This document shows positions 1 through 64,000 of a stretch of 64,000 bases of DNA, in pieces. Position 1 is the stretch's first letter, and every line of letters starts with the position of its first letter. Source of the DNA: Schizochytrium sp. TIO01. Its lineage: Eukaryota > Sar > Bigyra > Thraustochytrida > Thraustochytriidae. Both the position numbers and the translations under genes were made by a program. A model generated the notes under the pieces. That model saw nothing but the letters and a program-made list of their open reading frames with translations. It was not told the DNA's origin and searched no databases. The DNA lies in NCBI GenBank assembly GCA_004764695.1, contig SMSO01000025.1:2031102-2095101 (forward strand), given 5' to 3'.

Positions 1-162
1 GTCGAGATGGGTTTCAATCATGTGCGCAATCCGGGAAGCGTCGCGGTCTGCCGAAGGGATACCCAGACTGCCACCAGGGTGAAAGTCATTTTGAGGGTCA
101 ATGATCAAAAGGCATGTGCCTCCGCGGGAGGTCGGGATGTTTCGTTCGTAAACGTAAGGCAT
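1..162 (-). CDS. Isochorismatase-family cysteine hydrolase, 5' part only (runs off left edge)
   Basis: The minus strand encodes the N-terminus of an isochorismatase/nicotinamidase-fold hydrolase; the rest lies outside the window. Read in frame, it gives a leader, then CLLIIDPQNDFHPGGSLGIP and a helix-like stretch (SADRDASRIAHMIETH). The strand-loop 'IDPQNDF' is the family hallmark, and its first Asp is the expected member of the Asp-Lys-Cys triad; Lys and Cys would be encoded further left. The family hydrolyses amide or vinyl-ether bonds (nicotinamide, isochorismate, ureidoacrylate and others), and this fragment cannot tell which. I chose the ATG giving MPYVYERN because it has A at -3. An in-frame ATG 20 codons upstream (base 222), just after a stop codon, would give a 74-codon fragment. 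Family call fairly sure; substrate unknown. Confidence 0.75.
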   Translation of the reverse strand, partial: MPYVYERNIPTSRGGTCLLIIDPQNDFHPGGSLGIPSADRDASRIAHMIETHLD

Positions 163-222
163 TGTATTAGTTGCTTCGATTCCAAATGCGTACCAACAGC
201 TTTGTAGGCTGTCAAAGAGCAT

Positions 223-3200
223 TTAATAAGAACTTGGCCAAAGGAGAAGAGAGAACTGTTCAACAAGCTGACTCCCCACCAACAATAAGTCAATTAGAGA
301 TCAACGGCGTCCAGCACGATCTACTTCCTAATCAAACTATTGAAGTGCACGAGAACCTCAAACAGAACTTTGCGGTCTTGGATACCTTGTACTGCACCGC
401 CCTTTGTTTCGTTTCCGTCCGTCAAGGTCAAAGAGAGAGGGAAATGAAAGAAGTTGCAATTTATGCGCGTGTATCTGCTTTGAAGGTTCGTCCGCCTGTG
501 GCACGTGCGCCGGAGTCTTTGCAAATCGATACCTACGTTTACGCTCACTGGAAAGCAGGTGTAACCGTGCGAGTTGTTGAGGCGAAGTTCACACGAGCAA
601 ACGAGGCGAGATCGTGGTTTGTTTACCGCGTAGATCTCAAATTCCCTTGTTTGTCTCTGTCTATTTACCTAAACACACAACTCGAAACAACTTTTAGTTC
701 ACTTCACTTAGTAGTAGGTACCGACCTACTACTAATGAAGATGCTATTTACTGCTAATAAGAGAAGTAAATTCGATTATTTTTATTAAAGAAAAAAAAAA
801 ATAGATTCTGGGTAGTATAAATAAATCAAAATAAACAATATACTTACCCAGAACTAGATGGCGATTGAATAATAAAAGCAATGATTAATTAGCCACAACC
901 TCTGTTCATGCAAACACGCATGCAGATGGGCAGCTACGAGCCTTTTTCTTCATCATTATGCTATGGCAACTATCACGTTTAAGCAATGTGTTTTCTTTCC
1001 TTCTGTCCTTTTCTTCGCCTTATTCCTGCTTATGACCATCGATATTTGCGCATACATTTTCATTCATTCGTTCATGTGTCTGTCTATTTCTTTTCTTTTA
1101 TTTGCATCGTCACGAATGATCTATTTTTTTTCTCCCTTATGTCCTCACTGTGATCGTCGGTTCTCACCTCGCTCGTGGTTACCAGCGCAAACCTGGCCGG
1201 TTCAGGAGCTCGGCGGCACTGTGATTGTTCTTTGCTACCTTTGACAAGTTGCACCTTCGTCAGCCAGTTCCCCTTTTTCGTTGCTGCCTTTTTGTTTTTA
1301 TTTCTGTTCATACTGCAGAATTGGGTGCATAATTGGACGCACGCAATCATAAAAGTCACAAGCATCACCAAAAGGTCTTCGACGCGATGCATCGCATCGC
1401 ATAGCATTGCATCGCACTGCATCATGGCAACGCAAGACGAATTCCATCTTCAAGGTACCTTGGAATGGTCTTATGATCAACACCTTATGGCGAACGAATT
1501 GTTTCATAGATGAATAGAGGATGAATTGCAAGAATTTAATCTGGGAATGCAACCAAGAACCCGAGGCTGCGAGGGAGGGAACTAGTATTGATTCACAGCA
1601 CAAGTACAACTTCGAGGTGTGAAAAACTACCAGCGCAGCAAGGCATATTTGCCCATGATGGAAGAAGGTGCCGAGTAGTGGTGGCAGTGGTGGCAGTGGT
1701 AGTGCTCGACGTCGTTCGCCTGCCAGTGGTTGCTTTGTCGTCTACCCCTCTTGTACACTTTGCGATGTCCGCTTTGCTCGCTCGGCAAATCCTTCAACTT
1801 GCCAGGAAAAATCGCAAAGCACACACCCAACTCCAACTTCAACCTCGTTCGGCAGCTCGGCAGTCAACATCGCTCGCGCTCATCCACATTCTCTCTGTAC
1901 AGCGTACACACCGCCATGCGAGTCCTCATGGAGACTGAGGGTTTCACGCTTCTGCAATTGCGTGTGACCTGAATCGCACCGTTCTTAATTAAGAACCTTA
2001 CTGAGTGACGCCATGGTAAGTCAGGTAATACTACAACAGCGGCTCATGATGGCTGTTCAGGCAATCGTGCAAATGATGAAGAAAAGCAACTAACCACGAT
2101 CTAGATGGAGCCAGCGGGGATTTCTCAATTGAGTAGAGTCCAGCGAGACAGAACTAACTGAATCACGCCATGTTGATGTACAAGATCACAGTCAAGCTTC
2201 CGCCTTGTATTAGTACTGCTATCTACCTACTGGGAGATTTATAAAACGCCATCAAAATGGTACCTCAATCGAAAATGGGCCCACAATCTCAAGTTTTAAT
2301 GACAGACTCACTCGACGGAAATATACCCAGCACAGAACTCCAAGGACACTTCAACACCCTTGGCTCCAGCTTGTAATATGAGCAAATACCCTGCCGGTGG
2401 CCGATTCAGATCCAGCATGGTCGTAGCGATTCCTGCTCGAGGTAGTACACATGTCGAGATGTGTGGATGGTTCACGTGCTGCGCAATGAACTAGAAGCTA
2501 AGGCTTAAACTAAACTCCTAGTGTTATCACTACAGTTGTCGTAGCAGCCAGAACTGAGGTAAGCATCCACTACTCAAGAAGAGAAGATGAATTATTCTTT
2601 TTATTTAGTTCATGCTTGCAGTGGCAAGCTACGAAGCCCTGCTGAGATAACCATGAAACAAGTCCGGTAGAGTGATTTGATCTCTCTCTATGCTTTGCCA
2701 TTCTATTAAATGTTAATCATAATTGGTTGAGTTTCATGTTGCAAATGCATGATGACTCTTATGACTGAAGTGGAGTACCGCTTCCAAGCTCAGAAGTGTG
2801 TATGTGTATGCGTTTATGAGAAAATCCAGCATCATTAAGCACCACTTATCAAAATCAATTCAAATCGAGGTAGGTAAGTAGCGTCATGATAGGTTGATGA
2901 CATATATAGAATCATTCTGATGATGATGTTGGTATCGAAGTCCGAATGAGTTGTCAATACAAAATTTGCAAATCACCTTTCAGAGTGGAAATTCTTCAAT
3001 CACCTCATCTTTTAAATTAAATGGGTACCTCTATACTAGAGGCTGTGGCTAGCAAGGATGTTCTATGCGAAAGCACAGTTGTTATTCAGTTTGAGAGCCA
3101 TTGCGACTCTACAGTGACTGGTTCTGAGAGAGCAGAAACGATTTAAGAGGTACCCTGTCTAGCTTGCAAATTCTGCGAGTGCATAGAACACCTTGAACTA

Positions 3201-4513
3201 GTCCACGCAGGTTTAAAGGTCAGAGACGTTTTTGTTTCGATGATACTACCTAGGAACCTACTTAGTTTTGTAAAAATTAACGAACGTAGAACTCGTTAAG
3301 ATGGGTACTAATTGTATCATCAGCAAATACGAAATCATCTAATCACACCCAGTCTATGGCTCCTATTCTCAAGATTGGGACACATCAAACTTAAAAAAGA
3401 AAAAATGAAAACACAATCTGATTCTTGGGGTATTTGTTTTCAGTCACCACAGCGAAGTTATACATATAGAGCTTAGCCTGCGCTAATCTGAGCAAGAATC
3501 TTCTTAATATTTTAGATACCTACCCTTTGAATAGCTCATGTAGGTTTCAAATTGAGATTCTTCATGAGGCTGCGTTATCATAACTCCAGCCTTACTAGTC
3601 TGACTTCTGACACAAAAGCAGAAGATGTACTCGCCTGCCTCTTCGTTTCAATAGTTGGTGGGTGGCGCTGATTTTCAACGTGTGCTTCATTGCAAGCCCA
3701 CTTTGAGAATGTACAGCGCTAGAGGTACGCAATTGAAGCCAGAAACTGGAAATATTAGGCTTGAAAGTTAAAAAAAACAAAAAAACATTTAATTTTTTTT
3801 TAAAATTAAATATATATATTTTTAATAAATAAAAATAAAATAATACAAACCACTGATGAAGAAACCCAGAAAAGCAAAGCGAATGTAAAATCCCATGATA
3901 AGAGATGATAAGGGAGAATGTTGCCAACCAGAAAATGAAACTTTGACAAGGGTATTCCCACATGCGCTATAATTTTCACAAATCTTTCTAATTAGCTTCT
4001 TTTGGAGGAGCAGAATACGAACACTAAACCTATTCACTATGACAAGGGCAAAAGTAAAGCTTTTAGCTCATTTGGAGCCGAGTATAGAATATTTACGCCT
4101 TTTCTATAAATTCATCTACAGAACGATTGAGTTCCTTTTTATCAGTTTTAAGATCGCTTGTTTTGCTGTATTTAGTACTAATAGGTAGGCGCAGATATGG
4201 AATCTCGTTCTTTCTAACGGATCTATATAATTGAATGTTAGGTTGTGTGATACACTATTCTGAAGTTCGTAGTGTGTATTTGACCATCTGTAAATATGAG
4301 AATGCAGATCTCTTCCAGCGATATAACAAGCCTAAGATTAGTACGTGTGTTTCGGAGAAGACAAGAAACAGCATTAAGAAAAGCCACGAACGACGTTGCT
4401 TGGGTTCGCACTCAGACTGCAAAATCAACGAGGCAATACGTGTTGCGCCTTCATCACAAACAGTCTAAGCGAGTACTTACAGGACTTCCCGCAGGTATTT
4501 ATCTTGTGGCAAA
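223..4513. other. 4.3 kb stretch without a recognisable gene
   Basis: I see no open frame with recognisable protein character on either strand. Contents include an inverted repeat near 709-734, T-rich and A/T-rich runs (about 3770-3840), and several short GTAGGTA/TACCTAC motifs (near 2228, 2871, 3246, 3518 and 4182). Open frames of up to about 200 codons at 171-788 look like chance, because they begin at non-ATG codons or overlap the antisense hydrolase. A spliced gene with short exons cannot be excluded. Confidence 0.5.
709..734. repeat. Perfect 11-bp inverted repeat with 4-base spacer
   Basis: The arms are TAGTAGTAGGT and its exact reverse complement ACCTACTACTA, separated by ACCG. It is the most symmetrical copy of the GTAGGT/ACCTAC motif family that recurs between genes in this window. 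It could form a hairpin or bind a dimeric factor; the function is unknown. Confidence 0.7.
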
Positions 4514-5581
4514 ATGTCAAACAAGGGCACTGTTGCGTTGCGTGGTGGAAAAACCATCTATGGCCCAAGCACTCTCAATGGAAATTGGGTGGAGGATCGT
4601 GCCACTGGAAACTCTACTCAATTTTCGGAGGCGCCAGGGTTTAAAACAACAAAGGGTGACGCCGAGCTTGAGGGTGTGAGGCGGTCTCTCAAGCACTTTG
4701 GCCTGGGCTTGGATCTCGAAAGCAAATATGAATCTCCTCTTAGCTTAATTTCCTACCAGGACCCGAGCAAGCTAGAGAAGCCTCTTAGCATTTCACAGAC
4801 GGCCTATAACACTGACCATCATGGGATATTTCAAGACCAATTTGGCTCAAAGTCTCCACTGAAGTCAGCACCGATGCGAAGAGATCAGCTTCGCAAATAT
4901 CGCTCCACCTGGTCTATGGATCGTGAGACTCGTGACAGGCGATTCCTTACCGAGAACATGCACTGCCACAACGCCTCCGTAGATTCCCAATATCGGACCC
5001 GTGGAATCCGAGATCTTCCCAATGTTCCTGTTCCAGTTCGCAACTTGCGTGCTGCAATTCTCGAGAGTCACGGAACACACGCAATGCACCTTATGCAACG
5101 CGTCTTCAAGGCATATGATGTAGATCATAGCAGAACTTTATCTCGTGCAGAACTTCTTGAGCTTTTGAAGGATCTTAACCAACGTCTTGTCCCGGACGAT
5201 TTTGAAGTTGTATGGCAACACTTTGATCGCGATTCATCAGGCGCGATCGACCACGAGGAGTTTGTCCGAGGCATGCAAGGAGAGTTCGCAGGGGAAAGAC
5301 TTCTTCTAGTACTTGATACGTATGCAAATCTATTGTCATCCTTCAACAACCCACTTACGCTAAGGACTCTACTGAACGCGTTTGTATTAAAACCCCGAGG
5401 CCTCCGAAACACCAAACACCTGGATTGCGTTGCCAAAGAATTCGCGAACCAGTGGGTATTTCTTGACACGGACAGTGAGATCACAGAGGATCTCTTCGTA
5501 GACTATTTTGCGAGCTTATCACCGGCAGTCATTGATGATGGAGAATTTGCTTCTATCGTTCAGACCTCTTTCAAGCTGTAA
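4514..5581 (+). CDS. EF-hand calcium-binding protein, 355 aa
   Basis: This predicted calcium sensor has two good EF-hand loops in its second half. The first, around residues 200-215, reads DVDHSRTLSRAE and has Asp, Asp, Ser, Thr, Ser and Glu at the ligand positions. The second, around 237-250, reads DRDSSGAIDHEE and is canonical, including the central Gly. A third loop-like stretch (LDTDSEITEDLF, about residue 315) lacks the Gly and is probably inactive. The paired arrangement resembles calcyphosin-like proteins. The N-terminal 160 residues are basic and low in structure, with TIYGPSTLNGNWVEDR near the start, a style seen in axonemal proteins; a flagellar role is inference. There is no signal peptide or membrane segment. 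The ATG has A at -3, and the gene is uninterrupted. Confidence 0.85.
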   Translation: MSNKGTVALRGGKTIYGPSTLNGNWVEDRATGNSTQFSEAPGFKTTKGDAELEGVRRSLKHFGLGLDLESKYESPLSLISYQDPSKLEKPLSISQTAYNTDHHGIFQDQFGSKSPLKSAPMRRDQLRKYRSTWSMDRETRDRRFLTENMHCHNASVDSQYRTRGIRDLPNVPVPVRNLRAAILESHGTHAMHLMQRVFKAYDVDHSRTLSRAELLELLKDLNQRLVPDDFEVVWQHFDRDSSGAIDHEEFVRGMQGEFAGERLLLVLDTYANLLSSFNNPLTLRTLLNAFVLKPRGLRNTKHLDCVAKEFANQWVFLDTDSEITEDLFVDYFASLSPAVIDDGEFASIVQTSFKL

Positions 5582-5695
5582 TATCCCAATCATTTCCAAG
5601 TACTCCTGGTAATAATTCACTGCAAAATAAAACAACATAATCGAATAATCACGAAACTTTATATTACAAGCCCTCTCCTTTCAAAGATCTCTGCG

Positions 5696-5974
5696 TTATG
5701 CATCAATTGGCAGCATCATTAAAAGTTCACCATCTCGTTTCCTAATGGGCTTCACAAAGATGTTCGTGCCTTTATCCACTTAGCTTGATTATTGAAGCAG
5801 TACTGTATCTACTTGCTTACCTAGGTATTGGTAATCAATCTCCTCCGGCTTGAGTTTACGCATACGTAGAGGGATGGTTAGAGTTAACGTCGACTCATTG
5901 GAGTGCTTCACAAGAAGCAAAGTATTTTTGTGAAAGCCATGATCCGAGTCAGTCCCTACATCTGCCAGCACCAT
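5696..5974 (-). CDS. Probable small two-exon gene, about 75-78 aa, function unknown
   Basis: An ATG-started frame on the minus strand (exon 1, 5974-5821) reaches an excellent 5' splice site, CTAG/GTAAGC. Unspliced, it adds only nine residues and stops. Removing 51 bases (5820-5770, acceptor AAAG) or 42 bases (acceptor CTAAG) keeps the same frame and adds a protein-like end containing NIFVKPIRKRDGELLMMLP before TAA at 5698-5696. The product is a small, mixed-charge soluble protein with an alternating hydrophobic segment (TLTLTIPLRMRKLKPEEIDY). I do not recognise the family. The gene is convergent with the EF-hand gene (about 115 bases between stops) and divergent from the RWD gene. Splicing is deduced from frame and sites only; the acceptor lacks a pyrimidine tract. 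Confidence 0.45.
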
Positions 5975-6318
5975 AAAGTCATCAGTGCTAGTAGATTATT
6001 AGGGATTAGAGACCATGGTGCTTGTTGCTAGTCAATAGCAATAACATACTACTAAGGTTCTACCGTAATAGGTTAGTGTTCTGAAAGATAAATAAATAGA
6101 CTAGTTTAAGGCACATTCGTCCAAAGATCAAAAGACCAAGCAGAGTATAGACTAGTTGATCGCCACGGAAGATATCCTCCGTGCAGGAGATCAGGCAGGC
6201 ACAATTTCTGCTTTGAAGCAAGGAGTGCTGACACATCTTCTCAGGCTTGTTGAGCATACATACACTAAAGGGCTTTTAGCGTAAAGAGTGAGTTTGCGAA
6301 CGAAGCTAGGGACAAAAC
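5975..6318. other. 344-base divergent intergenic region
   Basis: This lies between the small minus-strand gene and the RWD-protein gene and probably carries the 5' leaders and promoters of both. I see no TATA-like element at a convincing spacing and no recognisable regulatory motif. Confidence 0.35.
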
Positions 6319-7821
6319 ATGAGCGAAGAAGACGGCTCGCGCCCTCTTTCTGAGACGCAAACGAGGGCTTTAGAGAGTGCCGAAGGACCTGGAGATGAGT
6401 GCCAAGGTGCAGAGCTGGCTGCAGAAACACCTCCGGATGCTGTCCTTGCTGCACAAGATAAAGTGTGGACAAGAGAAGAGGCTATTCGGCAAGATCGCTT
6501 GGACGTTCGTGAAGTCATCCATGCGCATCACTTGAAGACTTTTACAGAAGACTTTGCCAAGCTGGTATGTCATAAAACTGCGTACCGGCGCCTGATGCTC
6601 CATGTCCAGTTTACCGATGCCTACCCAGCAGAGCCACTTCATGTAGAGGTATCAAGTGACACCCTCCCGAGCAAGCTAGTGGATAAGTTGCAAACGATGT
6701 TTCGAGAAAAGCTCGCAAAACCAGAGTCAGAAGGAGGTCTTGGTACGCTTGGTAAACCGCAAGTGGCAGCATTTTACTCATATGTGGACGAGATGATCCA
6801 CGAAAATCAGCTCCTTTGGGCCACTCCTGAAGTACGGCAGGTGCTTGCCTTGTCGAAAGAAAAGCCCTCATTTACAGTCTTAGTCAACGATACCGAAGGC
6901 ACTTTGAAGATCAAAGCCACTGCTGGAAAGTACATGATGAAAGCTGTGATTCGTGTCCCTGATGAGTACCCAGCCGAGCCTTTAGAGATTGATATTCCAA
7001 AGTCGAGCTTCCCCGCCACCGTCTACACAGTGTTTCTGATGCAATCGCGAGAGATTGCTCGTAAATGCTCAATTGGCATCTCCGTAGAGAGGGCGATCCA
7101 GCAGTCTACGACGGTGGTAGCGGAACGACTTATTGCTCCTCCACAAAAAGCAAGTGGAGACCGCCCTTTGCATATTACAAGCAGCTATCTTAAGGACGTC
7201 AAGCATGATGTAAATTTCCTTAAGCAGGCGACTGATCTTCGTCAAATGAATGCATCCTACAACAAACAATTGCATCAGTATGAGCACAGCACAAAAGTTC
7301 GTCGGGCCGCTCGTCGAGAGTTGCGGAAACTTGCGAAATCTGAATTTGAAAAGGAACTCGCTCGTGAAGAGGCTGAAGCTGCAAAGGCAGAAGAAGAGCA
7401 GCTTAGAGAGTGGCGTCGTGTTACTGGCAACGAGGAGCTACCACCTCAGCGTTGTTTGCGCCAAGTCGTAGAGTTTCTCACGCGCGGCTTTATTTTTCGT
7501 CTGGTAAATGAAAAGTCGCTAGTATCTGGCAAACGTGTGTTCCCAGAGGACCCTGTAAAGGCAGCAGACATGATTGAACGCCGTCGAAACAACCGCCCTA
7601 CACGTGCGCCTTCATGTGGCTGCTGGTGGATCTTCTCTGAGCTCAAAGAATTCATGGAAACCCCGCCTTTCCCAAAGCCTTGTCCTCGACCGGAGTGTCA
7701 TGGTGCGATCGTGGAGCATCCTGATTTCGAGAGTGATCCAAAAAAACGCGAGCTTGCCTATTCCAAGCAGCAGGCTGTCAAACGCGAATTGCAAGAAGTC
7801 GAAGACTTTCTTGGTATGTAA
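6319..7821 (+). CDS. Tandem-RWD protein with degenerate RING-type C-terminus, 500 aa
   Basis: There are two successive RWD domains (about residues 55-160 and 165-265). Each carries the YPxxP hallmark, seen as DAYPAEPLHVEV and DEYPAEPLEIDI. RWD folds resemble ubiquitin-conjugating enzymes without the catalytic Cys and act as interaction modules in GCN2 and RING E3 ligases. A highly charged helical segment (about 315-375) follows. The last 70 residues match the end of RWD-RING proteins, with CGCWWIFSELKEFM, PPFPKPCPRPEC and a terminal KRELQEVEDFLGM. The usual RING ligand pattern after CG (a His and a distal Cys) is replaced, so zinc binding and ligase activity are doubtful. ATG context is ACAAAACATGAG. 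The stop overlaps a GTATGTAAG donor-like sequence, so an extra 3' exon is conceivable but unsupported. Confidence 0.75.
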   Translation: MSEEDGSRPLSETQTRALESAEGPGDECQGAELAAETPPDAVLAAQDKVWTREEAIRQDRLDVREVIHAHHLKTFTEDFAKLVCHKTAYRRLMLHVQFTDAYPAEPLHVEVSSDTLPSKLVDKLQTMFREKLAKPESEGGLGTLGKPQVAAFYSYVDEMIHENQLLWATPEVRQVLALSKEKPSFTVLVNDTEGTLKIKATAGKYMMKAVIRVPDEYPAEPLEIDIPKSSFPATVYTVFLMQSREIARKCSIGISVERAIQQSTTVVAERLIAPPQKASGDRPLHITSSYLKDVKHDVNFLKQATDLRQMNASYNKQLHQYEHSTKVRRAARRELRKLAKSEFEKELAREEAEAAKAEEEQLREWRRVTGNEELPPQRCLRQVVEFLTRGFIFRLVNEKSLVSGKRVFPEDPVKAADMIERRRNNRPTRAPSCGCWWIFSELKEFMETPPFPKPCPRPECHGAIVEHPDFESDPKKRELAYSKQQAVKRELQEVEDFLGM

Positions 7822-9019
7822 GTGTCCCTCAATTTTTTTCAATGGGACGCAATATTCATTTATTATATTTTATATCTTGCCTTGCATACATTTCCTTCTT
7901 CATTTGAAAGAAAATAAAATATGTTTTCTTACCTCAACTTCCCATACTAAATCAATATATGGGGAACCACCATTCTGAAATTATTTCGAGTTGGAAAACA
8001 TCAACGAATAGCGATCGCAGGTTAGTTCTTCACATGAGAGCTGTTTCAGCCTCCCAAAATATATTATGCAATATTAGTCGACTAATCATCTCGTTTCCTT
8101 AGTTTGAAGGAAAGAAGCAAAACATATTGTGAATTTTTATTTAATTTTTTTATTTTCCCTTTTTTGAAAGAAACAACACCAACAACACAAATTAAGAATA
8201 ATTGATGAGCAACATCCCAACTCTTGTTGTTCTCTTGTTTTTTTGTTTTTTTTTTGCCTCTTGTGCTTTCTCATTCACTTTCGAGTTTCTTCATATATTT
8301 GTCCATAAAGAAATATATCTCCGCCTCAGCAGACTTCTTCGAGTAATCCATGTCCAAGTCAAAGATGTTAGAGAGATGGAGGTTCCAGCCAGAGCAGTAT
8401 CATTTCATATCTGACTTGTGATGATTAAACGCCCCACTCTCTCCTCGGATGGGACACCTATAAATATGGTACGTTGGCAAATCAATCGCAACGACGGCAA
8501 ATCATTGCTGCCTTGATTTATCAATTTCTGTTATCCTGAGTGCCCACGGCATCGAATACTGATGGTTACAATTGCAAATAAGATTGCACTAAATTGTACC
8601 TGAGTCAAGCAGCAAAAAAATTGCCCTAGACGGTTTGTTTTCTGACATATGCATTGTGCAAATACAAGCAACAAGACCATGCCATAGTAAAGCTCTTAAG
8701 TCTTGCAAAACCCACTTCACAATCATGTAACCAATTTATTCGCTCTGGAACGCATAAAAACAAACACACGAACGAGGGAACAGAAAAGGAAAATTTAGAG
8801 AGCCGGATCGGAGAAAGAGTAAACAACGGAAGTCCACGAGGGTTAGCTCATGTAAGAGAGCACAATATCCAGCAAGTCTAGTATTTTGTTGTTGTGAGAT
8901 TATGCAGCATCCTTAGCACTTCATTTTCTTTGTCCTAAACGCTACTGCTGGGCCATGCATTGGAGGTTATATTGGAGTTGAACGCTTACAAGTCCCTGTC
9001 GTCGAACCCACTGTGCGGT
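7822..9019. other. 1.2 kb intergenic region between convergent genes
   Basis: This is A/T-rich DNA between the convergent RWD and SRPK genes and presumably contains both 3' untranslated regions. AATAAA-like hexamers occur just after the RWD stop (around 7912). I see no gene in it; small frames at 8202-8414 and 8654-8881 lack protein character. Confidence 0.5.
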
Positions 9020-12000
9020 TTAGGACGACAACTTTTTAACCTTTTCTAAACTCGTGGATTTGCGTGGTTTGCTATTGCTTGAAGCTGATTTATGTTGTGA
9101 CGAACGAGGGATTTTGCTCTGCAACCATGGGTGGTTCAAACATTTCAAAGCCGTTGCTCGAGCAGATGGCTTGAAGATCAACATTTCACGCAAAAACGAC
9201 GAGAATTCTACTGCAGCCTCTTCCGAGAAGTCATATTTTTCCTTCAAGACTTGCTTGAGAGGCCAGTACTTGAGGTTATGAATATGGCGAAGCTGCCCCT
9301 TTCGGGAAAAAAAGCGTTTAGAATGCTTTCCCGATAGAGCAAACTGCTTGGGAATTTCACCCAGAAGTTCGATCATCAAAGCCAAGTGATCCTCGTCACG
9401 CTCATAGGTGCCTCCCGACTTCGGGTCGAACAACAGATCGCCAGTAGCGAGCTCAAAAATGACACAAGCAAGAGACCAGATGTCAGCTGACGTGTCATAC
9501 CCAGCGCCAATGATGACCTCCGGGGCGCGGTACTGCCGAGTCTGGATATCTTCAGAGAAATGCTCGTTTGTCCAGCATGCATTGCCCAAATCAACTACCT
9601 TTACAACGATGTTAGCAGGACGGTTTTCGTCAATACTGGGCGCTTGCAAGCCAACTTCACGAATACCCATCGCAGAAGGCAGCTGTTTGGCACCAAATTT
9701 GCCAGACTTTGGACCAGTACGGCGACCGGAAGCTCCAGAAGCACCACCCGTCCCAATCGCGGTCGTGGAAGCAGCTGCCGCTGCCGCTATAATGGGCGAT
9801 CCTAGTCCGCTGGCAGGACCGATAGATCCATGAGCCTTGTCGCCAAAAGATTGCGTAGAACGTGTGCTCACACTGCGCTGTTTGGATATGGGCTTGTAGC
9901 TCTTGCTACGAGATGCAAGGTTTTCTGAACTGCTCTTGTTGGGATCCTCGTTACCGCTAGCAGGAACTGCCCATGACAGTGGAGCACGGTCACATTTTTC
10001 ATTGTCAATAAGCTCTTGCGCCATCTCCAAGACACACTCGCGCTGATGCGAAGCAGAGCGCGGGTAAGGGGGCACGACGCAAAAGTTGAGCAAGCGATCA
10101 CGCAATGGGCGAAATGCCGAGGCGCGCATGCGCACACCTTTAATATGTCCTGCAAACTCTTGCGGGTTGTCTTCTTGAAAGCTCGAGCGAAAGAGCTGCA
10201 CAAGGACGCGCATGAGTGTAGGATTGCCAATCAGAGCCGCGGGATCCACACCACCTGAAACAATGTCCCCAGCAATGTGCATAGCAAGGTTTTCCTCCAG
10301 TTTGAAGTAATCTGGAAGCGGCGGGCAACAGACAAAAGAAATAGCAAGATCTTGTTTTGCCTCGAGTGCTTCCAAAGTTGACTCCAAGCAGGTTTCGTCG
10401 CAGAGAACATTCCACTCACATGCATGGTGATCCTCTTCCCATTCCATATCAACTTCTGGCCAACCCATAACCGCGAAAGCATGGCGAAGGGTTCCAAAGG
10501 TCAGTTGCGAGACATCGTGTTTGACGGATCCACTTCCACGAACAATCACATAACCGTTATTAACTGCTTTGCCCGTTTTGTTCTCGCACAGAACAAGGTT
10601 CCAACGCGCTAACGACTGTGGATTCTGGTGTTGTCCAGGTCCACTCAGATTATTTGAGGGTATGTTGGTTGGCTTTCCAAAGGCGCGCTCCATAGCTTTA
10701 TAGGATGCCACAAAGCTTACACAACAAAGGTTTTTACCTTCACCGGGGGGGTCCTCATCTTCAAGATCCTCCTCGTTCGCTAGAAAGAAACTGCGGCGTC
10801 GTGAGGTTTTGTTATCTTTTTCATTTGGCGGGGAGAGTAGAAAATTGCCCACGACAAGATGGTCGTACCAATGCCGGATAGGGCTCTCTTCATTCGGGTT
10901 AAGAGCTGGGTGCGTGGCAACCTTGGAGGCAACAGGTGTTGATTTCAATTTCATATCGTTGGCTACAGTTTGTACTACAACTGACTCATGCACAGCGCCA
11001 CCACTGAAGAGCCCGACCCCTCTACCACTACCGTTAAGGTTCAAGGTCTTTAGCGTCGCTGCAACCGCAGAAAGTGGCGAGTTCACTTCGTCTTCTGTTC
11101 CCATACCGTCGAGTGGAGTAGTGGCTTCATCTCCTTGATCTGCGAGTTCACGACGCCGTGCTTTTAGGCGTTTAAGCTTCTTCTTGAGCTTCTTGCGTTC
11201 CTCTGGCTGGAGGGTTCCCTTCACTGCACCAGTGCGCTCGTCCACAGGGTTGGCTGCGAGAGTACGTTCGATATCTTCGATGGTTTCTACCAAATTAAGA
11301 CGAGTGACAGGAGCGGCTTGGGCTCCTGCCCCGCGGTTGGCGTTATCGTCCTCGGTTTCGTCTCCGTCTTCGTCTTGCAGAGTGAGTTGTGCTGCAGACT
11401 TATTGCGACCGTGTTTTTTGTTGGTATCATAGCCAAGGTGTTTAGCTTCACAGGCGCGAGCATAAGCGCGGAGAGCGGGTAAGGAGGGGAGGAGCTCGTC
11501 AATGATCTTCCCGTGAAGGCCTGCGACGAGTACGTTTTCAGGTTTAAGGTCAGTGTGAATGATTTTACACTCTGTATGAAGGTAGTGCAGTGCGACACAC
11601 ATTTGGTATGTAATTTGGCGAACAAGGTCAAGTGGAATGCCTTGATACTTGTAGTGCTTAATAAGGGTAAGGAGGTTGTCACCAAGGACTTCAAAGACCA
11701 TACACATGTGGTTTCCGTTGGGTCCTTTATGTTCAAAGTGATCAAAGAGTTGGACAACAAAAACGTCATCGTTCTGTTTTAGGCCAGTCTCCGGGTCTGT
11801 TGCCCTTTCCGCAACTGTTTTCAACAATTTTATTTCGTCTAGGGCTGCGTCTCTGTAGGACCTCGCTGACTTTTGGACTTTCATCGCTGCGTATCGTTTC
11901 TGCTTTTGGTCATATACGAGCCAAACCGTTGAAAAGTGGCCCCATCCCAGTTTCTCTTCAACTTCGTAGTGCTTGTTGAATATGTCTCCAATCTGCACGC

Positions 12001-14122
12001 GGTGATATCCTCCCACTTTGTACCCTTCGCTACCTTCGTCTTCATCATCCGAGTAGTCTTCATTACTTTGGCCTCCTGTCCCTTCCTCGTCCCCGTCGTC
12101 ATCCTCATCCCCGTTGTCATCGTCGTCATCCTCATCATCAACATCATCTCCTTCGTTATCTTCTTCCTCATCTTCTTCATTGTCTTCTTCTTCTTCTTCT
12201 TCTTCTTCATCGTCGTCGTCGCCAAACCTCTTCGCAGCCAGCAGCGCTTCGGCTTCTCTCCTCGCCGGCATCTTCGCTGCCGCTGCTGCCGCTGCCGCTG
12301 CTGCCGCTTGTTGTCTAACTCCAGCGATGTCTATCCTTTGATTCTGAATCTGGGTTTGCTGTTTTTGTTTTGCAAGTTCTTCTTGCTGTAGTTTCTGCTG
12401 CTGCTCTTGGATCTGCTGCTTCCGCCTCCTTTTCTCCACCAGCCTTTGCTTTTGCTGATCCGCGAGCACCAGTCCTTCTGCTGCAGATCCTTGTCTGAGA
12501 TCTACTTCTGGGTCTTCTCCTCCCTCCACATACGCCCCTGCCTCCAGGAGCCCTTCTGCTTCCTTGGCCCTCCTCTTGCTCCTTCTCTTCTCCTCCTTAT
12601 CCTTCTTCTTACTGCCTCCTGCGCCGCTCTTCCCCTCCTTCAGGTCCCTCTTCCGCGCCTTGTCGACCTTCTCCGTCACGCCTAAGGGCACCCTACCCGA
12701 TACGCTAGCATCCCCACCAGTTAGCCCTCGCGCAGTACCACTCCCTACGCGCCCAGTAGAACTACGGGGTCCTGAGGTCACCCTTCTTAGGCTAGCTCTA
12801 GTGCTATTACCATAAACCGCCGGATCGTTCCCTAGACGTTCCATTTGCTCCAGGAATTCCAGGTGTTCCTCTAGTCCCAGTTCTGCTGCAAGATCTCTTT
12901 CCGCAGCAGAGGCGGTGAGGGCGCGAATGGAGGCCCGTTTGTTGGTGCTGGACTTTGACGCTTGGCGGCGGGAAGCAGCCTCTGGCTTGCTAGACGCCCT
13001 GGCCCCTGGCCTCCTTTGGGTCTGGCGTGCCAGATCAGCTGGGTCGTCGGTTCTAATGAGCAGGTTGTGGGAAAATCCTGTGTTGTGGCCGTCTTCACCC
13101 TCGCTGCTTGTTGGAGACTCTGACGGCGAAGAGGGTACGGACGGGGGTCTTGGCAAGGACTTCGGCTTACTCTTCCGCCTGACTGCCTCTTCTGCGTGTC
13201 TCTCCAGCGATGCCCTTCGCGCCTTGGCGACCGTTGTTCCTTTCGAGGCGCTCGAGGAGATCCTCGGATTCTGCCAGTTCTGCCCAAGATGGTCTTCACG
13301 CGCTGCCGACACTACTCGACCTGACTTGCGTCTCAACGCTCGAGCTTGAGCGATGTGATGCTCCTCTTCGTAGGTACCTCCTTCGCCTTCGCTCTCTGAG
13401 AGCCCCACGTGAGCGTCGTTGGTCTCAAAGTCCCCATGGCGGCGCCGTGAGTTGGGCACCGCGGACATGCGCCTCAAGGCAACGCCGCCAGCAGCGCTGG
13501 CGGTGGGCGGCACTTGAGCGTTGGAAGAAAAGGCAGCGGAGGACGACGTCAAACGAAGCGAACGCCTTTGTGCCGCTGCTTCTGCCACGGACATGGTAGC
13601 CCTGGCGGTGTCTGTGTCTGTATTGAAGGATTTCGAACTTGAACCCGGGTAAAATGCAGTGCTCATGCCGTTCGCTCCGTTGCTGCCAGCAGACCAAGAG
13701 AGCCTGGACCCTGGCTTGGCGGCATCAAGGCTCGGCCTTCGCCCTGATGAACGTCCCGACACCTTCCTACGTGCTGCAGCAGCAGTAGGGTCGGTGGCGA
13801 TTTCGATGTCGGAGCCCACGGTAGGCTCGCCATGGTTGCTGTCGAAAGGCTGGTGCTGGTCTTGCTCCAGGTGGCGGCGTGGGGCGCTCTTGCGACGCTG
13901 CTGAGCCTCGAGCTTGGCAGCTTTTCCCGCGCTGCTGCGAGGGCGGAAGTGCTCCACAAGGCTTTGCCACGGGCCGCGCTGCGCCGATTTCGAGGCTGAT
14001 TTACTCGAAGAGGGTGTCGCAGAAGAGGAGGCCGCCGCGGAAGAAGGGGCTGGACGCGAGGAGCTACGCAAGGCGCCATGCTCCGCGGCCGGGACTTCCG
14101 TGGTGCGGCGGCTCGCACGCAT
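9020..14122 (-). CDS. SRPK: SRPK-type serine/threonine (SR-protein) kinase with very large N-terminal extension and inserted spacer, 1700 aa
   Basis: This is a member of the SR-protein kinase family, which phosphorylates Arg-Ser-rich splicing factors. Residues 1-700 are low-complexity: Ser/Arg/Lys-rich, a poly-Ala run and a long Glu/Asp tract. The kinase N-lobe starts near 715 (KLGWGHFSTVWLVYD; ATP-site Lys in AAMKVQK). The catalytic loop is HTDLKPEN (about 856). The kinase is then interrupted by a spacer of about 630 residues and resumes at about 1511 with DLGNACW, the SRPK form of DFG. It continues with the APE motif in RQYRAPEVIIG, the DIWSLACVIFELATGDLLF segment and NHPWL near the end. 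All key residues are present, so it should be active. Much of the spacer (about 1150-1420) looks like a folded domain. The frame is open 43 codons upstream without an ATG; the chosen ATG context is ACAACAATG. Confidence 0.9.
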   Translation of the reverse strand: MRASRRTTEVPAAEHGALRSSSRPAPSSAAASSSATPSSSKSASKSAQRGPWQSLVEHFRPRSSAGKAAKLEAQQRRKSAPRRHLEQDQHQPFDSNHGEPTVGSDIEIATDPTAAAARRKVSGRSSGRRPSLDAAKPGSRLSWSAGSNGANGMSTAFYPGSSSKSFNTDTDTARATMSVAEAAAQRRSLRLTSSSAAFSSNAQVPPTASAAGGVALRRMSAVPNSRRRHGDFETNDAHVGLSESEGEGGTYEEEHHIAQARALRRKSGRVVSAAREDHLGQNWQNPRISSSASKGTTVAKARRASLERHAEEAVRRKSKPKSLPRPPSVPSSPSESPTSSEGEDGHNTGFSHNLLIRTDDPADLARQTQRRPGARASSKPEAASRRQASKSSTNKRASIRALTASAAERDLAAELGLEEHLEFLEQMERLGNDPAVYGNSTRASLRRVTSGPRSSTGRVGSGTARGLTGGDASVSGRVPLGVTEKVDKARKRDLKEGKSGAGGSKKKDKEEKRRSKRRAKEAEGLLEAGAYVEGGEDPEVDLRQGSAAEGLVLADQQKQRLVEKRRRKQQIQEQQQKLQQEELAKQKQQTQIQNQRIDIAGVRQQAAAAAAAAAAAKMPARREAEALLAAKRFGDDDDEEEEEEEEDNEEDEEEDNEGDDVDDEDDDDDNGDEDDDGDEEGTGGQSNEDYSDDEDEGSEGYKVGGYHRVQIGDIFNKHYEVEEKLGWGHFSTVWLVYDQKQKRYAAMKVQKSARSYRDAALDEIKLLKTVAERATDPETGLKQNDDVFVVQLFDHFEHKGPNGNHMCMVFEVLGDNLLTLIKHYKYQGIPLDLVRQITYQMCVALHYLHTECKIIHTDLKPENVLVAGLHGKIIDELLPSLPALRAYARACEAKHLGYDTNKKHGRNKSAAQLTLQDEDGDETEDDNANRGAGAQAAPVTRLNLVETIEDIERTLAANPVDERTGAVKGTLQPEERKKLKKKLKRLKARRRELADQGDEATTPLDGMGTEDEVNSPLSAVAATLKTLNLNGSGRGVGLFSGGAVHESVVVQTVANDMKLKSTPVASKVATHPALNPNEESPIRHWYDHLVVGNFLLSPPNEKDNKTSRRRSFFLANEEDLEDEDPPGEGKNLCCVSFVASYKAMERAFGKPTNIPSNNLSGPGQHQNPQSLARWNLVLCENKTGKAVNNGYVIVRGSGSVKHDVSQLTFGTLRHAFAVMGWPEVDMEWEEDHHACEWNVLCDETCLESTLEALEAKQDLAISFVCCPPLPDYFKLEENLAMHIAGDIVSGGVDPAALIGNPTLMRVLVQLFRSSFQEDNPQEFAGHIKGVRMRASAFRPLRDRLLNFCVVPPYPRSASHQRECVLEMAQELIDNEKCDRAPLSWAVPASGNEDPNKSSSENLASRSKSYKPISKQRSVSTRSTQSFGDKAHGSIGPASGLGSPIIAAAAAASTTAIGTGGASGASGRRTGPKSGKFGAKQLPSAMGIREVGLQAPSIDENRPANIVVKVVDLGNACWTNEHFSEDIQTRQYRAPEVIIGAGYDTSADIWSLACVIFELATGDLLFDPKSGGTYERDEDHLALMIELLGEIPKQFALSGKHSKRFFSRKGQLRHIHNLKYWPLKQVLKEKYDFSEEAAVEFSSFLREMLIFKPSARATALKCLNHPWLQSKIPRSSQHKSASSNSKPRKSTSLEKVKKLSS

Positions 14123-14586
14123 TGTTGTCGTTGCTGCCGCCGCTAAGTGCTCAGGCGAGCGAGCTAGCGAACGAGCGAGCGAAGTCTGACTTTGACTTTG
14201 ACTTTGACTATTTCTCTTCTTCTTTTCACTTCCTTTGCTTTTTCTTTTCACTTTCTTTTGTTTTTGTTTCTGTTTCTCATAATTGAAGAGGTGTTTTTAT
14301 CAGATAAGTCATTTCGTTTCAATCGCAGGATATGTTGTTGCTCATTGCTGTTTTGCCCACAGAAAATAAGCTGTACAGGTGTTTGCATGGAGGTGACGGA
14401 AGAGATGCTTTAAAGGCCGCGCTCATTCAAGAGCAATACCAGCATGGTGTATACTAGCTTACGCTTTTTGTTGTGTTTGTTTTGTTCTGTTTCATATTTA
14501 GTTTGTTCTGTTCTGTTTCATCTTCTTTACTTTATTTTCAATTGAATTACATTTTTGTGGGTTTACTTTGCGAATGCAGTGTGGCG
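14123..14586. other. 5' upstream region of the kinase gene
   Basis: This contains TGACTT hexamer repeats (about 14187-14208) just upstream of the kinase ATG and pyrimidine-rich runs to about 14280. On the kinase's sense strand the repeats read AAGTCA. They may lie in the 5' leader or promoter; no function can be assigned. Confidence 0.35.
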
Positions 14587-14865
14587 ATGGAATGGAGAAA
14601 TTGGTTGTTTGGGGTTGTGCTATTGGTGAAGACCTCGAGAAGTTCCGTACGAGGTGTAGTCGCTGCTGCGTGCAGCATGTGCAAGTCAATTCTCTATGCC
14701 ACCATAATGATTCAGTTATTTGATAGGTGGATCGATTGCATGGCTCTACTGTTTCATAGCTATAAAAAGAGCACCATCATCTTACTTCTGAGCACATTGA
14801 CGTTGTTGGTGCTGCTGCTCAAGCAGAATGCTGCTCTTCGTATCAGGTACTTGCAAGTGGTATAA
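14587..14865 (+). CDS. Possible small membrane protein, 92 aa (doubtful)
   Basis: An ATG-started frame begins MEWRNWLFGVVLLVK and has a strongly hydrophobic C-terminal segment (TIILLLSTLTLLVLLLK) likely to span a membrane, plus a weaker one in the middle. It is not recognised. Near its end the sequence ATCAG/GTACTT could be a splice donor, so it might be a first exon. It sits alone between the kinase gene and a long gene-free stretch. T-rich DNA readily produces hydrophobic frames by chance, so confidence is low. Confidence 0.22.
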   Translation: MEWRNWLFGVVLLVKTSRSSVRGVVAAACSMCKSILYATIMIQLFDRWIDCMALLFHSYKKSTIILLLSTLTLLVLLLKQNAALRIRYLQVV

Positions 14866-15564
14866 TCATCTCATGAAGGCTCAGGCTCTTACTCCTAGAA
14901 GTTCAATGGTCACAAGGCTCATTGAATTGCCTGTTCGCAATGGTCTTAAAACTAGGGTGTTCTCTTCTCGAAAACGTGTGTATTTGATTGTGTGTTCCAT
15001 TGGAAGTTTCAAGTCATTGAGTTGCTCCACCTGCGCTTGCCTTTTGTTTACATCGGTCATCGCTGCGGTGTCCTGAAGTCTGATTGGCGTCTCGAACTCA
15101 AGTTGCGTATTGCTTTAAATAGGCTTGCTTGACCTGAGAACAGTCTCTCCATGGTCTTTTTGAAGTGTTTATAGATACACAACGAAAAAATATAAAAAAA
15201 ATGTGTAAAGTTGGCAGAGGCTGACTTCTACTTAGATCTCTTCATGTGAGCACGCCTTTCGGGCCGGTGATGGAGTTCTTGAGAGCTTAATTGGCGTTCT
15301 GAGTATTTGGCATATTGTGAGGGCCTCCGAATACCACCTGCTCTTACTTGCTTGCTGGTTCGTAGGTATTGTATTATTCATTGTTGTGCACCTTGAGGGG
15401 ACAAGCTTTAGTAAGATTCTGACTTGCTTTTGTGTTTGAGATATAACAAAGGATTTTGGGGACCTTGAAGAGTTTCCATCTTTTGCAGAGTCCTGTTCAT
15501 TAGGGGCCTTTGTTTGCTGCTGAGAGCCGAGGAGGGATGTGTAGTCATGTGTGCAAACATGTTA

Positions 15565-15602
<38 letters not shown>

Positions 15603-17092
15603 AGCTACTAGTAGAGGTAGGTATCGTAGATTTGGTTTTAATAATCATAATACTAGAGCATGCAGCACGTGCCGCTACCGAGGCCGCATAGATACCGACA
15701 TATCGCCTGATTTGGTTGGTAGTTTTATCTTTGCAAGTAGTTGGGCATATGCGATTAAATGCAGTAGGCAGCCCGTTTGCTCCCAACATGCCAGAATGCA
15801 GTTCAAGGTCCAGGTCGCGATAGCGGAGGTTTCAAGGCGTTACTTTTAATCATTATTCGTTCCTTTTTTTTTTTCTTTTTTAAAAATATTAAAAGTATTA
15901 AAAATTAAAGAATAACAACCGTGACTTGAATAATAATAAAAATAAACAATCAAACAAACATACTCGTAGAGCTCAATACTTAGCTCGTTAGCTCGAACGA
16001 GACATGCGTTTGAAGAGGACAGGCTGGTGTCAATAGGGAGGTTCAAAGGGCTTTGTCACAACACGCATAAATGTTTATTTTGGTTAGTTCGAGTAAAGCT
16101 GCTCATCTTTGGCTACTTATTACATGCATGATCAAAACGAACGACGGACATGTCTTTCAAGAGATCCATCGTTTCTGTGCTTTCCTTTTGATGTTGTTGT
16201 GGTCATTGTTATTGTTGTCATACTATTCTATATATATAGCCATGGAACTTTAAATAATTCTTGAATAATAGATTTAATTTAAAAGAAAATAAACTTTTTT
16301 TCATTTGAAAAGGGAAAAGAAAAAAGTCCCTTTTGATGCTTGATCTGTGCGGTTTGCAGTAGATAGGTACTTTGGTACTACGTTTTGAAGGCATTTTACC
16401 TAGATTGCCCCTGTATTGATTAGATCAAGTTTCTGTAGGATCGAAAGAAGTGCATAGACTCTGGCAATATCATCGTTTTTTATATTTTATTGAACATATA
16501 TAGAACATGTAAAAAATGAAGTTATCTCCTGACAAGTATAACGCTTTTTCACCTTCTTGAAAAACACTACGCGTAGTTTATGAATCTGAAAACCCTCAAT
16601 TCCCTCTATCGTGAATTGAAGATCGTAATCAGTAGCTGCAGATAGACTTGTATTTTCTCTCCGTTGACAGAAGAAAATGTACATAGATCGTAATGACTGT
16701 CGTTGGCATGATCCCTCTACAATCTTGTTCACTCGTTTGCAAACAAAAACAATACACTACATTAATGTTTCCTATCCAACCGCAGATAAAAGGAAGTACA
16801 CACGAACGAACTATGGTAGCGTAGTCTGTCTTCCTCCACGAGCTTGGTATTTTACAATGGTTACATTTATGAAGTATTGTTTCTGGCAACGATAGACAGC
16901 TTTTCTAATATTCTTCTCTACCTTATTTGAAGAAACATGTTAATCCGCCATATATTTGTCACGTATCAGTCAATTTAGCAACAAAACGAATGAACATACA
17001 AGTAAACTATGAATATAGATCTGGAAAGAGTAAACACGTAGCAGCAATAACATGATAATACAAATTTGATGAAAGTTATAAATTGAAATATA
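14866..17092. other. 2.2 kb stretch without a recognisable gene
   Basis: Both strands were read and nothing protein-like was found. It holds a TA dinucleotide run (about 15569-15600), A/T-rich segments at about 15860-15960 and 16250-16330, and no recognisable RNA gene. Confidence 0.5.
15569..15600. repeat. (TA)n microsatellite, about 16 units
   Basis: An uninterrupted TA run, immediately followed by GGAGCTACTAG. It lies in non-coding DNA. Confidence 0.9.
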
Positions 17093-17977
17093 TTAGCTGT
17101 ATATGTCAGTTCGACGCTTCTTGTGGAAATCGCTGTTATGGCGATCTTCGAACTGACGATGGTAGCTTTTGTTCTCCAGTACCTTTGAATGCCGTGCAGG
17201 GAACGACATTCCATTGCAACACGGAGCAGGATGAGATACATCACATTGACGAATGCTGCGGAGCTCTTCCTGGCGAAGCTGTTCTTGGCGAAACTGGAGG
17301 AACTCCGGCTCTCCCGAGTTGCGCCGCTCCCTCCATTCGCGTCGCACGCTCCAGCACATCGACGACCACCCCATGTAGTCCAAATCCAAGTATTCGTAGA
17401 CGAAATGCTTTCGGTAGGCATGTTCATCGCAATACTTATGCTCATGAGCATGGCAAATGACGTTGCAGCATGAGTAGTCCATGAATCTAATGAACTCCAT
17501 GTCCAACCTGGTCACCAGTGTGGTATCTACGAGGACCATGTTGGACCCGAACTTTGCCGGGAGATTCTGGCGGATCGACTCCTCATTGCCTTCGACAATG
17601 GGAATGCCACGGGTGCTCCGGAGGTTCAAGTTCATCTGACACTCATTCGCACAGTCACTACAACATGCAGTCCGGCATATGCTACATTGATGTATGAGAG
17701 GAGTGCCACTGGTGGATGCGCAGTTCGGACATTCATTCAGCGTCCCACCTTGAGAAGACTGTGAACGATAACGTTTGAGTTGGCGTTCATGATGCAATCC
17801 CCTGGCATCATCCTCTCGTGTTCTTGAACTGTAGTCCGGCCAATCCCTCTGCATGCTATCCTCCCCCGACGAGTATTCGTCCCACGACCTTCGAGAGTAG
17901 CCACGATCTATCTCCCTGGTCTCATCAGTTCTTGAGAGCGGAGATGAGGCTGACGATGTTCCCATCGGGCGGGACAT
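17093..17977 (-). CDS. Cys/His-rich protein of unknown family, 294 aa
   Basis: The first 80 residues are polar and rich in Arg, Ser and Asp, and look disordered. A Cys cluster follows at about 80-115 (CPNC, then CSICRTACCSDC and a further Cys), spaced like a small zinc-binding module of RING/B-box type. A second Cys/His cluster at about 178-195 reads CCNVICHAHEHKYCDEH and could complete another zinc site. Between them is a hydrophobic stretch (NMVLVDTTLVTRLDMEF). The C-terminal third is charged and helical (LQFRQEQLRQEELRSIRQ). I do not recognise a family; a zinc-dependent binding protein is inference. The start is the first in-frame ATG; a second Met four codons in is an alternative. The length and even composition argue that it is real, though it overlaps shorter antisense frames. 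Confidence 0.6.
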   Translation of the reverse strand: MSRPMGTSSASSPLSRTDETREIDRGYSRRSWDEYSSGEDSMQRDWPDYSSRTREDDARGLHHERQLKRYRSQSSQGGTLNECPNCASTSGTPLIHQCSICRTACCSDCANECQMNLNLRSTRGIPIVEGNEESIRQNLPAKFGSNMVLVDTTLVTRLDMEFIRFMDYSCCNVICHAHEHKYCDEHAYRKHFVYEYLDLDYMGWSSMCWSVRREWRERRNSGEPEFLQFRQEQLRQEELRSIRQCDVSHPAPCCNGMSFPARHSKVLENKSYHRQFEDRHNSDFHKKRRTDIYS

Positions 17978-19087
17978 TCGCTCAATCGGAGATGGTCACC
18001 AGTGGGTAAGGAAGCAACCAAGCGAGCGAGCAAATATGCAGGTAGGCAAGAAGGAACTCAATCGGTCTGATGGTTAAGGGTTTGCCACAGTCTGCCACGA
18101 AATGGTTTGCATAGCCCTCTCAAAAAGGGCCCTGAAAGAGAAGAAAATGAAGGGATCACAGGAGCAACAGATTTAAGCTTCGTTAAAAAAAAACTACACG
18201 TTGTACATACATCAAGTAGTATATAGTGACTCAATCATAAACCATTTTTACACATTGCATTGTTGAGAGCATTTGCACTCCCGCCTCGGGGTGTGGTCCT
18301 TGTTATATTACTAAACGTTACTAAGCATCTACCTACTTCTTACGTGTGACAGCAGAAGTCCGTCTCCAAATGACTATATTTAACACTAAGTAGGTACTAT
18401 TGGTTGATTCTTAGGGAGAGTACTCAGCCAAAAACCTACAGGCATCAGGCAAGGAACAGACCATTCTACACTGCACGAGCCACGAAAAGGCCTTGTGAAT
18501 TCTTTCAGTGCCAGTTAAGATGCCGCCAATACTTAGATTGACAATTGATGAGAGTAGCTATTGATGAGAGCGATCGTGTCAAAGATGATGATGTAGACAG
18601 TAGTTGTGTTAAATTCAGTATACGATCTCACAATCTCAAGTGTCGTCAAGGCATCAACAGGATCCTCAGGGAATTGGTTGGGAATCGCTATTTATAACCC
18701 ACCAATGAAGCATTGTTACACATGATGGCCGCGTAGTAGTAAATCCATGAAAAGTTATGTAATCGCTTTGCAGAAACTGAAAAACAGGAACAGTTAAAGA
18801 TTATGTCTCTCTATATATTATGCGAAAATAGTCATATTTTTCCTGGGCTGCACCAAGCGCAGAACGCTCTAGTGATGGCTCTCAATCATGAAATGCTTTT
18901 GTAGCAGACGAACAGTTCTCATGATCTTAGTCGTGGGTTTACCTATATTTAAGGAAAGGTTTCTATTATATATTTTTTCAGCTTGATAATGGGATACCAA
19001 GTTACGGCCTATATTTAGTGGCCAGTACCGCAACTTAAAAAGTAAAGAAAGTAAACATGAAACAAACGGGTATTTACTCCGATTAGT
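17978..19087. other. 1.1 kb intergenic region
   Basis: I see no gene on either strand. Short ACCTAC/GTAGGT motifs occur near 18331 and 18401. It lies upstream of the Cys/His-rich gene and downstream of the CRAL-TRIO gene. Confidence 0.5.
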
Positions 19088-20503
19088 TTAATCTACAATA
19101 CGTTTGAGGGACCGAATAAGGTGGCCCTCCCCGATTTCATTATCCTCAGCATCAATATAATCATTTGGGATAATGCCTCCCCTACCCAGAATAGAGGAGC
19201 ACTCTGGGTCGCCATCAATCACCAAATCTCCGCCATAGCATTTGGGCAAGTTTTCAGACGGCACCTGTTTCAATAAATCTTCTGTGGGAGTATGACCATA
19301 TATACGAACTTTGGAGCGTGTATTTGGATCAAGAAAGGTCTTCACTACCTTCCAAAGGATAGAAAAAATCTTCGGCGCATTAATGACATGAGCAACCTTG
19401 AGACGTTCTGGATAGTAGTGATCGTGAATGAATACACAAGATTTAAAAACATGAAACCCAACTGTGTGCCAATGACGCATGCTTAAATTAGCAACGTCAA
19501 CAATTAGAGTTGCTTGGTATTGTTGCTTTCCCATACGCCGTTCAGACTCAATGCATAGGCGCTCAAAATATTCCTCCTTGAAGATCGAGTAATTCACAAA
19601 CTCAGACTCTTCGATACGTGCCATACACGTCGGTACATCAATGCTACCAATGCGATCGATAAAAAGAGGGGTCCCGTCTCGATCCCACATACAATAGCCT
19701 CCTGGGACCCACCTACGAAACGTGTGGCTAGGGTTGTAAGTTTCAATGATTTGTTCGGGATGAGTTTCCTTGCGCCACTTTGCTGCCGCGCGATACATTT
19801 TCTCTGATTCATCCAAAGTTTTACGCGCCCGGACAAAGCGAATCAATACGCAATCGCTCATATCAAGAGGCCGTGTCGTACATTGATCTACGAGGTCAGT
19901 AAGGCGCTCACGCAGTTCATTTACAGCAGATAGTTCAGCTTTTGTCTTTATTACCCAACCATCGACAGTTGAAGGCAACACTCGCGGAGCACCGTTCGTG
20001 CTCCTCGAAGAGGGTTCACGACACACATCAGTATGCCAAGAATTCGCTTGACATTGTGCAGTTCCAAGATTCTGCTGTGACACTATTCGCTGTTGTAAGC
20101 TTTGACCTGCTGTCGTCCTCCTGTCATGGGCAGTGTTTAATGGCATCGTCTTCGCATTACCGCCAACATCGCAAGTTTCGGCAAGTTTCTGATATTGCTC
20201 GAGGTTTAGAGCTGCTTTAGTTGATGTTGCGCGGCCGGTGAACACAAACAACAACATAAAGATGCAAGCAATTATGGTGGATGCAATCTTTTGATAGTCA
20301 TCTTCGATCTTTTTCAGGGCAAGCTCGCTCCACAGCACCATTCCGCACACTGCAAGTAGGCCTCGGTTTAACGCGTTTGTATATTGTACACCTGCATTTC
20401 CATGCATTTCTCGCAGAGCCTGTAGAAGCTCATGCTCCAGATCCGCGAGTCGCGCTTCCGCGCCTTCACCCGGGTCTGTCCAGTTGTCATTTTGCAGATC
20501 CAT
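19088..20503 (-). CDS. CRAL-TRIO (Sec14-like) lipid-transfer protein with N-terminal membrane segments, 471 aa
   Basis: This is a predicted lipid-binding or phosphatidylinositol-transfer protein. The C-terminal half carries the CRAL-TRIO N helix bundle (about 205-245, ending CVLIRFVRARKTLDESEKMY). The lipid-binding lobe follows: DRDGTPLFIDRIGSID (about 278), LIVDVANLSMRHWH, and the signature YYPERLKVAHVINAPKIF (about 369) with WKVVKTFLDPNTRSKV. It ends LPKCYGGDLVIDG, where the family usually has LPxxxGG. Residues 48-64 and 74-90 are hydrophobic (CGMVLWSELALKK and ASTIIACIFMLLFVFTG), suggesting a membrane anchor or hairpin, which is unusual for soluble Sec14 proteins. The ATG is preceded by in-frame stops. 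The gene is uninterrupted. Confidence 0.85.
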   Translation of the reverse strand: MDLQNDNWTDPGEGAEARLADLEHELLQALREMHGNAGVQYTNALNRGLLAVCGMVLWSELALKKIEDDYQKIASTIIACIFMLLFVFTGRATSTKAALNLEQYQKLAETCDVGGNAKTMPLNTAHDRRTTAGQSLQQRIVSQQNLGTAQCQANSWHTDVCREPSSRSTNGAPRVLPSTVDGWVIKTKAELSAVNELRERLTDLVDQCTTRPLDMSDCVLIRFVRARKTLDESEKMYRAAAKWRKETHPEQIIETYNPSHTFRRWVPGGYCMWDRDGTPLFIDRIGSIDVPTCMARIEESEFVNYSIFKEEYFERLCIESERRMGKQQYQATLIVDVANLSMRHWHTVGFHVFKSCVFIHDHYYPERLKVAHVINAPKIFSILWKVVKTFLDPNTRSKVRIYGHTPTEDLLKQVPSENLPKCYGGDLVIDGDPECSSILGRGGIIPNDYIDAEDNEIGEGHLIRSLKRIVD

Positions 20504-22759
20504 GAATAGCAGCCAGCTTCTTCAGGAGAGCTTTCTCGCTCTTATCAAATAATATTGGTCTACCGCGGTCTGTCCAGAGGTCCTCGCTTCCTTCGTGATA
20601 CCTACAGAGCATGCGCCGAATCCTGCGTGGCACCGCAATTTGCAAAGGTAATTGGACCCAAATGTATGGCACGATCATGGTCAATACGTAGGTTCATCAT
20701 ATCTTTGAGTAAACCTCTCGGGCGCACTCCTGTAGGAGTAGCTAGTAGGTTCCTATGAATTTCTATGCAATGTGTAAAGCATAGATTCCCGCGCCTCTGA
20801 CTGGTGGTATTCAAGCCCATTCCATGATATTCGGGAGCCTTTGGGTTGCGTTTATATATACTAATGCATATTGACCAGGCCTCGACGTTTCTTGCCCAAC
20901 CAGGCACTTGTATAGCATCAGAGTTCGGGAGAAGGCCTAGTAGTTTGAGTCTAGTACAACCAGAAATTGACTCGCCGTAACAAAAAGCAAACAATTGGAC
21001 CTTGTCAATTTTTATTTATTTTTCAATCAAAATAATTTTTAATTAAAAAATTGCAATTACCACTACATAAGATTACGGTACCTGCATAGAAAATGATACA
21101 GTTCGTAGAAAAAACAAAAACAAAAAAAACATTGATGCTAGTCCAGTCACACGCCGTTGGGAGGCGTAGCGAATGATGCGGTTTGAGAATTTGCAACGAC
21201 AGGTGCAGTCCGTGGCTGGCTGGAGCAGGTATTAATGATTCTAGTCGAAGATTGCCAGTTGAAAGGTCATACATACATAGTGGGCAGTGCAAGCAGTATT
21301 CTGTAAAATGTGACTTGAACTCTTCTTCCCAAGTTTCCGTCTCTGCTGTTTTACCATATGGTAGGGACCTTGATAGTACCCATACTACCATGTAGGTAGG
21401 TAGGTACGATGTATTTGGCACTCCTGCTTAGGTGGGTACTAGGGACTTTCTAATCACTAATTAGAATAGTTGTCTCCCATGGTACTGCTGACATTTGATG
21501 TAACGGAAACTGGGAACTCACCAAGTGGCGCATTAAGTCACAACAAGCTGCTTGGGCAATTCTAGTGACTCCACTGCACACTAGCCTGATGCTTGGACTA
21601 AACCCCCGTACAGCTATCTACTAGCTGTCAAGGAGGAATGTTTTGAAATTCACGATATAGATTCAAGTTTCCTTCTAGTGGTGTCCTCCCCTAGTAAAGA
21701 AATAAGAAGAGTAAAATAAGCTACAAAAAATAGTCAACGGCGTAGTGAGGAAGAGTAAACCAATGAACTTGTTGTTATCTGTTTAAAATGCTAGGCATAT
21801 ACACCTGCATCAGGTAGGGGAATAGCGGAGCGGTCATGTAATACAAGCATGATTGCTTCTCTAACTTTGACACCAGCATGGTGCGCTTCTTAAGCTAGTA
21901 GGGGTAATACGAATTTCGGATAATGTTGTGAAGGTGTTTTCCAATCAGGAGAGACCGCAATATGAGTGAAGCCAAACATGAAGCCACAGCAGTAACAGGA
22001 TCTCTTGATTTACAGAAAATGTTCTTTGCAAGATTGAAAATGCCTGCCTTTTCTCTTCAGCGTTAGACCCATTTTGCAAACTCTGACATTGTTGAGATAG
22101 CTTTGCATGTAAAGAGCAACCAATATTGCGTTTGCTAAATACCGGCGGGCAACTAGGGTTTTGAAAGTGGAGTGTAGCTATGTGCAATCGAAGACAAGAC
22201 GCCGTGAACTTGCTCATAAACTTCCAACGCCAACTATATTTCTTTCTTTCTTGAAGTCTTTTTGGGGGGGGGAACATAGTACCCATTTGTTAGTTTATAA
22301 GAAAGCTGATATGGCGCCGTGGGCGAGACATCCAACGAGCTTTTTGGAGTTATCTTATACCACACTCCAGGGGGCCACAACGAGGGACAAAAGAATGGAC
22401 AACGCCAATACAAAGGAATACACGCTTGCTTTGGTTCAGTTTTGATAGGAACTTAAGGCCGTCCAAGTGTCTATAGCTTGCTTCAGGAGCTAACTGGTAT
22501 AATTATAAAGGGTTTCAACGGATATCTTGGTCTGGTATGATAGTTTTCACCATGTACGAAACTTTTTCGTAAGTATATTGCGACACAGGGACGCATAGTG
22601 AAGCACATCTAGACACAGCACTTTGTTGACTTGATATAAGAGTCAAGTGATATTTGAAAGCAAAACGCCAACATGCATCGGCCTTTTGCATGTTTGGTTT
22701 CAAGCCTAGGTCATTCATTATATATTAGGGTCAGTGTCACCTAACAAAAGTTTTAGCAC
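20504..22759. other. 2.25 kb stretch without a recognisable gene
   Basis: Small minus-strand frames at 20487-20994 lie just upstream of the CRAL-TRIO gene and probably belong to its 5' leader. A GTAGGTAGGTAGGTAC motif sits at about 21392-21406. An A/T-rich tract lies at 21005-21060. A G run of nine bases occurs at about 22264-22272. No gene is recognised. Confidence 0.5.
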
Positions 22760-24268
22760 ATGGTTGCTCAGAGGCTGCATAGACAATGTCAAGGATCATT
22801 AATAGCACTATGTCTGCTTGCAAGCATCTTTCACACGGTGCAAGCCTCAGTAGACATTTTGGTGCCAATTGATGGAGTCATGACCCAAGTTGAAATTCTA
22901 GAGAAAACCCTTCCTTACAGTCCTTTTTTTGGTATTCGCTCGAATAAAACCTGGACACCAACAAGGATTTCTTTGCCTGTAACTTTTGTTGACGATCAGG
23001 TTATGGCCGACATTTGTGATACTTTTGCAAATGGCTCCGTGCCAGATTTCTCTGGACAACTGCTCTATGTTGATGATAATGTTGATTACATGTGCAGTGG
23101 CGTCTGGGGTACATACGCCAACTACAAGCATATACAAAATTGGTGCTTGATGAATGGCACTATTGTGTTCTCTGGAGATTCTAACTTAGCATTCCTTGCA
23201 CAGCCAGGCGACTTTTTTGAATCTATCCTTGAAGGAGATGCCGGGAGTGCTGTAAAAACCTGCTTTTGGATTTTTGGCTATAATACGTATACATCCCAGG
23301 CGTCTCAAGCTCTTCAGCTCACGCAAAACGCATCTGGAACATATTTGGCTAATATTACCATGGATTGGTCCCGGCAAATGGACACAATTGAACCATTTGC
23401 AATGGTGGTAATTCTTCCTATATTAGGTGTGATGTTCTTATATATATCGGGCCACGGAGTTGAGGTCTTACTACACCGCATCCGCGATAGTCAACAACTC
23501 CTGATCGAACATGTTTTGATTCTTGTTATCAATATCGTGGTTCTTTTCACAATCGGTATAATTCGCTTTGTGACACCTTTCAGAACTCTAAGCATGGGGC
23601 TCTATTTATTTACCTATCAGGATTTTTATTTGCTTGGGACGTCAACATCCTTCCTTCTTGCGACCATATATATGAATGCAGTGAATCAACTACAGAACAT
23701 GCACTCTAGAAATCCAAAGAGAAGGCGAATCATTGGATTTCTCTGTTTCGTTTTAGTAATCTGTGAATTTGTCTCTGATATTGGCTATACAAGAATGAAT
23801 ACTGGCAGTACAAATATAATAATCAGCCTTATCGCTTTGCTTATGATAGCGTTACAGATCATAGCTATTGTTGTTTTATGGGTCAAGACGATACAGACTG
23901 CAAATCTCTTAAAACATATGCAAATCTCAACACATAACCGAAGTGGTAAAATCATGCAACGGTTAGAGCTTCATCTTCGTTTATGGGTCCGTATTTCTGT
24001 AGTTGCTGCCACCATGGCAACTTTAATATTGATTATGGTAATGCTAGGATTCTATTCGTCTGATTACCATGCTCTCAGAACCGTTTTTGATGTGGGTCGC
24101 GCAATCGGCGCATTAGCAGAAATTCAGGCCTGTCGATCACTTCGTGAACGAAAGTCTAAACGACATCGTGACATTATAGAAACTCTAAAGAATTCCAGTA
24201 CTGCGAGTCACGTACACCCAACAACCTCTCAATCCATGTCAAGTGCTTTGCACGCTCCTATTAAATGA
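22760..24268 (+). CDS. Receptor-like seven-helix membrane protein, paralogue A, 502 aa
   Basis: A signal peptide (residues 1-29, core LIALCLLASIFHTVQA) is followed by an ectodomain of about 190 residues with conserved Cys and several N-glycosylation sites (NKT, NGS, NGT, NAS, NIT). The C-terminal part has about seven hydrophobic helices. Clear ones are near 218-237, 252-272, 285-305, 324-344, 352-378 and 413-434; the seventh, near 442-460, is weak. A basic tail follows (RERKSKRHRD). Ectodomain motifs VDYMCSGVWGT and ITMDW are shared with the next gene. The architecture resembles a G-protein-coupled receptor with an extracellular binding domain, but I recognise no GPCR family motif, so receptor function is inference. 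It is intronless, starts at the first ATG, and is in tandem with paralogue B 1.1 kb downstream. Confidence 0.8.
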   Translation: MVAQRLHRQCQGSLIALCLLASIFHTVQASVDILVPIDGVMTQVEILEKTLPYSPFFGIRSNKTWTPTRISLPVTFVDDQVMADICDTFANGSVPDFSGQLLYVDDNVDYMCSGVWGTYANYKHIQNWCLMNGTIVFSGDSNLAFLAQPGDFFESILEGDAGSAVKTCFWIFGYNTYTSQASQALQLTQNASGTYLANITMDWSRQMDTIEPFAMVVILPILGVMFLYISGHGVEVLLHRIRDSQQLLIEHVLILVINIVVLFTIGIIRFVTPFRTLSMGLYLFTYQDFYLLGTSTSFLLATIYMNAVNQLQNMHSRNPKRRRIIGFLCFVLVICEFVSDIGYTRMNTGSTNIIISLIALLMIALQIIAIVVLWVKTIQTANLLKHMQISTHNRSGKIMQRLELHLRLWVRISVVAATMATLILIMVMLGFYSSDYHALRTVFDVGRAIGALAEIQACRSLRERKSKRHRDIIETLKNSSTASHVHPTTSQSMSSALHAPIK

Positions 24269-25372
24269 GATACTAGTACTTCTATTTCTATTATTGATTT
24301 TATATTTGCAAAATGCACCTTATAGATATAGTTATGATTTTTGCTGGGGTCCTTGATCGCCGTCTGTTTGCGTGGTTTCATCGGCTCTAAGAAAGTTATA
24401 GTATACTTCAAAGTCGAAGATTCGTCAAAATACGCCGTATCACTTCATTAGAACTAAAAGAGAATAAAAGAGCATTCAAAATGGGTAAACAAAAACATTC
24501 TATTTAGCCAACTAGGTGCACTTTCTAAAAGATGCACTTTGTTATGTTCTTGTTTTTCTCCCACGAGAGGGGGGAAATGGACACTTCACAGGTTTGGAGT
24601 CCCGTTTAGTACGCGCATTATGTGTGATTTAAACCACTTAAGCAGAGTTATGTGTACCTGTGAACCAGGTACCAGTATCCTCTGATAGACTGAATTTCTG
24701 CATCTCCCATGTTATATTCGAGCTAAATACACAAATAACTACGTAGCTTTAGTTAACTTCATTACATCCAGAGGGGATAATAGCAGCATGATGAGCCAAT
24801 ACCACAGCAAAGACGTACATAGTATAAGTCCGTCCAAGATACAACGTTTTTGCAAGAGTAAATAGCTCTTATATGTACTTCTGTTCAACAATTAAGTTCC
24901 ACATGCAATCAATCGGGTGAACCCTTTGGCTATATTCTAACTGGTCATGTGTGCAGTCTTCCATGTTTCCGACTGTTGGAGAGCCGTTGCTAGAACCACT
25001 TAAAAATGTTAATTAAAAATTAAAAATTTAAATTATTCGTAAGCCTGCATAATGGAGTTTAGCAAGAATTGGATCCCCATCTTTATAATTTACGAGTGCT
25101 TTAATACATCTTTAAATCATTAATTTTGACTTTATACATATTTTATATCTGTTCATATATTCCTAAATAAAATAAAAGTAAGGCATTCTTTTTTTTTTTT
25201 AAATCCCAGGTAGGCCATATATAGATGAGCAAACCCAAACGGAACCTAAAACCTCAAAGGTCTTTGCTATTCATCTAGTATTTAAAAAATAAAAATAAGA
25301 GATAATATTTTAAAATGATACTTACTCAATGCAATTGCTAGGTATAGCTGCTTAGGCTTCATAATACTAGTG
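24269..25372. other. 1.1 kb intergenic region between the two receptor-like genes
   Basis: This is A/T-rich, with long A and T runs around 25000-25320. I see no third coding copy and no convincing similarity to the upstream region of the other paralogue. Confidence 0.5.
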
Positions 25373-27085
25373 ATGAAAGGCCATAAGGAAGGTCACAAGA
25401 AAGGTCACAACCAGTTCAACAACGATGTGCCAACAAACCCTGCGTGTACAGCAACGATGATGTCGTTGGAAATCCTTTTCTGTTTATTATGCTATGCCGT
25501 GTGGCTACAGGGGTGTGGGGCAGAACTTGTGCTCTCCTTCCCACGACAAGATATGAATAATTCTCAATGGTCTGTTGTAATAGATGATACTCCACCAAAC
25601 AATATGTTTTTCGGCGTGCAACCCACTCAAACATATGAGCCAAGTCGTTCCATGCAGCTTGCTACGCTTATTGATGCTGAAAATCTAGAAAACTTTTGCG
25701 AGATGATGACACAGGAAACTCCACCGAACCTCTTTGGTCAAATGCTCATTATCACAGAGGGAATTGACTTTATGTGTAGTGGACGTATCGGAACAATGAT
25801 TAACCTTGACTTTTATCATGGGTGGTGTAGCTTAAATGCGACGCTACTTCGTTATGGGACCTTTGGCAATGAGCTTGATTATGGTGGCGGTCCATATTTT
25901 CGAAATCCTGACAAGATCTTACAAGATTGTTTTTATGTCTTTGCAACAAATCAAAACCAACCAGAAGAGGTTACTGAAATGATGCAATTTATAAAATACA
26001 ACCCTGTCTATGTATATGCCAATATCTCAATGAATTGGACGGATGAACTCATTAAGCCAGGCGATATGTTGACTCGTGCAAACCATGTAACGATTGGGAT
26101 ATTTTTCTTTCAAAGCTTTTTATTAGGCGTCAAGGCGCTAAATGAACGCTTAAGATCTGGCAAACATACTCAAGTGGAGCAGTTTATCATTTTATTGGTG
26201 AATATTATCACATCGATTACTCTTAGCATCTGCCGGGCTGTCCTTCCGTTTCGAATTACTAGTTCGGTAGTTTTCTTCTGGACATATAGGAACTTTATGT
26301 TCTGGGGCTCAACAACTTCTTTTCTGCTTATAAGTGTGTACGCAGAAGCTTCGTGTACATTGAGCGGAAACCCAGACTACAAAAGACGCTTGAAACTCTT
26401 GCGTTCAGTATTCATGCTTCTAGCGGCATCATGTATCATACTAGAACTAGGCAACATTTATGCGAACACTTATTATAACACTGGAAACTACTATAAGCTT
26501 AACAAACTTGGTGTAGCTGGTGCCTGGATGCAAGTCATTTCAGTATGCATTCTGTGGGTATATTCAATTAGAACTGCAAATATTATTCGTTTCGTGCGCA
26601 AAACATCTGGAGCAAAGGCGACCTCACGTAGTCAAAAAGCCCTACGACTTGTGGAGCGCAAACTACGTTTCTGGATTCACCTTTCGGTATTTGCTGCTGT
26701 GATGTCTTTGGTTTGTTCGCTGCTCACAAGCTTGGGGGTCCAAAATATTTCCCATCTTATAGATCAACTTTTGAGATTCTCATTTGATCTGTCGAAATGG
26801 ATGTGCCTTACAGCAGAAATTAACGCGTGTAGGCCATCGGTTGAGAAACCATCTACGAGAACGTTTCCTTGGTGTTGGAGATTTTTCTTGCGACTCAGTC
26901 CCTTGTCGAGTTCTACAATTTATGTTCAGAGATCTAGTGAGGGTCTCAATGCGAGCAACTCGCACGATAGGTTTTCGGAGCAGAACTCCACAACATTAAA
27001 AACTACAGTAGCGCGTTACTCCACCAAAAGAGCTTCAATAGAAAACTACTATATTCGTTCAATACAGAACAACAATATTAATTAA
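25373..27085 (+). CDS. Receptor-like seven-helix membrane protein, paralogue B, 570 aa
   Basis: This is a paralogue of the preceding gene. Shared ectodomain positions include FFGV, GQMLIITEGIDFMCSGRIGT, GWCSLNAT, DCFYVFA and YANISMNW. The hydrophobic helices are in the same order, from about 237 to the region near residue 475. Loop motifs also match: LPFR after the second helix, and RTANI after the fifth (QTANL in A). The N-terminus carries a His/Lys-rich stretch (MKGHKEGHKKGHN) before the signal-like core (EILFCLLCYAVWLQGCGA). An ATG at 25457, directly before that core, would give a more ordinary signal peptide and is a credible alternative start. The tail is Ser/Thr-rich and about 70 residues longer than in A. 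Ligand and partners are unknown. Confidence 0.8.
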   Translation: MKGHKEGHKKGHNQFNNDVPTNPACTATMMSLEILFCLLCYAVWLQGCGAELVLSFPRQDMNNSQWSVVIDDTPPNNMFFGVQPTQTYEPSRSMQLATLIDAENLENFCEMMTQETPPNLFGQMLIITEGIDFMCSGRIGTMINLDFYHGWCSLNATLLRYGTFGNELDYGGGPYFRNPDKILQDCFYVFATNQNQPEEVTEMMQFIKYNPVYVYANISMNWTDELIKPGDMLTRANHVTIGIFFFQSFLLGVKALNERLRSGKHTQVEQFIILLVNIITSITLSICRAVLPFRITSSVVFFWTYRNFMFWGSTTSFLLISVYAEASCTLSGNPDYKRRLKLLRSVFMLLAASCIILELGNIYANTYYNTGNYYKLNKLGVAGAWMQVISVCILWVYSIRTANIIRFVRKTSGAKATSRSQKALRLVERKLRFWIHLSVFAAVMSLVCSLLTSLGVQNISHLIDQLLRFSFDLSKWMCLTAEINACRPSVEKPSTRTFPWCWRFFLRLSPLSSSTIYVQRSSEGLNASNSHDRFSEQNSTTLKTTVARYSTKRASIENYYIRSIQNNNIN

Positions 27086-27895
27086 TTAAATTCAAGCAGA
27101 CCATGCAAAAAGTCCCCCCTATTTATTTCTAATTTATCAGCAATCTTTTAAGTTGGGTTCCTTTATTACATTCTGGGTTAGTAGGAATGCAGCTTTATTT
27201 TATAATAATAGTAACTAGAAACTAGGACACTGCTGTGACCTTAATACCTCAAGTAAGGGTTTAATTGCATATTATCAAGCGACTTTAATAAGAGAAAAAG
27301 GAGAAATCAGTATTCATAACTTCAGTTGACCAAGAAAAAATGCATCAACCCTTCATTTGTGAAGGATTTGCTAAAGCTATTATTGTCTATTCATAAATAC
27401 TTATATATATATATATATATATTTAATTTAAAGTTAATTTATTTAAAAAAAAATTGTATCGTCACTTGGCAGGGAGAAGGAACCTCGAAATAATAATCTT
27501 TGTACTGGGCAGAGGAACAAATAATGCGATTTGCTTGCAAATAACTTTCCCTCTCGTTAATTGGCTCTTTTCTACACAATAAAGCGGCAGAGAAAGATAC
27601 TTAGTACCAAAATATAATTTGAAATTAAATAATTGCGATAGCGTCTGTGGTAGCACTAATGCGCGTGTTTTATATCCGTATTCCAAACACAGCTATGCAA
27701 TTCTCGCGATGCCCTCCCAGCTTCTACTGAAACCAGATATATCATGTCATGCGTGGCATAGTTTTGGACCAAAATGCATAGGATTAATTGTTCATCGGTG
27801 TAGCTGAATAAGATAAATGCCTTGCGTAGTATGGAGATCCTTTCTGCAAAGACTTATGATCACATAAGTTCCAGTTCCCTCCATCCATGTAGAGT
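27086..27895. other. 0.8 kb A/T-rich intergenic region
   Basis: This holds an AT dinucleotide run at about 27401-27422 and A/T-rich flanks. No gene is seen. Confidence 0.45.
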
Positions 27896-28260
27896 ATGTA
27901 CAATATACACTCTTTCCAAATATGTTTTGGGATGCTTTTAGTTTATGCAGTTAGTGATCTGCGCATCATTCACAATGGGGCAGTGTTTTGTGAGGCAACA
28001 TTACCACTTTATGCGTATTTTGAAATAAGACCCACGGAAGTTGGCATACACCAAAGAAGCAAAGAGGCAAATAAACAGTGCATGTTGACGATAATGAATG
28101 GATGGATTAAAATTGTGCTATTATATAACAAGCCAAGCCTTCAGTCCTAAAAAACCGAGTCCCGATTTTGCGGCAGTACGTTGATTACATTTGTGGTGGT
28201 TCACTTGGTATTATTGTCATTACTGTTCCTTGTATCAGTTGAATACAACACTAATTTAAT
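27896..28260 (+). pseudogene. Decayed relic of a third receptor-like paralogue (ectodomain part)
   Basis: Translating in shifting frames recovers ectodomain landmarks of the two upstream genes in the right order. First comes a hydrophobic start (ICFGMLLVYAVS). TLPLYAYFEIRPTE follows, where A has TLPYSPFFGIRSNKT and B has FFGVQPTQT. SPDF matches A's VPDF. VDYICGGSLG in another frame matches A's VDYMCSGVWG. LNTTLI in a third frame matches B's LNATLL. The distance from the FxIR motif to VDY is 161 bases, against 153 in A. Stops and at least two frame changes break it. No clear membrane-helix part follows; IMNW near 28420 may be a remnant of B's SMNW. Described as seen, not restored. Confidence 0.5.
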
Positions 28261-29797
28261 TCCCCAAGACATATCCTCCAAGAAATTGCCCACCAAGCAA
28301 GCATTTAAGCTCATTTCGGAGAATTTTGTCTTTGGGGCTGTGTTCCATCTCATGATGCCTCTAGTGCTTTGCTAAGCAACCTTGCAAGCAGCTCACAACA
28401 TGAAGTAAGGGCAGATGATATCATGAATTGGGGGCCAAGCATCAGCTCAGCGTACTCACAAACGGGAAAAACCGTGACAACCTTCAGTCCATGTGTTTCT
28501 TTGCTAGATTTTTGCATTGCTCAATCATGCTTCGCGAGTGTAGACTAGCCTACAATCAAGCTTTAGCTAAGCACGTTGGAAGCCTCACCTCAAACAGAAC
28601 ACACCTTTAAACAATTGAGACGATGCATGCTTGCTCCATTTGATATGATTTGCAGCTACGGTTTAGTGTTTCAATCCCCAATTTTGTTAAAGCCTCAGAG
28701 CAAAGCGACTTCTCGTCTGCTTATTACTGTAAATTTCGGAGCAGCAGAAACCTTCTAATTCATTCTAGAAGTACATTTTCGATTTTTGGTGGAAAGTATA
28801 GGTGCTGAAGCTGCTGTATCAATTCTAACCATTTTAGATTTTGTGTTCGACTGTCTTGCTATCAAAGCACATACAAGTATCAATAAAATCCTTATTATTG
28901 GGCCTCTCATTCGCATAAGAGCGCAATCAATTAGGATTGATTTTGGTGTTGTGGGCATATACCATGAGCTTGAGAAGAAACGTTTAGGCCAATCTCGAGT
29001 TCAGAGTTCGAAAGTACAAATAAATTACGAAAAGTAGAGTTGCACTTGCGATTCTGAGTTCGTATTTCGGCAGTGAAATGTTGTTTCTCTGCTTATTTTG
29101 GTCGCACCTGGAGCGTTGTATTCTTTCAATATTGGGGAAAATCTAGATTGGCTGAGGCACGACCCAGCTAGCTGTCATACCTTATCGAAGCTGAATGTCT
29201 CATTTAAAAAAGTAAAGTCTAGATTGAAAAGCACATATTCTGTGAAACTTTTCTGCTTCGACAACTTCAATATTTTAGAACCGATAGCATTCTGTTTCTG
29301 CATCCAACAAAATCGACTTCAAATACCAACAGATCTAGTCTTTAAAAAACAATATTTGGAATAGGGTTGACTTCTACAAAGTTGCCTCGCTTTTAAAAGT
29401 TGAGGTGTTAACGAGTGTCGAGCAAAGTCGTCCTAGGTATTATGCGCTTGCACATGTGGAATTTTTTTTACCTACCTAAAATAATAGAGAGGGAGGATAT
29501 AGTTCCAAGTGCATTCATTGAATTTCGCAAAAAGCCCATGCTTGTTCCTAGATTGTTCGTTTTTCTCTACCAAACGGTGCTAGAACCTTGCTTTTGGTGT
29601 TTTTTCGCAAGCCATGTAGAACAGTTACTCCTGCCTAACTGGTATTCCTCTTCCTATCCTCTACAAGGGACACTGCCTATCAAGCACAGACTTTAAAGAT
29701 TTACAAAAACTTTAGATAATCAAAACTATATTCCAGCAAAACCTGTACTTCTTGTGTTCTGCTACGAAGACAAGAAACCCAAGCCAACTTGTAAACG
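28261..29797. other. 1.5 kb stretch without a recognisable gene
   Basis: This may contain further, unrecognisable remains of the relic. Frames at 28786-29037 and 29098-29364 have mixed composition but match nothing I know. CCTAGGTA and TACCTACC motifs lie at about 29430-29475. Confidence 0.4.
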
Positions 29798-31279
29798 ATG
29801 TCGAACATTCTCAAGCTTGTCCGAGTTGACACTCTGTCTCCGGAGGTCTTCCAGACCCTTGTAGACATAGAGCAGTCAAGCTATCCTCAAGATGAGGCCG
29901 CAAGCCCCGAGGCCATGGCCAAGCGCCGAGACCTAGCCCCTGAGCTGTTCCACGTTGCTCTCAACACGCAAGATAACTCCGTTTATAGCTTCGTCAATGG
30001 CACATGCACTGACAAAGACGAACTGTCACACGAAACCATGTCAACTCATGTTGCAGGAGGCCAAACATTGTGCATTCACTCTGTAGTTACTCGCGAAGAT
30101 CTACGCCGACAAGGTCTTGCCAGAGCCACTCTGCGTCATTATCTGGATCGGATCGTTTCTAGCCCTGAGACGGCTCACGTGAAGCAAGCTCTGCTCCTGG
30201 CCAAGGAAAATCTGGTGCCATTTTACGAGTCATGCGGATTCCGCAGCCGTGGCGCATCCAAGGTGGAGCACGGCCAGGACACTTGGTACGAGCTTGGTGT
30301 TTCGTTGCGCGAGATTCCGATCGCGTGTGCAAACGCGTTCAACAACCCTGACAAGGCGTTCAGTGGCAATCCTGCAGCGGTCTGTGTACTTCCGTTCAAG
30401 ACTCGTTCGCTTGATGACACTGCACAGAAGTGGACTTTTGATGAAGGCGAGAAAGGTATTGTGACGATGGAGGATGGGTGTGAGACGTTTATGCGCGCTG
30501 TAGCTGCTCAGATGAACCTGAGCGAGACGGCGTTTCTACGCGATCTTGGTGCGGGCAGTGATGACGGTAGTGTGCATCGTTTCGAGTTGCGTTGGAAGAC
30601 TCCTACAGGTGAGGTGGATCTTTGTGGACATGCTACTCAGGCTTCTGCGTTTTCTCTATGGAGTGCAGAGTCGGGTTTGCTTCCTCGTGGTATGTTGGAC
30701 AATGTGACAACTTTGGAGTTTGAGACTCGCAGTGGTATCCTTCGTGCCCAACGAGAGGAGTCGGGAGCTGTTGTCTTGGACTTTCCTTTGGAAACAATCT
30801 CAGAAGATCTTCCCACGACTGACCCAGTTCGTGGTGAACTTATCCAAGCTCTTCGTGTAGACCCTTCGCAAGTTTTATTTGTTGGGAGAAATCGCATGGA
30901 CCTTGTAATTGAGCTCAGGGTCCGTGAGGCAGTACTAGAATGTGCACCAGATATGGTTGCGCTGGCGAAGATTAAGACTCGTGGAGCATGTATCACTGCA
31001 AAAGAACATTCTGGATCTTCCCAAGATTTTGTTTCTCGCTTTTTCGGGCCAGCTGCTGGAATTACAGAAGACCCTTTTACTGGTAGTGCGCACTGCTATC
31101 TTGGTCCATATTGGGGATCGAAGTTGTCAAGTGACCAACTTACGGGTCTGCAACTATCTAACCGTACTGGAGTGACGCAAGTTAGTGTTAAAAAGAGCGA
31201 ATCGCGTGTCTCTCTTCAAGGTATTGCCGAGGTATCTTGGAGCGGTAGAATGCATTCTGGGCCATTTCAGCAATCCTAA
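29798..31279 (+). CDS. GNAT (AANAT-like) acetyltransferase / PhzF-family fusion, copy 1, 493 aa
   Basis: Residues 1-165 form a GNAT N-acetyltransferase. LCIHSVVTREDLRRQGLA contains the acetyl-CoA motif A (RRQGLA), and FYESCGFRSRG is the end of motif B. The 'CIHSVV' strand resembles arylalkylamine N-acetyltransferases. Residues 170-490 form a PhzF-family domain (AFSGNPAAVC start) with all three expected active-site positions: Glu243 in NLSETAF, His278 in CGHATQ and Asp425 in EDPFTGSAH. PhzF proteins catalyse isomerisation of dihydro-hydroxyanthranilate in bacteria; eukaryotic homologues are mostly of unknown substrate. The fusion suggests acetylation and isomerisation of a related amine or amino-acid-derived compound, which is inference. 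It is first of three tandem copies. Its first ~310 codons are almost identical to copies 2 and 3, and the rest diverges. Confidence 0.88.
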   Translation: MSNILKLVRVDTLSPEVFQTLVDIEQSSYPQDEAASPEAMAKRRDLAPELFHVALNTQDNSVYSFVNGTCTDKDELSHETMSTHVAGGQTLCIHSVVTREDLRRQGLARATLRHYLDRIVSSPETAHVKQALLLAKENLVPFYESCGFRSRGASKVEHGQDTWYELGVSLREIPIACANAFNNPDKAFSGNPAAVCVLPFKTRSLDDTAQKWTFDEGEKGIVTMEDGCETFMRAVAAQMNLSETAFLRDLGAGSDDGSVHRFELRWKTPTGEVDLCGHATQASAFSLWSAESGLLPRGMLDNVTTLEFETRSGILRAQREESGAVVLDFPLETISEDLPTTDPVRGELIQALRVDPSQVLFVGRNRMDLVIELRVREAVLECAPDMVALAKIKTRGACITAKEHSGSSQDFVSRFFGPAAGITEDPFTGSAHCYLGPYWGSKLSSDQLTGLQLSNRTGVTQVSVKKSESRVSLQGIAEVSWSGRMHSGPFQQS

Positions 31280-31861
31280 ATATATATATTATAACACATT
31301 TGCTTATTCTTTCCCATGCATCATCATGTATGAAATGGAACCTTGTCAAAAGATTCCCCTGCACATTCTCATATTCCAAGCTGTTTTCAAATGCAAGTCA
31401 TGGGGTTGTCTTTGCTACTACACACATTTAAAAGGAATCGCAAATATATTCAGAGGCTGTAGTCTTAGTAACCCGTTTGCTTAGGTAGCAACTCAGGTTA
31501 ATGCATACTTCACGGTCCTTTAATAGTATGATTATCCTCATATTATTAACGATTATTGTGCCTTGAGTTATTATGAACGTCACATCGTTTAGAGGAGTCA
31601 CTATCGCTTCTTACCAGTGACAGCAAATGAATAATTGTTTTGGCCAGAGTTTTTAACCTTGAAGTAAACAAATTATGTGCTAATTCCTGCTTACTAGTTT
31701 AACTAGATAAGTAGTATTAGGAAACTAATTTTTTTGAAGTTTCCTAATTTTTTGAACTAATCACAAGGCTTCCTCCGATGAATTCGCAGAAACTACAAGC
31801 AAAGTAAAGCACAAAATGAAACTGCATGTGATCTAGCTCTAAGCTTAATTTTGTATCAACT
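31280..31861. other. 582-base spacer between fusion copies 1 and 2
   Basis: This spacer is A/T-rich. It does not visibly repeat the region upstream of copy 1 or copy 3, although the coding sequences are near-identical from their first codons. No gene is seen. Confidence 0.45.
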
Positions 31862-33334
31862 ATGCTCAAGCTTGTTCGAGTTGACACTCTGTCTCCGGAG
31901 GTCTTCCAGACCCTTGTTGACATAGAGCAGTCAAGCTATCCTCAAGATGAGGCCGCTAGCCCCGAGGCCATGGCCAAGCGCCGAGACCTAGCCCCTGAGC
32001 TGTTCCACGTTGCTCTCAGCACGCAAGATAACTCCGTTTATAGCTTCGTCAATGGCACATGCACTGACAAAGACGAACTGTCACACGAAACCATGTCAAC
32101 TCATGTTGCAGGAGGCCAAACATTGTGCATTCACTCTGTAGTTACTCGCGAAGATCTACGCCGACAAGGTCTTGCCAGAGCCACTCTGCGTCATTATCTG
32201 GATCGGATCGTTTCTAGCCCTGAGACGGCTCACGTGAAGCAAGCTCTGCTCTTGGCCAAGGAAAATCTGGTGCCATTTTACGAGTCATGCGGATTCCGCA
32301 GCCGTGGCGCATCCAAGGTGGAGCACGGCCAGGACACTTGGTACGAGCTTGGTGTTTCGTTGCGCGAGATTCCGATCGCGTGTGCAAACGCGTTCAACAA
32401 CCCTGACAAGGCGTTCAGTGGCAATCCTGCAGCGGTCTGTGTACTTCCGTTCAAGACTCGTTCGCTTGATGACACTGCACAGAAGTGGACTTTTGATGAA
32501 GGCGAGAAAGGTATTGTGACGATGGAGGATGGGTGTGAGACGTTTATGCGCGCTGTAGCTGCTCAGATGAACCTGAGCGAGACGGCGTTTCTACGCGATC
32601 TTGGTGCGGGCAGTGATGACGGTAGTGTGCATCGTTTCGAGCTGCGTTGGAAGACTCCTGCAATTGAAGTGGACCTTTGTGGACATGCTACTCAGGCTTC
32701 TGCGTTTTCTCTATGGAGTGCAGAGTCGGGTTTGCTTCCTCGTGGTATGTTGGACAATGTGACAACTTTGGAGTTTGAGACTCGCAGTGGTATTCTCCGT
32801 GCTTCAAGAGACGAAAAAGGAAATGTGAGTCTGGATTTTCCCCTAGAATCTGTGTCAGAAGACTTGTATAGAACAGATCCAAGCCGCGAACTTCTCATTA
32901 AAGGTCTTAAAGTTGACCCCGAGGATGTCGTTTTTGTTGGAAAAAATCGGTTACACATGCTGATTGAGCTTGCTTCGAGCGACCTAGTGAGAGAGTGCGA
33001 TCCTGACATGTCTATCTTAGCGCAAGCAGAAAGGCTTGGCGTATGCATAACCGCAAAATACACTCACAGTCAGAAATATAACATTGCATCAAGGCTTTTT
33101 GCTCCTGCTAAAGGTATTCTGGAGGATCCTTTCACAGGTAGTGCTCATTGTTATCTAGGCCCTTACTGGATGAAGAAACTAGGTACTGATGAAATAGTTG
33201 CTTTGCAAATGTCCTCTCGCACTGGAGTTGCTAAGGTAAACGTGAAAGTCAAGGAACATCGTGTCTTACTAAAAGGAATGTCTGAGATCTCATGGACTGG
33301 TAGTCTAAAGTCTGCACCTTTTCAGCTCTCTTAG
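31862..33334 (+). CDS. GNAT (AANAT-like) / PhzF-family fusion, copy 2, 490 aa
   Basis: The domain order matches copy 1, with the same acetyl-CoA motif (RRQGLA) and the three PhzF positions kept (NLSET Glu, CGHAT His, EDPFTGSAH Asp). From about codon 315 the protein departs from the other two copies, for example ASRDEKGNVSLDFPLESVSE and later ASRLFAPAKGILEDPFTG. It is the most divergent copy there. It has a private change, PAIEVDLCGHA instead of P-A/T-GEVDLCGHA, next to the active-site His; the Gly-to-Ile change might affect the substrate pocket. It starts two residues before the shared LKLVRVDTLS block. It is presumably expressed and active, since no break is seen. Confidence 0.88.
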   Translation: MLKLVRVDTLSPEVFQTLVDIEQSSYPQDEAASPEAMAKRRDLAPELFHVALSTQDNSVYSFVNGTCTDKDELSHETMSTHVAGGQTLCIHSVVTREDLRRQGLARATLRHYLDRIVSSPETAHVKQALLLAKENLVPFYESCGFRSRGASKVEHGQDTWYELGVSLREIPIACANAFNNPDKAFSGNPAAVCVLPFKTRSLDDTAQKWTFDEGEKGIVTMEDGCETFMRAVAAQMNLSETAFLRDLGAGSDDGSVHRFELRWKTPAIEVDLCGHATQASAFSLWSAESGLLPRGMLDNVTTLEFETRSGILRASRDEKGNVSLDFPLESVSEDLYRTDPSRELLIKGLKVDPEDVVFVGKNRLHMLIELASSDLVRECDPDMSILAQAERLGVCITAKYTHSQKYNIASRLFAPAKGILEDPFTGSAHCYLGPYWMKKLGTDEIVALQMSSRTGVAKVNVKVKEHRVLLKGMSEISWTGSLKSAPFQLS

Positions 33335-34627
33335 AATTAAAGCCCATCTAAAGGGCTCTTGATGTGGCAGGTTTTTCAGTGGACCAAGGATTGCATAAAT
33401 TTAAGGCTTGTGGCACAAATGTCGTCGTGAAACGTTATGTTTTTGTTATGAATTTCCTCAAGAGGTTAAAAAATTAAACTATTTGAAGATTTTCGTTGTT
33501 GATAATTGCTCCTATCGCGAATGTAGCTAAAACACTAAGCATCTGTTCACTCTCTATTTCTCTTCTTTGTAGATTCTGAGTGACACATTCTCATCATACA
33601 TAAGTAGACTGCGCGGTGAGCACCGGCTCTTGTTGTCGATTGTTTCTTTAAAGTCTTGTTAGGACATTCTCGTCAAGACAAACTACCCAATCATCCTCGC
33701 AATCCAAGAACTCGATTCTCTGCTCAGCAAGGTCAGAGTGTTCTCCTGCGCCGTCAAACAGATGTAGAGTGACCCTTACCATCATTTTCCAAATTTCTTA
33801 CTAAGTCCACCTCCCTTCTACCAAAATTGCTTATTTCACAGCAACATTTTGAGCATTGTTCCACTCTGAAGCCAACCCATGCAATACCTCATCAGTCCCA
33901 CTGTCACACAGACTCCAATTCTTCAGGTTTGATTTCTTGTAAGTCGAAGCAACTGTTGACTTCAAGCAACTGAATGTTTGCTCGTACAGATAATCGGGCC
34001 CAGAAAAACTATTTTCAATATTGATGGAGAGAAAAGCCAATTTTTGAGGTTTGAAGTATCGCATTAGCAAGCTCCCTCTTGAAGTCGAATACAACGATGA
34101 TGATCTGGAAACGCAACCGCACAGCCGATTCCAGACCCGTTGTCATACCTCAAGCGCAACTGCCTGGAGGTACTCTCCTGATGCAAAGCTGATAAGGCTG
34201 CAGGAAATCGCAGCTGAGCCTACTATACTGCCAGCAATACTATGATCAGCGAATTGCAATGCAATGCAGGGATAGCATCTTCCTAGGAACTAGTAGCTAG
34301 TAGCAGCCTGAGGGAAGATTAAGGGCATTGTTCCTGGAATATGAAATAGGGACACACCGTGTAATTCTTTCTCTTGTACACAACGAAAGATGAACCCAAG
34401 AAAGTTGGATCCCAAATCGTAACTCGTTTAGCGGCGATAGTTCTGGTAGTGCCTAGGTATTACCTACCTACTTACCTAGGTAGGCCGTAGACTCACGGTA
34501 GTACGAGCACAAGTGCTACAAAGAGACTGCGAGCAAGATTGCAACTGCAGCAACAATTTCTTCTAAGATTGCAAGATTGGCCGAGAGCAAACCTGTATTC
34601 CCATTTCAGACGCTGCCAGAAGGAAGC
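33335..34627. other. 1.3 kb region between fusion copies 2 and 3
   Basis: On the minus strand, around 34240-33831, short frames have a loosely leucine-rich-repeat-like look (for example LKNWSLCDSGTDEVLHGLA), but frame changes and stops interrupt them and they have no shared start. They may be a decayed gene fragment. A strong palindromic cluster, CCTAGGTATTACCTACC and following, lies at about 34452-34484, some 145 bases upstream of the copy 3 ATG. No intact gene. Confidence 0.4.
34452..34484. repeat. Palindromic CCTAGGTA/TACCTAGG cluster upstream of fusion copy 3
   Basis: Two CCTAGGTA-type palindromes flank a TACCTACCTA direct repeat, so the whole stretch is nearly self-complementary. It is the densest copy of the motif dispersed between genes here. 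Its position in the presumed promoter of copy 3 is suggestive, but no function is shown. Confidence 0.6.
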
Positions 34628-36106
34628 ATGGGCGTCATAAAGCTCGTCCGAGTTGATACTCTGTCTCCAGAGGTCTTCCAGACCCTTGTTGACATAGAGC
34701 AGTCAAGCTATCCTCAAGATGAGGCCGCTAGCCCCGAGGCCATGGCCAAGCGCCGAGACCTAGCCCCTGAGCTGTTCCACGTTGCTCTCAGCACGCAAGA
34801 TAACTCCGTTTATAGCTTCGTCAATGGCACATGCACTGACAAAGACGAACTGTCACACGAAACCATGTCAACTCATGTTGCAGGAGGCCAAACATTGTGC
34901 ATTCACTCTGTAGTTACTCGCGAAGATCTACGCCGACAAGGTCTTGCCAGAGCCACTCTGCGTCATTATCTGGATCGGATCGTTTCTAGCCCTGAGACGG
35001 CTCACGTGAAGCAAGCTCTGCTCCTGGCCAAGGAAAATCTGGTGCCATTTTACGAGTCATGCGGATTCCGCAGCCGTGGCGCATCCAAGGTGGAGCACGG
35101 CCAGGACACTTGGTACGAGCTTGGTGTTTCGTTGCGCGAGATTCCGATCGCGTGTGCAAACGCGTTCAACAACCCTGACAAGGCGTTCAGTGGCAATCCT
35201 GCAGCGGTCTGTGTACTTCCGTTCAAGACTCGTTCGCTTGATGACACTGCACAGAAGTGGACTTTTGATGAAGGCGAGAAAGGTATTGTGACGATGGAGG
35301 ATGGGTGTGAGACGTTTATGCGCGCTGTAGCTGCTCAGATGAACCTGAGCGAGACGGCGTTTCTACGCGATCTTGGTGCGGGCAGTGATGACGGTAGTGT
35401 GCATCGTTTCGAGTTGCGTTGGAAGACTCCTGCAGGTGAAGTGGACCTTTGTGGACATGCTACTCAGGCTTCTGCGTTTTCTCTATGGAGTGCAGAGTCG
35501 GGTTTGCTTCCTCGTGGTATGTTGGACAATGTGACAACTTTGGAATTTGAAACGAAGAGTGGTATCCTTCGTGCCCAACGAGAGGAGTCGGGAGCTGTTG
35601 TCTTGGACTTTCCTTTGGAAACAATCTCAGAAGACCTCCCTGTAACTGATGCCAACCGTGAAATGGTAATCAAGGGCCTTCGCATTGATCCATCACGTGT
35701 TGTGTTCGTAGGCATGAACCGTATGGACATTGTTGTGGAGGTTGACTCACGTGATGTTGTACTCAATGCTGTTCCGGATATGGCACTGTTGGCACAAATT
35801 AAAGTACGTGCGATTAGTCTTATGTCAAAAGAAGACGATGAGCGTCCACATGACATCACTTCACGTCTCTTTGCTCCTGCGGAGGGCGTCCCTGAAGATC
35901 CGTTTTGTGGAAGCGCGCATTGCTATCTCGGTCCATACTGGATGGACAAGCTTGGTAAGGCAGAGATGACCGGTCTGATGCTTTCTAATCGTACTGGTGT
36001 AACAAAGCTGACAGTTCAAAGCGAGAAAAAGCGTGTGCTGCTTCAAGGTGTCGCTGAGGTTTCTTGGACCGGAAAGATGCACTCGGGTCCATTTCAACAG
36101 CACTAG
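34628..36106 (+). CDS. GNAT (AANAT-like) / PhzF-family fusion, copy 3, 492 aa
   Basis: The catalytic framework matches copies 1 and 2, with EDPFCGSAH replacing EDPFTGSAH (Thr to Cys next to the active-site Asp). The frame is open 17 codons further upstream but only from a TTG, so the start is set at the ATG of MGVIKLVRVD. After codon ~310 the gene is a mosaic. A short private block (TKSGI in place of TRSGI, with different codons) is followed by about 75 bases identical to copy 1 (AQREESGAVVLDFPLETISE), and then unique sequence to the end. The copy-specific part is richer in G and C than that of copy 2. Product and substrate are as uncertain as for copy 1. Confidence 0.88.
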   Translation: MGVIKLVRVDTLSPEVFQTLVDIEQSSYPQDEAASPEAMAKRRDLAPELFHVALSTQDNSVYSFVNGTCTDKDELSHETMSTHVAGGQTLCIHSVVTREDLRRQGLARATLRHYLDRIVSSPETAHVKQALLLAKENLVPFYESCGFRSRGASKVEHGQDTWYELGVSLREIPIACANAFNNPDKAFSGNPAAVCVLPFKTRSLDDTAQKWTFDEGEKGIVTMEDGCETFMRAVAAQMNLSETAFLRDLGAGSDDGSVHRFELRWKTPAGEVDLCGHATQASAFSLWSAESGLLPRGMLDNVTTLEFETKSGILRAQREESGAVVLDFPLETISEDLPVTDANREMVIKGLRIDPSRVVFVGMNRMDIVVEVDSRDVVLNAVPDMALLAQIKVRAISLMSKEDDERPHDITSRLFAPAEGVPEDPFCGSAHCYLGPYWMDKLGKAEMTGLMLSNRTGVTKLTVQSEKKRVLLQGVAEVSWTGKMHSGPFQQH

Positions 36107-36413
36107 GCGAATAACAAAAACTTAAACAACTCATGTTTATACTGTTTATTCTTGTCCATGTTTGTTCGATATATGCTAGGTCATTATCTTTCCAAAACTA
36201 AACGGGCTAACGGAGGTATACATAATTTGTTTTATCCAAGGGCATTCGAAATGCCAGACCTTGATAATGAAGCAGGATGTACACAAGTCCCAGCTTCCAA
36301 GGCAATGATGTCGAGTTCTACTCTGTGTGATAGAATCGGGTGTGTTTAGTAGTTTTGCATATCCTAATTGAATCATCACGAGCTTAGGTATTGGAAAATG
36401 AGGTAAAATGGCA
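36107..36413. other. 307-base region between convergent genes
   Basis: This lies between fusion copy 3 and the coiled-coil gene and holds their 3' ends. No gene or motif is seen. Confidence 0.45.
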
Positions 36414-37313
36414 CTAATAGTATGTATTTGCAGCATTGGTGAAGTTCCTATAACGTATTTTCAGTGCCTGATTTTCTCTACGAAGTTTGGCAGCTTCTTG
36501 ATCAGAAAGCTGTCGCAAAGCCTTTTCTTGTGCTAGATCCTCTTTCAATCTATTGGAAGCGCTAAATCTCGCCAGGTTAGTTTTCTCCTCTTTTGTGAGC
36601 TTTGAGACAACACTCGGATTAGGATCTATGTTTTCACCGCGACTCCTCAAAGTTGCTCTGGAAGTTCTTTTGATGCGAGCTTTCGCAAGTTCAGCTTTTG
36701 CAATCTTTAAATCTGCGAGGGCTCGGTCGCGATCCTTGGCAATGGTTTCTATCTGACGCTCCTTTTGACTCTTTGCTTTAGCCATGAGTTCAACATGCCG
36801 TAGGGCCTCCTCAGACTTGCGATCAGCATCTTCTGCCCGGGCCTCTGCAGCATCATATTGGTTCTGTAACTGTTGGACCTCTGCTTCAGCTATGTCCTCT
36901 CTGAGTTTGGCTTCTATGGCGTCTGCCTCGGCTTGTGTAGCTCGTCGTTCTGCTGCGAGCATGTTGTTGCGCAATTCTTCAATTTGTCGCTTGAGTTCAA
37001 GATTGGCAGCTTCCAACACGTCTTTGCGATCTGCATCCGCCTGAGCTATGCCGCGGGTATTTTCAAGCTCTTCGCGCACAATTGCCTCGCTCGTCTCTAA
37101 GAACTTGATTTCATCGTCTCGAGCTGCTAAGGCTTTCCGCAGTGCTGTGGTGACCTCCACCTCTTGCCGTAGTAGGCCTTGAACAGCTGCAAGTTCGCTT
37201 CTTAAAAGAGACACTGCTTCTTCCAGCCCTTGCTCTCTTTCCCGTTGAGCAGACCAGGCCCCACCAAGTCGAACCTCTGCGCCACCACTCGTAGTTCTGG
37301 ACGTGTTCATCAT
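36414..37313 (-). CDS. Coiled-coil protein, 299 aa
   Basis: Almost the whole length, from about residue 20, is Ala/Glu/Arg/Lys/Leu-rich with regular heptad-like spacing, for example LRSELAAVQGLLRQEVEV, AERRATQAEADAIEAK and LEDADRKSEE-type segments. There are no helix breakers over long stretches. A short linker near 215-245 (TSRATLRSRGENIDPNPS) separates the main coil from a final coil ending ENQALKIRYRNF. There is no signal peptide, membrane segment or enzyme motif. Proteins of this kind are structural or scaffolding, often cytoskeletal or flagellar, but no family is recognised. The frame extends upstream only through a TTG; the first of two adjacent ATGs is used. Confidence 0.75.
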   Translation of the reverse strand: MMNTSRTTSGGAEVRLGGAWSAQREREQGLEEAVSLLRSELAAVQGLLRQEVEVTTALRKALAARDDEIKFLETSEAIVREELENTRGIAQADADRKDVLEAANLELKRQIEELRNNMLAAERRATQAEADAIEAKLREDIAEAEVQQLQNQYDAAEARAEDADRKSEEALRHVELMAKAKSQKERQIETIAKDRDRALADLKIAKAELAKARIKRTSRATLRSRGENIDPNPSVVSKLTKEEKTNLARFSASNRLKEDLAQEKALRQLSDQEAAKLRRENQALKIRYRNFTNAANTYY

Positions 37314-37782
37314 CCCCAAGTTTCAATTGCTGGAATTGTAGTTCTGAGCACTACTATATATCCCCTTCAACGTTTTTTCAACGTTGTGAGTTCTAGTAAA
37401 ACTAATAGGTAAATACTACCTAGCACTATTTTTGGGTCACTTAGACTTTGTATGTTTTGTGATATTTTCATCAGCAGAAAATCTTAGTTTTCCAAAATAT
37501 CGTCCCGTGTCGTTTACGCAAAATAGAGGCTCATTATCATGTCCGATGTAGTTTAGTTTGAACATACATAGACCCGAATGCGCTCTCTCACTATTTAGGC
37601 AGTTCCTCGCAATGCTTTTATTCACGAAATCAAAGTAAAGCCGTAACTTGAAGAAAGAGAGGCGCGTGCAGGCACTATGGAAGAGCGGTAGACACGTGGA
37701 CGTGTCTTCATCATCTCAGCTCGATGTTCTCACAGTTTGTTTGAAAGAGACAGGTAAAAATCGTTTTATCTCCCTCTTAGTG

Positions 37783-37818
<36 letters not shown>

Positions 37819-39992
37819 TGTATGTATGTATGTATGTATGTATGTATGTATGTATGTATGTATGTATGTATGTATGTATGTATGTATGTATGTATGTATT
37901 ATTAATTATAAAAACTCAACATGACTTGCTTGCAAAAGCATCCGAGGCCTTTGTAGGGATGACTCTTTTTTTCAATCACAACAGAGTTAGCGGTCACATT
38001 AATATCTACCTAAGTATGTATTACTGAGTGAAAGAAAATAAGCAAATAAACAATCACAACTGTTTGATATCTCTCCTACAACTATCACTGGCGTCAGCTC
38101 TTTCTGCTTGTGTAACTATCTACATTTTCTACACAAACGATTGCTAATTACGGTCAATTTTTAACATTAGATGCTTTGAGTGAACTTCTAATAAAGAAAT
38201 GTATCTGCATTGTTTTGCTAGAGGATGTGTTTTCTGGTTGCTTTTTCAGTGCGACTCTTTCCAGTATCTGGCTGAACAGAGGTGCGTTGGACTTATAGGT
38301 ACGGATTCTCGTTCCCATTCTTGATTCTGTTTGCTTTGGGCCCAGCTCCAGCGATTCCACAACTCACTTACTGTACCTTCTCTGGTTGTTTGTTGTTGCT
38401 GCTGCTGCTGCAAAAATACGCCTCCTCTGTTCTTTAATCTGCTCGCTGGGTAACTTTGCGCGCTGCCAATATTTCATGCCCACCGCAGGATAGAATCAAC
38501 AACATAATCAGCTGTTATGGAATCTCAAGGTCTTTAAAACGGACACTGAGTCCTGAGCAGCGGCTGTACGTGTTTATTCGCAGTTTCGTTGCCAATAATT
38601 CTGCTTTCGCAATGATTGCATCACAACCTGATATGACTTTTCACAAAAGCTCCTCTGACTAGTGCGAGTGCAGTTATCGCCCCTCTACTACGAGCGCTGT
38701 CATGCTATCTACCCTCACTCAAGCTGTGACGAGCCATGAGTGACTCGCCACTTCTGCTTCCTGTTCCCTCCATTTGGAATATTTAGGCACTCCCGCATAG
38801 AAATCTGTCCAAATCTCCTTCAAATAGACATCAAACAGCTTTTTTACACCAAGGATGTCCCAAAGCCAGCTTCGCAGACCCCGTGCGCCCAAGCTGTTTT
38901 CCCTTTCCCAGCAAACCAGCTAGTTATCTTCGCCGTGGACAGCTTGCGCTCCCTAATCTAGCTCAAGCATCACCCTTTGTTCGCTAATTATGCCACCAAG
39001 ATCCACCCCAGCGCCGTGTCCTTTATCTCTGCACAGCCCCCTCGGCCACAAAGGAAGCCGCCTCGACCGCTTTTAGCCCGAGTTCTCTCCTGTAGCGCAT
39101 CCCTGGATTAGTCATTCCACCCGACAAAGGGCCAGAGCACTCCGGCTCTAAGTGTCTTGTTTGTTGACTCTGGCACGGCAGTCGCCGATATCAAAGGCTT
39201 CACGAGCGTGCTTCAGCTATTTTGGAGCGAATGCAAGGTGCGTTTTATACCTTGAAACGATATTATAAAGTATCTTCTTTCATAATTATTTTTAGTATTA
39301 TTAAATAAATTAAAAGGTTAAACATTTTATTTAGGAGAAAGTATCATTTAATATGATCGTTTTTTCTTTTCTTGTCTTTGTTTTTTGAAGTAGGACATGA
39401 AAACTTGAGAAATCGTGAATATGATCTTGGAGACCAGGACCTTGGAGTCGAAGGAGAAGAAGTAGTATTAGTAGAAGAGGACGATGATGAGATCACAGGC
39501 CTCACAGTAGTGGACAACGCAAGGCAAGAGCTCAAGCCGGGACTGTATTGAATCTTTACGTAATGCAGCAAGTGTACACCCGCTCGGAATTCAGGCGGCG
39601 AGCGGCGGATGGCGTCGGGCAGTTAGCTTTCACAAGCGTCACAAAAGAATTTTCATTTCTCCTTCAACTTTTGGTCAAATAGATCGTTCATAAATTATGC
39701 ATCGCAGATCTTCGAGGCAGAACCTACGATGAGCAAGGTTGCAAAGCAGCTTTCGGTGTCCGTTCTCTTGCTGTAAAATACTTGGACGTTGAAAGCCTTT
39801 TGAGTGGCCAAGGCCTCAGCAAAAAATCGAGATCCACAATTACATTTTCGATTTTCAATTAAAATTAATTCATAAGAACTGTTCGGAATCAATCACAGTT
39901 CCGAATCCTCATCTTAACCAAACTCCAAACTCCAAACTCGAATCCTCAAACTGGTCTTAGGCGAGTTCCTATAGTCTCGTTCCGCTCAGACG
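37314..39992. other. 2.7 kb stretch without a recognisable gene
   Basis: This contains the long TATG microsatellite and a CTG/TGC run at about 38395-38411. Short direct repeats of AAACTCC (about 39922-39940) sit in the presumed PGK leader. Minus-strand frames near 39344-39892 lack ATG starts. No gene is seen. Confidence 0.5.
37791..37899. repeat. (TATG)n microsatellite, about 27 units
   Basis: A pure TATG/TGTA tract of about 109 bases, preceded by TATATATA. It is the only long microsatellite in the left 46 kb. The reverse-complement family (CATA) recurs at about 61.25 kb. Confidence 0.97.
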
Positions 39993-41327
39993 ATGTTGTC
40001 TTCCGTGGCTTCTCGCTCCCGCGCGTCTGCCTTTGGTCTTCCCATGGCGGTCTCGCGAGCGTTTTCATCGAGCAGTGGCGGTCTCATGAGTAAGAAGAGC
40101 GTCGAGGACGTGGACGTCTCTGGAAAGCGTGTTCTCATCCGTGTAGACTTCAATGTTCCCTTTGGGGAAGGTGGCAAGATTACCAACGACCAACGTATGC
40201 GCGAGGCCTTGCCGACCATCAAAAATGTCCTCGAACGTGGTGCCAGTGGTGTTGTGCTCATGTCTCACCTTGGCAGACCCAAGGGCACTCCGCAAAAGAA
40301 GTTCTCGCTTGAGCCTGTAGCCAAGCACCTCTGGACTCTTCTTGGGAAAGAGGGCAAATTCCTGCCTAATTGCGTTGGTGAGGACGTCGAGAAGACATGC
40401 TCTGGACTCAAGAACGGTGAGGTTGTGCTGATGGAGAACCTTCGATTCCACCTTGAAGAAGAAGGCAAAGGCGAGATCAATGGTGAGAAGGTGAAAGCAG
40501 ACCCCGTCAAGGTTAAGGAGTTCAGGGCTTCACTCTCCAAGCTTGGAGACGTTTACGTGAATGATGCTTTTGGAACTGCTCACCGAGCTCACTCAAGCAT
40601 GGTTGGCATTGACCTCCCGGACCGCGTGTCAGGACTCTTGCTCAAGAAGGAGCTTGATTACTTTGGGCGTGCTATGGAGGACCCTCCTAGACCGTTCTTG
40701 ACCATTTTGGGTGGAGCCAAGGTCGCCGACAAGATCCAGCTAATCAACAATTTGCTCGATAAGGTCGACGAGATGGTTATTGCAGGAGGCATGGCCTTTA
40801 CCTTCAAGCGCGTGCTCGACAAGACCGAGATTGGAGGATCCATCTACGATGAGGCTGGCGCAGAGCTCGTGCCCAAGATCATGGAGAAGGCCGCTGCCAA
40901 GGGTGTAAAGATCCACCTCCCTGTTGACTTTGTGGCTGCTAGCAAATTTGATAAGGACGCCGAGACCAAGCTCGTTACTGATAAGGAGGGCGTACCTGAG
41001 GGATGGCTCGGCCTTGATGTTGGCCCCGAGAGTGCCAAGCAAGCTGCCGAAGCCGTCAGTCGTGCTAAGCTCATTCTTTGGAACGGCCCCATGGGCGTTT
41101 TTGAGTTTGACAAGTTTGCTGGGGCCACCAAAACTGTTCTTGAAGCTGTTGTAAAGTCTACCAAGAACGGAGCCATCTCGATTATTGGCGGAGGTGACAC
41201 TGCCACCTGCGTGAAGAAGTTTGGTGCTGAGGATGCTGTAAGCCATGTCAGCACTGGCGGTGGTGCCAGTGTCGAGCTTGTCGAGGGTAAGGAGCTCCCG
41301 GGAATCGTTGCCCTCTCGGACAAGTAG
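39993..41327 (+). CDS. PGK: Phosphoglycerate kinase with probable mitochondrial presequence, 444 aa
   Basis: This glycolytic/gluconeogenic kinase interconverts 1,3-bisphosphoglycerate and 3-phosphoglycerate with ADP/ATP. Signatures run throughout: [11 protein letters not shown] (about residue 50), [43 protein letters not shown], and the nucleotide-site [13 protein letters not shown] with [18 protein letters not shown] near the end. The family is normally about 400-417 residues. Here some 31 extra N-terminal residues, rich in Ser, Arg and Ala and without acidic residues ([20 protein letters not shown] then [11 protein letters not shown]), look like a mitochondrial transit peptide with a RAF-SSSS cleavage-type region. 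Internal Met18 and Met32 could give shorter forms; Met32 would start right at the conserved enzyme. Mitochondrial lower glycolysis is known in stramenopiles. The gene is intronless and rich in C-ending codons, suggesting high expression. Confidence 0.97.
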
Positions 41328-41934
41328 ATTTCGTTTCTGATTCTGTTTGCTTCTTTTCCATTCGCTTTTCTTTTCTTTACTCCTCTTCGATACAACGCTA
41401 TTTTTGGAGGTAACCTATCTGGTAATCTCTACAAAGACGAGTGATGAGATCCTTGCGAAGATAATTGCTCGTGTGCCCTGATGCAACGAATGTAGTTTTA
41501 CAGGTATCACACGAAACTCGTACATTGAAACTCCATATCTTTAAATTAAAGTCATCTTAGATCTGCAATTTGCGCCCCTGAAAACGAACGAATTTGTAGT
41601 TCTCAGAACTGCGAGTTTATTCACTTAAGAAAATGTTGTGAGTGTCTTTTTGGATTTGTCTAGTAAGTTTAAGCGATGTGCCTCTCTGCCTAGCTTGCTC
41701 ACCTTCTCAGCACTCGTTTTTTTCAATGTTAAGAGATGGACGTCTGTATAATGCTTTCTAAATTTTCAGAAACCTGCTGCATTTGGTAGTCGTTTGACCT
41801 TCCTGTGCTATCTGAAGATAGAAATATGAAATGGCCCTTATTTATTTGATTGATTGGGTGTTGGAAGTTGATCCTTTCTACTAGTTGTTCAACTTTCAAC
41901 TAGGTACCTACCATACCTAGTAGTATTACCCCTA
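41328..41934. other. 607-base intergenic region between PGK and MutY genes
   Basis: This holds a CTAGGTACCTACCATACCTAG palindrome-like motif at about 41899-41920, within 40 bases of the first MutY ATG. No gene is seen. Confidence 0.5.
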
Positions 41935-43731
41935 ATGCTACATCGCTTTGGGTTGGGGAAAGGCAAAAACCTCATCGCCTTCAAGATGGCGCCCGCCGCG
42001 ACGACCAAAAAAAAGACGAAAGTAGCTTCCTCGAAAAAGTCAGCAGTCAAGAAAGCTGCTTCTGTCAAGGCTTCTGGCCTCACAGACATCGAGGACCTTG
42101 TGAGGCCAGAGAGATTGATCACTGACTCAGATTCTGCTTCATGGGCAAACTCAACCACCACAACTTGCAGCAGTACTGGTGCAAAGAAAACTACAGCTCT
42201 GCATAAAACTGAGAGAAGCTGTACAGGAGAAAATGTTCATGATGTCGATGCCATAATTGCAAGCCTTCGTGAAAGTCTCCTTGAGTGGTTTGACCAGAAT
42301 AGGCGACTTCTGCCATGGCGTGGAGATCAGGGTGAGTATTTGGGTCAAAGCCTTGCCAGTGTACCTGCAGATCAACGGCAAGAGCCACGCAAGGTTGCAC
42401 CATACGAAACTTGGGTTTCAGAAATCATGTTACAGCAAACTCGTGTGGAAACCGTAATTGATTACTTCAAGCGCTGGATGGAGCGATTTCCAACTCCTCA
42501 TGAGTTGGCTAAGGCTACCCCAGACGAGGTCAATGCAAGTTGGGCAGGTTTGGGCTACTATCGCCGCGCACGAAATCTGCATGCCGGTGCACAGACTGTG
42601 AGCCAAGAATACAATGGTGATTTACCTTCCGAAGTGAAAGATTTACTTAAGATTCAAGGCATTGGCGCCTACACGGCAGGTGCAGTAGCTTCTATTGCAT
42701 TCGGTCGGGCGGTCCCCTTAGTAGATGGAAATGTGATTCGTGTTTTTTCTCGATTGTGTGCAGTTAAGGCTGAAGCAAAAGACGCTGGCCTTATCAAAGG
42801 TTGTTGGTCTCTTGCGCAACGACTTGTAGATCCTTCAAGACCTGGCGACTTCAATCAAGCTTTGATGGAGCTTGGGGCTACGGTCTGCAAGCCTCGAAAC
42901 CCTCAATGCGATATCTGCCCTGCTCAGAAATTTTGCAGGGCATATGCTGAAGATCCAACTACAGTACAAGACATTCCTCTCAAGGCCAAGGCAAAGGTCC
43001 TGCCTGTGGAAACTTACGCTGTTGGTGTATTAGAGCGTACCTCAGTGCGGGACGGTGAAAACCTTCAAGAGTTTCTTATGGCAAAACGACCTGCTCAAGG
43101 CCTTCTTGCAGGACAATGGGAATTCCTTCTTGCACGCAGTGATACTTCTGACCCAACATTCTCATCTCGCCAGCGCCTCATTGACTCTGCCCTTGGAGAG
43201 GGACAGATACCTATAGCTCCATGCAGAACATGCCTTCATAAAGCAACTCGACAAGACCGAGGAATGCATGAGCACACCTTTTCGCACTTACAACACCGCC
43301 TTCATGTTGAAAGTATTGTACTTCCTGCAATTTGTAAGGAGTGCCAGGTTTCTGTCAACGACGTAGAAGCCGAGGTTGAGATTATGGATGACACGGTGGA
43401 AGACATAATTCGAGAGTTTGCCTGGCTCACCACAACAGAGATGCGCGACCGAGGTATGACTGCAAGCATGACAAAGTGCCTTGCGCTGACACAAGACACC
43501 GCTGGTGCGAACAAGACCAAAGGGAGCAAGAAGCGTAAAGCTCAAACTTCTGCAACCGATAAGACTAAAAAGGAAATTAACGACAAGAAGCAGTCGACAA
43601 TTTCTACATTTTTCGGTGCCGGTAAAGTTAAAGTTCAAAAAGAGAAAAGTTCCGTCGTTGAACTCAAGGACGAAGTTGAGGTTGCCGAAGCTCCAGTTAC
43701 AAAGCTTCGGAGAAGTCGGCGCAAGCAGTAA
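41935..43731 (+). CDS. MUTYH: A/G-specific adenine DNA glycosylase (MutY/MUTYH), 598 aa
   Basis: This base-excision repair enzyme removes adenine mispaired with 8-oxoguanine. The catalytic domain carries Glu163 in SEIMLQQTRVE, a helix-hairpin-helix (IQGIGAYTAGAVA, about 240), Asp264 in PLVDGNVIRVFSR, and the iron-sulphur ligands Cys318, Cys325, Cys328 and Cys334 (C-x6-C-x2-C-x5-C). The C-terminal Nudix-like domain has GLLAGQWEF and the FSH loop (EHTFSHLQHRLHVE) that reads 8-oxoG. Lys-rich segments near residues 25-45 and 525-550 look like nuclear signals. Residues 553-560, QSTISTFF, match a PCNA-interacting (PIP) box. The first 17 residues (MLHRFGLGKGKNLIAFK) are basic and could be a mitochondrial presequence. 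A second ATG at 41986 has a strong context (AAGATGGCG), so two isoforms are possible. Confidence 0.95.
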   Translation: MLHRFGLGKGKNLIAFKMAPAATTKKKTKVASSKKSAVKKAASVKASGLTDIEDLVRPERLITDSDSASWANSTTTTCSSTGAKKTTALHKTERSCTGENVHDVDAIIASLRESLLEWFDQNRRLLPWRGDQGEYLGQSLASVPADQRQEPRKVAPYETWVSEIMLQQTRVETVIDYFKRWMERFPTPHELAKATPDEVNASWAGLGYYRRARNLHAGAQTVSQEYNGDLPSEVKDLLKIQGIGAYTAGAVASIAFGRAVPLVDGNVIRVFSRLCAVKAEAKDAGLIKGCWSLAQRLVDPSRPGDFNQALMELGATVCKPRNPQCDICPAQKFCRAYAEDPTTVQDIPLKAKAKVLPVETYAVGVLERTSVRDGENLQEFLMAKRPAQGLLAGQWEFLLARSDTSDPTFSSRQRLIDSALGEGQIPIAPCRTCLHKATRQDRGMHEHTFSHLQHRLHVESIVLPAICKECQVSVNDVEAEVEIMDDTVEDIIREFAWLTTTEMRDRGMTASMTKCLALTQDTAGANKTKGSKKRKAQTSATDKTKKEINDKKQSTISTFFGAGKVKVQKEKSSVVELKDEVEVAEAPVTKLRRSRRKQ

Positions 43732-44058
43732 CATTTTATTGAATGCTTTCATTCTCCGTGTACTAGTCAAGTTAGTATAAACCATTTCAAAAGTTTCTTA
43801 GGTTACTTTTGCTTAATTGTAATCTACTATATGTTTTCCCCGTTAAATTGAGACAACTAGGCAACTAGACAGCAACGCAGCAAAGCGATGGCAAAATTCT
43901 CTTTATAGTCCATGTCATCTTTTGAACTTCTAAGTCTCTTATTCTCTTTATGTGAGAGGCATTCAATATAAAAGAGAAGGAATTAGATTTATGCAAGGTT
44001 TTAAAAGATTGAGCAGAAGAGTAAAACACAAATTGATGATGAGTGTTATATGACGGAA
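43732..44058. other. 327-base region between convergent genes
   Basis: This contains the 3' ends of the MutY and EEP-fold genes. No gene is seen. Confidence 0.5.
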
Positions 44059-46323
44059 TTACGATACGAACATAGAAAGAGCGATCGGATAGTGGGTTGA
44101 AATTTCGTTTGCCTGTGCACGTGCGCTCAAGATATAAGCTTGGTTAAGTGCTACTTCATTGAGAACAGTGACTTGCATTTTATGTGGCTTTCCGTGATTG
44201 CGAGACACTAGAATATAGTCCTTCAACGTAGGTAGTTTGCGAAGACGTTTTGCAAGAAGATTAGTAGCAGGATTGACTGTTAAGATGGCACGAATCTCGG
44301 GATCGATAAGAGAAGGGCTGGCACTATTTGATCGTTGCAACTGCGGGGAAAATACTTCCATCGCTGTTGAGTTAGCATCACCCGAGGAACTCTTTGAGCT
44401 AGCAGTCTTGACACTGATGCGCTTACCATACTCATCTGAGATCTGGCAGCATGTGCGGATCGCCTCGAGATGCTTAGGTTTGATTTGCACGGCAGGATCT
44501 GTTGTGCCCAGAATATCTAGCATGCGGTCGTATGCGTCTTCCTGGGAAGCATGGCAAAGCTTGAGATCGCCTGAGAAAAGCAAGGGCTCATTTTGAGGCA
44601 AGTGTAAACTCTGAACCCACTGTCTAAGGGAGCACAATTCGAATTCTCGAACAATATTGGCTGCTCGGGAGTTCCCACCCATGGTATTCACAGTAATCAC
44701 ATTCACACAATGCTGACCCTTGCGTACGCGCACCAGGATCGCGCCTCGGTTTGTCATACGTTGTTTATCGAACTTGAAGAAAGCAACCTTTTCAATAGGG
44801 TAACGTGAGGCGATCCATGTTGCCCCGGATGCAGACCTTGTTGTACCAGCGCCAAGAGCAGGTGTTTCAAAAGGCATCAGTAGGTTGCGTTTAATGTGAG
44901 CACGCAGAAGAGGTGAAGACTTGGTGCATGAAGCTCCGCTGATGACAAGAACGTCGGGAAGTATGCCTTGCTGATTAAAAGTCTCTCCGAGAGCAGCGGG
45001 GATGGCTTTTGCACGAGTTCGCTTCCGAGACTTGACTCCTTTTGCGACTGATTTCCAAGTCGATCGATTGCTTGACTCAAGCCATACATTGAGAGAAACG
45101 ACATCGAAAGGTGTTCCAAGTTGAGCTCTAGAGCTACTTCGCCGGCGGCTACTTTTTCTAGTACTGCTACTGCGCGAGGAGCTGCGGGAGCTATCACTTT
45201 TCCTGGCGCGGCTTTTGCGCGTACTGCTTTTCCGACTAGTGCGAGTAGGAGATGCAGGACTAGTTGGACTGTACCCGACACCAGATGTTGTGTCTCTGCT
45301 TTCCGTGTCAAAGTCGTCTTCTACATCATCTGACTCTTTCATCTCATGAACATGCACGCCATTTGCAGAATTTGCAGGGCTTGGCGTCTTGGAGGGTTTA
45401 GAGGCGGCGACGTCTTCATGAGGGTTTTGCTCACTGACTTGAGTTTGTCTAGACTTTAAGGATTGTTCTTCTTCTTCTGTAGCATCTGGCCCGATTGAGT
45501 CTTCAGAGTATGTTGAAACAGGGGACCTTACCGTAAAACAAGATGGCGCGGTGTCCAGTCCACTTCCTTCGTGAAAGCTAGTAATAGAGACGGCTGTGTT
45601 ATTGTTAATTAGGTTTGGCTTGGCACTCCAAGTGACGATTTTATCTTCGCTCGTAACACTAAGAATATACAAATGTTCGCCTCTGTGCACGGGGCCAACT
45701 CGGCCAGGGCAGTAGAATACTACCTGGAAAGTTGCACCTGCTGAGGTCTGCATAAAGACAAGGTCTCCGTATTCCACAATCTCCGATTCCTGTTTGGAGG
45801 TGAGCCCCGGCTTGTCTGAAGAGACGATATGAAAAACACTCGCCGCTTCCTGAGACTTATTTACAGCACGCAATGTGCTCGTAGGTTTCGTTGTCGAAGT
45901 GGACGTAGAAGCTGAAATCCACAAGCCATTGCATTCTAAGGTGATAGAATCACCAGGTTCAAGGCAGGTCTTAGGATCATGTTCGTATTGGTCGGTTTGG
46001 TAAAGTCCTGGCCAGGCTGATTGAATGTCACTGCGAGCCTGGTCGAGCGTTATAGATTTTTCCTTACTGGATTTAAGTTCTCCACCTGCAGCAGCTTTGA
46101 TGGCAAATGCTGGTTCAAGAAGTCCTCGAACTTCCCATCTGTGAATGATAGCAGACGCTTCTGAGGGATCAAGTGCTAATCCTTGCTGCAAGACATAGTT
46201 TACCACCCTTTCATGCGTGAGGTCAGACCAGTCCCTCGTCCTTCTTGCGAGGTCTGAAGCTGCTGCCAGATCAACCGCTTCTCGCCAGTCATCGCTCTGC
46301 CCAGATACCAACGCGATGTCCAT
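44059..46323 (-). CDS. Endonuclease/exonuclease/phosphatase-fold protein, probably catalytically dead, 754 aa
   Basis: The C-terminal domain (about 405-754) follows the EEP/neutral-sphingomyelinase order: VVSLNVWLE, then DVLVISGAS, GATWIASRYPIEKVAFF, VNVITVNTMGGNS, LLFSGDLKLCH, and a final ISTHYPIALSMF. Compared with the family pattern, the metal-binding Glu (usually QE) is Gly or Ser, the NTHL His is Met, the GDxN Asn is Lys, and the SDH Asp is Thr. The first Asn, the GD Asp and the last His remain. Activity is therefore doubtful. Residues 110-280 form a beta-rich region (GDSITLECNGLWISA, YGDLVFMQTSAGATFQVVF). Residues 350-400 are a Ser/Arg-rich linker (RSSSRSSSTRKSSRRRSSS). Upstream frame lacks an ATG except the one used. 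An RS-type substrate of the nearby kinase family is an idea only. Confidence 0.7.
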   Translation of the reverse strand: MDIALVSGQSDDWREAVDLAAASDLARRTRDWSDLTHERVVNYVLQQGLALDPSEASAIIHRWEVRGLLEPAFAIKAAAGGELKSSKEKSITLDQARSDIQSAWPGLYQTDQYEHDPKTCLEPGDSITLECNGLWISASTSTSTTKPTSTLRAVNKSQEAASVFHIVSSDKPGLTSKQESEIVEYGDLVFMQTSAGATFQVVFYCPGRVGPVHRGEHLYILSVTSEDKIVTWSAKPNLINNNTAVSITSFHEGSGLDTAPSCFTVRSPVSTYSEDSIGPDATEEEEQSLKSRQTQVSEQNPHEDVAASKPSKTPSPANSANGVHVHEMKESDDVEDDFDTESRDTTSGVGYSPTSPASPTRTSRKSSTRKSRARKSDSSRSSSRSSSTRKSSRRRSSSRAQLGTPFDVVSLNVWLESSNRSTWKSVAKGVKSRKRTRAKAIPAALGETFNQQGILPDVLVISGASCTKSSPLLRAHIKRNLLMPFETPALGAGTTRSASGATWIASRYPIEKVAFFKFDKQRMTNRGAILVRVRKGQHCVNVITVNTMGGNSRAANIVREFELCSLRQWVQSLHLPQNEPLLFSGDLKLCHASQEDAYDRMLDILGTTDPAVQIKPKHLEAIRTCCQISDEYGKRISVKTASSKSSSGDANSTAMEVFSPQLQRSNSASPSLIDPEIRAILTVNPATNLLAKRLRKLPTLKDYILVSRNHGKPHKMQVTVLNEVALNQAYILSARAQANEISTHYPIALSMFVS

Positions 46324-48280
46324 CTCTCGAGTTGGTGTGCTATATAAGCGGGACAAGTGCTCGCTCAATCGCAAACTCGCTGTTGCGAGAGACCTCTATA
46401 CCCCCCTTGCCAAGGGCTCCAAGAAGAATTAACTTCAATCCTCAGGGCCGAAAGCAGAAACAACAACAGCAGCAGCAGCAGCGGCAGCAATGCACTTGCT
46501 GTGCCAGAAAACCGGGTTTGCTCGCGCCTCTAAGTAAAAACACACAACCAAGCAAAAGCGCTTGTGCACGCTGGGACCAAGACGATCCAAGTGTTTTATT
46601 GACTTCCTAGAAATGTCCTAAGAGTAGCTACGGCGTTCCTAACCGAAGTGGTGCAAGTGCTGTTCCTCGCTAGATGCTATATAGCTACAACCATAGAACT
46701 CGTAGTGTTAATATCAAAGCACGAAAGGGGGAGGCCTAGCTTTATGAGTAGGCAAGAGCTTAGTCGGCGACGCGGTTAAGAAATGGAGTAAGCCTGCACA
46801 CAAAGAATTACAACACAACTCAATTTATAATATACTTGCCACCAAACCAACACCGACGACCAGAGCTTCTCGTCGTATGCTGGCAATTGGCCTCTTCTAG
46901 TTGCTCGTTTGCTCCATGTAGAATTGTCGGCTTCAAGAAGGTATTTATTTACACTCTCTTGCATAAGTTTCTGAATTCCGGAGCAGCAAGGGCTTCATAG
47001 TATAGTTCAAGTTGAGCGAGGGTACTCTCTCTACGTACGTCGTGATACTAAATCAGAGTAATGTACTATTTTACATTTTTAAGTGGGGTGGTATTGGGTG
47101 AATTGAAATTCTAAGGATGCCATGTGGTCTGGGTGGAGCGAGTTAGCAACTCGTTTGGTTCTCTTGGAGGAGAAGAAGAAGAACTTACAGCTGGCCGCTG
47201 CTTCTTGCTTGCTTGGTCTTGGTGTTGCATGCGATCACGAAGAGGCTTCCAAGGCTCCCTGGATCCAATAAACTTTCGCGTGCCCGAACCGCGAGGCAGA
47301 CTGCCTTCAGGTAGTTGCAATCCGTAGAACTGAGCTAGCCTAAACTTAGTGACTTCGAGCCCCGTGTGTGCACAAGTTCCGAGGCGTGTGGCGTTCTCAA
47401 ACGAGCGCAGTACACAAATGGGGGCTCGCCACAGGGACTTCTGGGAACACCATGTTAAGCATCCCACTCGACGTGGGAGTGAGCTCGTTTTACAGCCCTT
47501 CTCAATGCGACCAAGCGCGAGGTTGTTATTGAGCTACGCACGTTTTACTCTTTCGCAGAGGTGGAATCCCTTTGTTTGTACGCCTAAAATCAGAGTCAAG
47601 ATTGCTTGCTTGCTTGCTATTGTCGTCGTGTATGTATGTGTCAAATCCGTCGTCTTCTTGGTTGTCTGCAAACCTGATATGTAAATCTTTCGCGCTCGCT
47701 TGTCTGCTCTACCACTCACTGATCATCGCTATCTATCTACCTATTCACTACTACCTATTTTGGCCTGTACACGTGAGTGAGAGAGAGAGACGGAGTGTGC
47801 AGCCAACCTTGAAGACGACCAACTAACTACGAGACCTCCTCTTGCCGCTACGACATAGAGTGCGTTTGCAGGTGTCCGTGCCACATCTTTCTGTGTGGCT
47901 CCTTCACTTGTGACATTATCATGAGTTCCACAGAAGCATAAATGTCTGAGTCATCCAAAGCGTCATGCTGCCGTGCCACAACTAACTCCATCGCAAAGCA
48001 TCGCTTGTCCAAGTCTCCTTCGCCAACAGATGAATCCATTTCATGAAATCAACAACTAAATCAATGTGTATAAATGCAGCCAATCGTCCTCGCTGCGCTC
48101 GTGCTCTATTTGCTCGGTTTTGTCGTCGGAAGTCAGTCAGCAAAACCCAAGCAACGAACGAAGAGAAGACTATCCACCACACCCACAACAGTCACCCATA
48201 ACAAGGCAAGCAGGCATACTGTCTGCCAATCTATCCATCTATCTTCTGCTAGAGTACATACATTGTCAACGCCGCAATTT

Positions 48281-48307
48281 CCATTCCATTCCATTCCATT
48301 CCATTCC
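48281..48307. repeat. (CCATT)n pentanucleotide repeat, 5 units
   Basis: Five tandem CCATT units. A shorter version occurs near 57488-57500. Confidence 0.85.
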
Positions 48308-48419
48308 TTCATTCAAGTCTTCGTCTCCTTCTGTCGCCCTGAGAACTTGGCAACAAACTTAAGGACAAATTGCACTTTTCCAGGAGAGAGAACAGAACGG
48401 ACCGCGAGGGCGAAATGAG

Positions 48420-48781
48420 CGAAAGAAAGAACAGCGAAAAGAAGAAAGAGAGAGGGAGAGAGAGCGCAGCGCTCTTTGATTGAGGTTGGGGGGGCTTATC
48501 ATCCTCTCTCTTATTCTTATTCCTGGGCGTCTTCTTTCTTTCTTTCTCTCCTTTTGTTGGATTTGGATCAGACAGGAAGAAGAGGAAGAGGAAGAGGAAA
48601 AAGAAAAGAAAAGAAACGAAAAGAGAGGAGGGAAAAAGAAAGACAGAAAGAAAGAAAGAGAAAAGAGAAAGAGACCAAAAAGAGAGAGAACAGCGAGAAA
48701 TGGAAATGGAAATGAATGCGCATGCGCCTTCTTCTTCTTCCTTCCTCCTCTCTCTCTCTTCCTCCTCGTCTTTGCTTTGCT
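48420..48781. repeat. Purine tract followed by pyrimidine tract
   Basis: The plus strand is strongly A/G-rich from about 48420 to 48470 and from 48571 to 48715. It switches to C/T-rich from 48726 to 48781, with a T/C stretch at about 48500-48550. Such tracts can form triplex or hairpin structures. It lies downstream of the TAZ gene. Confidence 0.7.
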
Positions 48782-49035
48782 CAGATGATGCCGAAGCGGT
48801 CTCTCCTGCACTTTCTTGTCTCCGCGGCGGCGTTGCCTCGATTTAGCGGAGGAGAGGCCGTCGTCCCAGTGATTTTCATCGCTCGTTGTTGTTGTTGTTA
48901 TTGCAATGTGGTGTATGATGACATGCGCAATGGCTTTTGTTTTTTGTGTTCAAGATGTGTTGGTTGTCAGGATCTCTGTTCTGCTGTTTGTCTCTTTCTC
49001 AGTTTGTGCGGTGGTTTTTGCTCGAAGGCGCTCGC

Positions 49036-49947
49036 TCAGGTTTTGTTTGGGTTCATGGCGGTGATGACGAGCGCGCAGGTCTTGCATCCTGATGACCTGC
49101 ATGTGTAGTAGTGGTGGAGTGCCCTGCGCATCGAGACGCAGTTCGGGTTGCGGCACTGGTGGTGGTCCTGACGCAGCTTGCATTGCAGCATGTGGTTGAA
49201 GAGTTTCTTGACCCACGCGCAGTTCGTCCACTCAGGGCAGGCCTCGGATGTCTCGTTGCACGTCATGGCGTGGTGGAGCATGGCCAATTGCATGTGCAAG
49301 TCCTTGTCAAACTCTTTGCTCTCTGTCTCCACGCCGTGCTCCTCGTCTTGGCACCTGCCAGCTCCGCATCTGCTCTTGTGCTGGTGTTGCTCCTTGTCCT
49401 GGTCAACCGCACCGTCGCTCGCACGCGCGTTTTGCTGCTGATGTCTGTGGCGTATCTCGTGTGCGCACGATGGTGCCATGCCCATCATCATCCTGCCTTC
49501 GCGGCCCAGGATGACGTGCGGCTGCAGGTCCATGTCGCTGCCAAGCCCGATGCTGATGCTGCCAGATTCCCGTTCCCGCTCGCGAGCGGCTGCCAGGCTC
49601 TTGCGGACCTGCTCGCGCTCGCGCTGCTCCTCGCGCGACTCCTCCTGCGACTGTGTCCTGGACACCTTGCGCTGCTGGTAAATCTGCTGGTGTTGCGCAG
49701 ACATGGAGTTCTGAGTTCCGGTTTTGTTGGTCCTGACCACGGAGGAGACCGAGACGGCCTCGAGGAACTTGCGCTTGTGGCCTCCGCTCGCGGTCAGGTC
49801 CTGGCCCTGGCCACCGAGGCGCCGCCTGCGTTCTCCGCTCGCTGCGTTGGCGCGGAGTGCTACTGCCGCGAGTTTGCCTGAGCCCTGCGCCCGCTTAGCC
49901 GCTTCTTCGGCTCGCGCGAGGCATATTGATTCCCGCGAGAAGCCCAT
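49036..49947 (-). CDS. TAZ-type zinc finger protein, 303 aa
   Basis: The C-terminal 85 residues form a TAZ domain: three zinc sites of His-x3-Cys-Cys-Cys type in a helical bundle. Visible are HAMTC...CPEWTNC, then HMLQC...CRNPNC, then HYYTCRSSGCKTC, with connecting helices (HMQLAMLHH, VKKLFN, MRRALH). TAZ domains bind transactivation peptides and occur in p300/CBP acetyltransferases and plant BT proteins. Here no acetyltransferase, BTB or bromodomain is present. The N-terminal 200 residues are low-complexity and basic, with a Gln/Arg/Glu-rich segment (QQRKVSRTQSQEESREEQRE). A nuclear adaptor role is inference. The frame extends 23 codons further upstream from a TTG; the ATG giving MGFSRES is used. 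It is the last recognisable gene in the window. Confidence 0.75.
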   Translation of the reverse strand: MGFSRESICLARAEEAAKRAQGSGKLAAVALRANAASGERRRRLGGQGQDLTASGGHKRKFLEAVSVSSVVRTNKTGTQNSMSAQHQQIYQQRKVSRTQSQEESREEQREREQVRKSLAAARERERESGSISIGLGSDMDLQPHVILGREGRMMMGMAPSCAHEIRHRHQQQNARASDGAVDQDKEQHQHKSRCGAGRCQDEEHGVETESKEFDKDLHMQLAMLHHAMTCNETSEACPEWTNCAWVKKLFNHMLQCKLRQDHHQCRNPNCVSMRRALHHYYTCRSSGCKTCALVITAMNPNKT

Positions 49948-50178
49948 TCTACGCCGCTCAGAACGGCTAATCCACAACAAGAAAGGAAAGAAAGAAAAGA
50001 AAAACTTTGGCGTCAATCAATCACTCAATCGCTCAATCAAACAGGACTCAGCAAACCTCTGCGCCTCCTGCTTCGCCGCGACGCCAGCTTCTGCAAGCCT
50101 GCTGGTGGCTCCTGGCGGCGCTGTGCCTGCCAGTGCTGAGACGTGGATGGGTGTTCCGGTCCTTGCTCGCTCGCTTTG

Positions 50179-50180
<2 letters not shown>

Positions 50181-50225
<45 letters not shown>
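50181..50225. repeat. (TTGC)n microsatellite, 11 units
   Basis: A pure TTGC array about 230 bases upstream of the TAZ gene start. Confidence 0.95.
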
Positions 50226-50420
50226 GCCGTCTGTTGTTTGGTGCAGTTAGTTAATCCGTGAAAGTCGTGCTCTGACGGGTCGATGGGATTGATTTCCTTT
50301 TGGGGGTTTGCTTTCGCTGCTTTCGCTGCTTTTCACTCTTTTTCACGGCTTCCTTTTTCAGGAGCCAAGAATGCTTAGCGCTGCCTATTCAAAAACACCT
50401 TTTCAGTCACCGTACTGTTC

Positions 50421-50510
50421 ACCTTCTTTCTTTCTTTTCTTACTCTCTTTCTTTTCTTACTTTCTTTTCTTACTTTCTTTCATTCTTTCTTTCTTTCATT
50501 CTTAGTTTCG
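50421..50510. repeat. TTTC/TTAC-rich pyrimidine tract
   Basis: Imperfect repeats of CTTTCTTT with TTAC interruptions. They are purine-rich on the strand encoding the TAZ gene and lie some 470-560 bases upstream of its ATG. Confidence 0.85.
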
Positions 50511-50807
50511 CCTCTCAATAAGGACTAAGAAGTTCGTCATCAGAACCAACCTGAGGCTGTCTTGTTTGGTTACGTGCTATTCTTTGGCGGGCACTTTGAG
50601 AACTATTGCATGATAATAATAGAAAACAGCAGCAGCAACAAAAAGAAGAACAAGAAGAAGAAATTTTATTTATGTTTATATTTATATTTATTTTTGAAGA
50701 TAGAGGGCCTTCTTTCCTTTTCTCTCCTCCTGCCTCCGCGTACTTCGATGTCTCTGTAATCAATCCTGTTAAGAATTGTTTTTAACTATAATTTTATGCA
50801 TGACCAG

Positions 50808-50832
50808 TTTTTTTTTTTTTTTTTTTTTTTTT
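50808..50832. repeat. 25-base T homopolymer
   Basis: An uninterrupted T run (A run on the minus strand). It could be the tail of a minus-strand retroposed sequence, but I see no adjoining element or flanking duplication. Confidence 0.9.
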
Positions 50833-50944
50833 AAATAAAATCTGAAAATGGCTGTTCGTGAGTTTGTCGCGCCTTTCTTGGCCTCTTCAGCGGTCCGAGA
50901 GAACAAACGAACAAACAAATAAGCAAGAGAGAAAAGAGAAGAAA

Positions 50945-50963
50945 TGAATGAATGAATGAATGA
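50945..50963. repeat. (GAAT)n microsatellite, short
   Basis: Nearly five GAAT/TGAA units. The same family recurs at about 52971-52988. Confidence 0.8.
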
Positions 50964-52400
50964 AAAAATTAAAGAAGGAGAGGTGTCTGAAAAACTTCTT
51001 TCTCATGTTTTGTGATGAGTCTGTTCCTTTAGTTCTTGTCTGGCTTATAAGTTAAACTTTTCTTTATCCAGAAAGAAAAAGAGAGCTGATGTGCGAATTG
51101 AAGGGAGGAACGACGGCGCTGAGGATCATGATGATGACGACGACCCTCCCTCCTCTCCGCTTAATAAAATGCCTCTTCTTCTTTTTATTAGAAAAGACAC
51201 AAATAGCATACTAATTATATTTTCAGTTTCTCGATTTAAAACGTTTTAAAAAGCTACATTCATTTACTTATATTAAAAAACAAAAAGGAAACGAAGAAAC
51301 AATGTATCCTGCTAAAGCCTCTTCTTTTGGTACTGCGTTCTCCACACCAAAGTCAAAGACAAAGGTCTTCATTCGTTTCGTTTCTCATTCCATTTCGTCT
51401 TTGACGATCTCCGTTCCTCTTCGGGCGCCGTCCTGCTCCATATAAAGCAAGCAGCCGTCCACGCGTTCCCTCCTTCGCAAGATTTTGCTTCTTCATCGTC
51501 TCAGAGAAACGAAGCCGTCAGCCAATCCGGACTCTCCTTGTTTCCCCTTTTTTTTTTTCCTTTTTTTTTTTAACATTAAAAAAAATAATAAAAAATAGAA
51601 ATAAATAAATCTTTTGTCTTTCTTCACGAATAGTATCAAAATCAAAATGAGACAGTAACAAAGAAAGGATACGGCCTCTCTATTACATCTATTACATGAG
51701 CGACAAGCCAATCACAGAGCCCGAAGCGCCGAGAAGCAGAAGAAGAGATGTGCTTACTTGAAATAAGTAAGTTTCTTGCTTACTTAGTTAGTTACTCACT
51801 CGCATCAATCAGACTGCGATGGTCTGATTGCTCCGAATTAAAAAAACAAACAGAGAAAAAACAAGTAAAAATAATAACTTAATAACTTGGCGGCAGAGCA
51901 GAGAAAAGGCAGATAAGCAGGAGCGATGCGATGCGAGGCAAACCAAGAAATCAATCAATCAGGGAAGCAAGTTGGCCTCTGTCCCCCTCTCCCTGCGCAC
52001 GGACTGCTCTCGATAGCGCCCTTTGTCGGCCAAGAATGCCATGCTTTCTTTGTGTATAGATAATCTATCTTTGCTTGTTCTGCACCCAATTATATACTGC
52101 AAAGTGAACGAGGAAGTGAGCGAGTGATGACGCCGACGCAGCACTCGCTCACTTCTCGAGTGCAGGGGCGCCGAAGAAACCCCGAAAGAGAGAGAGAAAC
52201 CAACCAAGAAAGAAGATCCATATCTATCTATCTAACGATACATGCTACACATGCCTACGCGCATTATTTTCTAGTATGTTCCTTACTTACTACATTGTTT
52301 TCTCTTTTAGATAAATATACACCATCTTCTTTACATAGATACTCTTAAGTACTAAAGCACATGGTTTAGTCTAAAATAAAGTAAAAGAAAATAAAAGCAT

Positions 52401-52402
52401 GA

Positions 52403-52441
<39 letters not shown>
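52401..52441. repeat. (GAAA)n microsatellite, 10 units
   Basis: A pure GAAA array following ATAAAAGCAT. Confidence 0.95.
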
Positions 52442-52442
<1 letters not shown>

Positions 52443-53769
52443 GCGTCGTCCGCGAGAGCCGAGAAATCTATGCGAAGGAGAAGAAGAGAAGAGCAGAAGC
52501 ATAAAAGAAGCGGCCGGAGGCAGAAGGAGGGAGCGCTGACACTCGATTTCGATTCATTGACCTGCCACAAGAACGGGGTCTCTAAGGGCATCGTTGGAGA
52601 CAGGAAAGCAGCGAAGCTAGAAGGCGAGCGGGCGAGATTGCGAGTAGCATGGCCATTAAACAGTTCACTAATACTGTCGATGCTGGCGTTTATTTCTCTG
52701 ATTTCCACCATTTCGCTGTTTTTTTTTGTGCTGCTTTTTATTTATCGTTGCGTTAATTATACTTGCTTAATATTATTTGATTCTGAAAAGTGAAATTTCA
52801 ACGAAAGAACGTGTATTGTTGGTTCTTTCAAGCCTTGCTGTGATGTTTTCAAATCAGCTTTTAAAAAGTTGTTTTAATTAGAGGAATAGCAGGGACTACT
52901 TTCGCAGCTGCACATCTCATTTCTTTGTGTTGGATAAGAATAAGGAAGAGAAGAAGAGGCGGCTAAACAAATGAATGAATGAATGAATTAATCAATGAAT
53001 CAATCAAACAGACCGCCTAAATTATTCACCCAAATCAATTCACATATTTCCCTTCGCGTAAGCAGGCAACATGTTTCTTGATATGAAACCTTCGTTGGAG
53101 TTTCTGGCGCCACCAATTCGAGCCTCCAAAAGCCTTCGCGGCGCATCGTCGTCAAATAAACCTAATAAAACAGCGTCTTCGCAGCGAGCGCTTCTTTCTT
53201 TGTAGCGGCCGGAGGTCCGGTTTCTGAGAACACGAGCTTTGCTTTTACTAATAATGATGTTACAAGTGAAGAAAATAACAGACAGATGAATGCATAAAGA
53301 AACCAATCAAAGAAAACCAATCGTTCATGACACTCCTCAACAACTTTAGAGAACAATGAGAGCCTAGATTTGTGAATACTGAGAATCAACCGTTCTTTTT
53401 CTCTTTCGGCTATTTCTTCTGTTTTCATATATATATTAAAAACAAAGTTATTACTTGAAAAAGAAAAAAAAAAAAGAAAAAGAAAAAGGGCCTTTTAAAC
53501 GTTTAGTTTGAGAACAGACCGTAGAAACCCAAGAGAAAGAGAGAAAGAAAGCGACCGCGAACTCGAATCCTCCATCCACCTTGGACGAGGAAGGCAGCGC
53601 AGGAAAGCTCTGAGGCCGCTCTTGGAGAGGTTGATTACGCTTCGTTGAGGGTTTGATGGGCGGAATGCGGAGCTCTCGCGGGTTTAACTGCGCTGCGCGT
53701 GTGGCGCAGAGGTGCTGCGGCAAGAAAGGATGGTCGCGAATGGCCATTCCTCTCCCTTTTACCTACCCA

Positions 53770-53793
53770 GTAAGTAAGTAAGTAAGTAAGTAA
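53770..53793. repeat. (GTAA)n microsatellite, 6 units
   Basis: A GTAA array next to a TACCTACC motif and followed by TATTTAATG. Confidence 0.9.
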
Positions 53794-54266
53794 TTATTTA
53801 ATGAACTGCTTAGAGAATCAGCTAACTAGCTAGCTACTAACCGCGCAGGCTTTTCTCTGTACCAGTATACGACTAACCAAGAATTTATTTATTGCGTACC
53901 TCACAATCTCTCGCATCATATTCATTTTGGACAAGATGTACAGAATATACTCTCTGTTGTGGTGAATGAAAAGAAAAGCGGAGCACCATCAAACATGCAT
54001 ATGTAGTGACTCCTTGGGTTTAGGAGGAGAACATGTACATGTAAATAAACATCTTTTATCTACAAAGAGAAAAGAAAAGACATGAGAAAGGAGAAGAAAA
54101 AAGAATTGATCAATTGTAAAATAGTTTTAAATAAGGAGAAGAACAAGAGCAACCAAGTAAAAATGAATGATAATCTCGGTTTTGCCCATGGCACGAGGAA
54201 AGTCAAATAAATTCCAGCTAAATTCACGGAAAGTGGGTGTCTGGATATATTATGGTGAAACCAGAG

Positions 54267-54296
<30 letters not shown>
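54267..54296. repeat. (AAAT)n microsatellite, 7 units
   Basis: An AAAT/TAAA array in A-rich surroundings. Confidence 0.9.
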
Positions 54297-54297
<1 letters not shown>

Positions 54298-57260
54298 AAG
54301 TAAATAAATGCCACTCCTTCACAGAACGAAGACCTCATCGTCGCATCCACAGCTTTGAGCAGACTTTCCTCGGAACTGTTTTCCAACAAACTGTTTTCCA
54401 ACAGCCGCGACATCGCTTCTTCGACGAAAGCTAAAGCTTACCAACCCAAGCACACGAATGAAGTCCCACGAAAAATGGATGTATGGATATAGTATGTATT
54501 AATTATCCTGTCTTTACTACTACGCTCTTTTCCTGCCACTCAAAGTTCCAGAGTACCCCCGTCCGTTCTCTGAGTGTGTTCTGACCTGCGAAATAGAAAC
54601 CAGCGGAAGCAAGGAAGGAAGAAAAAACCATTCCATGAATATATATTTGTAAGGAGCAAAGTATGCATCGTTACCACGGCATCATCATCGTAGGAGTACT
54701 TAGCGCGCGCTAGCCCCGAGGAACGCAAGGCCTGGGTCCCACGCCGAGGTCCTGCGCGTTCAACCTTGTGGCGTTTGGCGAGCGCGCCTTCTCCAAGAGG
54801 TTTCTCGACGCCCGTCCGCTGTTCAAGGCTGGAAGGGCGATCTGGCCCGGGTTTGGTCTCGCCAATCGCAGCGGGCTGGGCCCTGCGCAGGTTTGAGCGG
54901 AAGCCCCTATTGCGCTACAGGTCCTCTCGCCTGAAGATCCATTAGCATCGCTTACTTACTGGCTAAGCTAGGCTAGCCTAGGCTTGCCTAGGTCAGCAGA
55001 GCAGTCGGTTCATAGGTACCTTAGCTAGTTGAGTCAAATTCCGTCGATTTCGCCTCTTGGCAGACAGTCAGCGCGCTTTTCAGAAAGAAGAAAATCTTGG
55101 TCTGCCTGGAAAGGCGGATTTTGCGAAGCAGCGAGAACCAACTTCGGCAACTCGAAACTGTGACACTGGCGGTCAGAACGTAGTTTGTTGCTGCTGTCAG
55201 GCACCGAGAGAACTTTTCCACCAAATAATCAATACATCAATACATCAATGAAGCTTGAATCATTTTGGCAATGAGAGCTTTTGCTGCCTGGGTCCTTTCA
55301 GTGGATCTTGCCTAGAAACAACAGATCTTGGAGAAGCCTAAGTGGCGTCTCGTTCACGCAGCCTGATGACGCGGGTTAGTTTTGGCAGCTGAGAAGAAGG
55401 AATGATATTGGGCAAGCGAGTAAAATTCAACTCATGCATGTGATGGGTGTCGACTTCGATCAGGTTCGAGGGATTCGACTTCTCGATTGGAGGACTTTTA
55501 CAATTTTTTTTTACATATGAGCTAAGGCAAATGAAAGGCGAACAAAGAAGCGGAAATCGAATAACCAACATTTGCATTCTTAGGTTTACGTGCGGCCCAC
55601 TGCGACGCCCTTAAAGAGCTCTCGAATGGGAATCGCAATTTATTTATTCATCAACAACGCCTCCAAATGTGAAGAACGCTCGTTTGGTTTGGTTGTACTT
55701 CTGCTCTTTGAGTGTGCGTCTCTTTTCTCAACCCACTTATGATCCTGAGAATTGCCGCAAAAACTTCGAACGATTGACGAAGCATATAAAGCGTCGAACT
55801 CACAACAGACTATCTACAATTTGCAGTGAGTGGCGCGAAAGGCACCTGAAGCGAAGGAAGCGCACAACTCTGGCCACTGTCTTTTTGCGATCTGGCCGCT
55901 TCGCAATTGCAGTCTCACGGTCTAAGGGCTACCTTTGCCGCTGATGACGAGCAGGAGGACGGCGACCACCACGACGAAGCACAGTTTCTCTGGAAGTTCT
56001 GCTACCCTGGGTCCGTAACGAGACGCACGGGTGATGCGACATGAATTCGCGGGTATTCTGGACTGCGTGCGAATGCTACCGGACGCTTCGCACCAGCAAA
56101 GAATTTCTGCGGCACAGTAACAATTAATCCAAAGTAATTCTTTTTTTTAAGTTTAATTTTTAACTTTTCACTTTTGAAAGTATTGTGCTTTGATTTATTT
56201 TTATATAGCCTAGCCTGGAGCCAAACACAGAAACTGCATTAACTTGAGTTTATCGAAACGAGGAAAGCGCAGGACTCTGGGAAAGCAAGCCGTAATCAGA
56301 TGCACCTACTACGATCTGTTTAAGCTCCGTTGGTCTTTGTTCGTTTGACTTTACCCAACCTCCCAATAAAAACGGGGAACTAGGTCCTTCTTGATTCTAA
56401 TTTGAGATTTCGCACTAAAGTTTTCAACAGTTTGTTTGCACACAGAGAACTGAAAGAGCTCTTCTTCTTCGTCTTGCTGATGCAGCTCTGCGTGCGAAAC
56501 CGAAGACAGGATCCTGAGCTAGCCGGGCCCAACGATCAGACAGATACGCGTGCTCGGCAGCCCTATTCGAACGCCGGCTCGCGGAGATCGTACAGATCCT
56601 GCTCGCTCGGCGCAGCTCTAACGCTTTCATAGACGAAGCAGCGCATCTGTCATCTATGCATTCATTCATTCGTTAATTCATTCGTTCACTCTTTCGAGAT
56701 CTTTATAGAATGACAAAATTTTGGCTATTTATGAGCTCATTCATGAAAACAACGATCAATCGAAAGTGAAGTGGGTGGCGTTAGTTCGTGGGTTGTTGTT
56801 TCGAAACTTCAGGTAAGAGCAGGAATCCATCCTGTGTCCGTATGCTGCATTTGCATTGGGCTCAGTTTCCGCTTCTGCGAGGTATTAAGCAAGCTCGATC
56901 AGCTAAACCTCCGTGTATAAGGTAATGTAGAATGTAGTACCTAGCTAGCTACTTTCGAGTGAGTTGGTCGAATGAATCATGAGTCGACCCAATTGAATTC
57001 TCTTGGAGTTCGAGTTCTTCTCCATTCGACGAGGGCACTGACTAATAAATAAGTCTTACGACAGACGCCACCTGCATTTATGATGTCATGCATTTTTCAT
57101 GACTCGCATTTGTAAATGATAACTAAGCATCGAGCAGCACAGCACAGGCCTGCCTTTCTTCGCGTTGCGGTTCGCGGGCGCACCTCGAATGCCCTGTTAT
57201 TTGACATGAAGAGATGCAAAAACCAGATTACCAGAACCGCGCAGGCTCTCGTTTCTTTCT

Positions 57261-57292
57261 TTCACTCTCTCACTCTCTCACTCACTCACTCC
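57261..57292. repeat. (CTCA)n and CTCTCA repeats
   Basis: CACTCTCT units passing into pure ACTC units. It is the complement of the GAGT family at 63.75 kb. Confidence 0.85.
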
Positions 57293-57502
57293 TTCGAGCG
57301 AGTTCCCAGTTCCTGGCATTGCTGCAGCAGAGGTAGTAGAGTAGTCGGTAGGTAGGCACCTACCTGGCTTTGTTGACCCCGTAGCAGCTATTGAAATCTC
57401 AGGTACCTACCTACCTAGGTAGTTGAATCTTCGTATCATTATTGCGACGCACTGCGACAACAAAAAATTCATTCTTTCATTCGCCCATCCATTCCATTCC
57501 AT

Positions 57503-57571
57503 GCATTCATTCATTCATTCATTCATTCATTCATTCCATGAGTAAGTGAGTAAGTGAGTGAGTGAGTGAGT
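57503..57571. repeat. Adjacent (CATT)n and (GTGA)n microsatellites
   Basis: Eight CATT units are followed within 10 bases by GTAA/GTGA units. Confidence 0.92.
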
Positions 57572-60500
57572 GTCATGCATGTGCGTTGTTATGTCAGATT
57601 TACTCCACCAGCATAGTCAAGCAAACAAGCAAATGAGTGAGCAAAACTAAACAAATGACTTCTTTGTTTTGGCGGGCTTTCTGTGATCGATTATCGTTTG
57701 CGTTGACTATTCATGACAGGGATTTAGAGTTGACGTTATGTTTTCTTTTGCTTTTTGTTTTTCTAATTACAAGTGAATTCATTGTTTCTGGCGTCAATGT
57801 TGAGCACTATCGACGCGTCGAGGTCTGAAGAGAACCCGCCAACGGTGCACTTCTGCTACCAATAGTAGTACTGCCATTTCGCGACTCCCTTTCCTCATTG
57901 ATGATGGTTATTATTTATCTTTAAAAAAAAAATGTTTAGGCGAGTCCACAATTTCCAAAATCAAGGACCCGCGGACTATTCCTCGAGACGTTCTGGAGTA
58001 AGTAAGTTGAATGAATGCAAAAAGGCTGTGGCTTGGACCTCTGCAGAATTTCAGGTCCTTCAAATTTCGCAGAAAAAGCATTGCTCTGCGCGTCCTTGTC
58101 TCCTAACTCTGGAGGGTTAGATAGCTAGCCTGGTCAACGACCAACTAAGAGGTGCCTGATTGCAATTCACATGTTTGCGATTCGTCCCCATAGATGTCAG
58201 AAACCGATTTAAAAAACAAAACAAAAAAAATGTCATGCTTTTCTGTCGATTTCGTAATTGATTGAAGAAAATAAATCGAGAAGCAAGAAAGAACAGCAAC
58301 TAATAATCGCTTCAAATGTGATCAAATCATCTGCTGTGACGACGAGACAATCGACTGACTGACACTTGAACGCATCTGATGCTTCGATCTATATTTTTGA
58401 GGGATGGTCTCGAAAACTCGCTCACTGCTACTCTCAGCCTGAATTGTAAGATGCTTCGCCGGCGAAATCCTACAAAACAAGAGCATTCCGCCAGAATTAA
58501 TTCATGATCTTGATTAAAATTAACTATTATTTGTGGTCGTTCTGTTCCTGTGATATGATCGTAATTTCGCGATCTCTGGCCAAGCGACCTCTTCCCTCTT
58601 TAAGTTCGAAGGTCTGCCAATCGATGAAAAATGTTTAGCTTTTTCTCCTCTCCTCAAAGCCTTGGCCTCCTTGGTAAATTTCCTCGAGCTACAGTTCTCG
58701 CATGCGTCCGAGAGCAGCACGTGGAACGAGGCCAGCAGCATGAAATGCCATATTGCAATCGAAATGAATGAAATACTTATTTTTTCCTTTTCTCAATAAA
58801 ACTGATGATTATTATGATTCATAACACTCTAAGTACTAATATTAATATTATTCTTATTATTCGCAATCGAATTTTAAAATATGAAGAATAATAAATTCAA
58901 CCAAAGAGAAACAAACATGAACAATGAGTAAAAACATTCTTCATTTCATAGCAACAGCAAAGCAGCAAAAGTTCCAAAATACTTTAAAATATTTTTAAAA
59001 CAACACTTGAAAGCCAAAACCTTTTTTCGTCTAGTAAACACTAAAAATATTATTATTCTTTTTTCATTCTTTTTTCCCCTGTAGTCCTCTTTTCGCGGAC
59101 AAGCCTGTTCGCGTGAACAGAAGTGTACTTACCTGGATAGTGCCTAACTACCTTCTACGGTAATAGCCAGAGACCATCAAATAAATAGCTGCAGCAAAAG
59201 TGCTACCACCGCAGCGGAGATGACCTCGAGTTTTCTCCGTGCGAGCGTTGAGGTCGCTATATATTTAAAGAAAAACTCTGTGCGCCAGCCACCCAACGGA
59301 CGGCATGGTGGTTCGAGAGCATGGTCTGAGGCGTCTTCTGCCTCATTGAATAAACAAAGCCATGAAGATGGAGTGATTGATCGACTGGTTGAGTAAATAA
59401 TCATCAGCTCAACCTTGTTCCTAGAAAACCGAGGAGAAAGACAAAATAAAGAGAGTGTAAGTGGTGTCACTCGGATCCAATATAAAGAAGAGGGCGTATC
59501 TTCCAAGTTCAAGTTCGCGGTTGCGGGAAAAAAGGAGAGGAAAAACCACTTTCTCTGCCCTCATCCTCTCATCATATATGAATCCTTTCTACCTAAAGTG
59601 AATCATCACGATTATGAAGTCTTTGTTTTCTTTCTTTTTAGTTTGAAAGCTAGTGGTTCCCTGTAGGACCGTCCTATGTGGTCCTAGGCTCAAGGTGCCA
59701 GGCAGTCAAATGCTACCTGCTAGACAGTAGATATGTATGTTACTACGTACAAGTAGGTGATCTTGAGTTTGCCCAGATTAGGCAAAATGGCCTTGGAGCA
59801 ATTCGAATGTAGAAACGCACTGCGTAAGTTGAATGTCTACGGGGATACCGATCTACTCAGCGCATGGACAGACAATAGTCCGATCTGGCATCTGAGATGG
59901 ATCCGGCACCTCCCGCTAATGCACGCACGCACGCTCAAATCCTGGAGGACTTTACCTAGCTTCGCTAGATAGTACAAGTAATTAGCTCGACGGGGTCTGC
60001 AGGATGCGCATTACCTGCCAACTCATGGAATTCAATTTATATCGGCCGCAAGCATCCTCAAGAAACATGCCATCGATCGATCTATAAGTAGTTCTACCCC
60101 CGCCGAGAGGGATAAAGAGAGCTTCCCAAAGTAAGTTACATGTTTACAATGGGGCAACTTTGAACACAGGTAAGCTGCAGGCAGCATCATGAGTACCTAG
60201 CTCTGCTAGCAGCCTGCAGAGTTTGCTCGCTAAGGTTGGAACTGGAAGCCACAGTCAGCATAACGATAAAAACTCAAAAAATTTCTGCACGCGCGTCTCC
60301 CATCTGATTGGGTTCTAACCCCTTCGAAGAATTCATCTAAGGTTCTTGGAATCTCTAGATGGAACTCAACTTGTACGTGCGGGCGTGGGCAACTTTGGAA
60401 AGCCTCGGCCGTGCTGAAGAATTGTGAGGGCTTCTGGAGAAGATAGAATCGATAGATTTCATTCGAACGTTATCCTGCGGCTGTTACTTAGTTATCATGG

Positions 60501-61244
60501 TTTTCTCAATTGGAGCCCCTGCCAACCGCCTCCATCGGCCTGATTGTTGATGAGGTGGCTCTGATTCGGCTGTATGCTGCTTGCAGATCCCGGGCATCGC
60601 CCTTTTCTTTGTCGTCCGACCATAGCCATGATGACAAGGGAGGGCCATAGATGTGATTTATTCAGAAAACCAAACTTGAGATACTTCTGAGGGTCCCTGG
60701 ACGACGGTTATTCTAAAGATCACGCTGTAAGTTTCTCCAAAGTAGATAAGCGCCAAAGCTAAGACACTGCGGAAACAAGTTTAAGATGTCCACAGGCACG
60801 CACACACGCATCAAAGATGGTGATTGTCCTCATCATGAAAGCCTTGATCATCATCATCATATCATGTCTACCAAAATGTTAGCAAACCTTGAGCAATTGG
60901 ACAAATGTAAGCAAGAAATCTTCCCTCGCGAAGGAGCAACGAGGCTTTCTCCTGGGGGGCTCTGGACAACCTCAAGCTGATTTTTACTTTCTTCACTTCG
61001 AGAGTTGCCTCTTGCCGTGGAAAGGAAACCACCCTCACTCTTCTGGCCTGGCGCACCCTCGTGCTTCAGAGAGCGGCCTGACCTGCTCAGCCTTCCACCC
61101 TCAATAAGTAAGCAGCTAGCTATGCCTAGCGCAGCTTAGCGAGAGAGACTGCCCGTTCCCGATGTTCTCAGGTTCTTCTTTTTCGTCATACTTCTTCTGG
61201 GAAGGCGAGGCCGTCTCGCTTAGCTAGCCAGAATAGGCTATTGC

Positions 61245-61320
61245 ATACATACATACATACATACATACATACATACATACATACATACATACATACATAC
61301 ATACATACGTACATACATAC
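61245..61320. repeat. (CATA)n microsatellite, about 19 units
   Basis: A nearly pure CATA array with two CGTA variants at its right end. On the minus strand it is the same family as the TATG array at 37.8 kb. Confidence 0.95.
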
Positions 61321-61552
61321 GTGCCTATGGTCGGTGGGTCTCCTCAGCGCAACAGCGACGAATTTGCGCGTCATCTCGCCATCAATGCGGCAGGTTCCTC
61401 TTGGCTTCCGCATCTAGTCCTCCTCGAGGGTAGCTTTCATACGCTGCTGCCTGCCGGTGTTTCCGTCCGTGAAGCCGCGGTGAGTACTTGAGAGCGTTGT
61501 CTCTGACTTGAGCGGGCGACCTTGCGGCGGTTGGCATTGATGCTGGTGGTGG

Positions 61553-61756
61553 TGATTGATTGATTGATCGATTGATCCATTTATAAATTGATTGATTTCC
61601 TCCTCCTCAAGTTCTGAACCGCGAGTGTACTCACTCACTCACTCACTCATTCACTTTGAGAGGAGCGGGTGGGTTGGATTGACATTCATTCATTCATTCA
61701 TTCATTCATTCATTCAATCATTCAATCATTCGTCTATCCAGATAGCCTCAATTCTC

Positions 61757-61787
<31 letters not shown>
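61553..61787. repeat. Cluster of four different tetranucleotide microsatellites
   Basis: Within 235 bases lie GATT (61553-61578), ACTC (61630-61650), CATT (61683-61730) and AGCA (61757-61787) arrays, separated by short unique spacers. Confidence 0.92.
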
Positions 61788-62245
61788 GATAGCAAGCAAT
61801 GCCTCACCCACCCACTGCTGCTCACGAGCCTCTATCCTACTGCATTTGTGCACGTGTAGCACACGCACGCACGCTCGCTCAATTGCACACACCTTCGCAT
61901 CAACAGCAATAGCGGCTGTGCTTCTTCATGAAGTAGACACATTCCTTCCTTCCTTCTTCCTTCCTTCATGCAGGGAGCGCAGTCTTGGCCTCCTAAAGAA
62001 GGCACTCTCAAACCGCCAAAAGACATAGGTGCCACAGCAAATCGAGCCCTTGTCTTCGCTTTTCTTTCCAACCAAACAAACAAACAAATAAACAAATAAA
62101 CCATGAGGTCACTTGTTTGTTGTTTCCTGGCCAGCCGGGCTCGCGTGTCGCCACCACGGACGCATCGCAGCATCCGCGACGTCATCGCTCGTCATCGCGC
62201 CTGCGTGGTCTTTCTTGCAAAGACAGCCAAGTTGTGCCTGAGCGC

Positions 62246-62267
62246 TTGCAAGCAAGCAAGCAAGCAA
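62246..62267. repeat. (CAAG)n microsatellite, 5 units
   Basis: A short array of the same family (reverse complement CTTG) as the TTGC array at 50.2 kb. Confidence 0.85.
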
Positions 62268-63748
62268 TAAGCTTTGGCGCGGCGCGTGTGGTTCTTGCAA
62301 AGGCCTCGTAGAGTTTGCTGTAGCTGACTGGTACTACGCAGGCGCCCGCCCACTAAGAATTCATTCATTCATTCAATAATACGGCCGAAGCGTTCTCGAG
62401 ATTCTTTTCGATTGGCGTCGCAGAAACAAAGTAATAATAACTCCTGCCTGCCTACTACCGACTACAACCAGGTAACCTGTGTTGGAATAGCGAGGGCTAA
62501 GAGGGCGAGTAGGCGCGGCGGTAGGAGTGCCTCCTTTAAAACTGCGGACGTTAAATGGAGATGGGGGCGGCGTACGTAGCCGCGCAGAATTTTAGTTGTT
62601 CTCTTCCTTTACAAATTGAAGTAAAACTGACTAAAGGAACAAGTCTGATGAGCGAGGGTCTCTCCGAATTATCGACTTGATGCAAACCGTGCGCTCGATC
62701 TGCCCACCCCGACCTGCAAGCGGACACGGACCAAGCTTCAAGCTAGCTTGCTAGAGAGGACTGTGGAAGGTGCTCAAAATGAGGGACAAAGTGAAGTCCG
62801 GCAAAGATGCACGATAAACCAGTGAGGAACTTGGTGTTTGCGATGCTTTGGGTTTTTCGCAGCTTCAAACTAAGGTTTTAGAGAAACTTATAGAGCCTTC
62901 TACTACAGAGCATATAATTTTCATTTATAAAAGTTGCGCCCAAACGCTTTACGAAATGCAGTCCCGGGCTTCTTCAATCTACGAAATTCGAATGATCATC
63001 TTGGAAAATGAGTGGCCAAAATGAAATTGTTAAAAACCAGCCATGTCTGCTCTCGGAGCGTCAATTGCTGTTTTTGGACAAAGTATGGTTGAAGCCTATT
63101 GTTTATACCCTCCCAAATAGTCAACCAATAAGTCAATCAATTAACCAATCGCCGATGAGATGGCCATTTGGTTAAATGCCTACTTTGAAAAGGTAATTGA
63201 AGATTGCGCATAACGCCCAAAGTGCTTATGTGGAAAGATGCTTGTAGCACATTGAATTTGGCCAACCAAAGAAAGCAGTAGCCGGACAGGAGCACCAATG
63301 GAATACACGTCACCTTACTTCGGTAGATATCACATCCAACTGACTTGGAGTCGTGTCACCAGTGATTGCAAATGGTCGTCGAATCATGAGCATTGTCAGC
63401 GCCCATCACCATGACCACCACTCCTCATCACATTATTAGTCAGCAGCAGCTCACTCCTAGCTACATTACACTACACTAAGCAGGTGGTGCCTCGGTACCA
63501 CCATTGATTTCTTTCATCCGGATTGAAATGAACCCGAAGATTACTGCTCTTTCTTTGAGCAAATGATTGCATGATTGATTCGTTGATTCAATGGTGAAAA
63601 GGTCTTTTGTGGAGCGACATCGTACGGCTTGGGCAACCATTTTAACCGTGGCTAGCTTCTGCAAACCTATGAATATGCTCGAGTTGAATGAGGAACAAGC
63701 CATCTTCTATCTGTGAAGAGAACCGGGAGGGTTAGTCAATGGCAGGGA

Positions 63749-63807
63749 GCGAGTGAGTGAGTGAGTGAGTGAGTGAGTGAGTGAGTGAGTGAGTGAGTGA
63801 GTGAGTG
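63749..63807. repeat. (GAGT)n microsatellite, about 14 units
   Basis: A pure GAGT/GTGA array close to the right edge. Confidence 0.95.
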
Positions 63808-64000
63808 TCCAATTAATCCGCATCAAAAAGCTTTTGGTGAGTTGGAAGCCCAGAATGATGAAGCGCGGTCAACGAGTGAACTTCAGAGCGTAGAGAGACT
63901 GAATGTGAATGGAAATAGAGTCCAACTTCCTTCTGCACGGGTACCTACCTGTTTACTTCTAGAACTAGGGGCTGCCTAGTCAGAACTGGTAGCCGCGGCA

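Follow-up and report, generated by a model that had tools for sequence, protein, structure and literature searches.

Three tandem GNAT–PhzF fusion genes in a thraustochytrid: near-identical 5' parts probably maintained by gene conversion, and an anciently diverged second lobe

Known systems and the array

Both the fusion of a GNAT acetyltransferase with a PhzF domain and partial gene conversion within tandem arrays are already documented. The PifHAT3 family, present in oomycetes and one diatom, combines an AT_1 acetyltransferase domain with a C-terminal PhzC-PhzF domain (PMC5112689), and in Trypanosoma brucei 21 of 47 tandem arrays contain chimaeric copies ascribed to putative partial gene conversion (PMC1855330). 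In UGT1-type clusters (PMC1885805) related enzymes combine a constant part with differing variable ones, and PhzF-family proteins of known structure, such as 1s7j from E. faecalis and 4dun from C. difficile, have about 260 residues and are devoid of an acetyltransferase. In the available text of the open-licence papers on GNAT–PhzF fusions, the role of these proteins is putative, being derived from domains and expression data, and we found no tested activity; nor did we find, in the open-licence papers searched, a fusion of this kind and partial conversion combined at one locus.

The locus considered here lies in a 64-kb stretch of Schizochytrium sp. TIO01 DNA (the window), in which the ORF finder identified three intact GNAT–PhzF fusion genes in direct repeat, as the preliminary description had reported (A, B and C; Table 1). 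The ORF of gene C as found extends from 34577 to 36106 and opens at TTG, with the first ATG at 34628. In all three proteins, Pfam matches to GNAT families (at about 1e-5 to 1e-4) are N-terminal and the match to PF02567 is C-terminal, the latter with scores of 146.8–154.6 bits against a cut-off of 27. NCBIfam also assigns the proteins to the PhzF family, and they have the diaminopimelate-epimerase-like two-lobe fold of PF02567. Among solved structures, serotonin/arylalkylamine N-acetyltransferases come closest to the first 178 residues of A, and residues 59–171, corresponding to the acetyl-CoA and catalytic region, match arylalkylamine N-acetyltransferase with an E-value of 2.4e-11 (phmmer); for the rest of A, the nearest solved structures are PhzF proteins. 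In an alignment read by eye, Cys92, His94 and Tyr143 of A appear to stand opposite the catalytic His120, His122 and Tyr168 of arylalkylamine N-acetyltransferase, in which case two of the three residues would be kept.

The order of the domains is the same as in PifHAT3, acetyltransferase followed by PF02567, and the distribution of that family in oomycetes and a diatom agrees with the stramenopile source of the array (PMC5112689). PifHAT3 was called a putative histone acetyltransferase on the basis of its domains, whereas the nearest solved relatives of the proteins described here are serotonin/arylalkylamine N-acetyltransferases; furthermore, that paper presents no tandem conversion array, the word "tandem" being absent from its main text (PMC5112689). 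The T. brucei arrays are similar in that their tandem copies are chimaeric, in part homogenised and in part diverged, but those arrays are transcribed as polycistrons and belong to another lineage (PMC1855330); here the dividing line leaves a domain and one lobe on one side and the enzyme's remaining lobe on the other. Unlike UGT1, where multiple variable first exons are found at one locus (PMC1885805), the array consists of three complete genes whose 5' parts stay alike, and the variable part is at the 3' end.

Table 1. Positions in the window of the three genes, their homogenised and diverged parts, and individual sites
Feature	Positions	Strand	Basis or remark
Gene A, GNAT–PhzF fusion, 493 aa	29798..31279	+	ORF; PF02567 1.9e-44 and GNAT families (Pfam)
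Gene B, GNAT–PhzF fusion, 490 aa	31862..33334	+	ORF; PF02567 4.9e-45
Gene C, GNAT–PhzF fusion, 492 aa from ATG	34628..36106	+	ORF; PF02567 1.2e-42
Homogenised core of A, codons 52–322 (the greater part of the GNAT domain and of PhzF lobe 1)	29903..30715	+	dS 0.010–0.021
Homogenised core of B	31958..32770	+	Silent-divergence comparison
Homogenised core of C	34730..35542	+	Silent-divergence comparison
Tract common to A and C only, codons 328–352, A copy	30731..30805	+	77-nt identical run
Tract common to A and C only, C copy	35558..35632	+	Identical run, shuffles
Lobe 2 of A, diverged (codons 356–509, plus the stop codon)	30815..31279	+	pS 0.79–0.87, pN 0.28–0.32 between copies
Diverged end of B, from codon 330	32792..33334	+	Silent-divergence comparison
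Diverged lobe 2 of C	35642..36106	+	Silent-divergence comparison
Codon of Cys276 (A) in DLCGHAT, lobe 1, identical in all three copies	30623..30625	+	Profile comparison
Cys in EDPFCGSA of C	35906..35908	+	Thr in A (31079–31081) and B (33134–33136)

The genome assembly, made up of 37 contigs, totals 64.06 Mb; the window is located more than 2 Mb into its contig. A six-frame search of the genome with PF02567 yielded three places, namely A, B and C, and searches with the core DNA and with the whole of protein A gave three matches each; these searches score the best candidates only, with introns ignored and exons not joined, and within that scope no further match to the core or to PhzF that might represent an outside donor was found. 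A scan of the 64-kb window detected no tRNA genes. The array is adjoined by two tandem paralogues (window 22760-24268 and 25370-27085) that by eye resemble membrane proteins; this pair, which provides a local contrast, shares 28% protein identity over 440 aligned positions and is not homogenised. Beyond the array lies a long (GTAT)n microsatellite (window 37780-37905), which the ORF finder listed as a repetitive reading frame, and on the minus strand at 9020-14251 there is an open frame of 1743 aa in which kinase-like motifs can be recognized by eye amid long low-complexity stretches.

The silent-site step and its edges

The three genes were compared in one codon alignment, with columns numbered on the 509-residue ORF of C. 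Over the core, codons 52–322, the synonymous differences amount to 4.0 at 191.8 sites for A–B, 2.0 at 192.0 for A–C and 2.0 at 191.8 for B–C, whereas over codons 356–509 pS is saturated (0.804, 0.788 and 0.872 for the same pairs) and pN reaches 0.315, 0.283 and 0.304. The longest identical runs of the pairs, 389, 640 and 389 nt, were each reached in none of 5000 column shuffles. Thus the preliminary description, which had counted about a dozen differences in some 940 bases followed by a 3' part strongly diverged in both DNA and protein, was accurate on both points (A and B differ by 12 nucleotides over alignment codons 20–329), and the gradual rise in synonymous divergence that it named as contrary evidence was not found, the change being a step. 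Two of its details require modification. The near-identity, said to begin at the first codons, holds in the core, but codons 20–51 are already of intermediate divergence (pS 0.13–0.30) and the 5' edge has no sharp start. The 3' boundary, placed at a single codon, is a genuine step, which in the structure model falls where the first PhzF lobe ends or slightly ahead of that point, but its place depends on the pair: B departs at codon 330, and A and C part at codon 353.

Around this edge the copies form a mosaic. C differs from both A and B at codons 323–327, yet is identical to A at codons 328–352, and the 71-nt part of this A–C tract that falls within codons 330–509 has a length attained in none of 10000 nucleotide shuffles and none of 10000 codon shuffles. 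The core itself contains silent and replacement differences specific to individual copies; of its eight variable positions, six fall in a single 33-nt window (columns ~280–290), an arrangement found in none of 20000 random placements. We read these islands and edges as older sequence probably left between the tracts of several events. At alignment codon 287, just before EVDLCGH, B has Ile (ATT), and A and C have Gly (GGT). As Ile is the commoner residue among bacteria (40 of 49, selected by pattern), B may hold the older state here in an unconverted island. Outside the genes, the claim that upstream and intergenic DNA is unrelated was borne out: in all 12 pairwise upstream and downstream comparisons the real score lay within the shuffle range, being matched by at least 7 of 60 shuffles, and no flank homology was found.

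Phylogenetic trees were built separately for the two lobes from A, B, C and 49 bacterial relatives (100 columns for lobe 1, 143 for lobe 2). In the lobe-1 tree the three copies form one clade (100/100, with the bootstrap not fully settled) and the inner branches do not exceed 0.009. They also form one clade in the lobe-2 tree (100/99), with end branches of 0.29 for A, 0.55 for B and 0.36 for C. Pairwise distances between copies are about 0.77–0.96 changes per site in lobe 2 versus less than 0.02 in lobe 1. The single deep clade of lobe 2, together with the near-identity of lobe 1, indicates that the second lobes descend from one old gene and that the first lobes were made alike later.

Taken together, the silent step, the mosaic islands, the unrelated flanks and the single old lobe-2 clade argue for gene conversion confined to one segment, as had been proposed, and against a fresh duplication; we regard repeated conversion among three old tandem paralogues as highly probable. 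The 5' two-thirds, that is, the arylalkylamine-N-acetyltransferase-like domain and PhzF lobe 1, would have been overwritten recently and more than once, and the second lobe would have escaped conversion and continued to diverge under constraint; in that lobe pN is about 0.3 with pS about 0.8, and the frames are open. Conversion would proceed where identity suffices for pairing and halt where the copies have drifted too far apart, in which case the boundary would maintain itself. This is the simplest account of the boundary, for which selection is not needed. The core GC3 is 0.524 in each copy versus 0.331, 0.364 and 0.429 in the three ends (Fisher p 0.0002, 0.0017 and 0.07, from rounded counts), but as a sign of GC-biased conversion this is only a hint because the cores are not independent, GC3 falls along the gene and 11 other measured ORFs span 0.38–0.60.

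The second lobe and the active site

The array would represent a clean natural example of conversion and divergence within one gene: the fused domain and one lobe are held common, and the lobe that completes the active site can vary. Since one part is nearly the same in all three proteins, whatever the second lobe contributes could be read almost without confounding, and the locus may be of use in working out the role of GNAT–PhzF fusions.

Residues E243, H278, D425 and S430 of A occupy the positions of the PhzF catalytic residues Glu (E45), His74, Asp208 and Ser213 (PMC5524880), a pairing made by motif and not by residue-level superposition. The four are equal in B and C, and the same Glu/His/Asp/Ser set is shared by all 49 aligned bacteria. 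The second lobe, previously described as the variable one, is diverged overall, yet it retains the catalytic Asp and the motif EDPF(T/C)GSAHCYLGPYW in all three copies. Of the 33 sites in lobe 2 at which 90% or more of the 49 aligned bacteria agree, A keeps 31, B 27 and C 26; in this lobe A is nearer to the bacterial PhzF consensus than B or C.

On the basis of these residues, the three enzymes might have cofactor use and the first half-site in common but not the second half-site, which would give them different substrates or reactions, with A as the conservative copy. A difference in substrate is plausible, with chances that we put at about even; the functional split is drawn from residue changes only, the main catalytic residues being equal in all three. 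The chief alternative accepts the conversion but holds that the enzymes are functionally equivalent, serving dosage, and that the lobe-2 differences are near-neutral drift. The unchanged catalytic Glu, His and Asp and Gly-Ser turn in all three copies are consistent with it, as is a pN below pS, but B and C are altered, and A mostly is not, at several sites that 94–100% of the 49 aligned bacteria retain; we rate equivalence as a serious possibility, somewhat short of an even chance. The notion of one conserved half-site combined with different other halves is thus upheld only in part: the boundary near the end of lobe 1 and the departures of B and C at residues conserved in bacteria fit it, whereas the identity of the main catalytic residues and a pN below the saturated pS do not.

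One difference between the copies lies within the conserved motif, where C has Cys in place of Thr (Table 1); among the 80 bacterial relatives the site is Thr in 77, Cys in one and unread in two. Racemases use a Cys/Cys pair, dehydratases carry Thr for the second Cys, and Ser in such places has been described with activity retained (PMC4113996); PhzF enzymes have Glu instead of the Cys/Cys pair (PMC5958127). In lobe 1, a profile comparison gives some support (E 2e-4 for that pair, probability 46.5%) to matching Cys276 with the Cys that three proline-racemase relatives have in MCGHG. In the structure model this residue and the lobe-2 Thr/Cys both stand directly before a helix (277–288 and 429–443), and the cysteines of diaminopimelate epimerase sit on helices (PMC8142540); by symmetry, the lobe-2 Thr/Cys would be the counterpart of the second epimerase Cys. 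The attempt to identify the Thr-to-Cys change of C with the second catalytic Cys of DapF or proline racemase by profile comparison failed, with a probability of 2.3% with DapF; for lobe 2 alone the values were 0.4% with DapF (one residue out, read by eye) and, against relatives of proline racemase, 0.04%. The model is of poor quality over the GNAT half, where pLDDT is mostly under 50 because only three near-identical rows cover that part.

A more far-reaching proposal is that the array functions as a "half-site library", in which conversion, favoured by selection, would hold the acetyltransferase and the Cys-bearing first half-site alike in all copies, and the second half-sites, with Thr, Thr and Cys, would be protected. 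A single locus would then yield isomerase- or dehydratase-like enzymes along with a two-cysteine, epimerase-like enzyme, all with the same acetyltransferase. That selection keeps the shared half for this reason is possible, but we consider the proposal as a whole unlikely.

Other origins of the near-identity, and relatives elsewhere

Apart from repeated conversion, the near-identity of the 5' parts could stem from a recent tandem duplication of an entire unit, the 3' thirds of which then diverged fast or were replaced. The closeness of the copies and their direct repeat are what such an event would leave, but the upstream DNA of a fresh duplicate would be diverged by about 1%, and the flanks have no detectable homology; the 3' thirds, in turn, are saturated at silent sites and form one old clade. 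A recent duplication is accordingly very improbable. We likewise give little credence to an assembly or polishing artefact in which one 5' block was copied to three loci via mis-assigned reads: near-identity over 800 nt can indeed draw mis-mapped reads, but the core has its own silent and replacement differences in each copy, arranged in a complex mosaic, and long reads probably span each 1.5-kb gene, given the small number of contigs and the position of the window deep inside one of them. Selection that acts on the 5' part as DNA or RNA, through an overlapping gene or a structured or regulatory RNA that keeps silent sites without conversion, is the most improbable of all, as the antisense ORFs that exist bring it no support (those above 110 aa run across the boundary to the diverged part and do not fill the core), and constraint would not be expected to leave 271 codons almost wholly identical at silent sites, with ends that are abrupt and differ from pair to pair.

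A bacterial origin of the fusion was explored with 80 PhzF loci kept of 418, with flanks of up to 2.5 kb (shorter at contig ends). A tblastn search of these loci with the GNAT part, at E up to 1, gave no match in 79; none of the 80 showed a fusion, and within that scope a bacterial origin was rejected. The one weak match (L063:5278-5466, minus strand; 30% over 70 residues, E 0.097) is GNAT-like, lies away from PhzF and is probably due to chance. None of 122 matching plasmid records covers 80% of the query; the bacterial and plasmid results say nothing of eukaryotes. With search patterns taken from A or from stretches common to the three near-identical proteins, a first scan of genome contigs and two scans of viral contigs returned no relative, and a later scan of viral contigs returned one PhzF relative (L096).
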